NCBI RefSeq assembly: GCF_000023785.1
Contig: NC_012982.1
Span: 310,001 to 374,000, forward strand
DNA from: Hirschia baltica ATCC 49814
Lineage (GTDB): Bacteria > Pseudomonadota > Alphaproteobacteria > Caulobacterales > Hyphomonadaceae
DNA length: 64,000 nt
Reading direction: 5' to 3'
Shown here: positions 1 through 64,000 of the stretch, one piece after another
Numbering within the stretch: the first letter of the stretch is position 1
Layout: the number at the start of each line of letters is the position of its first letter
Program-made: the position numbers and the translations under genes
Notes under the pieces: generated by a model
Told to the model about the DNA's origin: nothing
Database searches by the model: none
What the model saw: the letters and a program-made list of their open reading frames with translations, nothing else

Positions 1-999
1 GAGTCCATTGAATTGGATCTTGCTATAGGCATAGCCTGTTGCCCAACAGATGGACATTACGCCGACGAATTGACAAGCAATGCTGAATTAGCGCTGCGTC
101 GTGCGAAGTCTAACGCATCTGACTCTATTTGTTATTATGACGCCAACATGGATGACGTGGTTCGTCATCACCGCGAAATGGTAAGAAACCTTAGACAGGC
201 AATTTTGAAAAATGAATTGCAGCTATATTACCAAATGCAGGCAAATGTCCAAACGGGCGAATTGAAAGGCTTTGAAGCTTTATTGCGGTGGACCCACCCA
301 GAAAAAGGGCCAATATCGCCAGCTCTTTTTATTCCTATTGCAGAAGAGAATGGGTTAATTATTCAATTGGGTGATTGGGTTTTGAAGCAAGCATGTAAAG
401 AAGCTGCTCTCTGGGAAAAGCCATATAAAGTCGCAGTTAATCTATCGCCAATGCAATTAATGCAGCCGAATTTGCCAAAACGTATCCATGAGATACTTTT
501 AGACACGGGTCTGTCTGCAAATAGACTAGAGATTGAACTGACCGAAACGGCCATTTTTGAAGATCGTGAGCGGTCGGTTCATGTTCTGCGTCAGATCAAA
601 GCGTTAGGTGTTAATGTAGCACTTGATGATTTTGGAACGGGTTATTCCTCCTTGGAAGTTTTGCGTTCATTCCCATTTGATAAGATTAAATTAGACCGTT
701 TTTTCATGGATGAAATTGAAACAAGTAGTGTTGCTAAAGCATTTCTTCGGTCAGTGCTGGCACTTGGCAGAAACTTGTCCATTCCGGTTCTTGCTGAAGG
801 TGTGGAGACTGAGAACCAGTTGAGAATACTGCAAGAAGAAGGTTGTGATGCAATTCAGGGGTTCTTGTTGCACAAACCTAGCCGTGAAGTTCCGTTTGAG
901 CACAATCTTGATTTTGCAGATACGCATTCAGTAAAAAGTGCTGCGGGACCGTCTGATAATCTTTTTTCTATGGTCAAATTAGAAACGAGGCGTGGTTAG
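1..999 (+). CDS. GGDEF-EAL cyclic-di-GMP phosphodiesterase, 5' end missing
   Basis: The reading frame is open from the first base, so the start and most of the protein lie upstream of the window. The first ~45 residues match the end of a GGDEF domain (AIGIACCPTDG, then NAELALRRAK). From about residue 70 there is a complete EAL domain that hydrolyses cyclic-di-GMP. The expected metal- and substrate-binding motifs are visible: EALLRW, NLSPMQL, ELTETA, LDDFGTGYSS, IKLDRFF, LAEGVET and QGFLL. The EAL half therefore looks catalytically competent. Whether the GGDEF half is active cannot be judged because its signature loop is outside the window. A ~35-residue non-conserved tail follows. Domain call is firm; biological role and sensory input are unknown. 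Confidence 0.93.
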   Translation, partial: ESIELDLAIGIACCPTDGHYADELTSNAELALRRAKSNASDSICYYDANMDDVVRHHREMVRNLRQAILKNELQLYYQMQANVQTGELKGFEALLRWTHPEKGPISPALFIPIAEENGLIIQLGDWVLKQACKEAALWEKPYKVAVNLSPMQLMQPNLPKRIHEILLDTGLSANRLEIELTETAIFEDRERSVHVLRQIKALGVNVALDDFGTGYSSLEVLRSFPFDKIKLDRFFMDEIETSSVAKAFLRSVLALGRNLSIPVLAEGVETENQLRILQEEGCDAIQGFLLHKPSREVPFEHNLDFADTHSVKSAAGPSDNLFSMVKLETRRG

Positions 1000-1027
1000 G
1001 GGCGTCTCATACCCTAATTGTTCAAAA

Positions 1028-1104
1028 TGGCGACCCTGGCAGGACTCTAACCTGCGACCTGCCGCTTAGGAGGCGGCTGCTCTATACAGCTGAGCTACAG
1101 GGCC
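1028..1104 (-). tRNA. tRNA-Arg, anticodon CCU
   Basis: On the minus strand a full cloverleaf can be drawn: acceptor GGCCCTG pairing with CAGGGTC (one G-U), D arm GCTC/GAGC, anticodon stem GCCGC/GCGGC around loop CTCCTAA, and T arm GCAGG/CCTGC around TTAGAGT. The anticodon is CCT, reading AGG arginine codons. The 3' CCA is encoded (1028-1030). Confidence 0.96.
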
Positions 1105-1259
1105 AAGTCATTGTTGGTATCAGATGAAGGTCGAAAGACGCAAGCGCTGTATATATGTGCGGATCTTTCCTTCTGCTGATAAATTTAATAACCGTTTGAT
1201 TTATAAATGCTTTGCGTCAACTTCTTGGTATTGTTGAGCAAGAAACGCAAAATTTGCAA

Positions 1260-1298
1260 AAGGGGACAATGGCCAAATAATTAGGCCGATGTCCCCTT
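1260..1298 (-). terminator. Intrinsic terminator of the iron-uptake operon
   Basis: A 9-bp stem AAGGGGACA/TGTCCCCTT with an inner GGCC/GGCC helix lies just past the stop of the PepSY gene. On the minus strand it is followed by a T-rich stretch. Confidence 0.7.
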
Positions 1299-1304
1299 AA
1301 AAAT

Positions 1305-2768
1305 CTAAACAGGTACGGAATGTTTAGGTTTGGAAAAACTTTTTAACCCGACCAGAATTGCAATTGCAATTATTGCACCTGAAATTGGCCATGATGCAGC
1401 ACTCATTATATGCGCACTATTGGTCAGTGCATGAATAACCACGATTAAAACCAATGAGAATGTAAGGCTCATTTGCAATAAGCGAGACCAATCAATAGAT
1501 GGACGAAAGCCTGCTACAGATATAATTGCGCAAAGTCCAAGCCAGAATGTTGAAACCAAAGATGAACCTTCCCAACCAAGTGCCAGGCTAAACACTAAAC
1601 ACACGGCTAGGATTGATGGTGTCCCCCAAACCAAGCCAGACCACATACTTTCTAATATAGGTGCTGGGCGGCCTTGGTCGCGTCGACGAGCGAAATAAAT
1701 CCTCAAGCCTGTCGCCGTGATAATGCTAAGCGCTGCCCCAAATATAACATATGCAATCTTGACCCATGTACCGCCCCAATTGCCGAAGTGTACATTGTAA
1801 ATGGAGCCTGCTATTTGCTGACCAAGTGTTCCATTGGACATGCCGGTTACGCCTTCAAATTCGCCGTTGGAATTGAAATTGTAATATTCTCCGAAAATCA
1901 GACGATTTGAATGCCAGCCAATCACAGAGATATGCTGTCCGGCTGTGCCGGGATCATGATGGATATAGTAAGTTGGCGTTAAGTCTGGATAATTTTCTTG
2001 CACATAAGCGATAGGCTTAGCGATATCGCTAATATTGCTGGATGTTTCATCCATGGGCGCTTCTTCGCCAAAAATAGGTGAGAATACTTTTGTAGTATCG
2101 CCTTCAAAGTCGACTGCAGCAATTGCAAAAGCAAGCACGCTTGCCAAGCCCAATATTGCCCCTGTTAAAGCGTTGGAAATATGGAATGGTGCTGTCCATA
2201 CGCTTAAGCGATTGTGTAGATCTGCTTTTGCTATTCGGCTTTCACCGCGCCTGAAAGTAAATGCATCACGAAATATACGCGGATGCGCCAAGAAACCAGA
2301 TAAAGACAGACCTAAAAGGATTGCTCCGAGCGCACCAACAACTGTTAGCCCCAAGATATGTGGCAAGTGTAGATAATAGTGCAGGTCCAGTAAAAATTGC
2401 GTCCACGGGAAATTTTCAGCTTCGCCAACTTCTCCAGTTTCTGTCGCAAAAAAAGCTTGTGTATCAGTGGAGATCACAGTGCGAGGTAAATCTGGTCGCG
2501 GGAAATTGATATAAAGATGCGTTGTGGAAGGAGTCTCACTTTCGAAAACTGCTTTTGCAGCTTTTGCTGCTGCTTCTGGTGAGATTTGTGTCATTTCTGG
2601 CGCAGAAGGTTGCTCCCAGCGCTGAAACTCGCGGTTTAGAACTGAAAGGGTGCCTGTTATTGCAAGGATGTAAATTAATCCACCTGCGGCCAATGCGAGT
2701 ACCATATGGGCTTGCAATGAACTTGCGACGCGTCCACTGGAAGCCTTGGGCCAAATACTTTTAGACAT
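1305..2768 (-). CDS. PepSY-associated TM helix protein (iron uptake, PiuB/FoxB-like)
   Basis: 487 residues with an N-terminal membrane anchor, a periplasmic PepSY-type stretch, then several further membrane helices. Histidine-rich segments typical of the PepSY_TM family are present (LHYYLHLP near residue 130, and an FHISNALTGA region near 200). Family members accompany siderophore receptors and some are thought to be heme-containing ferri-siderophore reductases of the inner membrane; that role is inference here. It is the last gene of a tight operon: only 3 bases separate it from the small membrane protein upstream, which in turn is 3 bases from the TonB-dependent receptor gene. Control probably comes from the Fur-like boxes before the receptor. 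Confidence 0.85.
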   Translation of the reverse strand: MSKSIWPKASSGRVASSLQAHMVLALAAGGLIYILAITGTLSVLNREFQRWEQPSAPEMTQISPEAAAKAAKAVFESETPSTTHLYINFPRPDLPRTVISTDTQAFFATETGEVGEAENFPWTQFLLDLHYYLHLPHILGLTVVGALGAILLGLSLSGFLAHPRIFRDAFTFRRGESRIAKADLHNRLSVWTAPFHISNALTGAILGLASVLAFAIAAVDFEGDTTKVFSPIFGEEAPMDETSSNISDIAKPIAYVQENYPDLTPTYYIHHDPGTAGQHISVIGWHSNRLIFGEYYNFNSNGEFEGVTGMSNGTLGQQIAGSIYNVHFGNWGGTWVKIAYVIFGAALSIITATGLRIYFARRRDQGRPAPILESMWSGLVWGTPSILAVCLVFSLALGWEGSSLVSTFWLGLCAIISVAGFRPSIDWSRLLQMSLTFSLVLIVVIHALTNSAHIMSAASWPISGAIIAIAILVGLKSFSKPKHSVPV

Positions 2769-2771
2769 GAA

Positions 2772-3347
2772 TTACATTCCCACCATCATATATGCCAAGG
2801 GGATTAGACCTGTTCCCAATGTGATCAGACTCTTCCGCCATAACAGCTTGTCCGCACCAATAATAACGGCCAATCCAGCCCATAGCAGGGGGAATAAAAT
2901 CATTACCGTTACGAGGTTGGTAGTGTGCTCTGCACCAACAGAATTCAACAATGAAAATATGCCAGTTGATAAAGACAATGCTGCAAGACCTGCCACAAAT
3001 GCGATCATCACAAACACAAGCGAGCGTCGCAAAATGACTGTCCAATTGACCCTATCTACTTCGGCTATTCGCTCAGATGTACTTTTGGCTGCTTTGGGTG
3101 TTGCCTGAATGTATTGCCACGCTAAGAAAGCTAGCGCGAATATCGCCATTCCGACCAAGCCCAGCGCTATGCCTTTTTCTGGTCCATTCTTAAATGAAAA
3201 GAAGACAAGTCCTGCTAAAACAAGCCCCCATCCGACGAGAATTTCTTTTGCTCGGCTTTCTTTTGAACGCCAAGCGGCCTGCAGCATGAAAATGCCGCAG
3301 GCCAGAGAAATGAGCGCAAATCCGCTCAATGCCAAACCTTGGATCAT
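2772..3347 (-). CDS. Small polytopic membrane protein in siderophore operon
   Basis: 191 residues, about six hydrophobic segments, no recognisable catalytic motif. It starts with ATG three bases after the receptor stop codon and ends three bases before the PepSY gene, so co-translation in the iron operon is almost certain. I do not recognise the family. Position between a TonB-dependent receptor and a PepSY reductase-like protein suggests a role in siderophore or iron handling at the inner membrane, which is inference from context only. Confidence 0.75.
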   Translation of the reverse strand: MIQGLALSGFALISLACGIFMLQAAWRSKESRAKEILVGWGLVLAGLVFFSFKNGPEKGIALGLVGMAIFALAFLAWQYIQATPKAAKSTSERIAEVDRVNWTVILRRSLVFVMIAFVAGLAALSLSTGIFSLLNSVGAEHTTNLVTVMILFPLLWAGLAVIIGADKLLWRKSLITLGTGLIPLAYMMVGM

Positions 3348-3350
3348 AAA

Positions 3351-5510
3351 TTAGAACCGTTTTTTTACACTTGCCACAACAGAACGAGTTTCACCGACGA
3401 AGCAATCACCACGCGCCAGACATGTTGCATAATACTCTTCGTCTGTCAGGTTACGAACATTGAGGGTAAAGTCCAGATCATTGTATTCATACCCGATAAG
3501 GGCATCAAACACTGTATATCCATCGGTTTCGACGCGAATTGGTGTTGGCGCAAATCCAGCAGACGCTGGATAAGCAATTCCATTGCTTTCATTTTCGTTA
3601 GCATATCGCGCACCTAAACCAATGCGGAGCCCTTCAAGGGCACCATCTTCAGGTTCCCAACTTGCCCAGATTGATCCAGTTGTGTCCGGCAAACTTGGAC
3701 GTGTTGTGCCGACGCCATTTGCATCCACATTTTCCGAATCAAGTTTTTGTAGATCTAAGTCGAAAGCGAATGCATTCACTTTTAGCAGGGCTTCTAATTC
3801 GAAACCTGTTGTTTCAATGCTTAGTCCTGGTTGTGTGCGACCACCCGCGACGTACTCCACCAAATTGTCTTCTTCAAGATCAAAATAAGCAATTGTCACA
3901 TAGCTTGCGCTGCCAATTGGTTGGTATTTTAAACCAATTTCAGATTGCTTTCCTTTTCTTGGCTTCAAGGATGTACCTGTTACGATATCAGTTCCGATTG
4001 TCGCACGAAATGATTCTGCATAACTAATATATGGGTTTAGCCCAATGTTCGTTTTGTATAGTGCACCTAATGTAAGCGGTGTTTCATTGTCATCTTGGGT
4101 GCTCGCTGCGTCATTGGATTCAACTGCGGAGAAACGCACACCAGCATTCACAATAAGATTACCAACAGACATATAGTCTGTCAGATAAACATCTGTTGCC
4201 TTTGTTGCATCTTCTGCCAGCGTTCTTGCGGCATTAAACTCGGCCATTGTTGGTACTTCAGAACCATCATATACTGGATCAAATATGTTGAATGTTGTTG
4301 GACGAGCGTAGAAAGAGGCTGAGTTGTTGAATGATTCAACATCTTGATAGTTCACACCTGTAAGAATTTCGTGCGCAATTGCACCGGTTCGGAATTTAGC
4401 CCGCAAACGCGCGTCGAACGCATATTGTGTTGAACCAGCGTCAGAACTTGACCAAGTGCGTCCGAATGCAACTCCATCAGGGGAAACCCTTGGCGTGCCG
4501 GCACCTAGGAAAGAAATCCAAGTTTGATCATAATCTGCTTCATTGTCACGGTAGCGCGCTGTGCCTTCAAACGTGAAAATATCGTTGATCTGGTGTGTTC
4601 CGATTAGACTAATCGTTGTCGCTTCAGTGTTGTATTTGTTGAAGTTGGGGTCGCCTACATACACAGATGGGTCAACCTCCTGGCCCGTTGATCCCGCACA
4701 CACATCCGCCAGTGAAATTGTCACGTCACTACTTCCGCACGCTGTCGCGGCCAAAGGTAGGAATTGTGAAGATGTATCACTTTCACGGTCAGTGTAGTTG
4801 ATCAGTGCCGTAAGCGTGGTTTTATCATTTGTGTAAGTTAGAGATGGCGCGAGCACGATTGCATTATCTTCGACAAAATCAATTGGTGTTTCGCTATCAC
4901 GCACAAGACCTACAAAGCGCGCAGTCCATTTGCCATCACCAGATAGATCGAAGCCAAGATCAGTTGATGCTTGTAGACGATTATCTGTTCCAGCAGTCAG
5001 CACGACCTCTTTACCGAGTTTATCGGCACCGGCAACCTTAGATATAGTACTCACAATACCACCGGGAGCCGCTTGACCATAAAGAACAGATGCTGGTCCT
5101 TTAAGAACTTCGACCTGATCTAATGTGTATATGTCTGCGCGTGCATTGTTATAGTTACCAAATAGAACTTGAAGGTTGTCTTGGTATTCTGGTGCGTCGA
5201 GGCCGCGAATACTGGTAAAATCGCCGCGTGTTGCATATCCAAATGCATTCCCAGTCACACCGGCTGTGTAGTTTAGCGTATTGCTTAAAGACAAAGCACC
5301 GCGATCAAGAAATTCCTCTGCCGTAATAATGGATAGTGAGCGAGGTGTTTCTAGAAGGGGTATTTCAGATTTAGTCGCACCAAAAATTGAAGGCGTACCG
5401 GTAACAACAACTGTTTCTTGCACAGACGTTTCATCTGCTTTTGTCGTTTGCGCACACACTGGGCTGATAGCGACAAGTGCTGAAGTGATTAAAAGTCCGT
5501 ATTTGAGCAT
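3351..5510 (-). CDS. TonB-dependent siderophore receptor
   Basis: 719 residues when started at the ATG at 5510. This start gives a clean signal peptide (MLKYGLLITSALVAISPVCA) and has an AAGG ribosome site six bases upstream; an in-frame start further up would add 29 non-signal residues and place the Fur box inside the gene. After the signal there is a TonB-box-like segment (ETVVVTG), a plug domain (SIRGLDAPEYQDNLQVLFG, then VEVLKGPASVLYGQAAPGG) and a long barrel ending in a terminal aromatic residue (VKKRF). The plug motifs are typical of ferric-siderophore receptors of the outer membrane. First gene of a three-gene operon; substrate unknown. Confidence 0.92.
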   Translation of the reverse strand: MLKYGLLITSALVAISPVCAQTTKADETSVQETVVVTGTPSIFGATKSEIPLLETPRSLSIITAEEFLDRGALSLSNTLNYTAGVTGNAFGYATRGDFTSIRGLDAPEYQDNLQVLFGNYNNARADIYTLDQVEVLKGPASVLYGQAAPGGIVSTISKVAGADKLGKEVVLTAGTDNRLQASTDLGFDLSGDGKWTARFVGLVRDSETPIDFVEDNAIVLAPSLTYTNDKTTLTALINYTDRESDTSSQFLPLAATACGSSDVTISLADVCAGSTGQEVDPSVYVGDPNFNKYNTEATTISLIGTHQINDIFTFEGTARYRDNEADYDQTWISFLGAGTPRVSPDGVAFGRTWSSSDAGSTQYAFDARLRAKFRTGAIAHEILTGVNYQDVESFNNSASFYARPTTFNIFDPVYDGSEVPTMAEFNAARTLAEDATKATDVYLTDYMSVGNLIVNAGVRFSAVESNDAASTQDDNETPLTLGALYKTNIGLNPYISYAESFRATIGTDIVTGTSLKPRKGKQSEIGLKYQPIGSASYVTIAYFDLEEDNLVEYVAGGRTQPGLSIETTGFELEALLKVNAFAFDLDLQKLDSENVDANGVGTTRPSLPDTTGSIWASWEPEDGALEGLRIGLGARYANENESNGIAYPASAGFAPTPIRVETDGYTVFDALIGYEYNDLDFTLNVRNLTDEEYYATCLARGDCFVGETRSVVASVKKRF

Positions 5511-5521
5511 AATGTAACCTT

Positions 5522-5540
5522 GACAATGATAAGCATTCTT
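5522..5540 (-). promoter_or_regulatory. Fur-box-like operator of the siderophore receptor operon
   Basis: The 19-mer GACAATGATAAGCATTCTT agrees at 15 of 19 positions with the classical Fur consensus GATAATGATAATCATTATC. It sits 12 bases upstream of the receptor start codon. Confidence 0.65.
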
Positions 5541-5576
5541 AATTTTGAGGAGTTCGTACACGTGCTCACTGAACTT

Positions 5577-5595
5577 GTAAAGCATTCTCATTCTC
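5577..5595 (-). promoter_or_regulatory. Second Fur-like site upstream of the receptor
   Basis: On the minus strand GAGAATGAGAATGCTTTAC matches the Fur consensus at 13 of 19 positions and contains the repeated GAGAAT hexamer. It lies 37 bases upstream of the stronger box, compatible with cooperative Fur binding over the promoter. Confidence 0.4.
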
Positions 5596-5805
5596 ATCTG
5601 GTGGGTAATTTATTTATGCTGGAAATTTACTGTCGTGGTGAGCGCGGAAAGTTCGAGAACCAACTGGTAAAATTGTGATGAATAACGGATTTTTTGCTCC
5701 ATCATCCTTGTATACGGTCGGTGGTTGGAGCTTCCAGATTATCCCAAAGTTGACATCCTATGTAATTGAGACAGGTTAGAATGAAAAAATAAGGGAGGGT
5801 TTGAT

Positions 5806-6171
5806 ATGCCAAAACCAGATGTGCGTATTTCTAGCTTTGCAGACTTCTATCCATATTACCTCACTGAGCATTCAGATCCTGATTGCCGTAAACTGCATTA
5901 TGTCGGTACGTTTTTCTCTATCCTTGCTGTAATAGCGGCAATTTTTATAAATCCCTTTTGGTTGATTGCAGCCCCGCTAGCCGGATATGGCTTTGCTTGG
6001 TTTGCTCATTTTAAAGTCGAGAAAAACAGGCCAGCGACATTTACATATCCGGTATGGTCCTTGATGGGGGATTACAAGATGTTTTTTAGTTGGTTGACTG
6101 GTAAATTACCGGCACAATTAATGGCTGCTGGCATTGTTGATGCGCCTGCAGATAACGTTTCTGAAACTTAG
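5806..6171 (+). CDS. DUF962 / Mpo1-like family protein
   Basis: 121 residues. The N-terminal half carries the family pattern FYPYYLTEHSDPDCRKLHYVGT, with conserved histidines, followed by two hydrophobic segments and the AHFKVEKNRPATFTYPVWS region. Yeast Mpo1 is an Fe(II)-dependent dioxygenase acting in alpha-oxidation of 2-hydroxy fatty acids; bacterial relatives are mostly uncharacterised, so the activity here is inference. A strong ribosome site (AAGGGAGGG, 5791-5799) precedes the ATG. It appears to be a single-gene unit. Confidence 0.85.
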   Translation: MPKPDVRISSFADFYPYYLTEHSDPDCRKLHYVGTFFSILAVIAAIFINPFWLIAAPLAGYGFAWFAHFKVEKNRPATFTYPVWSLMGDYKMFFSWLTGKLPAQLMAAGIVDAPADNVSET

Positions 6172-6334
6172 GAATTATTAATTGCTGTTTTTGGATTTAA
6201 AAGCCTGAAAAAAATGAGTTAGACACAAATTTCACATGACTATTTTTTACATTGAGCGACGGATGCAGGCTAATACAGACGTTTAAGTTTTAAAGCCCGT
6301 TTGTTTAGTCCGTTTGATGTAGAGAATTGCGTTT

Positions 6335-8713
6335 ATGAAGAAATCACTTGTTGTTGTGAGTTTGTGTGCTGGTTCAGTTGGTTTGACTGGCATAGCAGCG
6401 GCGCAGGATGAATTAAATTTAGATACGATTGTAATTGAAAGCTCAAGAATATTAAATCCTGAATTGGGTATTATCAAACCTGAACTCACTTTGGATTCTT
6501 CGGATATCAGTGCGTATGGGGTAACTAGTTTAGAGGACCTTCTTACTGAAATCTCGACAGTGACAGGTGGAGGCAGCGGGCGCCCAGAAATGTTGCTGAA
6601 CGGCAAACGTATTTCAGGATTTAGAGAGATCCGTAAATATCCGCCTGAAGCTTTGGAGCGCGTTGAAGTTCTTTCAGAAGATGCTGCTCTTCGCTATGGG
6701 TTTCGTCCAGATAAAAAAGTTATCAATTTCATTTTAAAAGAAAATTTTCATTCTTTAACAGCAGAAGCAGGTGTTGAAGCTCCCTCTGATGGTGGGCAGT
6801 TTATAACAGAAATTGAGCTAAATAATCTTCAGCTTTCAGGTGAAAACCGGCGATGGAATACTGATTTTGAATACAATACTCAGGATGCACTTTTTGAAAG
6901 TGATCGCGATATTGTATATGCTGATGGTGAAGATGGAACAATGCGTACATTGGAACCAGAACAAGATACGCTTGATCTGGTTGGCAGCTTCTCACACATG
7001 CTTCCCGGTGAAATAAGCGCAACATATCTTGGCTCTATTGTGAATGAAAATGCCAATAGTGTGTTGGGTGCGGATAATGACGGTAATCTAAATGTTCGGG
7101 AACAAGACACTTTAACTGGTGAGGCCAGCTTCGTTCTGAACAAAATGCTTGATACCGGAAACTGGACGGTGAATGGCGCGTATTCCTATGAAAATGTAGA
7201 TCGGGTCACAGGAATAGCCACTTCTCCAGAAGATGATTCTACATCCCAGACGACGACGGATGGCTTGTCGGTTGACGCTGTATATTTCCGCAATTTGTTT
7301 TCATTGCCAGCAGGATTTGTCGGCACGACGATCCAAAGTGGGTATAGCAAAACTGAGCTTTCAAGTTCATCCATGTCTGGTGGGGAAGAGGAGCAAACGG
7401 AATTATCGAGAGACAATTTAAATGCTCAGATTAGTCTCGATGTGCCGGTTCTAACTGAAGAGTTTGTTTTGGGAGCCATTTCAACAAACTTTAATGGTCA
7501 ATTGAGTGACGTCTCTGATGCCGGTGAATTGCTGTCGTATGGTTATGGGCTGACATGGCAACCCTTGAGCCAGTTGCAGCTTATGGCTTCGTCGACATAT
7601 TCAGAGAATGCACCGACTGTTTCACAATTGGGAGCTGCCTATCAGGTGACACCCAATTCGCGTGTATTTGATTTCTCAACCGGGCAGACTATTGAAAATG
7701 TAGAGAAAATAACTGGTGGAAATGCTGATTTGCAAAATGAAGAAAGCCAGCTTCTACGTTTGAATGCGTCATGGGAGCCATTTTCTGAGCGGCGCGTGAA
7801 CATTGTCGCGACTTATACCGATGAGCGTATTGAGAATGTTATCTCTTCGTTTCCTGATTTAACCCCCATTATCGAGGAGGCATATGCTGACCGTGTCGTG
7901 CGCGATGATGATGGGCAGCTTGTATCTATCGATACACGTGCTTTGAATTTTGCCGAAAAAATTGAGAAGAAGCTGAGCCTTAGTTTAAATTGGTCCAAAT
8001 CATTAAAGGCAAATGAGCGTCCTGAATTATCAACTGAAGAGCGCCAGAAATTACGTGCGGTAATGAGTAAGCGCCGCAGTAAAGATGAGGCACCACCAAG
8101 CGAGGGGCCGCCAGAGGAGGGTAGTCCAGACGCGGGTGCGGCTCCTCCTAAACAGGCTGCTTCGGCGCGCGGTGGGGCAGGACGAGGCGGCCCTCCTGGT
8201 GGAGGTCGTGGCCCCGGCCCAGGAGGACGCGGTCAAGGACGTATTTATTTCTCAGCATCTTATGATCTTGCCTTAGAGGACACGCTGTTAATCTCTGAAG
8301 GTGGCACAAAACTAGACTTGTTAAATGGAGATACGATTAGTTCTGCTGGTGGTACATCCGAGCACACATTTTCAGCGCGAGGCGGGTATTCCAAAGGTGC
8401 AATTGGTTTGAATACGCGCATGAATTGGGAAAGTGGCACGCAGGTAAATGGAAGTCAGTTAGGGACGCTAGATTTTGATCCATTACTGACAATAGATGCG
8501 CGGATACGCTATGATTTTGACAATAAACCTAAGTTGATTGCGAAATATCCATTGCTGAGTGCGACGAGTATTTCATTGAGCGTTGATAACATTTTCAATG
8601 AAAAGCGTAATGTCACAAGTGCTGATGGAAGTGTACCTATCAGCTATCAACCTGATATTCTCGACCCGTTGGGCCGAGTTATTGAAATAAAGTTTCGGAA
8701 ATTGATATTTTAA
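6335..8713 (+). CDS. TonB-dependent receptor-like outer membrane protein with Gly/Arg-rich insert
   Basis: 792 residues. A signal peptide ends near AAAQ at residue 24. A reduced plug domain follows (LNGKRISGFREIRKYPPEA, ERVEVLSEDAALRYGF, residues ~85-125), then a long beta-barrel-like region ending in an aromatic residue (FRKLIF), the usual end of an outer membrane barrel. Residues ~577-636 form a low-complexity segment, first acidic/proline-rich and then glycine/arginine/proline-rich, encoded by DNA clearly richer in G and C than its surroundings (8063-8242). The plug is short and the classical TonB box is not obvious, so TonB dependence is likely but not proven. No siderophore-gene neighbours and no Fur-like site were seen; substrate unknown. 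Confidence 0.8.
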   Translation: MKKSLVVVSLCAGSVGLTGIAAAQDELNLDTIVIESSRILNPELGIIKPELTLDSSDISAYGVTSLEDLLTEISTVTGGGSGRPEMLLNGKRISGFREIRKYPPEALERVEVLSEDAALRYGFRPDKKVINFILKENFHSLTAEAGVEAPSDGGQFITEIELNNLQLSGENRRWNTDFEYNTQDALFESDRDIVYADGEDGTMRTLEPEQDTLDLVGSFSHMLPGEISATYLGSIVNENANSVLGADNDGNLNVREQDTLTGEASFVLNKMLDTGNWTVNGAYSYENVDRVTGIATSPEDDSTSQTTTDGLSVDAVYFRNLFSLPAGFVGTTIQSGYSKTELSSSSMSGGEEEQTELSRDNLNAQISLDVPVLTEEFVLGAISTNFNGQLSDVSDAGELLSYGYGLTWQPLSQLQLMASSTYSENAPTVSQLGAAYQVTPNSRVFDFSTGQTIENVEKITGGNADLQNEESQLLRLNASWEPFSERRVNIVATYTDERIENVISSFPDLTPIIEEAYADRVVRDDDGQLVSIDTRALNFAEKIEKKLSLSLNWSKSLKANERPELSTEERQKLRAVMSKRRSKDEAPPSEGPPEEGSPDAGAAPPKQAASARGGAGRGGPPGGGRGPGPGGRGQGRIYFSASYDLALEDTLLISEGGTKLDLLNGDTISSAGGTSEHTFSARGGYSKGAIGLNTRMNWESGTQVNGSQLGTLDFDPLLTIDARIRYDFDNKPKLIAKYPLLSATSISLSVDNIFNEKRNVTSADGSVPISYQPDILDPLGRVIEIKFRKLIF

Positions 8714-8739
8714 ATAAATAGCTGGCCCGCGGCTTTGGT

Positions 8740-9864
8740 TTAGCTGCGCCAGCTTAGGGTTTTTGGTTCGATAGGGTTGCTGAACTCACGGCTTTCTGTG
8801 CGTGCAGTGGCCCATTCGCGTTTAAGCTGTTGATACCATTTGGCCTGAATGTCTATGTCGTCAATCCACAGCATGGCTTTTTGATATTTCATGCCTCTGT
8901 TTTGAAGATTCACCATTTCCTTATCTTGCAGCAAGAAAGTGCGACCCATGCGTTTCACAATTGGTGAGGCTAATTTCAACAAAGGTGCATTTTCTATCCA
9001 TGTGATTTGCGTCACTTTGGTTAGCTTTTCCTGTTGCGGCGTTAGGCAGGTAAGTGTGAAAAAACGGGCTGTTTCATTTTCAACAACTTCCCAACGCATG
9101 CCCGGCAATTGAAAAACGATTTCTGTTGTTACTTCGTTACCAAAAACCATGGAGTATAGTTTGGAGTTGCCTGATGGTTTGTGGCGTGCAATGGCCCAGC
9201 CACGTGTGCGGGGTTCAAAGGGCTTTTGTTTGATTTTGAAACCGGAAGACGGCGGACGCCACCACCATTGATTATGCACAAACGGCACGTGTGCTGGGTC
9301 CATCAATCCAACGACGGCGTCATCCATATGTGCGTTAAAGTCCTCTTCAATTATGAAACTGGGCGCATATGGAAGTTTGCCAAATTCGGGTGGAGCAATA
9401 ACAGGTTCGCCATCAAAACGCGGATTATGCGACACATAGATATACACAACGCCATTGGCTTCATGCAGCGGATATTTGCGCACTTTGACCCTTGTCGGCT
9501 CCATGGTGTCATCTGGCGTAAGAGATGGCATATGCTTGCATTCGCCGTCAGATGTGCCAAATCGCCAACCATGATAGGGGCATTCGATTGTAGCCGATCC
9601 GTCAGTATCTATCTGTTTGCCGGAAGACAGTGGCACAAGACGGTGTGGGCAGATATCTCGCAGTGCAAATGCCCTGCCATCGCCAGATCGCCCTAGCAGG
9701 ACGGGTTGGCCGAGAATTTCACGGTTTATGTGCTTTCCTGCGAGTAGTTCTTTGGATGTGGCGGCAAAATACCAACAATCGGTCAGCCAGCCCTCTTCGG
9801 TAATACCAACTTTCTTTTTGGCAGGCGAAGGTGTGGATGAAATATCTGTTGTGTCTGCTGGCAT
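8740..9864 (-). CDS. Rieske [2Fe-2S] ring-hydroxylating oxygenase, alpha-subunit type
   Basis: 374 residues. The Rieske cluster motif is complete near residues 65-90: CPHRL, then CPYHGW (Cys-X-His ... Cys-X2-His). The mononuclear iron site of the catalytic domain is seen as MDPAHVPFVH near residue 190, fitting the Asp-X2-His-X4-His pattern. This is the architecture of the vanillate demethylase/pheophorbide oxygenase branch of Rieske oxygenases. No reductase or ferredoxin partner is encoded nearby, so it must draw electrons from a component elsewhere. Convergent with the upstream receptor gene, and in the same direction as ccr. Substrate unknown. Confidence 0.88.
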   Translation of the reverse strand: MPADTTDISSTPSPAKKKVGITEEGWLTDCWYFAATSKELLAGKHINREILGQPVLLGRSGDGRAFALRDICPHRLVPLSSGKQIDTDGSATIECPYHGWRFGTSDGECKHMPSLTPDDTMEPTRVKVRKYPLHEANGVVYIYVSHNPRFDGEPVIAPPEFGKLPYAPSFIIEEDFNAHMDDAVVGLMDPAHVPFVHNQWWWRPPSSGFKIKQKPFEPRTRGWAIARHKPSGNSKLYSMVFGNEVTTEIVFQLPGMRWEVVENETARFFTLTCLTPQQEKLTKVTQITWIENAPLLKLASPIVKRMGRTFLLQDKEMVNLQNRGMKYQKAMLWIDDIDIQAKWYQQLKREWATARTESREFSNPIEPKTLSWRS

Positions 9865-9985
9865 GCTCGCGCTCTTTAAACTACGCTAATGGGTAAGTTT
9901 GGGTGTGCGTAGTCTTCCATGCGCTTTTGTATTCATCAAGGCAAGATGCACAATGGCTAAAAGCGCGAGCAAGTCGTTTCTTAAG

Positions 9986-11227
9986 TTATTTCATGCCTTC
10001 TAGGGTTTTCATGCCAGCTTTGGGTGCGTTCACCAGAACAGCCATATTTCCTGGAAGGTGTTTGTTATCGAGCATTTTTTCATGTGCTGCTGGAATTTCT
10101 GCCCAAGGGAAGACTTCTGACATACATGGGTCAATGCGTTCCTGACACACAAGTTCGTTTGCTGCGGCTGCCTGTTTTAGATTGGCGAAGTGAGAACCCT
10201 GAACGCGTTTTTGGCGCATCCACAGGAAGCGAGCATCCATTGTTAGGTTAAAGCCTGTTGTTCCTGCACATATGACAACCATGCCGCCGCGTTTTACAAG
10301 GAAAACTGAAACCGGCATTGTTGATTCGCCTGGGTGTTCAAACACCATGTCTAGGTCTTTGCCGCCTGTGATTTCACGAATGGCTTTGCCGAATTTGCGG
10401 CATTCCTTCATATAATCCCCAAATTCAGGACCGTTCACTGTTGGCAATTGGCCCCAACAATTAAAGTCTTTGCGGTTGAGAACGGCCACAGCCCCCTGAT
10501 CGAGCACGAATTGTTTCTTATCTTCTGATGAAACAACACCGATTGCTTTGGCTCCAGCAATTGTAGCAAGCTGAACAGCAAATGACCCAAGACCACCTGA
10601 AGCTCCCCATACAAGTACGTGTTGGCCTGGTTTGATTTCATGTGGTGCATGTCCAAATAGCATGCGGTAAGCTGTTGCTAAGGTAAGCGTATAACAGGCG
10701 GCCTCTTCCCAAGAAAGATGGGTTGGGCGCTTCATTAGTTGTCTGTCTTGTACGCGGCAAAACTGTGCAAACGAGCCATCTGGTGTTTCATATCCCCAGA
10801 TACGTTGGGAATCGGAGTACATTGGGTCGCCGCCATTGCATTCTTCATCATCGCCATCATCCTGATTACAGTGGATGACAACTTCATCGCCGGGCTTCCA
10901 GCGTTTTACGCTTTTACCAACAGCCCAAACGATGCCTGAAGCATCAGAACCGGCAATGTGGTAGTCTTGATTGTGTACATCAAAAGGGGAGATAGGTTCA
11001 CCAAGGCCTGCCCAAACACCATTATAATTTACACCTGCCGCCATAACATAAACGAGGACATCATGTTCACCCAATTCTGGTGTATCAACGACTTCCAGCT
11101 GCATGGATTGGTTAGGGCGGCCGTGTCGTTCGCGACGGATTGCCCAAGCGTGCATTTGTTTTGGCACATGATAAGGCGGCGGAAGCTCACCTAAATCGTA
11201 CAGATCTTTCTTTGGTGTATCTAGCAT
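9986..11227 (-). CDS. ccr: Crotonyl-CoA carboxylase/reductase
   Basis: 413 residues, the usual length. This medium-chain dehydrogenase reduces and carboxylates crotonyl-CoA to (2S)-ethylmalonyl-CoA with NADPH and CO2, the defining step of the ethylmalonyl-CoA pathway for acetyl-CoA assimilation. Visible features are the N-terminal PPPYHVPKQMHAWAIRR block, the active-site region GVNYNGVWAGLG (~residues 68-80), the IWGYETPDGSFAQF loop (~140-155) and the NADPH-binding GASGGLGSFAVQLA (~209-222). Ethylmalonyl-CoA mutase, a later enzyme of the same pathway, is encoded 1.4 kb away on the other strand. Ribosome site AGGA lies nine bases before ATG. Two copies of a TGCTGCA element lie about 90-135 bases upstream. 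Confidence 0.96.
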   Translation of the reverse strand: MLDTPKKDLYDLGELPPPYHVPKQMHAWAIRRERHGRPNQSMQLEVVDTPELGEHDVLVYVMAAGVNYNGVWAGLGEPISPFDVHNQDYHIAGSDASGIVWAVGKSVKRWKPGDEVVIHCNQDDGDDEECNGGDPMYSDSQRIWGYETPDGSFAQFCRVQDRQLMKRPTHLSWEEAACYTLTLATAYRMLFGHAPHEIKPGQHVLVWGASGGLGSFAVQLATIAGAKAIGVVSSEDKKQFVLDQGAVAVLNRKDFNCWGQLPTVNGPEFGDYMKECRKFGKAIREITGGKDLDMVFEHPGESTMPVSVFLVKRGGMVVICAGTTGFNLTMDARFLWMRQKRVQGSHFANLKQAAAANELVCQERIDPCMSEVFPWAEIPAAHEKMLDNKHLPGNMAVLVNAPKAGMKTLEGMK

Positions 11228-11315
11228 GAAATTGTGTCCTAAGATTTGGCCGCACTGATTTTGTTTGTTTTTATGCGGTCAGAGCCGAATTTGTTTCCTC
11301 GTTTCCAACACTATA

Positions 11316-11363
11316 TTGCGATGCAGCAAAAATATCAAGGGTGATTGTTGTGATGCAGCAAAA
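11316..11363 (-). promoter_or_regulatory. Paired TGCTGCA elements upstream of ccr
   Basis: The 12-mer GATGCAGCAAAA occurs twice (11320-11331 and 11352-11363), 32 bases apart, i.e. about three helical turns. Read towards ccr the elements are TTTTGCTGCATCGCAA and TTTTGCTGCATCACA. A near-identical element precedes ecm. TGC...GCA-rich sites are known for PhaR, a regulator of polyhydroxybutyrate and acetyl-CoA assimilation genes in other alphaproteobacteria; linking these sites to PhaR is inference. Confidence 0.45.
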
Positions 11364-11458
11364 TGAGCGACGTGCATAAAATAATCTTATCGTGTAAAAG
11401 GGGGTGTTGGCTGACAATTGCCCGTTGGTTTCAACACTGAATATAAGGAAACTTGCGT

Positions 11459-12058
11459 ATGAAATTGGATATAAAAAAATCGAATTCGATTTGTTGCATT
11501 ATGGCGATAGCTACCTCACTGGGTGTAGCAAATGCGCAAGTGAATCCTAAAAAAGATATTGTAATTCAAGATGTTTTGGCATGTCAGGCATTGCAGAGTG
11601 GTGTGGAGCGCCTAAGTTGTCTGGATGCGGCGTTGCCGGCTTTGGCCAGTGCTTTTCCTGAAGCTGCAATGTCACTTGAGGAAATCGCTGAAGCTAAAAT
11701 TCGAAGAGAAGAACAACAGAAAGCTGCGGCAGAAGCAGCATTTGGTCAAACTTTAAAAGATGTCGAACCGCCTAAAGAGGTAGAAGAAACTGTTGTTTCA
11801 AATCGGCCTGCTGTGGTTGTGCCAGACGAGTTGAAACAGCTTGGTTCCAAGATTTCAAAAATCAAAGAAACAACGCGTGATCGTGTTATTGTCACGTTGG
11901 ACAATGGACAAGTATGGCTTCAGACGAAAGCGACCAGCCGACGGATCAGTGCAAAAAAATATGAAGGTGCTGAGGCCGTGGTGACGAAAAAACGTTTGGG
12001 AAATTATTCTATGCGCATCCAAGACAATTTCAATATCGATGTAGAGCGCATTAAATAG
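11459..12058 (+). CDS. Periplasmic protein of unknown function
   Basis: 199 residues from the ATG at 11459, which has AAGGA nine bases upstream. A signal peptide ends at ANAQ (~residue 27). The mature N-terminus has a Cys-containing pattern (DVLACQALQSGVERLSCLDA) shared by a broad family of small proteobacterial periplasmic proteins, followed by an Ala/Glu/Lys-rich probable coiled coil (~residues 75-115) and a C-terminal beta-like part with VIVTLDNGQVWLQ, which resembles a small barrel. The two cysteines may form a disulfide. No enzymatic motif is visible. A terminator hairpin follows directly, so this is a single-gene unit. Confidence 0.75.
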   Translation: MKLDIKKSNSICCIMAIATSLGVANAQVNPKKDIVIQDVLACQALQSGVERLSCLDAALPALASAFPEAAMSLEEIAEAKIRREEQQKAAAEAAFGQTLKDVEPPKEVEETVVSNRPAVVVPDELKQLGSKISKIKETTRDRVIVTLDNGQVWLQTKATSRRISAKKYEGAEAVVTKKRLGNYSMRIQDNFNIDVERIK

Positions 12059-12069
12059 TCAGTTTCTGT

Positions 12070-12110
12070 GCCAAACATCCTAATAAAATGATGTTTGGCT
12101 GTTGGTTTTA
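12070..12110 (+). terminator. Intrinsic terminator
   Basis: Perfect 10-bp stem GCCAAACATC/GATGTTTGGC with a 10-base loop, then a T-rich run, eleven bases after the preceding stop codon. Confidence 0.65.
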
Positions 12111-12117
12111 TGTGCTT

Positions 12118-12441
12118 TTAATGCGCCGAGGGAAGGACAGATTGAACGTCAAAATCAATTGTATGACTTTCATTCTTTTTGCCTGATTTAGTGTTCAAAA
12201 CTTTCATGGTGAGAATGCTTGCGGCCAGAAGGAATGTAATCAGGTTTGCAATGATCACTGGTAAGCTTATCACCATTAGGCCATAAACAAACCATAGAGC
12301 GACACCAAGAGTAAACAGAGCATACATCGCTAATGAAATACCGTCAGTGTTTCTTGTCTTTAGCGCCAATATGGCTTGCGGTAGGAAGGACCCTGTTGTT
12401 AAGCTGGCGGCGATTAGACCAATGATTTCTGAAATTGGCAT
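12118..12441 (-). CDS. SemiSWEET/PQ-loop family transporter
   Basis: 107 residues with three membrane helices, the size of bacterial SemiSWEETs, which dimerise to form a sugar channel. The PQ-loop motif is in helix 1 (GSFLPQAILALKTRNTDGIS, ~residues 18-37) and is followed by the expected LWFVYGL in helix 2. A short charged cytoplasmic tail ends the protein. Sugar transport is known for the family; the substrate here is not known. Ends opposite the periplasmic-protein terminator, single-gene unit. Confidence 0.85.
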   Translation of the reverse strand: MPISEIIGLIAASLTTGSFLPQAILALKTRNTDGISLAMYALFTLGVALWFVYGLMVISLPVIIANLITFLLAASILTMKVLNTKSGKKNESHTIDFDVQSVLPSAH

Positions 12442-12612
12442 ACTTTTCTCTTCTCATTTTTGTGACGGATGCTCAATTTGCATCCGAGATGATAGCGCAA
12501 TCATACCATAAGCGTAAGATATGCGAAAGTGAATAATTGTGCATATATACCCGCTAAAAATGCATGTCTCTACTTTTAGGCATAAGGGCTTGTTGTTTTT
12601 ATAAATTCTGTC

Positions 12613-12628
12613 ATGCTGCAATGCAACA
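12613..12628 (+). promoter_or_regulatory. TGCTGCA element before ecm
   Basis: ATGCTGCAATGCAACA lies between a TATAAA box (12600-12605) and the ribosome site (12630-12634) of ecm. It matches the ccr elements (TGCTGCA, two bases, GCA). Its place downstream of the likely -10 box would suit a repressor; this is inference. Confidence 0.45.
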
Positions 12629-12642
12629 TGGAGGAAATGAGA

Positions 12643-14625
12643 ATGGGTAATAAAACCTATCAACATGCCGCAGATAGACCGTGGATCTTCCGCACTTATT
12701 CGGGACACTCAACGGCAGCTAAGTCGAATGCTTTATATCGCAGCAATTTAGAAAAGGGCCAGACAGGTCTTTCTATTGCTTTTGATCTACCAACTCAGAC
12801 TGCTTATGATTCTGATCATATTCTGGCGAAAGGCGAAGTCGGTAAAGTTGGTGTTCCGGTCGGTCATCTTGGTGATATGCGAACATTGTTTGATGGTATT
12901 TCTGTTGCTCAGATGAATACCTCCATGACGATTAATGCGCCGGCAAGTTACATGTTGGCGCTTTACGTTGCGCTTGCTGATGAGCAGGGGGCTGATCGCT
13001 CCGTTCTGATGGGGACAACGCAAAACGATATTATCAAAGAATATCTTTCACGCGGCACTTATGTCTTCCCGCCAGAGCCTTCCATGCGTTTGATTTCTGA
13101 CATGGTGTCTTGGTGTTATACAGAAACACCCAAGTGGAACCCGCTGAATGTGTGTTCTTACCATTTACAAGAAGCAGGTGCGACGCCTCAGCAAGAGCTT
13201 GCTTATGCCTTGGCGACTGCTTGTGCTGTGCTTGATGCAGTCAAAGCTGGCGGTCAGGTGCCTGATGAAGATTTTGAAACTGTCTTCTCTCGGATATCCT
13301 TCTTTGTGAATGCGGGTGTGCGCTTTGTGACTGAGCTTTGTAAAATGCGGGCGTTTGTTGATTTATGGGAAGAGATTGGCAGAGAACGCTATGGTGTCAA
13401 ATCTGAAAAAGCGCTGCGTTTTCGTTATGGGGTGCAGGTTAATTCGTTGGGTTTAACTGAGCAGCAGCCTGAAAATAATGTTTATCGTATTTTGTTAGAA
13501 GCGATGGCTGTGACGCTTTCAAAACGTGCGCGGTGCCGTGCTTTGCAATTACCAGCTTGGAATGAAGCACTGGGCTTGCCTAGACCTTGGGATCAGCAAT
13601 GGTCATTGCGTATGCAGCAGATAATGGCGTTTGAAACAGACCTTTTAGAATATGAAGATCTCTTTGATGGCTCCCATGTTGTTGAAGGCAAAACTGATGA
13701 ACTTAAAGGCGGTGCTCGCAAACAACTTGCTGAGATTGATGCGATGGGCGGGGCGGTCAATGCGGTTGAGTTTATGAAGGGTGAGCTTGTTGCGTCTCAG
13801 AAAAATCGCGTTATGGGAATTGAAGGCGGGGATCAGAAAGTCATCGGTGTGAATGCATTTACATCAACTGAACCTAGCCCGTTGGCGACAGGTGATGATG
13901 CGATAATGACAGTCGACCCAGCCGAAGAATACGCCCAGATTGAACGTTTAAAGCAGTGGCGCAAAGATCGCGATACTGCTGAGTGTGAGAGGGCTGTAGA
14001 GCATTTGCGCGCGGCGGCTTCTGAAGGACGAAACCTTATGCCGTCCACTATTGAAGCAGTCAAAGCGGGCGTTACAATTGGTGAGTGGGGAGAAACTCTA
14101 CGGGGTGTATTTGGGGAATATCGCGGACCAACAGGCGTTTCGATTGTCATTTCGACTGAAGGTGATGAAGATATTGAGGCGGTAAAAGCTAATGTGGAAC
14201 GCGTGTCTGATCTTCTTGGTCGCACATTGACATATGTATTGGGTAAACCGGGCCTTGATGGGCATTCAAATGGTGCTGAACAGATAGCGACGCGTGGGCG
14301 CGCATGCGGGATGAAAGTGATTTATGAAGGCATTCGTTTCACACCGGAAGAAATCGTGCAGCAGGCCATAGATAATGATGCGCATGTTGTGGGTCTGTCT
14401 ATTCTATCAGGTTCTCATCTGGATCTCGCCCGAGAAACAGCGCGCTTGATGCGTGAACGCGGGTTAGAGAATATCCCATTGGTTGTGGGCGGTATTATCC
14501 CAAATGAAGATGCTTTAGCGCTTAAACAAATGGGCATTAAGCGTGTCTACACACCGAAAGATTTTCAGATAACAGACCTAATGGGAGATATTGTGGAGTT
14601 GGTTGAAAAAGCCCACTTAGCATAA
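12643..14625 (+). CDS. ecm: Ethylmalonyl-CoA mutase (coenzyme B12-dependent)
   Basis: 660 residues from the ATG at 12643, chosen because GGAGG lies eight bases upstream; the in-frame ATG at 12637 is too close to it. The protein rearranges (2R)-ethylmalonyl-CoA to (2S)-methylsuccinyl-CoA. The N-terminal substrate-binding barrel has RPWIFRTYSGHSTA and FDLPTQTAYDSD; the C-terminal cobalamin domain (from ~residue 525) has the base-off B12 motif LDGHSNG with its axial histidine, SILSGSHL and VVGGIIP. The TYSGH stretch separates Ecm from methylmalonyl-CoA mutase large subunits, although the families are close. Together with ccr it indicates a working ethylmalonyl-CoA pathway. Confidence 0.93.
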   Translation: MGNKTYQHAADRPWIFRTYSGHSTAAKSNALYRSNLEKGQTGLSIAFDLPTQTAYDSDHILAKGEVGKVGVPVGHLGDMRTLFDGISVAQMNTSMTINAPASYMLALYVALADEQGADRSVLMGTTQNDIIKEYLSRGTYVFPPEPSMRLISDMVSWCYTETPKWNPLNVCSYHLQEAGATPQQELAYALATACAVLDAVKAGGQVPDEDFETVFSRISFFVNAGVRFVTELCKMRAFVDLWEEIGRERYGVKSEKALRFRYGVQVNSLGLTEQQPENNVYRILLEAMAVTLSKRARCRALQLPAWNEALGLPRPWDQQWSLRMQQIMAFETDLLEYEDLFDGSHVVEGKTDELKGGARKQLAEIDAMGGAVNAVEFMKGELVASQKNRVMGIEGGDQKVIGVNAFTSTEPSPLATGDDAIMTVDPAEEYAQIERLKQWRKDRDTAECERAVEHLRAAASEGRNLMPSTIEAVKAGVTIGEWGETLRGVFGEYRGPTGVSIVISTEGDEDIEAVKANVERVSDLLGRTLTYVLGKPGLDGHSNGAEQIATRGRACGMKVIYEGIRFTPEEIVQQAIDNDAHVVGLSILSGSHLDLARETARLMRERGLENIPLVVGGIIPNEDALALKQMGIKRVYTPKDFQITDLMGDIVELVEKAHLA

Positions 14626-14635
14626 TTGTGTTTGG

Positions 14636-15532
14636 CTAGCGGCTGCGGCCTGCTAGCCAGACGCCGCATAAGATTATTCCAGCACCAGCAATTTGAATGG
14701 GTGCTAAAGCTTCATCAAATAAAGGCCAAGCTAAGACACCAGCGACAACGGGCTGAATAAGCAAAATAACGCCGCTTATGGCTGGCTTGGTAAGGCCTAC
14801 GCCGTAGATGAGTAGCCCTTGTCCTATGCATTGTGCCATAACGGCGAGAAATAGTGGAGCGCCAAAATAGCTGATATCTGATGGAATTAATTGCTCTCCT
14901 GTAAAGAGTGCAAAAATAAATGTCACGGGGATTGCGCTTGCGGTTAGCCAGAATGCAGCCTGGAAGCCTGAGGCTTTATTACGGGCAATCGTGGCACATA
15001 ATAGATATCCGGCAACACAGAATGACGCCAATAATGCAAGCCCATCACCAAGTAGGCCACTTTGTTGATCTGTAGGCGCACCTATTGCCATTGCAGCAGC
15101 GCCCGATAAGGCCAAAATGGCGGCTATTGGCCATATTTTACTCGGCTTTTGCTGTAAAAAGACCCACGCAAGTAGACCAACCCCTACCGAACCTAAATTG
15201 ACGAAAAATGTCGCATTTGCCACAGATGTGTGTGTGAGGGCTGTATGCCAAAGGCAGATATCCAATCCAAAAAAAGCACCTGATGCAATGATTGCAGGAG
15301 AAGGGCGGCCTATGGTTTGTTTGAATATGATTCCAAAAGCAAATAATATTGGTAGCGCAAATGTGAAGCGCCACATGCCTGTAACGCTTGGCTCCATTTG
15401 GGAAAAACGTAGCCCGATAGGAGCAAGACCAATACACATGGCGGCCAATATAAGGACGAGCGGGCCTCTGACATTGTCTTGAATTTTAAGTGATTGCGCA
15501 ACTGCGCCAGTTTTATTGTTTGTGAGTTGCAT
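14636..15532 (-). CDS. EamA/DMT-family transporter
   Basis: 298 residues with ten predicted membrane segments in two repeated EamA halves (five each), the usual layout of the drug/metabolite transporter superfamily in the inner membrane. Motifs are weak, as is normal for this family; near the end of each half there is a Gly/Pro-containing helix (LNLGSVGVGLLAW and LLIQPVVAGVLAWPLF). Substrate cannot be predicted. Convergent with ecm, ten bases apart. Start is the ATG at 15532. Confidence 0.88.
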   Translation of the reverse strand: MQLTNNKTGAVAQSLKIQDNVRGPLVLILAAMCIGLAPIGLRFSQMEPSVTGMWRFTFALPILFAFGIIFKQTIGRPSPAIIASGAFFGLDICLWHTALTHTSVANATFFVNLGSVGVGLLAWVFLQQKPSKIWPIAAILALSGAAAMAIGAPTDQQSGLLGDGLALLASFCVAGYLLCATIARNKASGFQAAFWLTASAIPVTFIFALFTGEQLIPSDISYFGAPLFLAVMAQCIGQGLLIYGVGLTKPAISGVILLIQPVVAGVLAWPLFDEALAPIQIAGAGIILCGVWLAGRSR

Positions 15533-15855
15533 AGGGTATTATTTTCAAACACGAAAAATGGAAAAGACTGTTGAGAGCTAATTCATGTATTTCGCTTTTC
15601 AGCAATGTATAAGATTTATAGACTCAAGTAATGAGTGGTAGTTAATATTTTTGCGAAGTGATTTTATGCCGCCTAATGAAGTCCGCATATTTGGGTTATT
15701 CTTATAAAAATTAATATTTTCTCTTGATTGTCACCAGAGTGTCGTGAAGAATCGTTTACATCTAAGGAGACAGAGAGCAATTATCTGTTTTCTGCATGGT
15801 TTTCGGCTGCTAGCCGCAAACGCGGCGAAGCGGCCTCTAGTAAAGGAGGATCGTC
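15533..15855. other. Divergent intergenic region without a recognised gene
   Basis: 323 bases between two divergent genes. It is A/T-rich with no convincing ORF. Near the HNH gene there is a small hairpin GCCGC-AAAC-GCGGC (15813-15826) and a strong ribosome site (AAGGAGGA, 15843-15850). One GANTC site occurs as GACTC (15621-15625). Promoters for both genes must lie here but I could not assign them. Confidence 0.5.
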
Positions 15856-16455
15856 GTGGCTGAGTTTCTAACTAAACAAATTGCGTCGTCACCTGCGCTG
15901 GTCTTGAATGCTGATTTTAGGCCGTTATCTTATTTTCCCTTATCGCTTTGGCCTTGGCAGGAAGCAGTGAAAGCTGTGTTTCTGGAAAAGGTGGATGTTG
16001 TGGCCGAATATGATTTCGTCGTACATTCACCCTCTTTTGAAATGCGGTTGCCTTCAGTGATTGCACTTCGTGATTTTGTGAAACAAGACAGATCACCGGC
16101 ATTCACACGATTTAATTTGTTCCTGCGGGATGGGTTTAAGTGTGTTTATTGCGGTTCACCAGATGATTTGACATTTGATCATGTTATTCCTCGCCATAAA
16201 GGTGGGCGGACAACTTGGGAAAATATTGCAACGGCGTGCAGTCCTTGCAATCTACGAAAAGGCGGGCGTATGCCTTCTGAAGCGGGCATGGTTATCAGTC
16301 CTCCGCCGTCTTGCCCAGATACATATCATCTTCAGCAAATGGGCCGGAAATTCCCGCCAAACCATCTGCATTCAACTTGGTTGGATTACCTTTATTGGGA
16401 TATTGAGCTTCAAAATGACCCCAATAATATGGCCAATGAACAAGTAAAAAGCTGA
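15856..16455 (+). CDS. HNH endonuclease family protein
   Basis: 199 residues starting at GTG, selected because AAGGAGGA is five bases upstream. The HNH/zinc-ribbon core is near residues 92-140: FKCVYCG, the catalytic FDHVIPRHKGG, then NIATACSPCNLRKGG. The two Cys pairs (CVYC, CSPC) bind the structural zinc. An N-terminal ~85-residue part (LVLNADFRPLSYFPLSLWPW) is typical of a conserved alphaproteobacterial HNH group found as stand-alone chromosomal genes, not next to methylases. Nuclease activity is likely from the intact motif; the biological role is unknown. Followed at once by a terminator. Confidence 0.88.
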   Translation: MAEFLTKQIASSPALVLNADFRPLSYFPLSLWPWQEAVKAVFLEKVDVVAEYDFVVHSPSFEMRLPSVIALRDFVKQDRSPAFTRFNLFLRDGFKCVYCGSPDDLTFDHVIPRHKGGRTTWENIATACSPCNLRKGGRMPSEAGMVISPPPSCPDTYHLQQMGRKFPPNHLHSTWLDYLYWDIELQNDPNNMANEQVKS

Positions 16456-16489
16456 GCTTCGTTTCCTTTGTGAAATGAGGCTCTTTTTG
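16454..16489 (+). terminator. Intrinsic terminator of the HNH gene
   Basis: 12-bp stem GAGCTTCGTTTC/GAAATGAGGCTC (two G-U pairs), six-base loop, then TTTTT. It starts within the stop codon. Confidence 0.7.
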
Positions 16490-16532
16490 TATGATGGTAA
16501 GCTCAGTTTTTGTTCAATAAGGGTGGATAAAG

Positions 16533-16955
16533 CTATGGCTTTGTTTTGCCTTTTTGTTTGGCTTTGGACTGTGCTTTGCCTGCGAGGCGCAGGAGCTTTT
16601 GGAATTTAGGGCATTCAATGTGGCTTGGTGCTTGGCATTCTGAGACATGGATCAAGCTATCGCGGACAGCTGTCATTCGTTTGATTTCATCAGTTAGTGT
16701 TTGGGCCTTTTCTTTCAATAATGAGCGGTCGATCTGGTAAGATCCATTTTTTGAAAACATAGCGGCAATATCTTCAAGGGAAAATCTTGCGATTCTGGCC
16801 AGTGCGATAAATTCCAATTGCTCAATAATATTGGGTTCAAACAGACGCGTAATGCCTTTGCGGCCAACGGATTGGATAAGGCCTTTTTCTTCATAATAGC
16901 GCAGCGTTGAGGCCGGCAAGCCTGATAATTTTGCTACTTTTGAAGTATCTAACAT
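16533..16955 (-). CDS. MerR-family transcriptional regulator
   Basis: 140 residues. The N-terminal winged helix is typical (KVAKLSGLPASTLRYYEEKGLI, with TRLFEP in the wing, residues ~5-45), followed by a dimerisation coiled coil and a C-terminal segment with two cysteines (ECQAPSHIECPKF, ~residues 106-118) that could sense metal, redox state or a small molecule. It is divergently placed to a DUF2938 membrane protein, a pairing I believe recurs in other proteobacteria, so that gene is its likely target. AGGAG lies six bases before the ATG. A promoter with the long spacer typical of MerR control lies between the two genes. Confidence 0.87.
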   Translation of the reverse strand: MLDTSKVAKLSGLPASTLRYYEEKGLIQSVGRKGITRLFEPNIIEQLEFIALARIARFSLEDIAAMFSKNGSYQIDRSLLKEKAQTLTDEIKRMTAVRDSLIHVSECQAPSHIECPKFQKLLRLAGKAQSKAKQKGKTKP

Positions 16956-16973
16956 TTACAGCTCCTAAATCAT

Positions 16974-17004
16974 TTGACCTCAAGTGTGGTTGAGTTTGTA
17001 GAGT
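16974..17004 (+). promoter_or_regulatory. MerR-type promoter/operator (19-bp spacer)
   Basis: TTGACC (16974-16979) is followed 19 bases later by TAGAGT (16999-17004). The spacer region carries the near-perfect inverted repeat ACCTCAA...TTGAGTT (16977-16983/16990-16996). A dyad within an over-long 19-20 bp spacer is the hallmark of MerR-activated promoters, and the sequence resembles classical CCTCAAG-type MerR sites. It faces the DUF2938 gene. Confidence 0.6.
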
Positions 17005-17110
17005 GCATCCTACGCAATGAGTTTGAGAAAATAAAGACAATTTTCTTGGGCGCTAAATTTGCTATAACCTATTGAAATAAATGGTTATTATTAAAGTTAG
17101 GAGATTGAGG

Positions 17111-17629
17111 GTGTTGGATAGTTTTGAGATTTTTTCTTTATTTATAAAGTTGATGGGGTGCGTCATTTTCATAGGTATTGGTGCGACTGCTATTATGGAT
17201 TTGTGGACGTTTTTTTTAAGGTGCGCATTTAATATCAGAGGGTTGGATTTTGCATTGGTGGGACGCTGGTTGGCGCGTATGCCGAGCGGAAAATTTATGC
17301 ATCAAAGTATTGGCAATAGTCCTAAAATATCAGGAGAAGCCGTAATCGGCTGGACGGCGCATTATGTGATCGGGATTATATATGCTGCAATTGTTGTGCT
17401 TATATGGGGAGAAGCGTGGATAGATACCCCAAGAGCGATGCCCGGAATTATCGTAGGCGTGGCGACAGTTACTGTCCCATTTTTCGTGATGCAGCCTTGT
17501 TTTGGAATGGGAATAGCAGGCAGCAAAACACCAAATCCACTTTTTGTGAGAGTAAAAAGTGTTACTTCTCATTTTGTGTTCGGATTAGGTATATATGGGG
17601 CGGCATTGCTGATCAGCAGTGTCGTTTAA
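17111..17629 (+). CDS. DUF2938 family membrane protein
   Basis: 172 residues from the GTG at 17111, which has AGGAG seven bases upstream; in-frame codons further up lack a ribosome site. Four or five membrane helices are visible. Family features include GIGATAIMDLWTFFLR near the N-terminus, GRWLARMPSGKFMH, and the GWTAHYVIGIIYA helix; the C-terminal half has MQPCFGMGIAGSKTPNP. Function of the family is unknown. The divergent MerR gene and MerR-type promoter imply inducible expression in response to the signal sensed by that regulator. Confidence 0.82.
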   Translation: MLDSFEIFSLFIKLMGCVIFIGIGATAIMDLWTFFLRCAFNIRGLDFALVGRWLARMPSGKFMHQSIGNSPKISGEAVIGWTAHYVIGIIYAAIVVLIWGEAWIDTPRAMPGIIVGVATVTVPFFVMQPCFGMGIAGSKTPNPLFVRVKSVTSHFVFGLGIYGAALLISSVV

Positions 17630-17631
17630 AA

Positions 17632-17673
17632 GGTTTCAAAACCCCACGAAAATCCTTGTTGAGGGGTTAAACC
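17632..17673. terminator. Bidirectional terminator between convergent genes
   Basis: Nested stems GGTTT/AAACC and AACCCC/GGGGTT lie between the DUF2938 stop and the coq7 stop, overlapping the latter. T-runs are modest on both sides. Confidence 0.45.
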
Positions 17674-18209
17674 TTTTCGGAGATTTTGATCGCTGCGCGG
17701 CAACCTGCTTTTATGAAGGCTGAGAGAAGTGGGTAGGCTGGAGCTTCGTGGGCACCTTCTTCAACGGCCAAGTCTTTATGGGCGGCTTCTTCATCTCGAA
17801 ATTGTGCAAACATGGGAGAAAGCTCTGTTTCTCCTTCAGCCTCTAATTCTTTGACCTGATCATCATAATGCTTTTCGATGACTGTTTCGACCGCTTCAGT
17901 GCAGGCGTGAGCGGCCTTTTCACCGAGCAATGCGGTTGCAACGCCTAGCCCGTATGCTGCAACGCCCCAGATGGGCGTCATCGCTGTTGGGCGCACGCCT
18001 TTGGTTTGGATGAGATCATCAAAGGCTGCGAGGTGGTGTTGTTCTTCAGCTTCCATCTCGGTGAGTTGTTCAACGATACGGGATTTACCGTGAAGCTTTT
18101 CAAAAACAGCACGTTGGCCCTGATAAATAGCGACGGCGGCATATTCACCAGCATGGTCAACACGCACCATTTCTTCTGTGCGTTTGGGAAGAGGTCTATT
18201 GCGAGGCAT
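17667..18209 (-). CDS. coq7: Demethoxyubiquinone hydroxylase Coq7
   Basis: 180 residues from the ATG at 18209 (GGGAG eight bases upstream); an upstream in-frame ATG would add 12 residues. It is a di-iron carboxylate protein that performs the C6 (O-requiring) hydroxylation in ubiquinone synthesis at the inner membrane. The iron-ligand motifs are visible: RVDHAGEYAA (Glu), EAEEQHHLAAF (Glu-X2-His) and FRDEEAAHKDLA (Glu-X2-His), with two further Glu positions in between. Length and motif spacing suit the short bacterial form. UbiK, another ubiquinone factor, is encoded at 28.9 kb. Confidence 0.94.
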   Translation of the reverse strand: MPRNRPLPKRTEEMVRVDHAGEYAAVAIYQGQRAVFEKLHGKSRIVEQLTEMEAEEQHHLAAFDDLIQTKGVRPTAMTPIWGVAAYGLGVATALLGEKAAHACTEAVETVIEKHYDDQVKELEAEGETELSPMFAQFRDEEAAHKDLAVEEGAHEAPAYPLLSAFIKAGCRAAIKISEKV

Positions 18210-18257
18210 TGTGTTCACTCCCAGCTGGTGGTGTTGCGTTAGCATATGAAAGCTAGA

Positions 18258-18749
18258 TCAATTTTTTTGCTTACGAAAGGCGCAAACAAAAGAGGTGAGC
18301 ATTAATAGCATTGATCCGATTGCATTCATATTGGCCATAGTGACGCCCATAATAACAAGGGGTGGCTCGTCGCATTTGCCAACAACCATAGGGCTATCAA
18401 GCGCTAATGATTGTGATGGATCAAAATCCACGCTCTGGCATCCTGCATGGAAAATGCCCCATTCAACCCCGGAATGATAGAGCGCGTAACCAGTTCCATA
18501 AAGGAAGGTGAAACCAAGCAATATGCATGTTGTTTTAAACATTGGCCAGCTGGGTTTAGCGCGGGAGAGGATGATACCAGATAAGGCAATAAAAATCGCA
18601 ACCCAGTATGGTTCTCTTTGCTTGAGGCACAAATCACAAGGATACATTTTGCCAAAAGTTTCAAAGACATGAGCGCTAGCCAACATGAATATGCTGGCCA
18701 AAAGGGATACATAAATCCATGTGCGCTGTGAGAGAATAGAATTCATCAT
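18258..18749 (-). CDS. Disulfide bond formation protein B (DsbB family)
   Basis: 163 residues from the ATG at 18749, with four membrane helices. The first periplasmic redox pair is PCDLC (~residues 35-40) followed by KQREPYW as in DsbB; the second cysteine pair is in the loop after helix 3 (HAGCQ and GKCDE). DsbB re-oxidises DsbA and passes electrons to ubiquinone. No strong ribosome site is visible; an in-frame ATG at 18779 would add ten residues and the ATG at 18746 is equally possible. DsbA is not encoded in the window. Confidence 0.88.
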   Translation of the reverse strand: MMNSILSQRTWIYVSLLASIFMLASAHVFETFGKMYPCDLCLKQREPYWVAIFIALSGIILSRAKPSWPMFKTTCILLGFTFLYGTGYALYHSGVEWGIFHAGCQSVDFDPSQSLALDSPMVVGKCDEPPLVIMGVTMANMNAIGSMLLMLTSFVCAFRKQKN

Positions 18750-18831
18750 GAGATAGTTTTTATTGCAAATGCCAAACAACGCAATGCATTATGTTGGCAT
18801 TGTGATTTAACGTGATGAATATCGCAAAAGC

Positions 18832-19479
18832 TTAGCCGCCTAAACCTAGTAAGAGCTTAATTCCGGCGGTTCCGACAGTCAGTAATATGGCAATCCAGGC
18901 TGAACCTAAAATCAGACCGCCTGTCGTTAATAGGCCATCTCGCTCTAGCATACCAAAAGAAACCATCGCAACAGCAAAACCCGGAACTGTGTTTGTGCTT
19001 GGTAAAGGTGTAAGGATAGAGAGACAAAATACCATCAAAACAAGGCCAATAACGCGTTCGAGTTTGGAGCTAGTTAGGAAAGTTAGGCGCGGGCGGGAGA
19101 GTTTTTCAACCCAACCAAAATATTTGCGTCCGCCTTTGGCTGTTTTTTCTAAGCCTTCTTTTGAAATTTTGCGTTCTGCAAATTTTGAAGGAAGCCAAGG
19201 TTGTTTGCGTCCCATAACCATTTGCGCAGCAATGGCTGCCATCGGCAATGATACAATTTGAGGGACACCATAAAGAAAAGGAATACAACAAGGTAGAGCC
19301 AGAATGAAAAGCGCCGCGCCAAATGCTTGATCACCTAAAGCATGGGTGAGTTCTTTGAGGGAGATCCCTTCTTGGGGCGCTTCTTCGGCTAGTTTTTCGA
19401 TCGCTTCAATAAGACTAGGTTTGTGAAGAGTGTCTTCAGTTGTGGTATTTGATGTCGTGTCTGAAGCTAAATTAGTCAT
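18832..19479 (-). CDS. ExoD family membrane protein
   Basis: 215 residues from the ATG at 19479; a GTG at 19512 is an alternative. The ExoD domain shows GISLKELTHALGDQAFGAAL and the membrane segments ILALPCCIPFLYGVPQIVS, VMVFCLSILTPLPSTNTVPG and the C-terminal WIAILLTVGTAGIKLLLG. ExoD was named for an exopolysaccharide and alkali-tolerance phenotype in Sinorhizobium; its biochemical role is unknown. Inner membrane. No other polysaccharide genes are near. Confidence 0.88.
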   Translation of the reverse strand: MTNLASDTTSNTTTEDTLHKPSLIEAIEKLAEEAPQEGISLKELTHALGDQAFGAALFILALPCCIPFLYGVPQIVSLPMAAIAAQMVMGRKQPWLPSKFAERKISKEGLEKTAKGGRKYFGWVEKLSRPRLTFLTSSKLERVIGLVLMVFCLSILTPLPSTNTVPGFAVAMVSFGMLERDGLLTTGGLILGSAWIAILLTVGTAGIKLLLGLGG

Positions 19480-19677
19480 CGCCTGATACTCATACTGGAA
19501 GTTAGGATTCACTGCGAGAATCCCCTTGTCGACAGGACTAAAACATCATTGTGACAAGAGAAAGTTAAAGGTCTTATTACCTGTTAAAATATGACCCCTA
19601 AGCATAAATAAAAAAAAGTCTATAAAATAGTTTGACCTTTGAGCATGTCTCTGCCATTTTCCCGCCTCGCTTAGGTT

Positions 19678-19762
19678 GCCTCTGTGGCGGAATTGGTAGA
19701 CGCGCTGGATTCAAAATCCAGTTTCTTCGGAAGTGCCCGTTCGACTCGGGCCAGAGGTACCA
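19678..19762 (+). tRNA. tRNA-Leu, anticodon CAA
   Basis: A class II tRNA with acceptor GCCTCTG/CAGAGGT, anticodon stem CTGGA/TCCAG around TTCAAAA (anticodon CAA, reading UUG), a long variable arm and T arm GCCCG/CGGGC around TTCGACT. Encoded CCA at 19760-19762. A TTGACC hexamer at 19632-19637 may be its -35 box. Confidence 0.97.
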
Positions 19763-19972
19763 AGCGAAATTCTCAAATCTGTGTTGATGTCGTGTGATCA
19801 AGCTGTCGAGTTAGTGTCGAGCTGGTGCCATTCTTTTGTGTCTTGAATGCAGATCTTTTGTTAGCTCGGTGCTGGTTTTCTATACATTCGATGAATGCCG
19901 CTTCAATATTGCGAAGGTGGCACGGTAATTGCTGCTTTTCAGATTGTTATGTTGCAATCTGGGGGTGTGGTA

Positions 19973-20203
19973 ATGAATTTTCACGATCGACAATTTTATG
20001 CGTCTGGTTATAGCCAATCAAATCCAAAAGATTATGGGCGTTTCGGTGCACAAAAGCGGAGCATGTCTAAAACTATCTTTGTCGTCTTTGGATTGTGTTT
20101 TGTGTCGACGCTTCTCTATTTAAACAGAGACAAGCTGGAGGATGAGTTGCAAGGCTTGCACAAATTATCCTCGCAAGTAGAGCAGTTTATATCCCGTATT
20201 TAA
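19973..20203 (+). CDS. Possible small single-pass membrane protein
   Basis: 76 residues from an ATG preceded by a G-rich stretch (GGGGGTGTGG). A hydrophilic N-terminus of ~32 residues is followed by one membrane helix (TIFVVFGLCFVSTLLYL) and an amphipathic tail that may form a coiled coil. Codon use resembles the neighbours. I do not recognise it and cannot exclude a chance ORF; the frame is open further upstream to 19895 without a better start. Confidence 0.45.
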   Translation: MNFHDRQFYASGYSQSNPKDYGRFGAQKRSMSKTIFVVFGLCFVSTLLYLNRDKLEDELQGLHKLSSQVEQFISRI

Positions 20204-20238
20204 CTGAGTTGGAATAAGACTTAGTCGGCTGAAGATTT

Positions 20239-20970
20239 TCAGTTTGCTTTTGCTTGTAAAAATGCCCACATCCATTGCGCAACATTCGCATTGTCTTCTT
20301 TTGTGTCCTTCAGGGAGATGAGGGCTTCATCTACCATATCTGAATCAAATTTAGTTCCGCGCCGAATATTGTAGAGTGCGGCAGCATACTCATCACTAAA
20401 TTCTGGATGACCTTGAAATGTGAGGGCGGGAGCATCTGGATAGTAAACGGCCGCTAATTCACAAAAATCAGATAAAGCGATGAGCTGGGCGTTTGCGGGA
20501 AGCGCGACAACTTGATCTTGATGGCTGACAGATAAACTAAAACCTTCCGCATCCGTATTCATCCATTCTGGCTTATGTACAAAATTATAGTGGTGGCGGC
20601 CAATTCCCCAGCCTTTGGGAGATTTGATAACCTCTCCGCCAAGTGCTTGCGCGATGGCCTGATGCCCAAAACAGACCCCAATAAGAGGTTTGTTTGCTTT
20701 TGCCGCTTCCTGAATGAATGTGAATAGAGGCTGCATCCAAGGCCAGTCTTCGTATACGCCAGCAGGAGAACCTGTAATCAGGAAGCCATTATATGCTTTT
20801 ATGTCTGGAATATCGTTTGGCATAAATTCATGGTGACAAAAGCTGAATGTTTCAAATTCTACGTCTTGAGTAGCTAAACCAATAAGCTGTTTGAACATTT
20901 CAGGATAGGAAATGAAATCCGCACGAATATCTTCAGGAGGTAGTCCAGTTTCAATAATTGCGATTTTCAT
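20239..20970 (-). CDS. Class I glutamine amidotransferase-like protein
   Basis: 243 residues from the ATG at 20970 (GGGA six bases upstream). The triad of class I amidotransferases is present: nucleophilic Cys in GVCFGHQA (~residue 98) and His/Glu in FQGHPEFS (~residue 192). The oxyanion-type strand ITGSPAGVYED and the SHQDQV loop are also present. There is no partner synthetase domain or gene, so it belongs to the stand-alone branch related to gamma-glutamyl amide hydrolases (PuuD-like) and GMP-synthase-like amidotransferases. Substrate is unknown. Confidence 0.87.
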   Translation of the reverse strand: MKIAIIETGLPPEDIRADFISYPEMFKQLIGLATQDVEFETFSFCHHEFMPNDIPDIKAYNGFLITGSPAGVYEDWPWMQPLFTFIQEAAKANKPLIGVCFGHQAIAQALGGEVIKSPKGWGIGRHHYNFVHKPEWMNTDAEGFSLSVSHQDQVVALPANAQLIALSDFCELAAVYYPDAPALTFQGHPEFSDEYAAALYNIRRGTKFDSDMVDEALISLKDTKEDNANVAQWMWAFLQAKAN

Positions 20971-21134
20971 GACGATTCCCAAGATAATAATTTACGATCA
21001 GAGATTTCGTAGATAAGGGCGCGGCTAGCCTTTGAAAAGATGGAGTTTTTAAGAATGATCCGCAAGTAGAGAAATGTTAGCGCTATAACATGAAATATAG
21101 TGAAGACTATTTGGTTCTGTGACTTTGGAACACG

Positions 21135-21162
21135 TTGACACCTCTTTAAGAGCGTCTAATTA
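21135..21162 (+). promoter_or_regulatory. Probable promoter of sdhCDA
   Basis: Perfect -35 hexamer TTGACA (21135-21140) and TAATTA (21157-21162) at a 16-bp spacing, 59 bases upstream of the sdhC start. Confidence 0.4.
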
Positions 21163-21220
21163 CAGTAGACAAAAATGATGAAACAGCATTCGCAAATTCT
21201 TACGCGGAAAAGGGGCATTC

Positions 21221-21631
21221 ATGGCCAATCAGGTCGAGGCAGACAAGCGTCCATTGTCGCCGCATCTTCAAGTCTGGAAATTCCACCCGACAATGTTAAC
21301 GTCGATTCTACAACGTATTACTGGCGTTGGAAATGCAATCGGTGTTGTGTTAATCGTCGGTTGGTTGTTCGCAATAGCATCGGGCAGCGATGTTTTTAAA
21401 TGCTTTGATGTGTTCTTCACATCTATCTTCGGCAAGATCATCTTGTTTGGTTTTACTGTTTCAGTCATGTACCACCTAGGGCAAGGCATTCGTTTCTTGT
21501 TTTGGGATGCAGGTAAAGGTTTTACACCTGCCGTAGCTAACTTCTGGTCATATTTCACAATAGCTTTTGGTCTACTCGGCGCGGTCGCTGTCTGGATCTT
21601 TGCGGGGCTTGTGCCCGGCATAGCGATTTAA
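21221..21631 (+). CDS. sdhC: Succinate dehydrogenase cytochrome b556 subunit
   Basis: 136 residues with three membrane helices. It anchors SdhAB in the inner membrane, helps bind ubiquinone and provides a heme b ligand. The signature RPLSPHLQVW is at residues ~10-19, SILQRITGVG at ~28-37, and the heme-ligand region YHLGQGIRFLFWD near residue 85. AAGGGG lies shortly before the ATG. First gene of sdhCDA, 14 bases from sdhD. Confidence 0.95.
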   Translation: MANQVEADKRPLSPHLQVWKFHPTMLTSILQRITGVGNAIGVVLIVGWLFAIASGSDVFKCFDVFFTSIFGKIILFGFTVSVMYHLGQGIRFLFWDAGKGFTPAVANFWSYFTIAFGLLGAVAVWIFAGLVPGIAI

Positions 21632-21645
21632 GGGAGCGCTTTATT

Positions 21646-22044
21646 ATGTCTAACTCTATGCGCACACCACTTGGTAAAGTTCGCGGTCTTGGGTCTGCAC
21701 GTGATGGTGCAGGTCACTTTATTGGGCAACGCGTTTCAGCCGTCGCTCTCGTATTCTTAGTACCTTGGTTCCTGATTTCTCTTTTGGGCGCAACGCGCGG
21801 TGATAATACACTCGAGCGTTTTGCGAACGCGGAAGCTTGGCTTTCTCAGCCGTTGAATGCCATTTTGGTGCTTCTAGCCGTTTGCGGCACAATTTATCAC
21901 ATGCGTCTTGGATTGCAGGTTGTGATTGAGGATTATATCTCAGGTCACATGCCCCGCATCGTTTTGTTGATGCTAAACACATTTCTCAGCTTCGCGTTGA
22001 TCGCTGCGACTGTGTTCTCCGTATTTAAAGTTGCAGTAGCATAA
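21646..22044 (+). CDS. sdhD: Succinate dehydrogenase membrane anchor subunit
   Basis: 132 residues with three membrane helices. The N-terminal RTPLGKVRGLGSARDGAGHF, the HFIGQRVSAVAL helix start and the YHMRLGLQVVIEDY segment are typical of alphaproteobacterial SdhD; the histidine of the last motif is the likely second heme ligand. Lies between sdhC and sdhA with a GGGAG ribosome site. Confidence 0.94.
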   Translation: MSNSMRTPLGKVRGLGSARDGAGHFIGQRVSAVALVFLVPWFLISLLGATRGDNTLERFANAEAWLSQPLNAILVLLAVCGTIYHMRLGLQVVIEDYISGHMPRIVLLMLNTFLSFALIAATVFSVFKVAVA

Positions 22045-22096
22045 TTTTTGATCGCCCCCATAATATTTGGCGCGGGCGCATGAAAGGCAAGACGAA

Positions 22097-23887
22097 ATGA
22101 GCGAATATGAATGGGTAGATCACACATTTGACGTTGTGGTTGTTGGTGCTGGTGGTTCTGGTTTGCGAGCTGCCCTTGGTGCTGCTCAAGCTGGATTGAA
22201 AACAGCGTGTATTTCTAAAGTGTTCCCAACACGTTCTCACACAGTTGCGGCTCAGGGTGGTATTGCTGCTTCTCTGGGTAACATGGAAGGCGGCGATGAC
22301 TGGCGCTGGCACATGTATGACACTGTAAAAGGGTCTGACTGGCTGGGTGACCAAGATTCAATTGAATATCTTGTACGCCACGCACCAGATGCTGTGTATG
22401 AACTTGAGCATTGGGGAATGCCTTTCTCTCGGACTGATAAGGGTGAAATCTACCAACGTGCTTTTGGTGGAATGACGCGTGAATACGGGAATGGGCCTGC
22501 GCAACGTACGTGTGCGGCGGCTGACCGTACCGGCCACGCCATGCTTCACACACTTTATGGTCAGTCTCTAAAGTATGATGTTGAATTCTTCATCGAACAC
22601 TTTGGTATGGACCTTATCATGGATGATGAGGGTGCTTGTCGTGGTGTAACAACATGGCAGCTAGATGACGGCACAATGCACCGTTTCCGCGCGCAACGCG
22701 TGATTTTGGCGACAGGTGGATATGGGCGTTCATTCTTCTCATGTACATCAGCGCACACATGTACGGGTGATGGGAACGCAATGGTATTGCGTGCTGGCCT
22801 CCCTCTGCAAGACATGGAGTTTGTTCAATTCCACCCAACAGGTATCTATGGATCAGGTTGTCTGATTACTGAAGGTGCACGCGGTGAAGGTGGATACCTC
22901 ACAAACTCTCAAGGTGAGCGCTTTATGGAGCGTTATGCGCCATCTGCAAAAGACCTTGCATCGCGTGATGTTGTGTCTCGTTCAATGACAATGGAAATTC
23001 GTGAAGGTCGCGGTGTTGGTCCTGAGAAGGATCACATCTTCTTGCACCTTGATCACCTCGACCCAGATATTTTGGCAGCACGTTTGCCGGGTATTTCTGA
23101 GAGCGCGCGCGTGTTTGCCGGTGTGGATGTAACCAAAGAGCCAATCCCAGTGATCCCAACAGTTCACTATAATATGGGTGGAATTCCAACAAACTATCAC
23201 GGTGAAGTTCTGACCAAGAAGGGTGATGATCCTGATGCGGTTGTGCCTGGTTTGATGGCTGTGGGTGAAGCGGCATGTGTGTCTGTTCATGGTGCAAACC
23301 GTCTTGGGTCTAACTCATTGATCGATCTTGTCGTGTTTGGCCGTGCGGCTGGTTTACGCTGTGGCGAGAAGCTTGAAGTGAATGGCCGTCAGCCAGAGCT
23401 TCCAAAGAATGCTGGTAACAACGCAATTGAGCGTTTGGATAAATACCGTAATGCTAAAGGCGGTACACCAACTGCTAAATTGCGCTTGCAAATGCAAAAA
23501 GTCATGCAGTCTAATTGTGCGGTTTACCGTACGGGTGAAACACTGGAAGAGGGTGTGACGAAAATTGCTGAATGTTATGAAAGCATGCCTGATCTAGCCG
23601 TGACTGACACAAGCTTGATCTGGAATACAGACCTTGTGGAAACACTTGAGATGGACAATCTGATCGCTCAGGCTGCTGTGACAGTGAATGGTGCTGCTAA
23701 CCGTAAAGAAAGTCGTGGTGCGCACGCACGTGAGGACTTCTCAGACCGGAATGATCCAGAGTGGATGAAGCACACATTGGCTTGGTGTGATGACAAAGGT
23801 AATGTCAAAATCGATTACCGTCCGGTGCACGAATATACAATGTCTGATGACATTGAATATATTGTGCCAAAAGCGCGCGTTTACTAG
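22097..23887 (+). CDS. sdhA: Succinate dehydrogenase flavoprotein subunit
   Basis: 596 residues from the ATG at 22097, which gives the standard N-terminus; an in-frame ATG at 22067 would add ten residues. FAD binding: [16 protein letters not shown] near residue 15; the covalent-FAD histidine is in SHTVAAQGG near residue 50. Catalytic stretches include [19 protein letters not shown] and the substrate-region [14 protein letters not shown]. It oxidises succinate to fumarate in the TCA cycle and respiratory complex II. A terminator stands right after it, and sdhB is not adjacent. Confidence 0.97.
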
Positions 23888-23908
23888 CGTTTTCTGAGTA
23901 TAAAAAAG

Positions 23909-23948
23909 AAAGCCCGCGTCAAGTTTAATGCTTGGTGTGGGCTTTTTT
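23909..23948 (+). terminator. Intrinsic terminator after sdhA
   Basis: Stem AAAGCCC/GGGCTTT with an inner CAAG/CTTG helix, followed by six T. It ends the sdhCDA unit before the Suppressor-of-fused gene and sdhB. Confidence 0.8.
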
Positions 23949-24075
23949 ATTTGCGCTCCAAAACTAGCGTGTGCGTTGATTTTGGGCAAAAATCTAAAAA
24001 ACAAGTTGAATAAAAATACAGTAAGTTTCTGAGTATTGATTGACCCAATCCTGTCTGGGGCGTTAAAACTGAGAG

Positions 24076-24849
24076 ATGAATATATGGGGACCGGAAACTG
24101 ATTTTGGCATGTCGAGCGAAGACATGCGTGACGCGCTGGACCTCCATCTGGCGCGTAATATTGGTGAGTTTCAGACAGTTTTTACTGATGAAGATGGATG
24201 GTCAGGAAATTCGTCCGAGGACGGACCACCTATTGATGTTTTGGTTGTGCCGCCCGACGGTGAACGTAAATTTGCTTATGTGACGAGTTTTGGGTGTTCT
24301 TTCGCGCCGCTTCCATCCAAACAATATAGCGAACAAAAAATTGTGAAGCGTGTCGAATTCGTGTTGGCTGCCCAGCAAAATGGCAATGACGAAGATGACT
24401 TAAAGGCCTTAAATCTTGCTGCGAACACTGTGCGCCAATTTGCGAAACTCGTGCATATAAACGGGGTTGCTGTGGAGGAAGGGGAAACAGTCATGTTTTC
24501 TGAAAAACCGCAGCCTGTTTTTGAGGGTGCAGATTTTTGTGGCTTTGGTTTTGCTAAACCGCTTTTACCCGGCGTGGGGTTTGAATGCATGCATTCCGAA
24601 GAGGGCGATGAAAACAGCTATGTGCATTTTGTTGCGCCTATCCCTTTGTATAAAGAGGAAATGGAGATTTCTTCTGAGCAAGGGCCGGATGTACTTTGCG
24701 CAAAATTGGTTCAAGCCGGTATTACTGAAATGATCGATTTAAAACGTACAAATATTGCGCCTGCAAGCGCTGTCTCTCTGACCCCAAATAAGAGAGAAAC
24801 CAAGAAAACGATATGGGATAAAATGTTGTCTTGGATTGGTATAGATTAG
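24076..24849 (+). CDS. Suppressor-of-fused (SUFU) domain protein
   Basis: 257 residues, soluble. The SUFU-like region is recognisable from the central VDVLVVPP-type strand (PPIDVLVVPPDGERKFAYV, ~residues 53-71), the TSFGCS motif, and the C-terminal VAPIPLYKEEMEISSEQG (~residues 190-207), which in this family precedes a short helix. The tail is basic with KRETKK and a hydrophobic end (WDKMLSWIGID). Bacterial SUFU proteins often sit with toxin-immunity or unknown loci and some act as immunity proteins, but no toxin gene is visible here. It lies between sdhA and sdhB, behind a terminator. Function unknown. Confidence 0.75.
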   Translation: MNIWGPETDFGMSSEDMRDALDLHLARNIGEFQTVFTDEDGWSGNSSEDGPPIDVLVVPPDGERKFAYVTSFGCSFAPLPSKQYSEQKIVKRVEFVLAAQQNGNDEDDLKALNLAANTVRQFAKLVHINGVAVEEGETVMFSEKPQPVFEGADFCGFGFAKPLLPGVGFECMHSEEGDENSYVHFVAPIPLYKEEMEISSEQGPDVLCAKLVQAGITEMIDLKRTNIAPASAVSLTPNKRETKKTIWDKMLSWIGID

Positions 24850-24900
24850 CCAATAAACTATTCTAAACATAGAAATATCCTGAAAAACCCGAAATATATT

Positions 24901-24919
24901 GAGAATGATTTTCAGGTGC
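24901..24919 (+). promoter_or_regulatory. Weak Fur-like site upstream of sdhB
   Basis: GAGAATGATTTTCAGGTGC matches the Fur consensus at 12 of 19 positions, with the left half best. It lies in the 175-base gap where the sdhB promoter must be. A chance match is possible. Confidence 0.25.
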
Positions 24920-25024
24920 GAAAATTTTTCTTGTTTTTAGCGCTACCAAAGACTGAAGCACACTAGGCATTTACGATTAGCTCGTTAGATTGCCGATAAA
25001 TAAATAAAAAAGGTTGTGGACATC

Positions 25025-25810
25025 ATGGTTCAGCTAACGCTTCCGCAGAACTCTAAAGTTAAAAATGGTAAGACTTGGTCTGGCCCTAAAAGTGAAGGTG
25101 CTTCCTCACTTAAGACCTTTCGGATTTACCGTTTCGATCCAGACACTGGTGAGAACCCGCGTTGGGATACTTATGAAGTAGACACCAAATTATTTGGACC
25201 AATGGTTCTTGATGCATTGATCTATATCAAGAATGAAGTTGACCCGACTTTGGCATTCCGTCGCTCATGTCGTGAGGGTGTATGTGGATCATGTGCCATG
25301 AATATTGGTGGTCGCAACACGATTGCCTGTACGAAAGGCCATGATGAATTTAAAGGCAAAATCACAATTTCGCCTTTGCCTCACCAGCCAGTTATTAAAG
25401 ACCTTGTGCCAGATCTTTCTCAGTTTTACGCACAGCACGCATATGTTGCGCCATATTTGCAAACAACAACACCAGAGCCTCAGCGTGAGTGGAAACAAAC
25501 ACCACAAGAGCGCGAAAAGCTTGATGGTCTATATGAATGTATCATGTGTGCATCCTGTTCGACGTCTTGTCCGTCATATTGGTGGAATGGTGACAAATAT
25601 CTTGGGCCTGCGGCTTTGCTTCAAGCTTACCGTTGGTTGATTGATAGCCGTGATGAAGAAACAGGTTCACGTCTTGATGATCTTGAGGACCCGTTCAAGC
25701 TTTACCGTTGTCACACGATTATGAATTGTGCGCAGGTTTGCCCGAAAGGCTTAAACCCAGCCGAAGCAATCGCAAGCATCAAAACAATGATGGTCGAGCG
25801 TCGCGTTTAA
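25025..25810 (+). CDS. sdhB: Succinate dehydrogenase iron-sulfur subunit
   Basis: 261 residues from the ATG at 25025, eleven bases after AAAAAGG; a GTG at 25016 is too near that site. The N-terminal domain holds the [2Fe-2S] cluster ([10 protein letters not shown], then Cys in TIACTKG, ~residues 77-103); the C-terminal domain has [12 protein letters not shown] and [17 protein letters not shown] for the [4Fe-4S] and [3Fe-4S] clusters. It passes electrons from SdhA to ubiquinone. Separated from sdhCDA by a terminator and a SUFU gene, so it needs its own promoter. Confidence 0.97.
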
Positions 25811-25855
25811 ATTATTATTTGGCTGTTATCTTGCAGTTCAAATTCAAAAATAAGA

Positions 25856-25887
25856 AACGAGCAGGATGATAAGTCTTGCTCGTTTTT
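25856..25887 (+). terminator. Intrinsic terminator after sdhB
   Basis: Perfect 8-bp stem AACGAGCA/TGCTCGTT with a 13-base loop and a TTTTT run. Confidence 0.8.
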
Positions 25888-25971
25888 CTTTGCGTTCTAA
25901 TCTGTTCATAGTGTACTCAGGTTAGCTGTGTTAATAATCGGCTAACGATTTCAATTATCAAGGGGGCTGTT

Positions 25972-26658
25972 ATGGCTGGTTTGAATTTAATGGACATGCT
26001 TGCATCTGGTGCAGGCCAAGGTGCTCTTAATCAATTAGGCAAGCAATTTGGGCTAGATGAAAGCGCAACACAATCAGCGGTAAAAGCGCTATTGCCAGCG
26101 ATTTCCGGTGGATTGAAGCGCAATGTCGCTCAACCTGGCGGCCTAGAAGCGCTTATGGGTGCTCTGCAAAATGGTGATCACGCGAAATATCTTGAGCAGC
26201 CTGAAACATTAAATACAGCTGAATCCGTCAATGATGGAAATGCTATTCTGGGTCATCTCCTTGGTTCAAAAGAAGTGAGCCGTGAAGTCGCCGCTAAAGC
26301 CAGTGAGCGTGCAGGTGTATCAACTGATCTTATGAAACAATTGCTGCCAATGGTTGCGACGATGGCTATGGGTTCACTTGCGAAGCAATCAAAGGATCCA
26401 GATGTACCGGTAAACCTAATGGGTAATTTTGGTAGCATTGCGTCAGCAGCACTTGGTGCGGCAGCTATGAGTGGCGGATCAAGCCAATCTGGCGGTGGCC
26501 TTCTTGGTGGATTACTTGGCGGTCTAATGGGCGGCGGTAAGCAACAACAAGCCTCTGCAAATAGTGGTGCAATGGGCATGATTGGCAACCTACTTGATGC
26601 CGACAAAGATGGCAGCGCCATGGATGATATTTTTGAAATGGTTATGAAGCGCCGCTAA
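25972..26658 (+). CDS. DUF937 family protein
   Basis: 228 residues. The DUF937 pattern is clear: LGKQFGLDESATQSAVKALLPAISGGLKRN (~residues 22-50), then LGHLLGSKEVSREVA and LMKQLLPMVATMAMGSLAKQ. After a glycine/serine-rich stretch with LLGGLLGGLMGGGKQQQ (~residues 175-195) the protein ends with LLDADKDGSAMDDIFEMV, which resembles an EF-hand-like calcium loop (DADKDGS). No signal peptide. Function unknown; E. coli YidB is a relative. Strong ribosome site (AAGGGGG). Terminator directly downstream. Confidence 0.85.
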   Translation: MAGLNLMDMLASGAGQGALNQLGKQFGLDESATQSAVKALLPAISGGLKRNVAQPGGLEALMGALQNGDHAKYLEQPETLNTAESVNDGNAILGHLLGSKEVSREVAAKASERAGVSTDLMKQLLPMVATMAMGSLAKQSKDPDVPVNLMGNFGSIASAALGAAAMSGGSSQSGGGLLGGLLGGLMGGGKQQQASANSGAMGMIGNLLDADKDGSAMDDIFEMVMKRR

Positions 26659-26686
26659 TCGGCTTTATTCATCGATATTTTAATGA

Positions 26687-26718
26687 AAACCGCTCTGAAG
26701 AGGGCGGTTTTTTTTGTG
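26687..26718. terminator. Bidirectional terminator between convergent genes
   Basis: Stem AAACCGC/GCGGTTT with flanking A and T runs, between the DUF937 stop and the methyltransferase stop. Confidence 0.75.
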
Positions 26719-26720
26719 TT

Positions 26721-27806
26721 CTAAAATCCTGCTGGCGACGGCAAGTCTTTCGTAGATAAACATAGCGCTTGAAAGCGCTCTCCCATTTGATCCGGTGCCA
26801 TGATGCGCATGGCTCCTTCAGAAATTTCGTCAATTTTATCAGGGTTTTGGTTGATGAGTGCGTTAACGCGCTCGACGCCGCCCAGTGCATTTAAAAACCA
26901 TCCTTGAGGGCTTGGGCCAGCAATTTCTAAGCCGTGTGTTTTTGCTGATTGTACGACTTTAGCAAAATCAACATCTGCTGTTAAATCGACATTTCCAACA
27001 TTGGAAAGGGGATCAACTTGTTTGCCATCTGAATAGGCGCGCAATGTATCTCCGGGTGTTGAATTGGCTGGTCCATAATCTATGAAAAGGGCACGCGAAT
27101 TGTCATGTTTGAGGCGGTCTGAAATTAATTCAATAAATGCATCCAAAGCCGAAGATATCTCAACGACATCTTGCACCATGTCTGACAGATTATCGGGTGT
27201 GTTTTCGGTCTCAGTACTTATCGGACTAGATATGCCGAGCATAAAGTTTCCGTTTTTATCCAAGCCGATTTTACGTTCACACCATGCGCCGTCTTGGCGA
27301 ATAAATTGCCGAATGGGCAAGCAATCGAGCACTTCATTGGCGAGGATGATGGATGGGCCATTTGGAATATCCGTTAGCTCATTCACCCATTGGGGGTTTT
27401 TTAGAGCTGATAATCGTTTTGCCTGTATTTTTCGTAGAGATGGCGAAGGTTCTATAAGATAAGGGTGGGCAGCGTCGTGGAAGCCTGCAATTTTTGCGGT
27501 GGCACGCCAGATGTCTTTCATCATGATACCGCGTCCCGGGCCCATCTCGATAAGATAGAAGGGGGATGGGCAGCCCATTTGTTGCCATTCATGAGCAGCC
27601 CAAACACCAAGCATTTCACCAAATATCTGGCTGATTTCAGGTGCTGTCGTGAAATCTTTTCCAAGGCCTGGACGCGTGGCGTAATAGCCTTGTTTTCTAT
27701 CAAACAAAGCAAGCTGCATGAAAACTGACAGTGAGATCGGTCCATCAGTCTTAATGAGAGACTTTAGGCGTTCCTCTAATGTTGGCTGCTTAGACACGGC
27801 ATTCAC
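26721..27806 (-). CDS. MidA/NDUFAF7-like SAM-dependent methyltransferase
   Basis: 361 residues. The family motif DGPISLSVFMQLALFDRKQGYY lies at ~16-37, KDFTTAPEISQIFGEMLG follows, and the SAM-binding YLIEMGPGRGIMM is near residue 84. Mitochondrial NDUFAF7/MidA methylates an arginine of a complex I subunit and aids its assembly; extending this to bacteria is inference. Its start overlaps the end of lgt by four bases, so the two are translationally coupled, a conserved alphaproteobacterial arrangement. Confidence 0.9.
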   Translation of the reverse strand: MNAVSKQPTLEERLKSLIKTDGPISLSVFMQLALFDRKQGYYATRPGLGKDFTTAPEISQIFGEMLGVWAAHEWQQMGCPSPFYLIEMGPGRGIMMKDIWRATAKIAGFHDAAHPYLIEPSPSLRKIQAKRLSALKNPQWVNELTDIPNGPSIILANEVLDCLPIRQFIRQDGAWCERKIGLDKNGNFMLGISSPISTETENTPDNLSDMVQDVVEISSALDAFIELISDRLKHDNSRALFIDYGPANSTPGDTLRAYSDGKQVDPLSNVGNVDLTADVDFAKVVQSAKTHGLEIAGPSPQGWFLNALGGVERVNALINQNPDKIDEISEGAMRIMAPDQMGERFQALCLSTKDLPSPAGF

Positions 27807-28756
27807 GATTGAGAGGCTGGGTCTCTGTTTGGCTTCTTCTTGCCGCCATTGGGTTTATTAGCCCGATTGATAAGATAGAGACCACCAATTATCATTGGTG
27901 CTGACAGCAGCATGCCCATGGTGACGCCGCCCGGCAAGAAGCCGATATGTGAATCAGGCTCTCTGAAATTCTCTACGATTGTTCGTGCAGATGCATATCC
28001 AATGAGGAAAATACCGGTTGCCATGCCTGGTTTGCGATAGATTTTGAATTTCCAGATAGCAAAAGACACGATTGAGAAGAGCAAAAGTCCTTCCAAAGCA
28101 GCTTCATATATCTGGCTGGGGTGAACAGGCACTTTTGATCCTACTGGTGCACCAAGGGAATTATAATACCATTGATGAGATCCAAAATCATAGGCTGGGA
28201 AACGGATAGCCCACGGAACATCTGTCGGGCGGCCATACAATTCACCATTGATGAAGTTTGCAATGCGCCCAAGGAATAGTGCGATAGGGGCTGTCGCTGC
28301 ACCGATATCGGATAGGTTTAGCAATGAAAGGCTGCGTTGTTGGGCCGTGTAGGCCATCGCAAAAGCAACACCAATTAAGCCGCCGTGGAATGACATGCCG
28401 CCTTCCCACATTTTGAAGATCATGAGCGGATCGTTGAATATGCGGTCTGGTTCAAAGGGAAGCTGATAGAATAGAATATAACCAAGGCGACCACCAATAA
28501 GCACACCCATCATGGCCCAGAACACAAAATCATCTAGGTCATCTTTGGAAAGCGGGCTTTTGCCATTGGCGGCTGACCAGAGTTTATTCTTGGATATGAG
28601 GTAGCCTGCATATTTCCATGCGAGCAGCAATCCAACAATGTAGGATAGGGCGTACCAACGCAATGGGAATGGACCGAGTGTAAAATCACCAAGCGATAAT
28701 GCGGGTATTGTGAATACTGCCGGATCTATTTCCGGAAAAGGTATTGCCACAAACAT
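27803..28756 (-). CDS. lgt: Prolipoprotein diacylglyceryl transferase
   Basis: 317 residues from the ATG at 28756 (AAGGA ten bases upstream). An inner-membrane enzyme that moves diacylglycerol from phosphatidylglycerol to the lipobox cysteine of lipoprotein precursors. Seven or so membrane helices and the signatures WEGGMSFHGGLIG (HGGL motif, ~residues 122-134), GRIANFINGELYGRPTDVPWA and HPSQIYEA are all present. The lipoproteins at 45.8, 47.1, 47.7 kb, PepO-like protein and the efflux outer membrane protein in this window would be its clients. Confidence 0.96.
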   Translation of the reverse strand: MFVAIPFPEIDPAVFTIPALSLGDFTLGPFPLRWYALSYIVGLLLAWKYAGYLISKNKLWSAANGKSPLSKDDLDDFVFWAMMGVLIGGRLGYILFYQLPFEPDRIFNDPLMIFKMWEGGMSFHGGLIGVAFAMAYTAQQRSLSLLNLSDIGAATAPIALFLGRIANFINGELYGRPTDVPWAIRFPAYDFGSHQWYYNSLGAPVGSKVPVHPSQIYEAALEGLLLFSIVSFAIWKFKIYRKPGMATGIFLIGYASARTIVENFREPDSHIGFLPGGVTMGMLLSAPMIIGGLYLINRANKPNGGKKKPNRDPASQS

Positions 28757-28882
28757 GCTGTCACGTCCTTTTAAACCAAGCTCTTTTGAGAAACGCCTTT
28801 GCAAGCGCGCTCATAGTCCACTATGTGTAGTGCATGCAGTGCCACGGCGAGGTCGCCGGGTCCAGAGGCGAGACATTAAGAA

Positions 28883-29143
28883 ATGCAAACAAAAAACCCA
28901 ATTTTTGACGAAGCAGCGAAATTTGTCACAGGTGCAATGGGCGCTGCACAAGCAGCAGGCGATGAAGCTAAGGGATTGTTGCGTGCTCAGACAGACCGCG
29001 TGATCTCGGAAATGGATTTAGTTAGTCGTGAAGAATATGATGTTTTGAAAGAGATGTTTCTGGCTTCTCAGAAGCGAGTCGAAACATTGGAAGAGCGCCT
29101 TCAAACATTAGAGAATCGCCTTAATACTGAGATTGAAGGCTAG
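28883..29143 (+). CDS. ubiK: Ubiquinone biosynthesis accessory factor UbiK (BMFP)
   Basis: 86 residues: an N-terminal amphipathic helix (FDEAAKFVTGAMGAAQAAGDE), then a C-terminal coiled coil with the family motif VSREEYDVLKEMFLASQKRV and LEERLQTLENRL. UbiK assists the multiprotein Ubi complex and can fuse membranes in vitro in related proteins. Divergent from lgt; followed by ybjN and proC in the order usual for alphaproteobacteria. Confidence 0.9.
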   Translation: MQTKNPIFDEAAKFVTGAMGAAQAAGDEAKGLLRAQTDRVISEMDLVSREEYDVLKEMFLASQKRVETLEERLQTLENRLNTEIEG

Positions 29144-29250
29144 AAGCCAAAAATATTTACAGAGGTTAACTTTACCGCTGTTGTGTATGGCGCTAACGCC
29201 GTTTAAAGCGATCTGCTGTTTTGTCCGCTTATTTTTAAAAGGGTGCCTAT

Positions 29251-29754
29251 ATGACGGCTCTTTCGTCTCACCAACATGAAGCAAATGATGATACAATGGA
29301 GATCATTGAACAATGCTTGACGTCTGCCGAGTGGGGTGCCGAACGTTCTGATGAAAAGAGCGTGAATTGTGCCGCTCCGACGCGCTGGGGCGAGTGCGGT
29401 GGATTGTTTGTTCTTAGAGATGAGCCACGTGCTGTGCATTTTTCTTTGTCAGTAGATATGCGTGCTCCAAATACGCGCCGGTTTGCTGTTCTTGAATTGC
29501 TATCCATGGTGAATGAACGCTTGTGGATAGGCCATTTTGAATATTGGAGTGACGAAGGCATTATCATGTATCGTCACACTTTGCCTTTATTATACCGTGA
29601 AGCGCCGGAAAAAGGCGAAGTGGAAGCTGTTATGCATGCATCTGCTGAAGCGATTGAGCGTTTTCTGCCAGCCTTTAACTTTGTTATATGGGCTGGAAAA
29701 TCCCCCAAACAGGCTTTAGAGGCAGCCTTGTTTGACACTTTGGGTGAGGCTTAG
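29251..29754 (+). CDS. YbjN domain-containing protein
   Basis: 167 residues, no signal peptide. Recognised by the fold-typical stretch CGGLFVLRDEPRAVHFSLSVDM (~residues 50-71), the helix VLELLSMVNERLWIGHFEY and the C-terminal ASAEAIERFLPAFNFVIW. Related to type III secretion chaperone-like folds; in alphaproteobacteria it regularly precedes proC. Function is not established. AAAAGGG lies just before the ATG, and proC follows 45 bases later. Confidence 0.85.
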   Translation: MTALSSHQHEANDDTMEIIEQCLTSAEWGAERSDEKSVNCAAPTRWGECGGLFVLRDEPRAVHFSLSVDMRAPNTRRFAVLELLSMVNERLWIGHFEYWSDEGIIMYRHTLPLLYREAPEKGEVEAVMHASAEAIERFLPAFNFVIWAGKSPKQALEAALFDTLGEA

Positions 29755-29799
29755 AAACTCTAGCTTTATCCTGCCACTATAATTTATCGGGTGAATTTT

Positions 29800-30630
29800 A
29801 TGTCTACCGCATTACAATCTAAATCTGTTGCAACACTCATTGGTGGGGGGCGGATGGGTATCGCTATGGCGAAAGGTTGGTTGAACAATTTGGATGCGGC
29901 TGGATTGCAAAGCGTCAACATTGTGGACCCGACACCTTCTGATGCGTTGCGTGAGTTGAGCGGTAAAACTGGCGCTGTATTAAATCCTGAAGCTCCTGGG
30001 CCGGTTGATGTGCTTATTCTTGCTATTAAACCGCAGGTGTTTTCTAAAGTGACAGCCGATGCAGCCAAATGGGTTGGGTCAAATACATTGGTCATTTCCG
30101 TCATGGCGGGCATCACGATTGAGCGATTGGCAGAAGAAACAGGCGCACGCAAAGTTGTGCGTGCTATGCCTAACACACCCGGTGCTGTTGGTGCTGGTGT
30201 GACAGCTTTTTGTGTCTCTGATGCGTGTGATGACGCTGATAGCTCTAAGGTAAATGCTTTGTTGGCATCATTGGGAACTGTTGAAGGTCCGCTTGAAGAA
30301 AGCTTGATGGATGCCGTGACCGTGGTGTCTGGATGTGGTCCTGCTTACGCATTTTTGTTGGTCGAAGCTATGGCTGCAGGCGGTGTTGCGCTTGGACTTG
30401 AAGAGGGGATGGCACAGCGTCTGGCCCGTCAGACGGTTATTGGTGCAAGTGTCCTCATGGAAAATGATCCAACTTCGGCGGAAGATTTACGTAAGGCTGT
30501 GATGTCTCCCAATGGTGTAACCCAAGCAGCAGTTGAAGTGATGATGGCTGAGGGTGGCATTCCTGATGTCACGAAAGAGGCATTAAGAATCGCTAGAGAC
30601 CGTTCCATCGCCTTGTCTAAGGGAACATAG
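29800..30630 (+). CDS. proC: Pyrroline-5-carboxylate reductase
   Basis: 276 residues from the ATG at 29800; a GTG at 29791 is an alternative and neither has a strong ribosome site. It reduces 1-pyrroline-5-carboxylate to proline with NAD(P)H. The dinucleotide site is LIGGGRMGIAMAKGW (~residues 14-28); VVRAMPNTPGAVGAG and the C-terminal signature SGCGPAYAFLLVEAMAAGGVALGL are complete. Confidence 0.94.
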   Translation: MSTALQSKSVATLIGGGRMGIAMAKGWLNNLDAAGLQSVNIVDPTPSDALRELSGKTGAVLNPEAPGPVDVLILAIKPQVFSKVTADAAKWVGSNTLVISVMAGITIERLAEETGARKVVRAMPNTPGAVGAGVTAFCVSDACDDADSSKVNALLASLGTVEGPLEESLMDAVTVVSGCGPAYAFLLVEAMAAGGVALGLEEGMAQRLARQTVIGASVLMENDPTSAEDLRKAVMSPNGVTQAAVEVMMAEGGIPDVTKEALRIARDRSIALSKGT

Positions 30631-30702
30631 TCCCTATATCTACCCTATTCCAGTTATCGCTTTTGCGCTAGACTGGACATAGTGGGAGATTGGAAGGGAT
30701 TT

Positions 30703-31371
30703 ATGTTTTTTAATCAAAATCGAGCCGATAATCCACCATTGCAAGCAGCTGCAAAAGCAGCATTGCTGTTAGCTGGGTCTACTGCATGGGAAAAAATCAA
30801 TGTGCAGGATATCGCCAATACGGCGGACCTGAAGCTCGCTGATATATATGATTTGGGTGGAAAACCCGTATTACTGGCTGAAATAGACAGCATGTTCGAT
30901 CGTGTCATGGGGGAGGGTTTATCGCCCTTGCTGCCGGACGCATCAGAGGATGATCGGCGAGAACGTTTATTGCATGTGATTATGCAGCGTTTCGATGCTA
31001 TGGAAAATCACAGATCTGCCATTGAAAATATTCAAGATTTTTACGCCAAAACACCAACCGAATTGGCAAAAGCGGGAATGCGGCGCACGAAGACAGCTAA
31101 ATGGGCTTTGTTTGTGGCGGGTGTAGATGAGAAAGCAATTGGAACCAAAGCATTGGGGCTAACGGCTATTTTACTACGCGGCATGCGCGTTTGGTTAGCA
31201 GATGAAGATGCTCACGATAAAACAGCGGAAGCGATAGAAAAAGACTTAAGCAAAGTGCGGGGCTGGAAACAGGATATTGTTAGTTTCTCCGAGAACTTTC
31301 ACGATCGCTTTTCAAGCTTCACGAAGAATGCTTGGAAACGCGGGCGTCATTCTAAGGATGAAGAAGTTTAA
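30703..31371 (+). CDS. TetR-fold protein (TetR or COQ9-like)
   Basis: 222 residues from the ATG at 30703, which has GGAAGGGA just upstream. The N-terminal ~60 residues form a TetR-like helix-turn-helix (LLLAGSTAWEKINVQDIANTADLKLADIYDLGGKPVLLAEI), but the recognition part lacks the usual basic residues. The all-helical C-terminus ends in a basic tail. COQ9 proteins have the same fold, and ubiquinone genes are in the window, but the COQ9 hallmark (WYTKR) is absent. Either a ligand-binding regulator or a COQ9-like lipid-binding protein. Confidence 0.65.
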   Translation: MFFNQNRADNPPLQAAAKAALLLAGSTAWEKINVQDIANTADLKLADIYDLGGKPVLLAEIDSMFDRVMGEGLSPLLPDASEDDRRERLLHVIMQRFDAMENHRSAIENIQDFYAKTPTELAKAGMRRTKTAKWALFVAGVDEKAIGTKALGLTAILLRGMRVWLADEDAHDKTAEAIEKDLSKVRGWKQDIVSFSENFHDRFSSFTKNAWKRGRHSKDEEV

Positions 31372-31422
31372 GATCGCTCTTGCAAACTGATTAGTTCAGT
31401 TTTGTTCTGCATGTGTAATTCA

Positions 31423-32748
31423 TTATAATCTGCGAGATGATGTTGGCATATTCATCGCGGCGCTTAATCCACCTAGCTCTGATCGTTCTAGTTTTAGAAA
31501 GCCGCCATGCGCTTGTGCGACATCATTGGCAATACTGAGACCTAAACCGACACCGGATTTGTTTTGGTTACGGGCCGCATCTAACCGACCAAATGGTTTT
31601 AGTGCTTCATTGTAATTGTCGGAATCTATGCCAGGACCATTGTCTTCTACGCATATTTTCACAAGGCCGGGTGCCTGAGTGATATGGATATACACCGTAT
31701 CTGCGTGGTCAGCGGCATTATTGGCGAGATTGGCAATAGCTCGTTTTAGAGCTAGGGGGCGCCCGCGCATGAGCAAATGTTCGGGAGCATTTAAAGTAAT
31801 TCTTGCGCGATTTGAGGCCGCATGAAACGCTTGGTTGACCAATTCAACAGCGTCAAATTCTATCGTGGGTTCGTCAGCTTCGCCGCGCGCAAATGCGAGA
31901 TATCCATCCAGCATTTGTTCCATTTCCAAAATGTCTGCTTTTGCGGCAGTTAGATCGACGCCTTTAATGTTTTTGAGCAAAGCGAGTTCTAACTTTAAGC
32001 GAGTCAGCGGTGTACGAATATCGTGTGATACAGCGGCCAGCATTTGCGTACGTTGATCAACATATCTGTGAATACGGTTGCGCATTCGTATGACCGAACG
32101 AGCCGCTTTGCGTACTTCTCTTGCGCCAGATGGCTTGAAATGGGGCGCATCTTCTCCGCGACCAAAGGCGTCGGCGGCATCGGCAAGGTTTAAGATAGAT
32201 CGCACATGGTTTCTCAAAAATCCGTGTGCGATAAGCAGCAAAACGCCAGAGAGAATAAAGGTCCAGAAAATAAAAATATGCGCTGTAATCATAACAGCAC
32301 GTTTACGCGGGAACTCGATGACCAATACTTCGCCAATATTATCTTCAGGCGTATCGAGAGCGTATTGAATGCGGATTAAACCATTGTCTGGAAGGCGTTC
32401 GATATTGAATCTATTGGGGAGTGTGTCTTCCAGTGTATCTTTAAGGACGCCGCAGCAGGATGAATCTACTGACATAATCGGCGGAGTTGAGGTGATCCGT
32501 GTCTGCATGAGGTCGGCAATGTCAAACTGTGTGCTTATTTTTTGGAATAAGTCTCTGTCAGAATTTGCAGCGGAAATGAGGACGTCGATTTCTGAACTAA
32601 TTGAGAGTGCTAGACGCCGGTTAACTTCTTTGACGTGCGAAGCAAAGAACATGGTCGTCATTGCAGCTATTAAAAGACCGATGGGTAAAATTACGATCAG
32701 GTAGGAGCGAACCAGATAGCCACGAGGGAAAAAGCGGGACAGTCTCAT
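31423..32748 (-). CDS. EnvZ-like sensor histidine kinase
   Basis: 441 residues. Membrane helix 1 (~residues 13-33), a ~115-residue periplasmic sensor, helix 2 (~155-175), HAMP (ILNLADAADAFGRGEDAP), then HisKA with the phospho-acceptor in AAVSHDIRTPLTRLKLELA (~residue 238) and the ATPase domain: NLANNAADHAD (N box), CVEDNGPGID (G1) and GVGLGLSIANDVAQAHGG (G2). It should phosphorylate the response regulator encoded 34 bases upstream. Third gene of marR-regulator-kinase. A PetR-associated kinase is the closest arrangement I know; the signal is unknown. Confidence 0.92.
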   Translation of the reverse strand: MRLSRFFPRGYLVRSYLIVILPIGLLIAAMTTMFFASHVKEVNRRLALSISSEIDVLISAANSDRDLFQKISTQFDIADLMQTRITSTPPIMSVDSSCCGVLKDTLEDTLPNRFNIERLPDNGLIRIQYALDTPEDNIGEVLVIEFPRKRAVMITAHIFIFWTFILSGVLLLIAHGFLRNHVRSILNLADAADAFGRGEDAPHFKPSGAREVRKAARSVIRMRNRIHRYVDQRTQMLAAVSHDIRTPLTRLKLELALLKNIKGVDLTAAKADILEMEQMLDGYLAFARGEADEPTIEFDAVELVNQAFHAASNRARITLNAPEHLLMRGRPLALKRAIANLANNAADHADTVYIHITQAPGLVKICVEDNGPGIDSDNYNEALKPFGRLDAARNQNKSGVGLGLSIANDVAQAHGGFLKLERSELGGLSAAMNMPTSSRRL

Positions 32749-32782
32749 ATTTTATTATTTCTGCGGACGTCTAATGCAAATA

Positions 32783-33457
32783 CTAATCGCCAATCAGGCG
32801 ATAGCCAATGCCACGAACTGTTTGAAGATGAATGGGTTCGCGAGGGTCTTGTTCTATTTTTCGGCGTAATCTCGTTACCTGCACATCGACAGAGCGTTCA
32901 ACACCGGCTGAGGTCAGGTTTGCCAATTCTTGACGTGATACTGGTTCGCCGTAACGCTGAGCAAGGATTCGAAGAAGTTGAACTTCATTTTCTGTCAGGC
33001 GCATAATACGTCCGTCACGGCGTAACTCACCTTTTGTTACATGAAAAATTTGACCGGAAAGATTGACCTCTTCAACTGGTTCGGGTGGAGCAGAGCGGCG
33101 CAAAATGGCCGCTACGCGCAAAAGCAATTCTTCAGGTTCAAAAGGTTTGGTGACGTAATCATCAGCACCGCGGCGAAGGCCTTCTATACGGTCAATGGCA
33201 ACATCTTTTGCTGTGAGCAATATGACGGGCGTGTCAATTGTTTCTCGAATTGAGCTTAACAGACTAAATCCATCTTCACCGGGCATCATAACGTCTAGAA
33301 TTATGAGATCAAATGCCATGGATTTCATAATTTTACGTGCATTAATTGCATCTGATGCTGTAGTGACGCCATACCCTTCAGACACAAGAAAGCGCTTTAG
33401 CAAATCGCGAATGCGATCATCATCATCAATGGCTAAGATGTGAGCAGTTTCGGTCAT
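32783..33457 (-). CDS. OmpR-family response regulator (PetR-like)
   Basis: 224 residues. Receiver domain with acidic pocket IDDDD near residue 10, phospho-acceptor Asp in LIILDVMMPGEDG (~residue 55), Thr in VILLTAKD and Lys in DDYVTKPFEPEE (~residue 105). The C-terminal winged helix has RRDGRIMRLTENEVQLLRI, RSVDVQVTRLRRKIEQDP and LQTVRGIGYRL. Starts inside the end of the marR gene (four-base overlap), so it is translationally coupled. In Rhodobacter the homologous pair petP-petR is needed for cytochrome bc1 expression; whether this holds here is inference. Confidence 0.92.
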   Translation of the reverse strand: MTETAHILAIDDDDRIRDLLKRFLVSEGYGVTTASDAINARKIMKSMAFDLIILDVMMPGEDGFSLLSSIRETIDTPVILLTAKDVAIDRIEGLRRGADDYVTKPFEPEELLLRVAAILRRSAPPEPVEEVNLSGQIFHVTKGELRRDGRIMRLTENEVQLLRILAQRYGEPVSRQELANLTSAGVERSVDVQVTRLRRKIEQDPREPIHLQTVRGIGYRLIGD

Positions 33458-33999
33458 GAGTCTTCATCTTTCTCTGGCGAAGATTTCGCGACGTGTTGAA
33501 GCAGTTTTTTGGCATTTGCGACGACTTCCGGTCCTGAAGCGCGATAGGCTTCAAGTAGCACATCTCGCCAACCATTGGCAGCCTTGGAAATAACTTCCTT
33601 TCCTGATTCTGTCAGGTTTAATAAGCGCCGTCTACCATCTTTGGGGCAAGGGACGCGTTCTATATAGCCAGATTTCTCCAACGCATTTAGATTGCGGGCA
33701 AGCGATTGCTTTGGGGCAAATAAATGGGCCCGCAGTTCGGAAATGTCACAGCCTTCCATTTCAACCAATTCAATCAATGTATCCAGTTCAGCCTCTAATA
33801 GCCCCGCTTCTTGCGCGACACTTCCGACCATGTGCCGGATTTTTCGAGCTGATTGACGGATCAATGAAGCACCTTGATCCAGATCGGACTCGCGCAAATA
33901 CAGACGCGACTCTTCAGCCGAATTGCTAGCGCCTCGAGAAACTGGGCGACTCATGGATTGATTGACAGGTCTAATCACTCTAAGAGAATGGATTGACAT
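33454..33999 (-). CDS. MarR-family regulator (PetP-like)
   Basis: 181 residues. A ~40-residue polar N-terminal extension precedes the winged helix, with the recognition area CDISELRAHLFAPKQSLARNLNALEKSGYI and wing RVPCPKDGRRRLLNLTESG (~residues 84-130). Gene order MarR, OmpR-type regulator, kinase, with divergent ilvE, matches the petPR region of other alphaproteobacteria. An internal ATG at 33954 is possible but no ribosome site supports it. Confidence 0.86.
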   Translation of the reverse strand: MSIHSLRVIRPVNQSMSRPVSRGASNSAEESRLYLRESDLDQGASLIRQSARKIRHMVGSVAQEAGLLEAELDTLIELVEMEGCDISELRAHLFAPKQSLARNLNALEKSGYIERVPCPKDGRRRLLNLTESGKEVISKAANGWRDVLLEAYRASGPEVVANAKKLLQHVAKSSPEKDEDS

Positions 34000-34055
34000 C
34001 CAAAGGAACTCAAGTCGTTGGGTGTTAGTTTTTCAATTTTTTCGAGGAATTTCTC

Positions 34056-34937
34056 ATGTCTATTCTGCCCTATGATGATCGCGATGGCTGGATCTGGCAG
34101 GACGGTGTCTATGTGCCGTGGCGTGAGGCGAAGGTCCATGTTCTAACACACTCCTTGCATTACGGCTCCACAGTATTTGAAGGAGAGCGTGCATATGAAG
34201 GTCAGATTTTCAAATCAGAAGAGCACACAAAACGCCTCCACAAATCTGCTGAGTTGCTGGATTATAAAATCCCGTACTCTGAAGACGAAATCAATTCTGC
34301 CAAAAAAGACCTAATGGCAAAAATGGGTTTCACCGACTGTTACATCCGTGCTTTTGCATGGCGCGGTTCTGAAATGATGGGTGTGTCTGCGCAGCAAAAT
34401 ACAATCCATCTTGCAATCGCTATGTGGGAATGGGGCAATTATTTTGCTGATAAGATGAAGGGGATCCGTGTGACTATGTCAAAATGGAAACGCCCTTCAC
34501 CTGAAACAATTCCATCAGCTGCGAAAGCAGCTGGCCTTTACATGATTTGTACAATGTCAAAACATGCAGCAGAGCAAGAAGGCTATGCCGATGCTTTGAT
34601 GCTTGATTATCGCGGATATGTGTCTGAATTAACCGGTGCAAACATTTTTCTGATCAAAGACAATGTTATCCATACACCCATTGCAGATTGCTTCCTTGAC
34701 GGGATTACACGCCGCACAGTAATTGATCTTGCTAAAGCGCGTGGGTTTGAGCTTGTTGAGCGTCATATCAAGCCAGAAGAATTATCTGATTTTTCTGAAT
34801 GTTTCATCACTGGGACAGCTGCTGAAGTGACGCCGGTATCGGAGCTTGCGGGTCATATGTACAAGCCGGGTACCATCACAGAAGCCTTGGTTTCTGATTA
34901 TGACGCTTTGGTACGCGGCCAATTGACACTTTCATAA
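34056..34937 (+). CDS. ilvE: Branched-chain amino acid aminotransferase
   Basis: 293 residues, fold type IV PLP enzyme. It makes valine, leucine and isoleucine from their 2-oxo acids using glutamate. Seen: HYGSTVFEGERAY (~residues 35-47), the PLP lysine in PSAAKAAGLY (~residue 155), YVSELTGANIFLIKD (~residues 190-204) and the phosphate-binding FITGTAAEVTPV. A GAGGAA ribosome site precedes the ATG. Downstream is a hairpin-rich region rather than another biosynthetic gene. Confidence 0.93.
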   Translation: MSILPYDDRDGWIWQDGVYVPWREAKVHVLTHSLHYGSTVFEGERAYEGQIFKSEEHTKRLHKSAELLDYKIPYSEDEINSAKKDLMAKMGFTDCYIRAFAWRGSEMMGVSAQQNTIHLAIAMWEWGNYFADKMKGIRVTMSKWKRPSPETIPSAAKAAGLYMICTMSKHAAEQEGYADALMLDYRGYVSELTGANIFLIKDNVIHTPIADCFLDGITRRTVIDLAKARGFELVERHIKPEELSDFSECFITGTAAEVTPVSELAGHMYKPGTITEALVSDYDALVRGQLTLS

Positions 34938-34965
34938 TGTCTTAGCTGACACAATATTGATCCAT

Positions 34966-35126
34966 ATAGGGTGTTTCAGTACGGTATGTGTTGAAACATC
35001 CTATCAGACTAGTGTGAGGTGATTGCTCAATTGCTTGGAACACACTATGTCTGAGGACAGACAGGCTTATTTTTGCGCTTTTGGCCTCAGCGCTTTTATG
35101 TTTTGGTTTTCTTCGGAGAAACTCTT
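34966..35126 (+). ncRNA. Hairpin-rich leader or small RNA candidate before a 26-residue ORF
   Basis: Successive helices can be drawn by eye: H1 13 bp (34966-34978/34992-35004, one G-T pair), H2 TAGTGTG/CACACTA (35010-35016/35041-35047), H3 TGTCTG-AGGA-CAGACA (35048-35063), H4 GCGCT/AGCGC (35075-35079/35089-35093) followed by T-rich sequence like an intrinsic terminator, and a small hairpin with a TCGG loop (about 35106-35123) that includes the GGAG ribosome site of the next ORF. It could be a terminated small RNA or an attenuator for the downstream genes. No known family recognised. Confidence 0.4.
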
Positions 35127-35207
35127 ATGACAGCTGTTTACGCACTCGTCGGTACTTTCCTAGTATTCGCTATTCTCAACATCCTAGAATACAAGCGGCT
35201 CGACTAG
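35127..35207 (+). CDS. 26-residue single-pass membrane peptide
   Basis: Translation is MTAVYALVGTFLVFAILNIL followed by EYKRLD. One hydrophobic helix with a charged C-terminal end fits a membrane microprotein of the kind that associates with transporters or oxidases (CydX, KdpF and AcrZ are examples of the class, not homologues by any evidence here). GGAG lies eight bases before the ATG. The Ca/Na antiporter gene begins 29 bases downstream on the same strand, so they may be co-transcribed. Family not recognised. Confidence 0.6.
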   Translation: MTAVYALVGTFLVFAILNILEYKRLD

Positions 35208-35236
35208 TCTCTTCCTCCTTCTGTTAGGAAATACCG

Positions 35237-36274
35237 TTGTCTACTGACATGATTATGCAAATCGTCTGGCTGTTATGCGGCTTAGGCTTACTTTTGTTCG
35301 CCGGTGATGCACTTGTGCGTGGCGCTGTTGCAGCGGCATTGAAAGTGGGGCTGTCTCCACTTGTTGCTGGTATTGTGGTGATCGGATTTGGAACCTCTTT
35401 ACCTGAAGTTCTTGTATCTGTTGATGCAGCGATTAGCGGTGCTGAGGATCTCGCTCATGGGAATATCGTAGGTTCTAACATAGCAAATATAATGCTGGTG
35501 TTGGGTTTTACGGCTATTTTTGCACCTGTTGCGACAAATGCTCTTGGGACGGGGCGTTCTGCTGCTATGACGCTGGCTGCAACGTTTCTCTGGATTTTCG
35601 TCACATACTATTTTGGACTCAGTCCGATATGGGGGGCGATCTTCCTAACTTTATTGATGGTGTATATCGTCTTTTTAATCCAATCCAGTCGCAAGCAAGT
35701 TGGTATATCAGGTGTTCATCATGATGAGATTCCTGAAGAGGTTGATGAAGCAGATAAAGACATGCCTGTCTGGAAAGTTTGTACTTTTCTGCTTATCGGA
35801 TTGCTCGGGCTAGCTCTAGGTGCGCGCTTGACTATCAATTCAGGTGTATTCATTGCGCGTGAGTTGAATGTATCTGAAGCCTTGATTGGTCTAACTTTGC
35901 TGGCTGTAGGAACATCCCTTCCTGAAATTGGTGCAAGTGTCGCTGCTGCGATGCGTAAGCACACTGATGTCGTGTTGGGAAATGTCTTGGGGTCAAATCT
36001 GTTCAACCTGTTTGCAGCAGGTGGTGCGGTGGCATTGGTGAAGACACAGACAATCGGTAATAGTTTTCACGATTATAGCCATTGGGTTATGGGGGCAGCT
36101 ACAATCGCAGTGACAATATTTGTCGCTTTTAAATGGAAAATTGGACGTTTTGTCGGTGTAATTCTACTCGCGACATACATTGCGTATATCATCGGCTTGG
36201 TGAATGGATTTTCGTTTGTGGATTTACCGGACCTCGTTGTTGAGCCTCCAGCGATTGAAACTGTTACACAGTGA
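35237..36274 (+). CDS. Calcium/sodium antiporter (CaCA family)
   Basis: 345 residues starting at TTG, selected because AGGAA lies six bases upstream; the next ATG (35249) is 18 bases from it. Ten membrane helices with the two inverted alpha-repeats that form the ion site: GFGTSLPEVLVSVDAA...GNIVGSNIANIMLVLG (~residues 50-95) and GTSLPEIGASVAAA...GNVLGSNLFNLFA (~residues 230-265). Resembles YrbG/CaxA exchangers of the inner membrane. Its last bases (GTGA) overlap the start of the SDR gene, so the two are translationally coupled. Confidence 0.92.
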   Translation: MSTDMIMQIVWLLCGLGLLLFAGDALVRGAVAAALKVGLSPLVAGIVVIGFGTSLPEVLVSVDAAISGAEDLAHGNIVGSNIANIMLVLGFTAIFAPVATNALGTGRSAAMTLAATFLWIFVTYYFGLSPIWGAIFLTLLMVYIVFLIQSSRKQVGISGVHHDEIPEEVDEADKDMPVWKVCTFLLIGLLGLALGARLTINSGVFIARELNVSEALIGLTLLAVGTSLPEIGASVAAAMRKHTDVVLGNVLGSNLFNLFAAGGAVALVKTQTIGNSFHDYSHWVMGAATIAVTIFVAFKWKIGRFVGVILLATYIAYIIGLVNGFSFVDLPDLVVEPPAIETVTQ

Positions 36275-37032
36275 TAGAGAAGCGTGCGCTCATAACGGGG
36301 GCTGGGCGGCGGCTTGGCCAAGCTATGGCGACGTGCCTTGGTGCACGCGGGTTTAAAGTTGCTATCCATTATCGCTCATCCAAAGAAGGCGCGCAGCAAA
36401 CTTTAGATGCTGTCCGTCAAGCCGGTGGCGATGGCGCTATTGTGCAAGCTGATTTGAAAAGTGAAGCGGATCTGGCTTCTTTGGTGCAAACATCATCAAA
36501 TTTATTGTCTGGGCCATTAGGTCTGTTGGTAAATAATGCATCGGCTTTTGAAGAAGATGGACTGCAAAGCCATACTTTTGAAAGCTGGGACAAACATATG
36601 GCTATAAATCTGCGTGCGCCGATAGCTTTATCTCAGGCGTTTGCAGCGCAGATTGATAAAGACGCGAAAGGTTTGATTGTAAACCTGGTTGATCAACGCG
36701 TGTGGAAACTTAATCCAACATTTTTCAGCTATACCTTGTCAAAATCTGCTTTATGGACGGCAACTCAGACAATGGCACAAGCGCTTGCGCCCAATATCCG
36801 TGTCAACGGAATTGGTCCGGGGCCGACATTGCAAAATGAACGTCAGTCTACTGCAGATTTTCAGCAACAAGTTGATGCGACTTTAACAGGCGAAGGTTCT
36901 TCACCAGAAGAAATATGTAAGGCTTTGCTTTATTTTCTGGACGCAGAAGCAGTGACGGGGCAGATGCTTGCAGTGGATGGCGGTCAGCATTTAGTATGGA
37001 AGACGCCAGATATAGATGGCGTTGTGGAATAG
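36271..37032 (+). CDS. SDR oxidoreductase, pteridine reductase/FolM-like
   Basis: 253 residues, start GTG overlapping the antiporter stop by four bases. Short-chain dehydrogenase with NADPH motif TGAGRRLG (~residues 8-15), which fits the TGX3RXG form of pteridine reductases rather than the usual TGXXXGXG, NNAS near residue 90, and the active-site YTLSKSA (~residue 152). Directly followed by folB, so a role in folate or tetrahydromonapterin metabolism (dihydropteridine or alternative dihydrofolate reduction) is a good inference; not proven. Confidence 0.85.
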   Translation: MIEKRALITGAGRRLGQAMATCLGARGFKVAIHYRSSKEGAQQTLDAVRQAGGDGAIVQADLKSEADLASLVQTSSNLLSGPLGLLVNNASAFEEDGLQSHTFESWDKHMAINLRAPIALSQAFAAQIDKDAKGLIVNLVDQRVWKLNPTFFSYTLSKSALWTATQTMAQALAPNIRVNGIGPGPTLQNERQSTADFQQQVDATLTGEGSSPEEICKALLYFLDAEAVTGQMLAVDGGQHLVWKTPDIDGVVE

Positions 37033-37035
37033 ATT

Positions 37036-37410
37036 ATGACGATTTCATATGAGCGTAACCCTGAATACACAGAAATTTTTTTAAAGCGTCTCACGGTCAG
37101 AGCGCAGTTGGGTGTGTTCACACATGAAAAAGGACGAACGCAACCGCTTATTCTAAGTATGCGGGCTTGGGCGAAGGTCGCACCAGTGAATGATGATTTG
37201 GTTGAAACAGTCGATTACAATCTGTTTTCGGATTCTGCACGTTATTTAGCTGACAATCAGCACTTCGATCTGGTGGAGACTTTTCTGAACGCGTTGGCTG
37301 ATAAAGTGATGAAAAATTCACAGATTGTGGCGGCTGAGTTTAGAGCGGAAAAGCCTGAAGCTATAGCTGGAGCTGAATGCGCTGGAGCGGTCATATATCG
37401 CACACGATAA
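37036..37410 (+). CDS. folB: Dihydroneopterin aldolase
   Basis: 124 residues. Core motifs: FLKRLTVRAQLGVFTHEKGRTQPLIL (~residues 15-40) and NDDLVETVDYNLFSDSARYLAD, with the conserved Glu in DLVETFLNALADKVM. The C-terminal EKPEAIAGAECAGAVI holds the usual Lys. It cleaves 7,8-dihydroneopterin in folate synthesis. Three bases separate it from the SDR gene. The next gene is convergent. Confidence 0.9.
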   Translation: MTISYERNPEYTEIFLKRLTVRAQLGVFTHEKGRTQPLILSMRAWAKVAPVNDDLVETVDYNLFSDSARYLADNQHFDLVETFLNALADKVMKNSQIVAAEFRAEKPEAIAGAECAGAVIYRTR

Positions 37411-37436
37411 GTGAGGGCGGATACGCTCGGGATTGC

Positions 37437-37940
37437 TTATCCGTGCTTCAATTCTTTGGGTGTGATGAATGTATTCAACGCCCAATCCTGTTGATCATTT
37501 TCTCTACGATAAAATGCTGCAGCAGACGTTGGGAAGGCCATACGAATGCGGATGTCGTTTTCTTCCTGACCATTGGCTAAATCCATCGCCAGTAATTGTA
37601 AGCCAGGATTGTGGCCGATGAGAAGGATGCTTTTGCAGTCTGTCGTCGCTGCCATCAAATTAGCCTGCGCCATAACGACATGTGATTCTGCTAAATAGAG
37701 TTCAGGTATTGAGCTGGCTGGCGGTGTATTAAAAATTGATTGCACTGCGTTCAAAGTCTCACAACAGCGCTGCGCGTCAGAATGTAAAATAAGATCTGGT
37801 CGCGCGCCAAGACTGTATAATTTGGTTGCGACAAGTTTCGCATCGTTAATACCGCGTGGTGTTAAACGTCTATCATGGTCAGATTGGCCATGTTTAGCAG
37901 GTTGAGTTTTTGCGTGACGAAACAGAATGAACTCGATCAT
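37437..37940 (-). CDS. SixA-like histidine phosphatase
   Basis: 167 residues. Histidine phosphatase superfamily: catalytic His in LFRHAKT (RHG motif variant, residue ~8), the phosphate-binding Arg in SDAQRCCETLNA (~residue 57) and the second His in LLIGHNPGLQLLA (~residue 112). SixA removes phosphate from phosphohistidine, for example from histidine phosphotransfer proteins or PtsP/NPr; the target here is unknown. Confidence 0.88.
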   Translation of the reverse strand: MIEFILFRHAKTQPAKHGQSDHDRRLTPRGINDAKLVATKLYSLGARPDLILHSDAQRCCETLNAVQSIFNTPPASSIPELYLAESHVVMAQANLMAATTDCKSILLIGHNPGLQLLAMDLANGQEENDIRIRMAFPTSAAAFYRRENDQQDWALNTFITPKELKHG

Positions 37941-38172
37941 AATATGCCCTGCGAAGTCTTTGAGTCATTTAATTTTTAAGAAGATATACTCTGTGTTTGT
38001 CATAGCTGGCTAGCGCATTCTTCATTTAGGGGACGCACTTCGTTTAAAAAATATAGTGCAATAGGTGTTTCTTATTAGCTCTAAGCATTTTTTTGTGTCG
38101 AGCAAGGGTGTAATTTTCTGAGCATCGGTTATGGGTTTAAGCAAATTGGAATTTGAAAGAGCTTGAATCGAG

Positions 38173-39753
38173 ATGAGATTTTTTCCGTTTATTTTGAGTT
38201 GTTTATTTTTTCTGGTGGCGCTAGCTGCGGGCTTTTACTCAAAATGGGTATGGATCGCTGCCTTACCGTTCGCTATTTTGGTTTGGATTGGTTTTTCTGA
38301 TCTCATTCAGGTACGACATGCCGTGCGTCGTAATTATCCTGTGACTGGGCGTTTCCGTAGTTTCTTTTACTGGCTGCGTCCATTTTTACGCCAATACATC
38401 GTCGAAAGTGAAACAGAAGGGCGTCCCTTCAATAATGAGCAGCGTGCTTTGGTCTATAAGCGGGCGGAGAATGTCAGTAGTGTGGAGCCTTTTGGGTCAC
38501 ATGTTGATAATGACAGGGCTGGTTTTGAATGGATCGCGCACTCAATTGGTGCCGTCCAACCCGCACCAATTGAGACGTTGCGGGTCAAAGTCGGCGGGAA
38601 GAGTTGTAAATTACCCTATTCAGCGAGTGTCTTGAATATTTCCGCCATGAGTTATGGGTCACTTGGTGGACATGCGATTGAAGCTTTAAATCGCGGGGCA
38701 GCTAAGGGAGGCTTTTATCACGATACAGGTGAGGGCGGGGTATCACGTTTTCATAAAGCGGGTGGTGGTGATCTCGTTTGGGAATTGGGGTCTGGATATT
38801 TTGGATGTCGCACTGCGGACGGAAATTTTGATCCAGATAAATTCAAAGATACGGCTGCACTTGAGCAGATTAAAATGATCGAGATTAAATTATCTCAAGG
38901 CGCAAAACCTGGCCATGGTGGTCTGCTTCCGGGTGCGAAAGTGACAGAAGCTGTTGCTGAGGCACGCGGTGTACCTATTGGTGAAACCGTTGTTTCACCA
39001 CCATTTCATAAAGCCTTCTCAACGCCTGTAGAGTTGTTGCAGTTTGTAGAAAAATTGAGGGATTTGTCTGGCGGTAAGCCTGTTGGATTCAAATTGTGTA
39101 TGGGTCCGGCCTATGAATTTCTGGCGATTATCAAGGCGATGCTAGAAACAGGTATCAAACCTGATTTTATCGTTGTTGATGGCGCAGAAGGCGGGACGGG
39201 TGCGGCACCAATGGAATTTCAAGACCACATAGGATCGCCATTGCGAGATGGGCTTATTTTAGCAAGGAATGCTCTAATTGGTGCTGGGTTGAAGGATGAG
39301 ATACGTCTTGCAGCATCAGGTAAATTAGTGTCTGGCTATGGTATGTCGGCAGCGTTAGCATTGGGCGCTGACTGGATTAATTCAGCACGTGGTTTCATGT
39401 TTTCGCTTGGGTGTGTTCAGTCTTTGCATTGTCATGACAACACTTGTCCCACGGGTATTGCGACGCAAGACCCAAGTCGAGAACGTGGTTTGGTAATCCC
39501 TGAAAAGGCGGAGTATGTCTATCATTTCCATCACAACACATTACATGCACTGGCGGAGGTGATTGCAGCTGCTGGTGCGAGCCACCCTTATGAATTGGAA
39601 CCTGATCGTTTGATGATTAGAGAGGCAAATTTGAAGTCAGTTCCGGCATCTGAATATTATGAATTGTTAGAAAAAGATATTCTGCTGAATGCGCCTGAAG
39701 AGACTTATCTTGCTAAGGATTGGGCTAAAGCGAACCCGCATGTGTTCCATTAG
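38173..39753 (+). CDS. FMN-binding glutamate synthase family protein
   Basis: 526 residues. Two N-terminal membrane helices (~residues 3-45) anchor a cytosolic domain homologous to the central FMN domain of glutamate synthase. Motifs include SYGSLGGHAIEALNRGA, GEGGVSRFHKAGGGDLVWELGSGYFG-type loop, KPGHGGLLPG, VDGAEGGTGAAPMEF and the cysteine cluster SLGCVQSLHCHDNTCPTGIA (~residues 410-430) that binds [3Fe-4S]. It lacks the glutaminase domain and small subunit of true GOGAT, so it is not ordinary glutamate synthase; substrate unknown. Confidence 0.9.
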   Translation: MRFFPFILSCLFFLVALAAGFYSKWVWIAALPFAILVWIGFSDLIQVRHAVRRNYPVTGRFRSFFYWLRPFLRQYIVESETEGRPFNNEQRALVYKRAENVSSVEPFGSHVDNDRAGFEWIAHSIGAVQPAPIETLRVKVGGKSCKLPYSASVLNISAMSYGSLGGHAIEALNRGAAKGGFYHDTGEGGVSRFHKAGGGDLVWELGSGYFGCRTADGNFDPDKFKDTAALEQIKMIEIKLSQGAKPGHGGLLPGAKVTEAVAEARGVPIGETVVSPPFHKAFSTPVELLQFVEKLRDLSGGKPVGFKLCMGPAYEFLAIIKAMLETGIKPDFIVVDGAEGGTGAAPMEFQDHIGSPLRDGLILARNALIGAGLKDEIRLAASGKLVSGYGMSAALALGADWINSARGFMFSLGCVQSLHCHDNTCPTGIATQDPSRERGLVIPEKAEYVYHFHHNTLHALAEVIAAAGASHPYELEPDRLMIREANLKSVPASEYYELLEKDILLNAPEETYLAKDWAKANPHVFH

Positions 39754-39775
39754 AAATATATGTATTAGGTAGCAG

Positions 39776-39812
39776 CCAGCTCTCTACATGTCCTGAGAGA
39801 GCTGGGCTTTTA
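39776..39812 (+). terminator. Intrinsic terminator of the glutamate-synthase-like gene
   Basis: Perfect 10-bp stem CCAGCTCTCT/AGAGAGCTGG, ten-base loop, then GCTTTTAT. Confidence 0.75.
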
Positions 39813-39820
39813 TACGGGTG

Positions 39821-40297
39821 TTATTCGGCTGATTTACTTTGCAGCTGGATGTAATTTTGAATACCCATTTTTTCGATGAGAGATTGCTGTGTTTCAATCC
39901 AGTCGACGTGCTCTTCTTCGTTTTCTAGGATTTTGTTGAATAGGTCACGAGACACATAGTCACGAATGCTATCACTATATTCGATTGCGTCTCTTAGAAG
40001 TGGAATAGCGTCATGTTCTAGTTTTAGGTCAGCCTCAAGAATTTCTTCTACGTTCTCACCAATGCGCAATTTTCCCAGATCTTGAAGGTTTGGAAGTCCT
40101 TCTAAAAAGAGAATACGATCGATGAGCCAATCGGCATGTTGCATCTCTTCTATAGATTCTTTGTATTCTTTTTCAGCTAGAACAGAAACGCCCCAGTCTT
40201 TCAACATACGTGAATGTAAGAAATATTGGTTGATCGCTGTGAGTTCATTCTTCAAAGCTTTGTTGAGGAATTCAATGACTTTAGTATCGCCCTTCAT
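39821..40297 (-). CDS. bfr: Bacterioferritin
   Basis: 158 residues from the ATG at 40297, which has AAGGA seven bases upstream and gives the standard N-terminus [21 protein letters not shown]. Di-iron ferroxidase ligands are in place: Glu in [11 protein letters not shown], Glu and His in [20 protein letters not shown], Glu near residue 94 and the ENEEEHVDW motif. The Met of EEMQHAD corresponds to the heme ligand Met52 of E. coli Bfr, so heme binding is expected. Stores iron as a 24-mer. bfd is 155 bases upstream on the same strand. Confidence 0.95.
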
Positions 40298-40443
40298 GGC
40301 CGGATCCTTTTTTTTTGCAGCCCAAAGGGGCGAGCCTGAAATTTGCGGCAACACTAATTTTATTTGGTGCACGAAGCAACGAAATTTTCAAAAAAATCTA
40401 ATTTAATCAGTAGCTTTTGAGAATGTGAATTACTTCGGTATGC

Positions 40444-40458
40444 GAATGAAAATCATTC
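40444..40458 (-). promoter_or_regulatory. Fur-like palindrome between bfd and bfr
   Basis: GAATGAAAATCATTC is a perfect 6-3-6 palindrome and, extended to 19 bases, matches the Fur consensus at 13 positions. It overlaps the bfd stop codon and lies about 150 bases upstream of the bfr start. Confidence 0.4.
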
Positions 40459-40647
40459 AGCAGCAATATCATTAGATGTTTCAGAACCTTGGCGCTCTGA
40501 GATCATATCTGCGATATCATGGCGGCATTGGCCGCAATTGAAGCGTGTTTGGTGATGTTTCATAACCGCAGGCGCAGAATCGGCACCGGCCTCGATGGCT
40601 TCGGTTATCTTTTTCTCATTAAGACGGCGGCAAATACAAACGATCAT
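40453..40647 (-). CDS. bfd: Bacterioferritin-associated ferredoxin
   Basis: 64 residues from the ATG at 40647; an in-frame extension upstream would run through the putative Fur box. The BFD-like [2Fe-2S] motif is complete: MIVCICRRLNEKKITEAI (first Cys pair, C-X-C) and FNCGQCRHDI (second pair, C-X2-C). Bfd binds Bfr and reduces stored ferric iron for release. Same strand as bfr; the two form an iron storage and mobilisation unit. Confidence 0.9.
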   Translation of the reverse strand: MIVCICRRLNEKKITEAIEAGADSAPAVMKHHQTRFNCGQCRHDIADMISERQGSETSNDIAAE

Positions 40648-40667
40648 AAGAATTATTTGCAAGCGTT

Positions 40668-40686
40668 GCGAATGATTGTCAAGCTC
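40668..40686 (-). promoter_or_regulatory. Fur-box-like site upstream of bfd
   Basis: On the minus strand GAGCTTGACAATCATTCGC agrees with the Fur consensus at 13 of 19 positions and ends 20 bases before the bfd start. Fur or a related iron regulator repressing bfd in iron-rich cells is expected from other bacteria. Confidence 0.45.
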
Positions 40687-40793
40687 ATTCACTACGTTTT
40701 TTTAGAATTGGTTTGGTAGACAGTTGTTCTTTTTTAACGACTGAATGAAAAAGTGGACGAAATATATCGTCTTGCTATGGGAGGCAGCCAAAC

Positions 40794-41858
40794 GTGCCAG
40801 TTTCTTTAAATCGCCGCCGTCTTGTTGCTGCTATGCTTTTGGCGGGCGTGAGTCCATCTGCATTTGCGGGCGAATCTAAGTCTGAAAAAAAAGACGAAGA
40901 ATCCGAAGATGAAGTCATCACATGTGGAAAAGAATTGGTGGGCTCATGGCTTATTGAATATGATGCCGCGACATGGCGGGTGATGAGTGACACGACCGAG
41001 ATTGAGTGGATGATTGCGACAACTTTGGATAAGGTTGTTACGACAGGTTTTTTCATTGAAGTTAATAAACAGCGCCGGACTGCGGGTGGTTATGTCTATC
41101 AGGATGAAACCAAAGTTTGGTATAATGTGCCGGAGATAGAATTAGCCAGTTCACACGGAGAACCTTATTTCGTGTTCGGAAACCAATTGGGACATTCCTA
41201 CCACCGTACAGTCGGATTTGGGACGCGTCGTTATTGGATAGAGAAAAATGAATTCTGGTATCCTTCTGATGGGCAATTCAGCACGAAGATGGATTTGGAG
41301 AAGCCAAAGATTGCAAAAGCATTTGCACATGCATTGGCCCATAAACATACGCCTTTGCGGTTGGAATTATATGTCCCCAACTGGTCGGATCAAAATGCGA
41401 TCGCTATCGGGAATATGGTGGACCAAGCTGGACTTGAGGCTGCTGTTAAAGTTGCTGAAGAACGCGTGGCTGCGCTGGCGGCTAATCAAATGGAATGCTC
41501 AATCCCTTCCGAACCTGATTTCTTGCCACCCGAAAAGGAAGGTTGTTTCTTAACGACAGCAACAGTTGGTGCAATTGGATTGGCAGATGATTGTTGGGAA
41601 TTGCAGACGCTTCGTAAATTCCGAGATAATGTGTTGAAGACGACCTTAAAAGGACGTTTGTTGGTCAAAGAATATTATGACATTGCACCTGATATTGTGG
41701 ATCGTATCAATGCGCGATCAGATGCGGCTGATATATGGCGGCGCACATGGGGATTTGGAATTGTTCCAGCGGCTATTGCTGCAAAATTTGGATTGAATTC
41801 CGTTGCGCGGTCTATCTATTTCAGTATGACCAAGAAACTGCAAAAACTAGCGGTTTAA
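40794..41858 (+). CDS. Exported protein with C-terminal CFI-box domain
   Basis: 354 residues, GTG start with GGGAGG nine bases upstream. The N-terminus NRRRLVAAMLLAGVSPSAFA is a signal peptide with an arginine run that could use Tat or Sec. A charged linker (~residues 26-42) and a beta-rich central domain of unknown family follow. Residues ~250-310 match the CFI-box-CTERM domain: GCFLTTATVGAIGLADDCWE, LRKFRDNVL, GRLLVKEYYDIAPDI; here the usual CFIATAAYG reads CFLTTATVG. The cysteine and helix arrangement is typical of that poorly understood C-terminal module. Function unknown. Confidence 0.72.
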   Translation: MPVSLNRRRLVAAMLLAGVSPSAFAGESKSEKKDEESEDEVITCGKELVGSWLIEYDAATWRVMSDTTEIEWMIATTLDKVVTTGFFIEVNKQRRTAGGYVYQDETKVWYNVPEIELASSHGEPYFVFGNQLGHSYHRTVGFGTRRYWIEKNEFWYPSDGQFSTKMDLEKPKIAKAFAHALAHKHTPLRLELYVPNWSDQNAIAIGNMVDQAGLEAAVKVAEERVAALAANQMECSIPSEPDFLPPEKEGCFLTTATVGAIGLADDCWELQTLRKFRDNVLKTTLKGRLLVKEYYDIAPDIVDRINARSDAADIWRRTWGFGIVPAAIAAKFGLNSVARSIYFSMTKKLQKLAV

Positions 41859-41979
41859 CGCTTCATTCTTAAAATTGAGACCTATTTGAGCGGTGTTGAG
41901 TATGTATTCAACATCGCAATATTGACCCACGCTTAGAGCAAGGCTAACTGCCATGTTCTAACTGGAGAAAAAATCTAAA

Positions 41980-43599
41980 ATGACAAACCCTGTTCTATCA
42001 GCAGATATCCTTACGCCGCTTGCTGAAGCGGCAAAAGCCTGGCCTTTTGAGCAAGCGCGCGCTTTGCTTAAACGTATCCAGAAGCTAGAGGAAAAACAGG
42101 GTCGTTCTAAAGATCAGCCGGTTATATTTGAAACAGGCTATGGTCCATCTGGTTTGCCGCATATCGGAACTTTTGGTGAAGTCGTGCGCACCACGATGGT
42201 GATGTCTGCGTTTGATCAGCTAACGGCTGGTGCATACACAAGCAAGCTTATCTGTGTGTCAGATGACATGGACGGGATGCGCAAAGTGCCACCGCATTTG
42301 CCGCAACAAGACATGCTAGCTCAGCACATGCAGGAGCCGCTAACAGCTATCCCTGATCCGTTTGGCACGCATGACAGCTATGGTGACCACATGAATGCGC
42401 GTTTGTGTGCATTCCTTGATAGCTTTGGCTTTGAATATGAATTCCACTCCGCGACGAAATTTTATAAAAACGGTGATTATGACGCCGCGCTTTTACAAGC
42501 GGCTGAGAAATTTGATGACATCATGAAAGTGATGTTACCAACACTGGGGGCTGAGCGTCAGGCGACGTATTCACCTTTCTTGCCAATCTCTCCTAAAACA
42601 GGGCGCGTGCTTTATGTGCCGATGAAAAATGTTGATGCGCAAAAAGGCGAAATCACATTTGATGATGAAGATGGCACAGAGACAACACTTGTTGTGACTG
42701 GCGGAAACGTCAAACTTCAATGGAAGCCGGATTTTGGTATGCGCTGGGCGGCGTTGGGTGTGGACTTTGAAATGTTTGGAAAAGATCACCAAGCCAATGC
42801 ACCCATTTATTCGCGTATTTGTAAAATCTTGGGCAATGAGCCACCGACACAATATGTCTATGAGCTATTCCTAGATGATAAGGGTGAAAAGATCTCCAAG
42901 TCTAAAGGAAATGGGATCACGGTGGAGCAATGGCTGCAATATGCGCCGCAAGAAAGCTTGGCCTTATTCCAATTCCAAAAGCCACGTACAGCCAAGAAAT
43001 TGCACTTTGATGTGATTCCTAAAGCTGTGGATGAGTATCTGACATTTCTTGGAAAATTCCCTGAGGAAGAGCCTGCGCGTCAGGTGGAAAATCCCGTTTG
43101 GCACATTCATTCGGGTAACCCGCCAACAGAAAGCTCACCTATCTCATTTGCCTTGCTTCTAAATCTTGTGTCGGCGGCCAATGCAGACACAAAGGAAGTG
43201 TTGTGGGGTTTCATCTCTAAATATGCACCAGATGCGACACCTGAGAACACACCCTTGCTAGATCATCTTGTTGGTTTTGCGATGGAATATTACCAAGACT
43301 TCGTGAAGCCGACTAAGACATATCGTGCGCCAACAGACCAAGAGCGTGCTGCGCTTGAAAGCCTTGCCGAAAGCCTTGAAAGCTATGACGGTGAAGAAAC
43401 AGGAGAGGCGCTTCAATCATTGGTTTTTAGTGTTGGTAAAGAGCATGAATTTGAAAACCTGCGTGACTGGTTTAAGGCTATCTATGAAGTTTTGCTTGGC
43501 CAATCTCAAGGCCCGCGTTTTGGTGGATTTGCCGCGCTTTATGGCGTGAAAGAAACAGCAGCACTTGTGCGCAAAGGTCTAGCGGGTGAGTTAGGTTAG
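41980..43599 (+). CDS. lysK: Lysyl-tRNA synthetase, class I
   Basis: 539 residues, no class II motifs. Class I signatures are seen: HIGH-type [10 protein letters not shown] (~residues 53-62) and KMSKS-type [11 protein letters not shown] (~residues 304-314). LysRS1 is the archaeal-type enzyme that most alphaproteobacteria use instead of class II LysS. It charges tRNA-Lys. No T-box or other leader structure was noticed upstream. An XRE regulator gene starts eight bases after the stop. Confidence 0.95.
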
Positions 43600-43607
43600 T
43601 CTTCTTT

Positions 43608-43934
43608 ATGAGCATGGCAGACCGCATTGAAGCGAGGTTGATAGAGTTGGAGCTGTCCCCTCGCGCTGCGTCGCTTCAGGCAGGATTAAATTCTCATTTT
43701 CTACAAAAAGTTTTATCGAATACTTCTAAGGGAATAAATACTGATAATCTTATTGCTCTTGCAAAAGTTTTGGGCGTCCATCCCGGTTGGTTGTTGACCG
43801 GAGAAGGTTGTGTGGAAAATGAAAGCTGTCAATCAGTTTTGGACATTTGGAGCCGCCTTATTGACGAAGGTGACAGACAAACATGGTTGAATGTTGGTGA
43901 AGCTCTAGCGAACAAAAATGTTCAAAGTAGATAA
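43608..43934 (+). CDS. XRE-family helix-turn-helix protein
   Basis: 108 residues. The helix-turn-helix is SPRAASLQAGLNSHFLQKVL...NTDNLIALAKVLGVHPGWLLTGEG (~residues 17-65). The C-terminal ~40 residues are acidic with no peptidase motif. It follows lysK by eight bases and converges on an S24-type repressor gene. The pair may be remnants of, or descend from, phage-type repressors, but no other phage gene is near. Confidence 0.8.
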   Translation: MSMADRIEARLIELELSPRAASLQAGLNSHFLQKVLSNTSKGINTDNLIALAKVLGVHPGWLLTGEGCVENESCQSVLDIWSRLIDEGDRQTWLNVGEALANKNVQSR

Positions 43935-43954
43935 AGGTTTGAGTTTGGATTTGG

Positions 43955-44575
43955 CTACTGGCTAGCCCACAAAATGCGTGCAATCCATTCTATGTCGCTC
44001 GCGGCAAATTCGCGTGGCGGGTAGGCGGGGTTGGCAGATATCAACTCAACGCGGCTAGCTGATAAATGACCAAGGAATTTGGCCAGCACTTCGCCTTCTT
44101 TTGTCTTTGCGACCACGCGGTCACCGCGCCGAACATCCATGCCGGGCGCGACGATGATGCGATCACCTTCGCGGAAAACGGGCTCCATTGAATCGCCTGA
44201 TATTTCCAAGGCATAGACGGTTTCATCGCCCATATCGGGGAAATGGATATCATCCCAGCTCGCGCCTACGGGAAAACCTGCATCATCAAAGAAACCGCCA
44301 TCACCAGCTTGCGCCAACCCGATTAGCGGGATTGTGCGCCCTTGGCGGCCTTGCGCCATATCTGCAAATTCTTCCCAGCCAGTGCCAACGGCAGCAAGCG
44401 CTTTGGATAGACTTTCGGTAGAAGGCCAACGCGGTTTGGAGCCATCTGCACTTGCGCGCTTGGATTTGTTAAATGCCGTGGCATCAAGGCCCGCCGCCCG
44501 CGCTAAGGCTGAGACAGATAATCCATGACGCGCCGCCAGCGCATCAATACCATTCCAGATATCGCTATGTCGCAT
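43955..44575 (-). CDS. LexA-like S24 peptidase repressor with HTH
   Basis: 206 residues. N-terminal helix-turn-helix (ARHGLSVSALARAAGLDATAFNKSKR, ~residues 14-39) and C-terminal S24 peptidase: the likely Ala-Gly self-cleavage site in GLAQAGDGGFF (~residue 90), nucleophile Ser in ISGDSMEPVF (~residue 132) and general-base Lys in VVAKTKEGEVLAK (~residue 160). Such proteins are cI/LexA-like repressors that cut themselves when RecA filaments form. It is not LexA itself (domain spacing and HTH differ). DNA of this gene looks richer in G and C than its neighbours. Target genes unknown. Confidence 0.87.
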   Translation of the reverse strand: MRHSDIWNGIDALAARHGLSVSALARAAGLDATAFNKSKRASADGSKPRWPSTESLSKALAAVGTGWEEFADMAQGRQGRTIPLIGLAQAGDGGFFDDAGFPVGASWDDIHFPDMGDETVYALEISGDSMEPVFREGDRIIVAPGMDVRRGDRVVAKTKEGEVLAKFLGHLSASRVELISANPAYPPREFAASDIEWIARILWASQ

Positions 44576-44701
44576 ATGTTTTATGTCCTGTCATCGTGAG
44601 ATAATGGGACTATATACTATATAAAAAGGAAAATAAACCTATACGTTTTTGCTATGTTCTAAAAAAGACTCTGCAAAGTGTATGAAATCTAGTAAAAGTA
44701 A

Positions 44702-44831
44702 GCACCCAAATGATTCGCTCGTCGAAAAGGTCTCATTTGGGTGCATCTAACAATCGCAGGACGATTGAAGGGGAGTATATCGCTTGAATCGGGACTTCCC
44801 GTCAATCACCTGCAAATAGCAGGAGACTAAA
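44702..44831 (+). ncRNA. Riboswitch-like leader of the 66-residue gene
   Basis: Hairpin A is a perfect 12-bp stem GCACCCAAATGA/TCATTTGGGTGC (44702-44713/44733-44744). Hairpin B pairs GCAGG, ATTGA and GGGGAG (44756-44775) with CTTCCC, TCAAT and CCTGC (44795-44813), with a small internal loop, one A-G mismatch and a 19-base loop. The CCTGC of hairpin B can instead pair with GCAGG at 44819-44823, which overlaps the AGGAG ribosome site of the next gene. Two mutually exclusive pairings, one hiding the ribosome site, are the layout of a translational switch. No known riboswitch class recognised; drawn by eye. Confidence 0.45.
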
Positions 44832-45032
44832 TTGACAGAAGAAACGGTTGTGCATATCGGTGAGAACTCACCTGAACAAGTTGCATTTAAGCTTTTAGAA
44901 AAAATTATGAGAAGCGAAAATAAAGGAGTAGGGTTTAACGATTCTGGTCCAAACCGCGCTGATCGTATTTATATCCTGGATACTTATGCAGAGTGCTTAA
45001 TAGCTGTACGAGGATATAGGCAGACAGACTAA
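44832..45032 (+). CDS. 66-residue hypothetical protein
   Basis: Starts at TTG with AGGAG six bases upstream. It is acidic at the start (TEETVVHIGENSPEQVAFKL), has one probable amphipathic helix (~residues 14-30), then a strand-helix stretch with RADRIYILDTYAECLIAVRG. No signal or membrane segment. I do not recognise a named family, though the ribosome site and codon use support it as real. Preceded by a structured leader that could control its translation. Confidence 0.65.
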   Translation: MTEETVVHIGENSPEQVAFKLLEKIMRSENKGVGFNDSGPNRADRIYILDTYAECLIAVRGYRQTD

Positions 45033-45196
45033 CGGAGGACACACCAACTCAAATTTTTTGGGTTAGTGTTAATCTTTGTGAACTTGATCAATCTTGCGTA
45101 CGTAGGAACCTCTTTTTAAGAGATCTTACTTGAGGTTTTAGGTTCAGTGTCTGAGGTTGATACAAAAGTGGCGTATCAGAATGATATTTTATATCC

Positions 45197-45475
45197 CTAA
45201 CTCGGGTTGAGCAAAGACCTAATCCAGCTACTGGCACCTTCGACTAACTGAGTGCCGGCCCAACCATGTTTGGGTTTCATTTTGATGACAAGAATTGTGT
45301 CATCTTCATCGAGCAGGCTTTGCACCCATTCGCGTACTTCGCGAGTACTTGCGTGTAGCTCTCCTAACCATGTGCTTTCTAATATGCGGCCCACATTTTG
45401 TTCGTCAAATGCTTCATACAATGCATCATAATTTCGGTCGTTGTGCAGATCATAGGAAATAAGAAAAACGGCCAT
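45197..45475 (-). CDS. Orphan Cas2-like (SinR-family) protein
   Basis: 92 residues, the size of Cas2. The N-terminus MAVFLISYDLHNDRNYDALY has the ferredoxin-like first strand ending in Y-D as in Cas2 and in the stand-alone 'SinR family' proteins, followed by a helix, the strand RILESTWLGEL, a helix (EVREWVQSLL) and the strand DDTILVIKM. Asp at position 9 corresponds to the Cas2 metal-site Asp. No CRISPR repeats, cas1 or other cas genes are in the window. AAGGA is eight bases before the ATG. Its function is unknown; adaptation is unlikely. Confidence 0.72.
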   Translation of the reverse strand: MAVFLISYDLHNDRNYDALYEAFDEQNVGRILESTWLGELHASTREVREWVQSLLDEDDTILVIKMKPKHGWAGTQLVEGASSWIRSLLNPS

Positions 45476-45639
45476 TTAAAAATCCTTATGGATGGAAGGG
45501 TTTCGATCTATAAACCAAGCTTACGACTGAGTGCAATTGCTTGATATAAGTAGTTGTGAGGGGCTTGGTTTTGAGCCCCCTTCAAATCTATTCAAAATTG
45601 TGTTAACCTAAGGGCATACAAAATAGAATGATGAGCTTC
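45476..45639. other. Intergenic stretch upstream of the structured RNA candidate
   Basis: No ORF recognised. It holds a 6-bp hairpin GGGGCT/AGCCCC (45560-45565/45574-45579) followed by A/T-rich sequence that may contain the promoter of the RNA candidate. AATGA/TCATT (45627-45631/45638-45642) could compete with its closing helix. Confidence 0.4.
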
Positions 45640-45806
45640 ATTGGCTTGGTCGGAGACTGACGGCACTTATTGCCAGTGCCCACCTGCTAAGGTGAGAAGT
45701 AGGGCTTGCTTACAAGCCATATCCGGCGGATTTTTAAAGCCAATATGCACCCCGCCAGAGGGTTTTGCCAGATCGATTGGCGAGGGACCTGACGGGGTGT
45801 TTCTTT
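45640..45806 (+). ncRNA. Structured RNA candidate with its own terminator
   Basis: A closing helix ATTGGCTT/AAGCCAAT (45640-45647/45737-45744) encloses four hairpins: GGCACT/AGTGCC (45662-45667/45675-45680), CACCT-GCTA-AGGTG (45681-45694), GGCTTG-CTTA-CAAGCC (45703-45718) and ATCC-GGC-GGAT (45721-45731). A terminator-like hairpin CACCCCGCCAG/CTGACGGGGTG (45748-45758/45789-45799, one mismatch) and TTTCTTT follow. Both flanking genes are on the minus strand, so this would be a free-standing plus-strand RNA of about 170-200 bases. It does not look like 6S, SRP, RNase P or tmRNA. The 5' end is not defined. Confidence 0.45.
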
Positions 45807-45808
45807 GT

Positions 45809-46246
45809 CTATAGATCAAACTCTTTCGCATTCAGGCGTTTCGCTAATCCATTACAACGAATGGCAGTTGGTTTATCCGTGCGCACTAATTCCATGGCTA
45901 TTTTATAACTTTCGGCATCAATCTGCTTTTTAGCTTCTTTGTTTTGGGTCGCATTCAAGTTGAGTTTCATTATGCTAGCCAGTTTCAGCATGTTGCGCTT
46001 GGTGTATGCATCATGAGCTGTTTTGATTGTTTCATAATCTTGTTTGCGTTGCATATTTTGCATGCATAACATGCTGGCTGTCGTGGTGCCGGATGCTAGC
46101 TGAATTTTCTCTAGATTTTTATCAGAGAAGGCTGTGCCGTTTGTTGTGGCTTCAGGTGAAAGTGCCTGAGGGGGAGTTTCATTCTTACATGCAATCAGAG
46201 CGAAGCTGGATATGCCAAAATATAGAGCAAGTATTGAGTGTTTCAT
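45809..46246 (-). CDS. Hypothetical lipoprotein
   Basis: 145 residues. Lipobox in ISSFALIACKNE puts the lipidated Cys near residue 20. The mature part is Ala/Thr/Lys-rich, mostly helical, with two further cysteines (SMLCMQNM and AIRCNGLAKR) that may form a disulfide. No family recognised. Processing would need Lgt, encoded at 27.8 kb. It may be transcribed with nothing else: the next gene upstream lies 49 bases away on the same strand. Confidence 0.65.
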   Translation of the reverse strand: MKHSILALYFGISSFALIACKNETPPQALSPEATTNGTAFSDKNLEKIQLASGTTTASMLCMQNMQRKQDYETIKTAHDAYTKRNMLKLASIMKLNLNATQNKEAKKQIDAESYKIAMELVRTDKPTAIRCNGLAKRLNAKEFDL

Positions 46247-46295
46247 GGATTAAGCCCCAGTTTCGTTATTCCATTAGTAGTTTGGGGCGTTTCTT

Positions 46296-47045
46296 TTAAT
46301 AAATCGCTTCAAATAATAGTTTTGCACCTAGCAGGCACATCATTACATAAATAATCAGGTAGAATTTTTCGGTTTCTATCCGCTTTACAATTGCGACCCC
46401 GATGAATGTGGAGATGATGGCGAGAGGCAATAAAATTGCGGATGTTTTCAGGTTCTGTGTTGTCATCTGCCCAAGCGCAAGGAATGCTGGGACTTTGATC
46501 CAATTAACATATCCAAACGCGATTGATTTGGTGCCCACAAGAACATCACGCTGAAGTTTTTGCGGTAAAATCCACATATAGAAGGGCGGTCCACCTGCGT
46601 GGGCTATCTGGCTGGTAAATCCTGTTATAGTTCCAAAAAGCAAACCTGAGCTTAGTTTAGAGCTGGCTGCGATTTGAATTTTGCCCTTGAATTTTTTCCA
46701 GAGATTATGAAGTCCGAAAAATAACGAAATTGCACCCACTGCACCCATAATGGCATCGCGTGAGAGCATGTCCGCATAAAGATATCCAATATAGACACCC
46801 AATGTCATGCTGGGGAGCATTATGAAGACAATGCGCTTATCGACGGTTTTACGATAGGACCATATGCCGACAGCATCCTGACAGATTAGAATAGGGAGTA
46901 AAATGGCTGCGCCCGCAATAGGATCTCCGCCCAATGCCATTATTGGCATGGCGATCGCGCCTATGCCAGCAAATCCACCTTTAGATAATCCGGTAAAGAA
47001 TACAGCGATAGCAGCGCAAATATAGAAGAGAATGTCGGGGGTCAT
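46296..47045 (-). CDS. TauE/SafE-family sulfite or anion exporter
   Basis: 249 residues, about eight membrane helices. Family motifs: AVFFTGLSKGGFAGIGAIAMPIMAL-type helix 1 (GLSKGGFAG, ~residues 19-27), and TGFTSQIAHAGGPPFYMWIL (~residues 140-160), the conserved second repeat with AHAGGP. These inner-membrane proteins export sulfite, sulfoacetate or related anions; the substrate here is unknown. Confidence 0.87.
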   Translation of the reverse strand: MTPDILFYICAAIAVFFTGLSKGGFAGIGAIAMPIMALGGDPIAGAAILLPILICQDAVGIWSYRKTVDKRIVFIMLPSMTLGVYIGYLYADMLSRDAIMGAVGAISLFFGLHNLWKKFKGKIQIAASSKLSSGLLFGTITGFTSQIAHAGGPPFYMWILPQKLQRDVLVGTKSIAFGYVNWIKVPAFLALGQMTTQNLKTSAILLPLAIISTFIGVAIVKRIETEKFYLIIYVMMCLLGAKLLFEAIY

Positions 47046-47101
47046 TCAGACGCGGTATCGCTTAGTTTGAAATATGTCAAAATCTATCTGGCCAAACTGA
47101 A

Positions 47102-47620
47102 CTATTCGCGGTCAGGGCGTATTTCTAGTGCATCTATAAGATAAGGTGCTGCAAATTCAGCAAAATAAACCGCTTGTGTTGGATCGTTGCGAACACCGGC
47201 ATAAGTATCGGCAAAAGCAAGGACGGTGTCTTTGCTGTGTGTGGGGGGGCCGAAAGTATCTATAAATGCAGCTTCCAGAGCTGGAATTTCATTTGGCTCA
47301 ACATTGATGACCGTGACTGCAAGTGCGTCATTCACGAAGAGGAATTCAGCAAGGCGGGGTTGTCCGAAATATTTGAATCCGTAGCAATTTAGCTGAAATT
47401 GAGATGTGACATCTGGGCTATCAATCATGTCGAAAGGAATAACTTCGGTGGCGTCACATTTGCCTTTGAGGTCATTTTCCATTGACCCCATGCGGCTAGC
47501 AAATTCGATAACGGTTGGTTTCTTAACCGACATTGGATCGCGGGGAAGATTACAGGCCGATAAAAAGGGAGCAGCGAGCAAACCAATTGCAGCGATGTGA
47601 AGGCGTTTTGAATTTAGCAT
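47102..47620 (-). CDS. Hypothetical lipoprotein, paralogue A
   Basis: 172 residues with lipobox FLSACNLP (Cys near residue 23). The mature protein contains ENDLKGKCDATEV, a QLNCYGFKYFGQPRLAEFLF block, IPALEAAFIDTFGPPTHSKDT and VRNDPTQAVYFAEFAAPYLI. The same blocks occur in the next gene, so the two are tandem duplicates of one family. Two conserved cysteines in the mature part may form a disulfide. Family and function unknown. AAGGA nine bases before ATG. Confidence 0.7.
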   Translation of the reverse strand: MLNSKRLHIAAIGLLAAPFLSACNLPRDPMSVKKPTVIEFASRMGSMENDLKGKCDATEVIPFDMIDSPDVTSQFQLNCYGFKYFGQPRLAEFLFVNDALAVTVINVEPNEIPALEAAFIDTFGPPTHSKDTVLAFADTYAGVRNDPTQAVYFAEFAAPYLIDALEIRPDRE

Positions 47621-47726
47621 TCGAACATTCCTTTTGCTGGTAACTCAGATAGGAAGCTTCAATTATGCCAGTATCACTCAATGATTTCGTTAAACCAAGT
47701 CTTTGATACAATTGTTTCTATTAAGC

Positions 47727-48257
47727 TTAATCTCGGTCAGGTAATTTATTGACGCGATCAATGACAAATGGGGCTGCCGTTTGGCTATAATATAGCGCTT
47801 CAGGCGTATCGTTGCGAACAGCCGCAAAATTATGGGCATACGCTAATATTGTATCTTTTGAAGAGGTTGGCTCGCCAAAAAGACTTGAGAAAGCCAATTC
47901 CAGCGCCGGAATTTCTTCTGCTTCTACCAAAATCCATGTGAGCATAAGAGCATTATTTACAAACACAAATTCAGCCTTGCGTGGCGCGCCAAAATAACCA
48001 AATCCTTCGCAATCAATTTGAGTTTGGCTGTTCACATCAGGGATACGTGGTGGATCAATTTCCCGAATCTCCAATGATGAGCACTTGTTTTTAAGGGCGG
48101 ATTCCATGTCTGCCACGGAAGATTCAAATGCGATGACGTCCGGCTTCTGTACACTCATTGTGATGGTGTCGTTTGTTTCAGCAAATGTGCAAGCGGACAA
48201 AGCTGTAATGGCGACGGTTCCTGCCAAGCAAGACCGAATCAGATTTGGGGTCAACAT
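47727..48257 (-). CDS. Hypothetical lipoprotein, paralogue B
   Basis: 176 residues with lipobox ALSACTFA (Cys near residue 23). It parallels the downstream paralogue: NKCSSLEIREIDPP, QIDCEGFGYFGAPRKAEFVF, EIPALELAFSSLFGEPTSSKDT and VRNDTPEALYYSQTAAPFVI. The order of conserved segments and the two cysteines is kept, while the rest has diverged, implying an old duplication. Function unknown. AGGA ten bases before ATG. Confidence 0.7.
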   Translation of the reverse strand: MLTPNLIRSCLAGTVAITALSACTFAETNDTITMSVQKPDVIAFESSVADMESALKNKCSSLEIREIDPPRIPDVNSQTQIDCEGFGYFGAPRKAEFVFVNNALMLTWILVEAEEIPALELAFSSLFGEPTSSKDTILAYAHNFAAVRNDTPEALYYSQTAAPFVIDRVNKLPDRD

Positions 48258-48275
48258 TTGAAAGATTCCTAATTG

Positions 48276-48316
48276 GTAAAACTCTCTCCTGACACCATAA
48301 AAATATCAGGAGAGAG
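48276..48316 (-). terminator. Intrinsic terminator of the M13 peptidase gene
   Basis: Perfect 11-bp stem CTCTCTCCTGA/TCAGGAGAGAG with a 13-base loop, followed on the minus strand by TTTTACC. Confidence 0.8.
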
Positions 48317-48332
48317 CTGTTAGTCGTTTGTT

Positions 48333-50513
48333 TTACCAGATTTTTATGCGTTTCTCTGGTGGTAAATAGAGAGCGTGATCTTCGGTGATCCCAAATGCTT
48401 CATACCAAGCGTCTAGGTTACGCACGGGGCCGTTTACACGGTAATATGGAGGGGAGTGAGGGTCAGTGATGAGTTGCTGGCGTGTCGCTTCATCACGGTA
48501 TTTAGACCGCCAAACTTGTGCCCAAGACATGAAGAAACGTTGATCGCCAGTTAGGCCATCAATGACTTTGTCTTCTTCGCCATTCAAGGACAATTTGTAG
48601 GCTTTATACGCCAAAGACAAACCGCCAAGGTCCCCGATGTTTTCACCAAGAGTGAGTTGGCCGTTTACACATGTTTCACCATCGTCTAGCGGGCAAAAAT
48701 CATTGTATTGAGCAACTAATGCTTTGGTAAGTAAGCGGAAACTTTTGAGGTCATCTTCTGTCCACCAATTGGATAAAGATCCGTCAGCACTGAATTTTGA
48801 TCCTTGGTCATCAAAACCATGCCCGATTTCGTGACCGATCACACCGCCGATGGCACCATAATTTACGGCCGGGTCGGCTGATATGTTGAAAAATGGTGGT
48901 TGCAGAATTGCTGCTGGGAACACGATCTCATTAAAGAGTGGGTTATAATAAGCGTTGATTGTTTGGGGTGTCATGAACCATTCATCACGGTCCATTTCAG
49001 TGCCTAGTTGCGAAATATTGTCTTTCCACTGCCAGTCTGATGCTGCGATTTTGTTGTCCAAGGCATGGTCTGTTACAATAAGAGTGTCGAATGTTTCAAA
49101 CTCTTTTGGGTATCCAATTTTCGGGTTGAATGTGTCGAGCTTTTCTTTGGCTTTGACTTTTGTGTCATCGCCCATCCACTCAAGCTCTTTGAGGTTTTCC
49201 GCCATTGCAAGGCGTAGGTTTGCGACGAGTGCATCCATTGCCACTTTATTTTCTTCAGGGAAGTGACGGGCAACATACTCTTTCCCGATGGCTTCACCTA
49301 GAATATTTTCTGTGGCACCAACAGCACGTTTCCAGCGTGCGCGTTGTTCTGGCTGGCCACGCAAAGTTTTGCCGTAAAAATCAAAGTTTGCGTCATCAAT
49401 GTTTGATGGAAGTACACTGGCGTGATCTGATAAGAAATGCGCTGTAAGATAAGCTTTCCAGACATCCAGTGGTGTGTCTTCTATAACTTGGAAAGCTTCA
49501 GGGAAACCGCCGCCCAATTTTGCTGCGTCTTCTGCTGATAAACCAGCTTCATCAAGCTCTTCTTGAGTTGGCGGGATTTCGCCTACGATAAGTTCTGTTT
49601 GTCCTGCTAGACCGATTCCATCGAGGAAAGTGGCAACAGGAAATTGCGTGGCCATAGCTTCTAAAGTTTCAACAGAGATTTTGTTGTAGGTGATTTCAGG
49701 ATTACGTGAGATCGCACGATCCCAGTGTGCTGCAGCGATTTTCGTTTCAAGGTCCATCACTTGTGTTGCGGCTTCCGATGGAGAATCAAAGCCCGCTTCT
49801 GTGAGAAGGAATGTCAGGAATTCCACATATTTGGAACGCTGTTCGACAGATTTCTCATCGCTTTTGAAGTAATAGTCGCGGTCAGGCAGGCCAAGTCCAG
49901 AAAGTCCAGCTTGGAAAATGTAAACATCTGTTTCTTTTGGATCCGCAAAGACATATCCACCAAAAGGAGACGCAAAACCTGCGGACGCGAAGATGTTTGC
50001 AAGGTCGTCTAGGTTGTTTAACGAACTAATGCGATCAAGATAAGGCTGGGCAGGTGTGAGGCCGGCTGCATTGATTGCATCTGTGTCGGAGAAGGCTTTG
50101 TAGAACATGCCAATCTTGCCGGAAGATGTGCTCAAATCTGGTGTGGATTTGGCAAGGTCTTCAATGATTGTACGAACTTGAATTTCTGATTGGTCAGCAA
50201 GTAGGTTGAATGAGCCATAACGTGATTTGTCGGCTGGTATTTCAAACGTGTCATACCATTTCCCGTTCACGTGACGGAAAAAGTCATCACCAGCAGCAGC
50301 GCTTTCATCCATTGCGCTCAGGTCTAGACCAAATGCGCCAAAGTCTGGTGTTTGGGGTGTGACTGCAGTTTTGGTCTCTTCAACAACTTCCGTGACTTCA
50401 GTGACGGCTTGTTCTGCAGCGTTAGTGTCTTCGATGGCCGGCTCAACGCTTGCGCACGCCGCCGCTAAAGAAAGAGCTAGCACTGATGTTGCTAGTTTTA
50501 AGTGTTTTAGCAT
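48333..50513 (-). CDS. M13-family zinc metallopeptidase (PepO/neprilysin-like)
   Basis: 726 residues, with a lipoprotein-type signal (LSLAAACASVEP, Cys near residue 20). Catalytic zinc site VIGHEIGHGFDDQG (HEXXH, ~residue 565) and the third ligand Glu in LGENIGDLGG (~residue 627) are intact. The N-terminal FRHVNGKWYDTFEIPADKSRYGSF and the substrate-binding NAYYNPLFNEIVFPAAILQPPFF are typical. Predicted to be a membrane-attached periplasmic or surface oligopeptidase. TAGGAG precedes the ATG. Single-gene unit with its own terminator. Confidence 0.94.
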   Translation of the reverse strand: MLKHLKLATSVLALSLAAACASVEPAIEDTNAAEQAVTEVTEVVEETKTAVTPQTPDFGAFGLDLSAMDESAAAGDDFFRHVNGKWYDTFEIPADKSRYGSFNLLADQSEIQVRTIIEDLAKSTPDLSTSSGKIGMFYKAFSDTDAINAAGLTPAQPYLDRISSLNNLDDLANIFASAGFASPFGGYVFADPKETDVYIFQAGLSGLGLPDRDYYFKSDEKSVEQRSKYVEFLTFLLTEAGFDSPSEAATQVMDLETKIAAAHWDRAISRNPEITYNKISVETLEAMATQFPVATFLDGIGLAGQTELIVGEIPPTQEELDEAGLSAEDAAKLGGGFPEAFQVIEDTPLDVWKAYLTAHFLSDHASVLPSNIDDANFDFYGKTLRGQPEQRARWKRAVGATENILGEAIGKEYVARHFPEENKVAMDALVANLRLAMAENLKELEWMGDDTKVKAKEKLDTFNPKIGYPKEFETFDTLIVTDHALDNKIAASDWQWKDNISQLGTEMDRDEWFMTPQTINAYYNPLFNEIVFPAAILQPPFFNISADPAVNYGAIGGVIGHEIGHGFDDQGSKFSADGSLSNWWTEDDLKSFRLLTKALVAQYNDFCPLDDGETCVNGQLTLGENIGDLGGLSLAYKAYKLSLNGEEDKVIDGLTGDQRFFMSWAQVWRSKYRDEATRQQLITDPHSPPYYRVNGPVRNLDAWYEAFGITEDHALYLPPEKRIKIW

Positions 50514-50609
50514 GTGGTTCTCCTAAGATATGCGCAAGAGCTAATACGCACTACTCTGAAAAGTAAACAAACGCACAAAATTATTCTGTACGTTTGTTAA
50601 GAATACGAC

Positions 50610-53600
50610 TTATTCAGCCGGGACTGCTAAGCCCTCTGCATCTGCATCACCAGAAATGTCGAGTGTCTCTTCATCAAATGTGTGGCCAATCGGTTGATAT
50701 TTCTTGCCTTTAAAGATTCGCGCAGAGATACGGCCGATTTCGACACCAATTGCATACAAGGATGGCACAAGAAGTAGGCTGAGGAAGAGAGCGAAGATCA
50801 CAGCGCACCCAAGCGAGACAACCATTGGCTTTAGGAATTGTGCCTGCATGGAGCGATCCATTATCATCGGCAAAATACCGATGAATGTTGTGATGGACGT
50901 TAACAAGATGGGACGGAAACGGGACACACCTGATTCTACTATCGCCTGAAATGCGCCCACTCCGTGCTCTCTCCGTTTATTGAGGTAGTCAATCAGCACG
51001 AGGTTATCATTGATGACGACACCGGCTGCTGCCGCGATCCCAAAGATGGAGAACATCGCCATGGGTACACCCAAAAGGGCATGCCCAAATACAGCACCCG
51101 CAAATCCAAATGGAATAGCTGACATGATGAGGAGCGGTTGTGAGTAGGATTTGAAAGCAATCGCTAGCAAACAATACATCATAAAGAACGCACCAAGCTG
51201 AAGACCAATGATTTCTTGGAAGAACTCAGCTTCACGTTCTGCTGAACCAAGTGCTCCAGACGTCAGGCCAGGATATTTTTCTTGCAAACTTGGCATGAAG
51301 TCCTTGTTGACGGCTTGAATGATTTCGCGCTGCGCTTCTCCAGCAACTTCGGCAAATACGGACACTGAACGCTGGCGTTCACGGCGTAAAATGCGGTTTA
51401 TTCCTGGTGCAAACTCGATTTCGGCAACTTCCATAAGTGGAATTTCGCGGCCATCGGCTGTGCGAATACGGAATTGATCCAAACTATCAAGGGAACGGCG
51501 TGCCTCTTGAGGGAGTTTCACCATTACGCGAACATCATCACCGTCACGGGGTAGACGTTGGGCTTCAATCCCGTAATAAGCCTGACGTACCTGACTAGAG
51601 ACGTCACGTAATGTTAGTCCAAGACTTTCAGCACCCGGTTTCATCGTTAGACGAATTTCTTGAGCAGCGGCTGAAAAATTGTCTCCTACATTATAAGCTT
51701 GGGCATAAGTTCCCAAATGGGTGCGTAATTCATCGGCAGCTTTACGAAGAACGTCTAAGTCGGGGTGGTTCAGAGCAAAACGTAGCCGTGGGTCATTATC
51801 ATTGAATGAGAATGCAAACTGGGCATCTTCAGCGTCCGGAATATCCCCAGTAAGATCACGAAGTTCTTCTGCTAGTGCTTTGGTTGAAACAGTACGTGGC
51901 CTAATCTCGGGAGCGGCAAGCCCGATCCAAGACATGACTTCACCTTCTGAAGCAACAATAGATGCATCACGGACGATATCGAAATCGAGTTCACTCCATT
52001 TTTCGTTTTGGCTGTCTTTCAACGCCTGAATACCTGCATTTAGCTGTGCGCGAACCTGATCGACACGGCTGAATGGCGTGCCATCGGGCATTTCGATCTG
52101 TACGAATATGAAATCACCTTCTGTTTCAGGATCGAATTTGAAGGGGACATATCCGTGCTGAACAAGACCAAGTGCAAACATGAATAAAGCAATGAAAGCA
52201 GCTGCTGTTGCATAGCGCATTTTAATCGCAAATTTCAAAATCGGCATGTAAATTGTGCGGGCGACCCAAAGCAGGCTGTCAGCAATAATACGTTGGAAGC
52301 GTGTGAATTTTGCCCCTATTCTGGATTTAAGGGATTCGCCACCTTCGGTTTTTTGTTTCTTCAAATGTGCAAGATGAGCGGGCAGAATGAGGAAAGCTTC
52401 AACCAATGAGAATGTTAGGGCGGCAATCACCGTTAAGGTGAAGTTTTGTGTAAATTGACGCGCTCCGCCAGAAATCATAGCCCAAGGCGCGAAAGCAATC
52501 ATTGTTGTGATAACACCAAACAGTACAGGCTTGGCGACCGCTTTTGCACCATGTATGGCCGCTTCAACACCTTCTCGGCGTCCGCTTTCTACTTCGGTGT
52601 GAATGCTTTCACCAATTACAATTGCATCATCGACGACAACTCCAATCACCAGCAAACAGGCAAAGAGTGATAGAATGTTGAGAGATACGCCCATCATGGG
52701 GAGTAGGAAGAAGCCACCGGCAAACGCCGTCATAATTCCAGCCGCAACCCAAAACGCCACGATAGGACGCAAGAACAGCAATAGGACAATAAGAACAAGT
52801 ATTGTTCCAGTAATGGCAGAGTTGGTTATGATTGATATCAACTTGCTCATAAAGTCATGGTCTGACCATAACAAATTTAGAGTGATTGATTCTGGGAGAG
52901 TTTCGTTTTTCTCTTCCATGTACTGCTTCAGCGCTTTTGAATACTGAGGCAAGTTCATTTTTTCTGTTTGACGCATCATAATGAAAGCAGCTTTTTTGCC
53001 TTCAAAAGATGTTTGTAAGTCAGCATCGACAAAACCATCAATAACGCGTGCTACATCTCCTACACGGATAACGCCGCCATTTGCAGTTTGTTTGACAATA
53101 AGATTGTTAAACTGGTCTGCAGTATCAGCGAGGTTACGTGTCTGGATAGATACATTGCCCGTGTCAGTGCGGACTTGGCCGCCGCTTCCATTGATGGAAC
53201 TGCTTTGTACAGCGGACGCAATATCACTAAAAGTGAGTCCGTACTGACGCATAGCCGATTCCGAGACTTCAATCGTGACTTCTTCTGATAAAGTACCTTG
53301 AACTCTTGCCAATTCACCACCGGGAATACGTGCAATCTCATCACGGATTTCATCTGTAATATGCTTGAGTTCGCGTGTGCCGATATCACCAGCGACAACC
53401 AGACCGAAATATTCGTTATTTTGTTTCCACTGCTGTACCTGAGGTCTGTATGCAGAAGGGGGGAGGTTGTTGATGGAATCTACACGTAGCTTGATTTCAT
53501 CAAGGAATTTTTGTGTATCCACCGAATTTAGTGCTGCGATGTTGACTGTTCCACCGTCTTCATAGGCAATGGATGTGATGCGATCGATACCGTCGACATC

Positions 53601-53819
53601 TGATACAGCTTCTTCAAGGCGCAAAACAAGCTGCTCCTCAGCATCCTGAGGGGAAGCGCCAGGCCAAGCAATCGTTACAGATACACCTGCAAATTCACCG
53701 CCGGGAAACACTTCTTGTTCAAGGCGTGAGAAACCAAATAGCCCGCCGACAATACAACAAATCATCAGCAAATTGGCGGCAACTGAGTTGCGTGCCCAAA
53801 AGGATATTATGTCACCCAT
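50610..53819 (-). CDS. RND efflux pump inner-membrane permease
   Basis: 1069 residues, typical AcrB-like topology with twelve membrane helices and two large periplasmic loops. The proton-relay aspartates are visible in GVVVDDAIVIGES (~residue 395); the second half has FGIAAAAGVVINDNLVLIDYLN. SITTFIGILPMI and a QAQF segment near the end are also typical. It exports substrates by proton antiport together with the adaptor and outer membrane channel encoded immediately upstream. Its ATG overlaps the adaptor stop codon (TAATG), so translation is coupled. Belongs to the acriflavin-resistance group; substrates unknown. Confidence 0.95.
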   Translation of the reverse strand: MGDIISFWARNSVAANLLMICCIVGGLFGFSRLEQEVFPGGEFAGVSVTIAWPGASPQDAEEQLVLRLEEAVSDVDGIDRITSIAYEDGGTVNIAALNSVDTQKFLDEIKLRVDSINNLPPSAYRPQVQQWKQNNEYFGLVVAGDIGTRELKHITDEIRDEIARIPGGELARVQGTLSEEVTIEVSESAMRQYGLTFSDIASAVQSSSINGSGGQVRTDTGNVSIQTRNLADTADQFNNLIVKQTANGGVIRVGDVARVIDGFVDADLQTSFEGKKAAFIMMRQTEKMNLPQYSKALKQYMEEKNETLPESITLNLLWSDHDFMSKLISIITNSAITGTILVLIVLLLFLRPIVAFWVAAGIMTAFAGGFFLLPMMGVSLNILSLFACLLVIGVVVDDAIVIGESIHTEVESGRREGVEAAIHGAKAVAKPVLFGVITTMIAFAPWAMISGGARQFTQNFTLTVIAALTFSLVEAFLILPAHLAHLKKQKTEGGESLKSRIGAKFTRFQRIIADSLLWVARTIYMPILKFAIKMRYATAAAFIALFMFALGLVQHGYVPFKFDPETEGDFIFVQIEMPDGTPFSRVDQVRAQLNAGIQALKDSQNEKWSELDFDIVRDASIVASEGEVMSWIGLAAPEIRPRTVSTKALAEELRDLTGDIPDAEDAQFAFSFNDNDPRLRFALNHPDLDVLRKAADELRTHLGTYAQAYNVGDNFSAAAQEIRLTMKPGAESLGLTLRDVSSQVRQAYYGIEAQRLPRDGDDVRVMVKLPQEARRSLDSLDQFRIRTADGREIPLMEVAEIEFAPGINRILRRERQRSVSVFAEVAGEAQREIIQAVNKDFMPSLQEKYPGLTSGALGSAEREAEFFQEIIGLQLGAFFMMYCLLAIAFKSYSQPLLIMSAIPFGFAGAVFGHALLGVPMAMFSIFGIAAAAGVVINDNLVLIDYLNKRREHGVGAFQAIVESGVSRFRPILLTSITTFIGILPMIMDRSMQAQFLKPMVVSLGCAVIFALFLSLLLVPSLYAIGVEIGRISARIFKGKKYQPIGHTFDEETLDISGDADAEGLAVPAE

Positions 53820-55321
53820 TAGTTTGCTCCAACGTTAGAATCTTTAGTATCGGCGGCAAGTGCAAGCGTCTCTTCCGTTTCTGATGGAGCTTGAGATGTT
53901 GCGTCGGCATTGAATGTACGCACACGCATGCCTGTCATCGCAGCTTGTACCGGTGAAATAATAACACGTTCGCCGTCGCTTAAACCTGCTTCAATATACA
54001 CAAACTCTTTCGTTGAGCGGAGCACATCCACTGTCCGTATTTCGAGTGTTTGAACGATTTGAGTTTTTGCGTCTGGTTCTTTTTTTGCAGCACCGTTTTT
54101 CGCTTTTTCAGCATCTTGTTTTTTGTTTTCTTGAGCAATTTTTTCGTATTTTGCGTTGATGTCCGCTATTTTCTTGTCGATTGCATCAGCAGGAATATCA
54201 TATCCCAGCTCTGTTTTTGTGCGCTCTACAGATTTGCGTGCCTCAGCAATTTCATGTTGTTTTTCATTTTCCAGACGGGTTTCGCGGTCTTCTATCTCTT
54301 CTTCAGTTTCCTGAATGACATAGACAGTGTCTAATCCACGTAGTGCGGCCCGTGGTGCACGGATAACATCAGTGAGGACACGCCCTTCGATGTTAGCTGA
54401 AACGAACAGGCCGGGGGCTAAAGGCGTGTCTCCATCTGCACCTTCTCCAAATGGATCATTGACTTGAGCAAAGATAGAGACAAGGCGGGTGCGTGAGTCA
54501 ATTGAAGCACCTGTACGCGTTACATATCCTGCCCAATTGCGTGGCTTTCCGCCAACATCCGCAGTGAAAGATACTTTAGGGCCAAGTGAAGATTTAGAAG
54601 CATTGAATGCGATTGGGAGACCAAGGTCACCCATTTCGTCATTTGGAATGGCTAGCTCAACCTCCACTGCATCTTTCGCAAATACGACACCGACTGGCGT
54701 TCCTGGAGATACAAATTGTCCCAACTCAACATTTTTCTGTTCAACAAGCCCATCAAATGGCGCGCGCACTTCAGTACGTTGAAGTTGGAGATCAGCATCT
54801 TCAGCCTGTGCTTCAGCGGCAGCTAGGGCAGCACGTGCTTCGGCAAGTTGTGGTTCACGTAGAGCAAGTGGGCTTGGGTTTTCTATTCCGAGCTCTTTGA
54901 GTTCAGTTTTGGCAACTTCCGCCTGCGCCATAACTGTGGCTAAGGCTTGACGCGCGCTGGCTACAGTTGAATCCGCACGGACTGCGGATAAGCGATAGTC
55001 TGCATCTTCCAGACGGATCAGCACTTCGCCGCGTTTGACAAAACCACCATTTTCAAGGTTTGGAGACACATATTTTACGCGTCCAGACACTTGCGGTGAC
55101 AGCTGAACCTGACGTTTGGGTTTGACAACGCCTTGTGCTTCCACGGAAAGAGAAACATTCGCCAGAACGGCTGGTTCGGATAACACAGCCAGACCAATAG
55201 GGCCGCGATCTTTAACTTCGGGAGGCGGTTTCATGGCACCAAGGGTGCCTTGAGCGACAACTCCAACACCTAAAAGAGCGACGGGTATGACAACAAATTT
55301 GACGATAGTTGTTATTTTCAT
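53819..55321 (-). CDS. RND efflux periplasmic adaptor with a long charged insert
   Basis: 500 residues, longer than the usual 350-420. Standard parts are recognisable: N-terminal membrane anchor (~residues 5-28), RQVQLSPQVSGRVKYV barrel-lipoyl region, an alpha-hairpin (~100-185), QRTEVRAPFDGLVEQKNVELGQFVSPG and the VIRAPRAALRGLDTVYVI strand. At ~residues 337-421 there is a highly charged Glu/Lys-rich segment predicted as coiled coil, between the beta-barrel and the membrane-proximal domain where most adaptors have a short turn. Second gene of the operon, five bases after the channel gene. Confidence 0.9.
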   Translation of the reverse strand: MKITTIVKFVVIPVALLGVGVVAQGTLGAMKPPPEVKDRGPIGLAVLSEPAVLANVSLSVEAQGVVKPKRQVQLSPQVSGRVKYVSPNLENGGFVKRGEVLIRLEDADYRLSAVRADSTVASARQALATVMAQAEVAKTELKELGIENPSPLALREPQLAEARAALAAAEAQAEDADLQLQRTEVRAPFDGLVEQKNVELGQFVSPGTPVGVVFAKDAVEVELAIPNDEMGDLGLPIAFNASKSSLGPKVSFTADVGGKPRNWAGYVTRTGASIDSRTRLVSIFAQVNDPFGEGADGDTPLAPGLFVSANIEGRVLTDVIRAPRAALRGLDTVYVIQETEEEIEDRETRLENEKQHEIAEARKSVERTKTELGYDIPADAIDKKIADINAKYEKIAQENKKQDAEKAKNGAAKKEPDAKTQIVQTLEIRTVDVLRSTKEFVYIEAGLSDGERVIISPVQAAMTGMRVRTFNADATSQAPSETEETLALAADTKDSNVGAN

Positions 55322-55325
55322 TGTT

Positions 55326-56717
55326 TTAGCTTCCTGCAGGGGCGTTGATCACTGGCGCGTCTCCGCCGCCCAACGCAAGGTGATAATTAATACGGTTGAT
55401 GCCGCGAGATGCGCGCGCAGCGATAAGCTGGCTCTTCGCACTGATGCGGCGGGTTTGGGCATTGATAAGATCAAATATTGAAATCAGGCCCTGTTGATAT
55501 TGTCGTTCAGCGATGACCTCAGCTGCTTGGGCTTCTTCCATGGCTATTTGCAATGCATATTCTTGTTGTTCTAGTGAAAGATCGGCTGAGCGTGCGCCTT
55601 CCACTTCTTGCCATGCAGCAAGCACAACACTCGCATAATTGGCGGCTGCAGCTTCAGCATTTAATCGTGCAGATTTTGCTTGATTAGCTAGTTTCCCACC
55701 ATTGAAGATTGGGGATGCAATGTTTGCTAGGACGCGACCGGCAAGTTGATCTACGTCAAGTAAATCACCTATTTCAGTGGTTTCTATTGTGCCTGAAGCT
55801 GAAAGGCTCAGTGAGGGGCGCATTGCGATTCTGGCCAGATCTGCTCTTAAACCAGCCGCAGCCATACGCGCTTCAGATGCTGCAACATCTGGGCGGCGGG
55901 CAAGAAGGTCCATCGGTGAGATGTTTGCATCAGCCATAGGACCTAAAGTTGGTGGTGTTTCTGGCGCATTTATTTCAGCGGCTGGATAACGACCAAGTAA
56001 AACTTCTAGTGCACGTGCTGAATCTGATACGTCTAGTTGTGCGCGTGCAATGGAAGATTCTGCGCTGGCTTCAGCGGAGCGAGCTAGTCTTACATCTAAT
56101 GTCGTTGCGAGACCTGTTCCGACACGGCGTTCGGTTAATTCTCTGGCGCGCTTTCTGGCGGCAAGTTCATCTTCTGCCAAGGTCAATTGAGCGCGTGAAT
56201 TGGATAGGCTTATCCATGCATTTGCTGTGCGCCCAGCTATAGAGAGGCGTAAATCATCTAGGTCAGCTTGGCTCGCATTGAAATCTTCATCAGAAGCGGA
56301 AATCCGTTTGGAAACCTGTCCCCAAAGATCAACTTCCCAGCTTGTTGTAAGGGAAATGGAAGCAGTGTCAGATTCAGTTTGTCCTAAGCCCACGCGTCCT
56401 AGAGTCGAGGACGCTGAAAGGTCGGGCAATCTGTCACCGCGAGCTGCGCGTGATGTTGCATATGTTGCGCTAGCTCTAGCGCGGGCTGCCAATAAGCTTG
56501 GATTGGCTTGGATGGCTTCCTTAATCAGACCATTCATAACGTCTGAATCAAATTGGGTTGTCCAATCAGATTGTGAGGCTGGAGAAGGAAGTGTTACAGC
56601 CCACTCATTTGGAATGGAAGTTGTCGCTAAAGTGTAATCAGTCGCAATATCGCCACCACCTATACTGGCGCAGCCGCTGGCCAAGATTGCAATTGCTGAC
56701 GCTGAGTAATGTTTCAT
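55326..56717 (-). CDS. NodT/OprM-type outer membrane efflux channel
   Basis: 463 residues with a lipoprotein signal (AILASGCASIGG, Cys near residue 16). Two repeated outer-membrane-efflux halves are visible (NPSLLAARARASATYATSRAARGDRLP and RPDVAASEARMAAAGLRADLARIAMRPSLSL). The C-terminal ANQAKSARLNAEAAAANYASVVL and EYALQIAMEEAQAAE helices are also typical. First gene of the RND operon. It forms a TolC-like trimer. No regulator gene is adjacent; a PHO box lies beyond its start but faces phoR. Confidence 0.92.
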   Translation of the reverse strand: MKHYSASAIAILASGCASIGGGDIATDYTLATTSIPNEWAVTLPSPASQSDWTTQFDSDVMNGLIKEAIQANPSLLAARARASATYATSRAARGDRLPDLSASSTLGRVGLGQTESDTASISLTTSWEVDLWGQVSKRISASDEDFNASQADLDDLRLSIAGRTANAWISLSNSRAQLTLAEDELAARKRARELTERRVGTGLATTLDVRLARSAEASAESSIARAQLDVSDSARALEVLLGRYPAAEINAPETPPTLGPMADANISPMDLLARRPDVAASEARMAAAGLRADLARIAMRPSLSLSASGTIETTEIGDLLDVDQLAGRVLANIASPIFNGGKLANQAKSARLNAEAAAANYASVVLAAWQEVEGARSADLSLEQQEYALQIAMEEAQAAEVIAERQYQQGLISIFDLINAQTRRISAKSQLIAARASRGINRINYHLALGGGDAPVINAPAGS

Positions 56718-56859
56718 GCGAATTGTTTTCCGTGTCTTTTAGAAAAGTGCTTGCGCTGGCAGCGCGAGTTTGAGCTATATATCTTTCAATATGTCACGAA
56801 AGTCAACAAATAATTATCGAAAAACAATAATTGCATGATTGGCAGACTTTTTTGTGCGT

Positions 56860-56877
56860 CTGACATTAAAGTGACAT
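56860..56877 (+). promoter_or_regulatory. PHO box upstream of phoR
   Basis: CTGACATTAAAGTGACAT consists of two 7-base direct repeats (CTGACAT and GTGACAT) with an exact 11-base period, as in the PhoB site consensus CTGTCAT-N4-CTGTCAT. It is 80 bases upstream of the phoR start and suggests autoregulation of phoR-phoU-phoB. Confidence 0.6.
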
Positions 56878-56957
56878 TACGTTTAGGATAAAATAGGATT
56901 GTCGCTGTAATTTTCGGCTTAATAGAAAGAAAAACTACATAACTTTGTCTTTGATGC

Positions 56958-58463
56958 ATGAATATTGCGTTGGAGCATGTCAGCTTAAGTGTTGAGAGAA
57001 TAAAAATAGCCGACTTGGCGGTTTTGAGGGAAAGAGAGCTGAAATTTAAGATGCTAATTGAGAGCTTGCGTGCGCAACGTGCGACTTTTATGTGGGTTTG
57101 CGGCACGGCTGTTATTGTGCTGGGGAGTTTGTATCTACTGGGTGAAGTACAATTGTTGCCGGCATTAATAGGTATTGGTGCTTTTGTGGCAGTGGTCGTG
57201 GGACGAAGTGTGATTACGCACTATCTTGGTCGTGAAGAATTGCCAGATACTCTTAAACATAGCGGTGAATTGACCAATAAAGAATTCCGTTCTGTTCTTG
57301 TTAAAGCAATGACTGAGCCGTGTATTTTTGTAAATCCTGAAGGGCGTGTTGAGGTTGCTAATGAAGCAGCGCGTCAGAATTTTAGGTTCCGTGGTGAAAT
57401 GCCAATCCTGTCTTCTGTCGTGCGCCGGCCTGAAATGTTGGGTGCTGTTGAAGATGCACTTAGTGAAAAAGAACCACAGGATTTTGCCTTTGTTGAACGT
57501 GGAGAATATGATCGCACATATGCGTGTGTGGCTGCTCCTGTCAAAACAAATTCTGGGCTTGGTGTACTGATTACAATGGAAGATCTGACAGCTGTTAAGC
57601 GTGCGGAATTGGCCCGTGCAGACTTCCTCGCGAATGCAAGCCACGAACTTAGAACACCGCTGACATCTTTGGCTGGATTTATAGAAACCATGCGTGGGCC
57701 TGCAAAAGATGACCGCGAAGCATGGGATCATTTCCTTGAAATTATGGAAGGGCAAGCTGAGCGGATGCGTCGCTTGATCAATGACTTGCTATCTCTATCT
57801 AGGATTGAGTTGAGTGAGCATAGGCGTCCGTCAACGAATGCGGATCTGGCTGCTGTTGTTAGTGAGGTGGGGGCCGCTTTATTACCTGTTGCTGATGGTC
57901 AGCAGGTGAAAATAAACATTACAGGGCAGGCCAATGGAATTGAAGTGATGGGGGTGCGTGATGAACTGGCCCAAGTTGCTCAAAATCTCATAGACAATGC
58001 GATTAAATATTCCGAACCTGATGATGTGGTTGAAGTTGAGGTGCTGACAGGGCTGAGCCAAGACGAAGCATTGGAAAAAGCAGGGCGACGTATGGATGGC
58101 GCGGCGCAATTTTCTATCACGAATAGTTTGGGTGGCGCGGCGACAAAATATGCCGTTTTACGTGTGCGCGATAATGGTCCGGGGATGGACCGTAAATATT
58201 TGCCGCGTCTATCTGAGCGTTTCTATCGCATTGATCCTGGTCGTGGCCTTAAAAAAGGGACAGGTCTTGGGCTAGCTATTGTAAAGCACATTATGAACCG
58301 GCATCGCGGCGCATTTCTTGTCGAGAGTGAGCTGGGTGTAGGAACGGCGTTTGGGGTATTGTTTCCGCTTTCGCATGAAGACAAGGAATTGTCTGATTTG
58401 GATCAATTGCTGGAAGAGCGTGCCTTTCGTAAAAATGTGCCCAAGGAAGCGACAGGAAGCTAA
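56958..58463 (+). CDS. phoR: Phosphate regulon sensor histidine kinase PhoR
   Basis: 501 residues from ATG at 56958; an ATG at 57051 is equally possible since neither has a clear ribosome site. Two membrane helices (~residues 47-85), a PAS-like domain (PCIFVNPEGRVEVANEAARQNF), then HisKA with phospho-His in ANASHELRTPLTSLAGF (~residue 225) and an ATPase domain with NLIDNAIKYSE, VRDNGPGMDRKYLPRLSERFYR and GTGLGLAIVKHIMNRH. The PhoB-type regulator in the same locus supports PhoR. It should sense phosphate status through PhoU and the Pst transporter, which is not encoded next to it. Confidence 0.9.
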   Translation: MNIALEHVSLSVERIKIADLAVLRERELKFKMLIESLRAQRATFMWVCGTAVIVLGSLYLLGEVQLLPALIGIGAFVAVVVGRSVITHYLGREELPDTLKHSGELTNKEFRSVLVKAMTEPCIFVNPEGRVEVANEAARQNFRFRGEMPILSSVVRRPEMLGAVEDALSEKEPQDFAFVERGEYDRTYACVAAPVKTNSGLGVLITMEDLTAVKRAELARADFLANASHELRTPLTSLAGFIETMRGPAKDDREAWDHFLEIMEGQAERMRRLINDLLSLSRIELSEHRRPSTNADLAAVVSEVGAALLPVADGQQVKINITGQANGIEVMGVRDELAQVAQNLIDNAIKYSEPDDVVEVEVLTGLSQDEALEKAGRRMDGAAQFSITNSLGGAATKYAVLRVRDNGPGMDRKYLPRLSERFYRIDPGRGLKKGTGLGLAIVKHIMNRHRGAFLVESELGVGTAFGVLFPLSHEDKELSDLDQLLEERAFRKNVPKEATGS

Positions 58464-58720
58464 TTCCTTTTGCTGGCATTTAACATATAATCGCTTTGTT
58501 CATTATCTGGCATTCAAATGAACGTTTACGGACGTGTTTTCCGTGTTAACGCGTTAATGCAACAAAACCGTCGCAAAAACATGGTAACGCGATCTTGAAT
58601 TATGTGGTCGTAAATTCTCAGTGTACTGAATTTGTTGTCCCTGATGGGGGTGATCGAAAGTCGACTGAAGTGCGATGTTGAGGTTTGGATTTAGCGCGGC
58701 AAGCATGTATTAAGGGTGTT

Positions 58721-59404
58721 ATGAATAGCCAAACTGTATTAAATATCTCCAATGAATTGGAGCTGCTCACAGGCGAATTGTCAGGCATGGGTGGTCTTGT
58801 TGAAGACATGCTCAGTGATGCGCTATCGGCTGTGATTACCTATGATGTCGAATTGGCACTTGAAGTTGTTGATAGAGACGCACAGCTAGATTTGCTTAAA
58901 TCGAAGGTAGAACGCAGTATTTTTGATCTGATTGAGCGCAGACAGCTCAAAGGACAGAATTTACGTCAGGCTCTCGCAGGCATGAAGGTCGCGGTTGAAT
59001 TGCGCCGTATCGGAAATCTGGCTCGCAGCATTGCTAAACGCACCTCCCACCTAAAAGATTATGAGCGTTCAGATCAGACCAAATCACTTGCACGGATGGG
59101 GCGGCTGGTTTCATCTCAATTGAAACGCGTTCTGGATGCTTATAGCGAGCAGGATATTGAAACTGCTCTTGATGTGCGTGAACGTGATGAGGAAGTAGAC
59201 GAATTTTACAATTCAATCTTCCGTATCATGGTGACGTATATGATAGAAGATGGTCGTAAAATTGGTGCGTGTGCGCACTTTATGTTTATGGCCAAGAAAC
59301 TTGAGCGCGCTGGTGATCATTGTTCTCAGATAGCTGAAATTATTCACTATTCTGAAACGGGTGACTATCCAGCGACCGAAAGGCCGACAATAGATGACGT
59401 ATAA
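58721..59404 (+). CDS. phoU: Phosphate signalling protein PhoU
   Basis: 227 residues from the ATG at 58721 (AAGGG six bases upstream). All-helical with two PhoU repeats; conserved acidic metal-binding stretches are visible (DALSAVITYDVELALEVVDRD and DERDEEVDEF-like RERDEEVDEFYN, ~residues 155-170) and AKKLERAGDHCSQIAEI near the C-terminus. It damps PhoR signalling in phosphate-rich cells. Its end overlaps the phoB start by 11 bases. A 257-base gap separates it from phoR. Confidence 0.92.
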   Translation: MNSQTVLNISNELELLTGELSGMGGLVEDMLSDALSAVITYDVELALEVVDRDAQLDLLKSKVERSIFDLIERRQLKGQNLRQALAGMKVAVELRRIGNLARSIAKRTSHLKDYERSDQTKSLARMGRLVSSQLKRVLDAYSEQDIETALDVRERDEEVDEFYNSIFRIMVTYMIEDGRKIGACAHFMFMAKKLERAGDHCSQIAEIIHYSETGDYPATERPTIDDV

Positions 59405-60140
59405 TTTTAACGAGACTCCAAAAGCTTCTGGGAATAAGCATTCTTCTACAACGCCTTATGCTTTGATTGTTGAAGATGAAGAGGCGCTAGTTCAATTGCT
59501 TCAATATAATCTGCAAAGTGAAGGTTATGAAGTTGGCGTTGCAATGGATGGTGAGATGGCGTTGCTTATGGTTGAAGAGCGCCAGCCAGATATTGTTCTG
59601 CTTGATTGGATGTTGCCAAAATTATCTGGTATCGAAGTTTGTCGTCGGTTGCGTAGTCGCGACACCACGGGAAATCTACCCATCATTATGTTGACGGCTC
59701 GCACAGAAGAGGCTGATCGTATACGCGGCCTAGATACGGGAGCAGATGATTATATCGTCAAGCCGTTTTCTATGACCGAGCTGAAAGCGCGTATCCGTGC
59801 GGTTATGCGCCGTATTCGACCTGGTTTAACAGAAGATAAAGTTGTGGTTGGTGATCTGGAAGTGGATCGGACGGCGCATAAAGTCGCGCGTGCTGGCCAG
59901 CAAGTTCACTTGGGCCCAACAGAGTTTCGTTTGCTAGATTATTTGATCCAGCACCCTGGGCGTGTTTTCTCGCGAGAGCGGTTATTGGATGCGGTCTGGG
60001 GCTCTGACATATATGTTGAGGCGCGAACTGTTGATGTGCATGTTGGGCGTTTGCGTAAGGCGTTGAAAATGGAGGGGTTAGTTGACCCTATTCGCACTGT
60101 GCGTTCTGCTGGCTATGCATTAAATGCGGGCGAAAAATAG
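59394..60140 (+). CDS. phoB: Phosphate regulon response regulator PhoB
   Basis: 248 residues, including a ~20-residue polar N-terminal extension before the receiver domain. Receiver: VEDEEA pocket (~27-32), phospho-Asp in IVLLDWMLPKLSG (~residue 72), IMLTART and DDYIVKPFS. The C-terminal winged helix has LGPTEFRLLDYLIQHPGRVFSRE and TVDVHVGRLRKALK, VRSAGYAL. Activates phosphate-starvation genes by binding PHO boxes. Start codon lies inside phoU, so translation is coupled. Strong terminator 56 bases downstream. Confidence 0.93.
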   Translation: MTYNFNETPKASGNKHSSTTPYALIVEDEEALVQLLQYNLQSEGYEVGVAMDGEMALLMVEERQPDIVLLDWMLPKLSGIEVCRRLRSRDTTGNLPIIMLTARTEEADRIRGLDTGADDYIVKPFSMTELKARIRAVMRRIRPGLTEDKVVVGDLEVDRTAHKVARAGQQVHLGPTEFRLLDYLIQHPGRVFSRERLLDAVWGSDIYVEARTVDVHVGRLRKALKMEGLVDPIRTVRSAGYALNAGEK

Positions 60141-60195
60141 CGCGTGTACATCGGGTGCTGAAAGCGCATATTGAAATTAGCTTTTATAAAAAAAT

Positions 60196-60236
60196 AAGCG
60201 GCGCTTCTGGGTGAAATTGAAGCGCCGCTTTTTATT
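60196..60236. terminator. Bidirectional terminator between phoB and gcrA
   Basis: Perfect 12-bp stem AAGCGGCGCTTC/GAAGCGCCGCTT with an 11-base loop, flanked by A/T runs on both strands. Confidence 0.85.
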
Positions 60237-60262
60237 AAGTTGGGTAAGATAGTTTGGGTGGA

Positions 60263-60796
60263 CTAGCCGGCCATGCGAGTGGCTTGTCCATACGTGTTAG
60301 TGCGCTTGCGCTTTGATGGTTGGAAAGCAAGCTTTGCATGTTCTGAGCAATAGGGTGAATCGCCATCTGAAGAGTGTCCACAGAAACCAAAATCTGGATC
60401 TGCTGGGTCCCCGATTGGCCATTTGCACATTGAGTCAGATACAGTCATCACAGTGACCATGTCGCCATTTCCAAGGCGTTTTGGTTTCACATAAGCTGCT
60501 GGTGCCATGCGCGATGGTAGAGCAGGTAGAGACTCTTTTGGAGTTCTGTTTGGTGAGCTTGCCGGTTTTGCTGTTGCTGCAATCGGTTGCGTTACTTGCG
60601 GCTTTGGACGCGCCAAACGTGGTGGACGCTTAACTGGGCGTGAAGGTGTTGCTCGTCCTGAAAGTCCTAGTCTGTGTACTTTTCCAATAACAGCATTGCG
60701 CGTTACGCCGCCCAATTGTTTCGCTATTTGACTTGCACTGTGACCTTCGGCCCAAAGCTTTTTTAGCTCAGTTACACGTTCTTCTGTCCACGCCAT
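60263..60796 (-). CDS. gcrA: Cell-cycle regulator GcrA
   Basis: 177 residues from the ATG at 60796 (GGAG nine bases upstream; an upstream in-frame ATG adds five residues). N-terminal DNA-binding part WTEERVTELKKLWAEGHSASQIAKQLGGVTRNAVIGKVHRLGLSGR (~residues 2-47) and the C-terminal sigma70-interacting part with SDSMCKWPIGDPADPDFGFCGHSSD are intact, joined by a Pro/Ala-rich linker. In Caulobacter, GcrA with CcrM methylation at GANTC stimulates many cell-cycle promoters. GANTC sites occur in its own upstream region (60831-60835 and 60935-60939). Confidence 0.95.
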   Translation of the reverse strand: MAWTEERVTELKKLWAEGHSASQIAKQLGGVTRNAVIGKVHRLGLSGRATPSRPVKRPPRLARPKPQVTQPIAATAKPASSPNRTPKESLPALPSRMAPAAYVKPKRLGNGDMVTVMTVSDSMCKWPIGDPADPDFGFCGHSSDGDSPYCSEHAKLAFQPSKRKRTNTYGQATRMAG

Positions 60797-61054
60797 TAGT
60801 CTTTTCTCCATCAGCCCTAGCGAAATAGGTGAATCAATATATTGTTTTCACTCGCCTAAGTCGCGCCCTAGTTTCCAAGATATTGTAGTTAACAAATCAT
60901 TACACACAACATCTCGTGAGGGTTATTCACAGCTGATTCTAGATATAGGTGGGGATAAATCGAATGTTCATGGTTTGATCCATATTTTTTTTGTTTTTGG
61001 CCTTTCAAATTCGGCATCAGTTTCTAAATGGATAGTAATTGGAGGCTGTTTGTC

Positions 61055-61915
61055 ATGGTAGATAACGTAGCTGTTGTTGAGAATAAGAGTGCAGAGTTTC
61101 AGAATTTGGCGGAAACGGGCGTCATTGCGCGCCCTCGTCAGTTCGGTGCTTTTAACTGGATCGGTCTAAAAACCCTTTATAAAAGAGAAGTCAGTCGATT
61201 TTTAAAAGTCGGTATGCAGACGCTTTTGGCCCCTGTGGTGTCGGCGCTTTTGTTTATGGCTATTTTCAAACTAGCTTTTCCAGATCGCGGTGATGTTGGT
61301 GGTGTTCCTTTTGGAGACTTTATCGCGCCGGGTATTATCATGATGGCGATCATGAATAATGCATTTCAGAATACATCCTCTTCAATTACGATTGCGAAAG
61401 TTCAAGGAAATACCACTGATTTCCTTATGGCACCGCTTTCTTCTTTAGAATTAGCACTTGGATTTTTAGCCGGCGGTGCCTCTCGTGGGCTATTGGTTGG
61501 CGGTGTGACTTTGGTGTGTATTGGTCTGCTTGGTGTTGCCGATATCTCTCTGCATTCCATTCCCGCTTTTCTATTTTATTCCGTGACCGCATCATTTATG
61601 ATGGCTGCAATTGGCTTGCTGGGCGGAATCTGGGCAGAAAAATTTGACCATCTTGCAGCGGTTACCAACTTTGTTATCTTACCGCTCACTATGCTTTCGG
61701 GTACATTTTACCCTATTACGGTGTTTTCAGAGCCATTTGAAACCATGTCGCATTTTAACCCGTTTTTCCATTTGATTGACGGCTTTCGCTATGCCTTCAC
61801 AGGCTCATCAGATGGCTCTCTTATGGTTGGGATAGTGGCTTCTTTAGTGCTTGCAGTGGTGCTTTGTGGTGTGTGTTGGGCTGTCTTGCGATCTGGCTAT
61901 AAGATGAAAGCCTAA
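61055..61915 (+). CDS. ABC-2 type transporter permease
   Basis: 286 residues from the ATG at 61055 (GGAGG nine bases upstream). Six membrane helices in the ABC-2 permease pattern: PVVSALLFMAIFKLAF, then the coupling-type stretch with GDFIAPGIIMMAIMNNAFQNTSSSI, two central helices and ILPLTMLSGTFYPITVFSEPF and FNPFFHLIDGFRYAF near the C-terminus, as in NodJ/DrrB-like export systems. The cognate ATPase is not in this window downstream or adjacent. argD follows after a terminator. Substrate unknown. Confidence 0.87.
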   Translation: MVDNVAVVENKSAEFQNLAETGVIARPRQFGAFNWIGLKTLYKREVSRFLKVGMQTLLAPVVSALLFMAIFKLAFPDRGDVGGVPFGDFIAPGIIMMAIMNNAFQNTSSSITIAKVQGNTTDFLMAPLSSLELALGFLAGGASRGLLVGGVTLVCIGLLGVADISLHSIPAFLFYSVTASFMMAAIGLLGGIWAEKFDHLAAVTNFVILPLTMLSGTFYPITVFSEPFETMSHFNPFFHLIDGFRYAFTGSSDGSLMVGIVASLVLAVVLCGVCWAVLRSGYKMKA

Positions 61916-61947
61916 GCGCCCCTTTTATTTCAGACATTGACATATTG

Positions 61948-61988
61948 CCTACGGATGCTCATAGACCATGAGCTTCCGTAGGTTTTTT
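61948..61988 (+). terminator. Intrinsic terminator after the ABC permease
   Basis: CCTACGGA/TCCGTAGG and GCTCAT/ATGAGC form a 14-bp stem with one T-T mismatch and a 5-base loop, followed by six T. Confidence 0.88.
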
Positions 61989-62014
61989 CCCTCCAAACGC
62001 AAGAGGACACCCCA

Positions 62015-63214
62015 ATGCGTGAAGCTATGATGCCCGTATATGCTCCCCCTGAAGTCGTTTTCGAACGCGGCGAAGGCTTGCGACTATACTCATCAGAGGG
62101 ACGAGAATATCTAGATTTTATTGCAGGTATCTCGGTTAATTGTCTGGGCCATGCGCATCCAAAACTTGTAAAGACCCTTCAGGAACAATCTGAAAAACTA
62201 TGGCATATTTCAAATATGTTCCGCGTACCCGAAGGGGAACGTTTAGCTGAGCGCTATACTGCTGATACGTTTGCTGATCGTGTGTTTTTTACAAACTCAG
62301 GAACAGAAGCTATTGAATGTGCGATTAAGACAGCGCGCAAATATCAATATGTGAGCGGCAAAGAAGACAAATACCGTATTATCTCGTTTGAGGGCTCTTT
62401 CCACGGACGCACACTTGGTGCTGTGAATGCGGGTGCTAACCCAAATTATCGTGAAGGTTTTGGTCCAGCCATGGAAGGCTTTACGCATCTGCCATTTGAT
62501 GATGTTGATGCTTTCAATGAAGCTATGGGCGATGATGTCGCTGCTGTTCTTATCGAGCCTGTGCAAGGCGAGGGCGGTTGCCGCGAAGTGCCAGAGGCAT
62601 TCTTGAAACTCCTTCGTGAAAAGTGCGATGAGTTTGGCGCATTGCTTATCTATGATGAAGTTCAGTGCGGTGCTGGCCGTACCGGTAAATTGTTTGCTTA
62701 TGAATGGTTTACGGATGTTGAGCCCGACATCGTAACTGTTGCCAAAGGTGTCGGTGGTGGTTTTCCTTTGGGAGCTTGTCTAACAACAGAAGAAGCTGCC
62801 AAAGGCATGCAGCCGGGGTCACATGGTTCAACATATGGCGGAAACCCAATGGCAATGGCCGTTGGTAATGCTGTCTGGGATGAGCTGACAAGTGATGGGT
62901 TTCTAGAAAACGTTCAGCGTGTTTCTGGTGTGTTGACGCAATCCTTGTCTAGCCTAATTGATCGCTATCCTGATCTTGTCGATGGCCTACGAGGTAAAGG
63001 TCTGTTGCGCGGTATTGCGCTTAAAATTGATCCAATGGCTATTCGCAAAAAGGCATTGGAAAAAGGACTGATTATCGGAACCGCAGGCGGCAATGTTGTG
63101 CGTCTTGCGCCGCCATTGATCGCAACAGATGAAGACGTGTTGAAGGCCGTTAGCCTGATTGATGAATGTTTGGCTGAAGTGCAGGCTGACACACAAGGGG
63201 AGAGTTCGTCATGA
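62015..63214 (+). CDS. argD: Acetylornithine aminotransferase
   Basis: 399 residues, class III PLP aminotransferase. Seen: [18 protein letters not shown] (~residues 34-51), the PLP phosphate-binding [53 protein letters not shown] and the PLP lysine in [14 protein letters not shown] (~residue 245). Converts N-acetylglutamate semialdehyde to N-acetylornithine, and may also act as succinyl-diaminopimelate aminotransferase. Its stop overlaps the argF start (ATGA), so the arginine genes are coupled. Confidence 0.94.
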
Positions 63215-64000
63215 GCGTTCGCCACTTTCTAGATATATTCCCGCTTCCCGCTTCTGAGCTTCGTGCTATTTTGGACAATGCCAAATCACGTAAAAATGCG
63301 CGCGCTGGTATGCCTAAAGGCAGTGTAGATCCTGATGCTGTGTTGGCTGGCTACACATTAGCTATGATCTTTGAAAAAAGCTCGACACGTACGCGTCTTT
63401 CTTTTGATATGGGCATACGTCAGCTTGGCGGGACATCTATTGTACTTAACGCAGCAGACATGCAGCTTGGGCGTGGGGAAACAATTGAAGATACGTCACG
63501 CGTGTTATCGCGTATGATCGATGCGGTGATGATCCGTGCAAACAGTCATGCAGATGTTGAAGCATTTGCTGCTGTTTCTGATGTGCCTGTCATTAATGGG
63601 CTGACGAACACATCTCACCCTTGCCAGATCATGGCTGACCTTCAGACACTTGAAGAGCATGGCCTTGATCTTAAAGGCGCTCGTATTGCTTGGGTTGGCG
63701 ATGGCAATAATGTTGCGGCGAGTTTTGCGCATGCTGCGCCGAAATTTGGCTTCTCTCTCGCACTTGGTACGCCTCAAGGGTATGAGCTTCCAGAAATAGA
63801 TATTGAGCGTGGGCGTCAAGAACAAGGCCGCATTGATATTTACAATGACCCTGCCGAAGCTGTTGCAGGCGCTGATGTTGTTGTCGCTGATACATTTGTA
63901 TCTATGGGCGACACGGATGCTGATAAGCGCCTGAAGGATTTAATGCCTTTTCAAGTCACGCAAGACTTGATGGATAAAGCCAATGGCGGCGCGAAATTCC
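63211..64000 (+). CDS. argF: Ornithine carbamoyltransferase, 3' end missing
   Basis: 263 codons are present before the window ends; the full protein is usually ~305. Starts at the ATG overlapping the argD stop. Carbamoyl phosphate motif [12 protein letters not shown] (~residues 53-64), [10 protein letters not shown] (~residues 132-141) and the WVGDGNNVA loop (~residues 155-163) are visible. It forms citrulline from ornithine and carbamoyl phosphate. The C-terminal HCLP-type motif lies beyond the window. Confidence 0.95.

What the first reader, a model, noticed from the sequence alone, without database searches (positions are those of the whole stretch)
45640..45806. Multi-helix RNA candidate with its own terminator, opposite to both flanking genes
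An 8-bp closing helix encloses four hairpins, followed by an 11-bp terminator-like hairpin and T-rich run on the plus strand, where no ORF is found. The flanking genes (Cas2-like, lipoprotein) are both minus strand, so these structures are not their leaders. I could not match it to 6S, SRP, RNase P, tmRNA or a riboswitch class I know. It is the best candidate for an undescribed non-coding RNA in the window.
Basis: partly seen in the sequence, partly recalled or inferred. Interest (0 to 1): 0.7.

Follow-up and report, generated by a model that had tools for sequence, protein, structure and literature searches.

The report
Probable new small RNA in Hirschia
A short stretch between two genes of the marine bacterium Hirschia baltica is almost certainly a functional structured RNA, kept nearly unchanged in its sister species Hirschia maritima although nearby DNA has diverged; it matches no catalogued RNA family, and it looks like an ordinary kind of small regulatory RNA found so far only in this genus.

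Summary
The plus strand at 45640-45806 folds into an 8-bp closing helix around three robust hairpins plus two uncertain ones, followed by a very stable terminator-like hairpin and a T-rich tail. Rfam gives nothing, even at E up to 10; the genome's 6S RNA lies elsewhere. One homologue was found, in Hirschia maritima: 146 of 169 aligned columns are identical, while fourfold-degenerate sites of neighbouring genes are only 28-52% identical. Differences avoid predicted stems (6 of 102 paired columns, 17 of 67 unpaired; p=0.0004). Four of five changed pairs still pair as plus-strand RNA, one of five as minus-strand RNA. Three single-base indels exclude a protein spanning the element. The Cas2-like gene is absent from H. 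maritima, so a leader of that gene is excluded; the convergent lipoprotein gene is kept but has diverged to 28% amino-acid identity. Covariance searches of several hundred alphaproteobacterial genomes found no further member; even the third Hirschia genome lacks it. True compensatory covariation cannot be tested with two sequences, and no transcript data were available. Best reading: a genus-restricted, independently transcribed small RNA, probably acting in trans by base pairing. New family, known kind.

The parts
45580..45609 (+). Upstream block shared with H. maritima (21 of 30 identical, contains TGTGTTAA); possible promoter or regulator site, not a consensus promoter
   Evidence: 29 of 2000 shuffles as high; one search finds no sigma-70 consensus match
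45637..45806 (+). Probable small RNA gene; conservation begins sharply at about 45636 and the RNA is predicted to end in the T-run at about 45806
45640..45647 (+). P1 closing helix, 5' arm
   Evidence: invariant in both species
45737..45744 (+). P1 closing helix, 3' arm
45650..45654 (+). 5' arm of alternative inner helix P2 (UCGGA/UCCGG; UCGGA/UCCGA in H. maritima), competing with small hairpins at 45649-45661 and 45721-45731
   Evidence: probability about 0.3 in H. baltica, 0.6 in H. maritima
45722..45726 (+). 3' arm of alternative inner helix P2
45662..45680 (+). Hairpin A (GGCACU/AGUGCC); A-U in H. baltica is G-U in H. maritima
45681..45694 (+). Hairpin B (CACCU/AGGUG), stem invariant
45695..45702 (+). 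Invariant unpaired linker AGAAGUAG, candidate pairing seed or protein site
   Evidence: no target support for this seed
45703..45718 (+). Hairpin C (GGCUUG/CAAGCC); G-C in H. baltica is G-U in H. maritima
45747..45800 (+). Long terminator hairpin, -29.2 kcal/mol
45800..45806 (+). T-rich tail TTTCTTT after the hairpin; ends 2 nt before the stop codon of the convergent lipoprotein gene
   Evidence: conserved in H. maritima as TTTCTGT

Best explanation
A stand-alone small non-coding RNA gene of about 170 nt on the plus strand, specific to the H. baltica/H. maritima lineage. It starts near 45633-45637 under its own promoter, folds into a P1-closed multi-hairpin body with an invariant single-stranded linker, and ends at an intrinsic terminator just before the stop codon of the convergent lipoprotein gene. 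Most likely it acts in trans as a post-transcriptional regulator, by base pairing of exposed conserved segments with mRNAs. Shown: conservation far beyond background, stems spared by substitutions, plus-strand bias of tolerated changes, independence from the Cas2-like gene, no protein-coding pattern across the element. Inferred: transcription, exact ends, promoter. Guess from analogy: trans-acting base pairing.
For: 146 of 169 aligned columns identical in H. maritima versus fourfold-site identity 0.28-0.52 in seven neighbouring genes and 0.28 amino-acid identity of the adjoining lipoprotein. It is the only conserved block in the intergenic stretch. Differences 6/102 paired versus 17/67 unpaired, Fisher p=0.00045. 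Four of five changed pairs stay paired on plus, one of five on minus. H. maritima folded on its own recovers P1, A, B and C. Terminator ranks 2nd of 448 T-rich sites. No Rfam match. The left neighbours differ in the two species (Cas2-like gene versus MerR-type regulator), so the RNA is not tied to them.
Against: No transcript data. No consensus promoter, and the upstream shared block is only modestly significant, with spacing to the RNA that differs by 6 nt. Only two homologues, with no double Watson-Crick compensation. A seed test with the invariant linker gave fewer matches before ATG codons than the reversed control, and the one clearly shared non-coding match is a terminator hairpin between ihfB and rpsA, so base-pairing targets are unsupported.
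Confidence: 0.75

Rival explanations
1. Minus-strand element: a structured 3' UTR or terminator region of the convergent lipoprotein mRNA, in which the conserved hairpins stabilise or end that mRNA.
For: The minus strand folds with z=-3.17 in H. baltica; the lipoprotein gene ends a few nt from the element in both species.
Against: Pairing on the minus strand is lost at most changed pairs. No T-run follows the hairpin on the minus strand. The lipoprotein itself is only 28% conserved, so its 3' UTR being kept at 86% would be odd.
Confidence: 0.1
2. The plus-strand RNA acts mainly in cis, as an antisense or convergent partner of the lipoprotein transcript: read-through of one into the other gives duplexes that tune lipoprotein expression.
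For: Convergent arrangement with the T-tail touching the stop codon is kept in both species.
Against: The RNA proper does not overlap the coding sequence; cis pairing needs no conservation of the RNA's own sequence or fold, yet both are conserved while the partner diverges.
Confidence: 0.1
3. Leader (riboswitch or attenuator) of the Cas2-like gene on the minus strand.
For: It lies upstream of that gene on its strand in H. baltica, and the minus strand folds well.
Against: The Cas2-like gene is absent from H. maritima, where the element is kept and the left neighbour is a plus-strand MerR-type regulator.
Confidence: 0.02
4. A small protein gene on the plus strand, or a transcript that carries one (57-codon TTG frame in H. 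baltica; 15-codon ATG frame inside the terminator hairpin in both species).
For: The 15-codon frame MHPARGFCQIDWRGT/MHPDRGFGQNDWLGT has the same length in both species (sequence).
Against: Three single-base indels and a TGA break any frame spanning the element. The 15-codon frame has no visible ribosome-binding site and lies inside a -29 kcal/mol hairpin.
Confidence: 0.03

Closest known systems
Caulobacter crescentus trans-acting sRNAs ChvR, GsrN and CrfA
   Same: Small, intergenic, independently transcribed, multi-hairpin RNAs of an alphaproteobacterium; ChvR likewise is described as specific to one species (PMC6237742).
   Different: No known link by sequence (not aligned directly; no Rfam match). 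GsrN is a general-stress (sigma-T) transcript with a cytosine-rich 5' loop (PMC5869019); this element shows neither a C-rich loop nor GGAAC in its upstream sequence.
6S RNA (RF00013)
   Same: Size range of 160-190 nt and a closing helix.
   Different: The genome's 6S RNA is elsewhere (52.4 bits at G000:C1:3218650-3218810); this element has no Rfam match and a multibranched rather than rod-like fold.
Riboswitches and leader attenuators
   Same: Multi-branched body followed by a terminator hairpin.
   Different: No plausible plus-strand gene follows; the convincing genes from 45809 to 50513 are all on the minus strand.

Membership tests
Independently transcribed bacterial small RNA | Lies between genes, is not part of a neighbouring mRNA, and does not encode protein | tested here: met
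   opposite strand to both flanks, frame-breaking indels, left neighbour not conserved
Independently transcribed bacterial small RNA | Own promoter | tested here: inconclusive
   a shared upstream block but no consensus promoter
Independently transcribed bacterial small RNA | Intrinsic terminator at the 3' end | tested here: met
   strong hairpin plus T-rich tail, conserved; the T-run is imperfect and the simple scan does not list it
Independently transcribed bacterial small RNA | Discrete transcript | not testable with these tools
   no RNA-seq available
Conserved structured RNA (covariation standard) | Compensatory changes on both sides of pairs in excess of chance | tested here: inconclusive
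   two sequences, three one-sided changes, one U-G/G-U swap, one broken pair
Any Rfam 15 family | Score at or above the gathering threshold | tested here: not met
6S RNA | Match to RF00013 | tested here: not met
   the genome's 6S is elsewhere
Trans-acting base-pairing sRNA | Complementarity of an exposed conserved segment to conserved mRNA sites | tested here: inconclusive
   for the linker GAGAAGUA only, 25 and 35 matches before ATG versus 53 and 47 for the control pattern, so that seed is not supported; other segments not tested
GsrN-type general-stress sRNA | General-stress sigma promoter (GGAAC...) and C-rich 5' loop | tested here: not met
   read from sequence 45480-45680; C-rich loop from PMC5869019, promoter motif from own knowledge

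The most novel reading that the evidence does not exclude
A structured RNA family of Hirschia whose P1-closed multi-hairpin body works not by antisense pairing but as a protein-binding or ligand-binding scaffold, that is, a functional class not yet described.
Probability: 0.1. Interest if true: 0.65.

Novelty: new member of a known kind. Interest (0 to 1): 0.36.

Why it matters
It adds a well-conserved, uncatalogued RNA gene to a stalked budding bacterium for which the literature library searched here holds no paper mentioning small RNAs, and gives a concrete, easily deleted locus. Lineage-restricted sRNAs are common, so the wider significance depends on what it regulates.

Tried and rejected
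Rfam at gathering and permissive thresholds: nothing. 6S identity: rejected, 6S is elsewhere. Mobile, phage or plasmid element: no strong second copy in the genome and no match in phages, plasmids or viral contigs beyond a 26-base chance hit. Wider family: covariance models over 105 family, 398 order and 385 class genomes (overlapping sets) found only H. baltica and H. maritima; the weak hits (16-20 bits) cover only the terminator hairpin or are poor alignments. Loci around the S24-peptidase and TauE genes in G001 and other relatives scored with filters off: only chance-level scores. Leader of the Cas2-like gene: rejected by H. maritima. Seed-target search with TACTTCTC near ATG: below control, and the shared hits are the ihfB-rpsA terminator and a second match not obviously a 5' UTR. 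Competing helix CCUNCU/AGUAGG: compatible with both species but probability 0.03 or less.

Full report
Identity of the window. The genome has 3,540,114 bases in two contigs, one of 3,455,622, which is the published size of Hirschia baltica (PMC3368421).

Observation. The RNA body 45637-45747 folds at -40.6 kcal/mol (z=-3.05) and the terminator hairpin 45746-45803 at -29.2 (z=-4.34). The H. maritima counterparts give -36.4 (z=-3.11) and -26.7 (z=-3.22). Three inner hairpins and P1 are near-certain in both species. The parts next to P1 are ambiguous between two small hairpins (favoured in H. baltica) and an inner helix UCGGA/UCCGG(A) (favoured in H. maritima).

Comparative evidence. A DNA search of 61 genomes gave one real homologue, G002:C4:62808-63000, at 85% identity. 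Aligned to a structure model, 146 of 169 columns are identical. The two species are far apart: fourfold-degenerate sites in seven neighbouring genes are 28-52% identical, and the adjoining lipoprotein is 28% identical in amino acids. Between the S24-peptidase gene and the TauE gene the RNA is the only block that matches; the match reaches a few codons into the lipoprotein gene. Substitutions fall in unpaired columns (17 of 67) far more than in paired ones (6 of 102; Fisher p=0.00045). The structure was drawn from H. baltica, so the H. maritima sequence is a fair test of it.

Strand and coding. Of five variable pairs, four stay paired on plus and one on minus. G-U wobbles that replace A-U and G-C on plus would be A-C mismatches on minus. 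Three single-base insertions or deletions and an in-frame TGA in H. maritima exclude a protein spanning the element. A 15-codon frame inside the terminator hairpin is the same length in both species but has no visible ribosome-binding site and is probably incidental.

Context. In H. baltica the left neighbour is a Cas2-like gene (PF09827 at E=3e-4, below the curated cut-off). It is missing in H. maritima, where the left neighbour is a MerR-type regulator on the plus strand. The right side, lipoprotein-TauE-lipoproteins-M13 peptidase, is kept in both. The third Hirschia genome in the collection (G001) shows neither the RNA nor the TauE and lipoprotein genes at the thresholds used. No plausible plus-strand gene follows the element, so it is not a plus-strand leader.

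Distribution. Models R1 and R2 over 105 family, 398 order and 385 class genomes (overlapping sets) returned only the two known copies and noise at 16-20 bits. An exact 34-base core pattern over 84,980 species genomes returned only H. maritima (the window's own genome may be left out there). The genome search pre-filters by a loose first look, so very distant homologues could be missed.

Function. The anatomy (stand-alone, convergent, strong terminator, multi-hairpin body with an invariant unpaired linker AGAAGUAG) fits a trans-acting small RNA. I tested that linker as a seed: TACTTCTC within 30 nt before ATG occurs 25 and 35 times in the two genomes, below the reversed control (53 and 47). Two matches are visibly shared between the species. 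One is an intrinsic terminator hairpin between ihfB and rpsA; the other was not placed in a 5' UTR. So the linker as a general seed is not supported, and the mechanism remains an inference from kind.

Verdict. It is a credible new RNA family of a known kind; expression, ends, promoter and targets remain to be shown.

Noticed in passing
45197-45475: Solitary Cas2-like 92-aa gene (PF09827 E=3e-4, below the curated cut-off), found in only 4 of 105 family genomes and absent from H. maritima; the genes immediately around it are not cas genes.
   Followed up: partly
45728-45738 and 45475-45485: The RNA contains GGATTTTTAAA, which is also the exact ribosome-binding region of the Cas2-like mRNA (same sense, so not complementary); not conserved in H. 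maritima.
   Followed up: no
45561-45579: GC-rich hairpin GGGCTTGGTTTTGAGCCC without a T-run, between the Cas2-like gene and the RNA; not conserved in H. maritima.
   Followed up: no
45809-46246: Fast-evolving small lipoprotein (28% amino-acid identity between congeners, no Pfam match) next to slower-evolving genes; found in only two of 105 family genomes.
   Followed up: partly
45747-45800: A 15-codon ATG frame of equal length in both species lies within the terminator hairpin (MHPARGFCQIDWRGT / MHPDRGFGQNDWLGT); no ribosome-binding site seen.
   Followed up: partly
L086:958-1063: Conserved intrinsic terminator hairpin (GGCCCGAAAAGCAAGTACTTCTCGGGCC plus T-run) between rpsA and ihfB, highly alike in both Hirschia species.
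   Followed up: no
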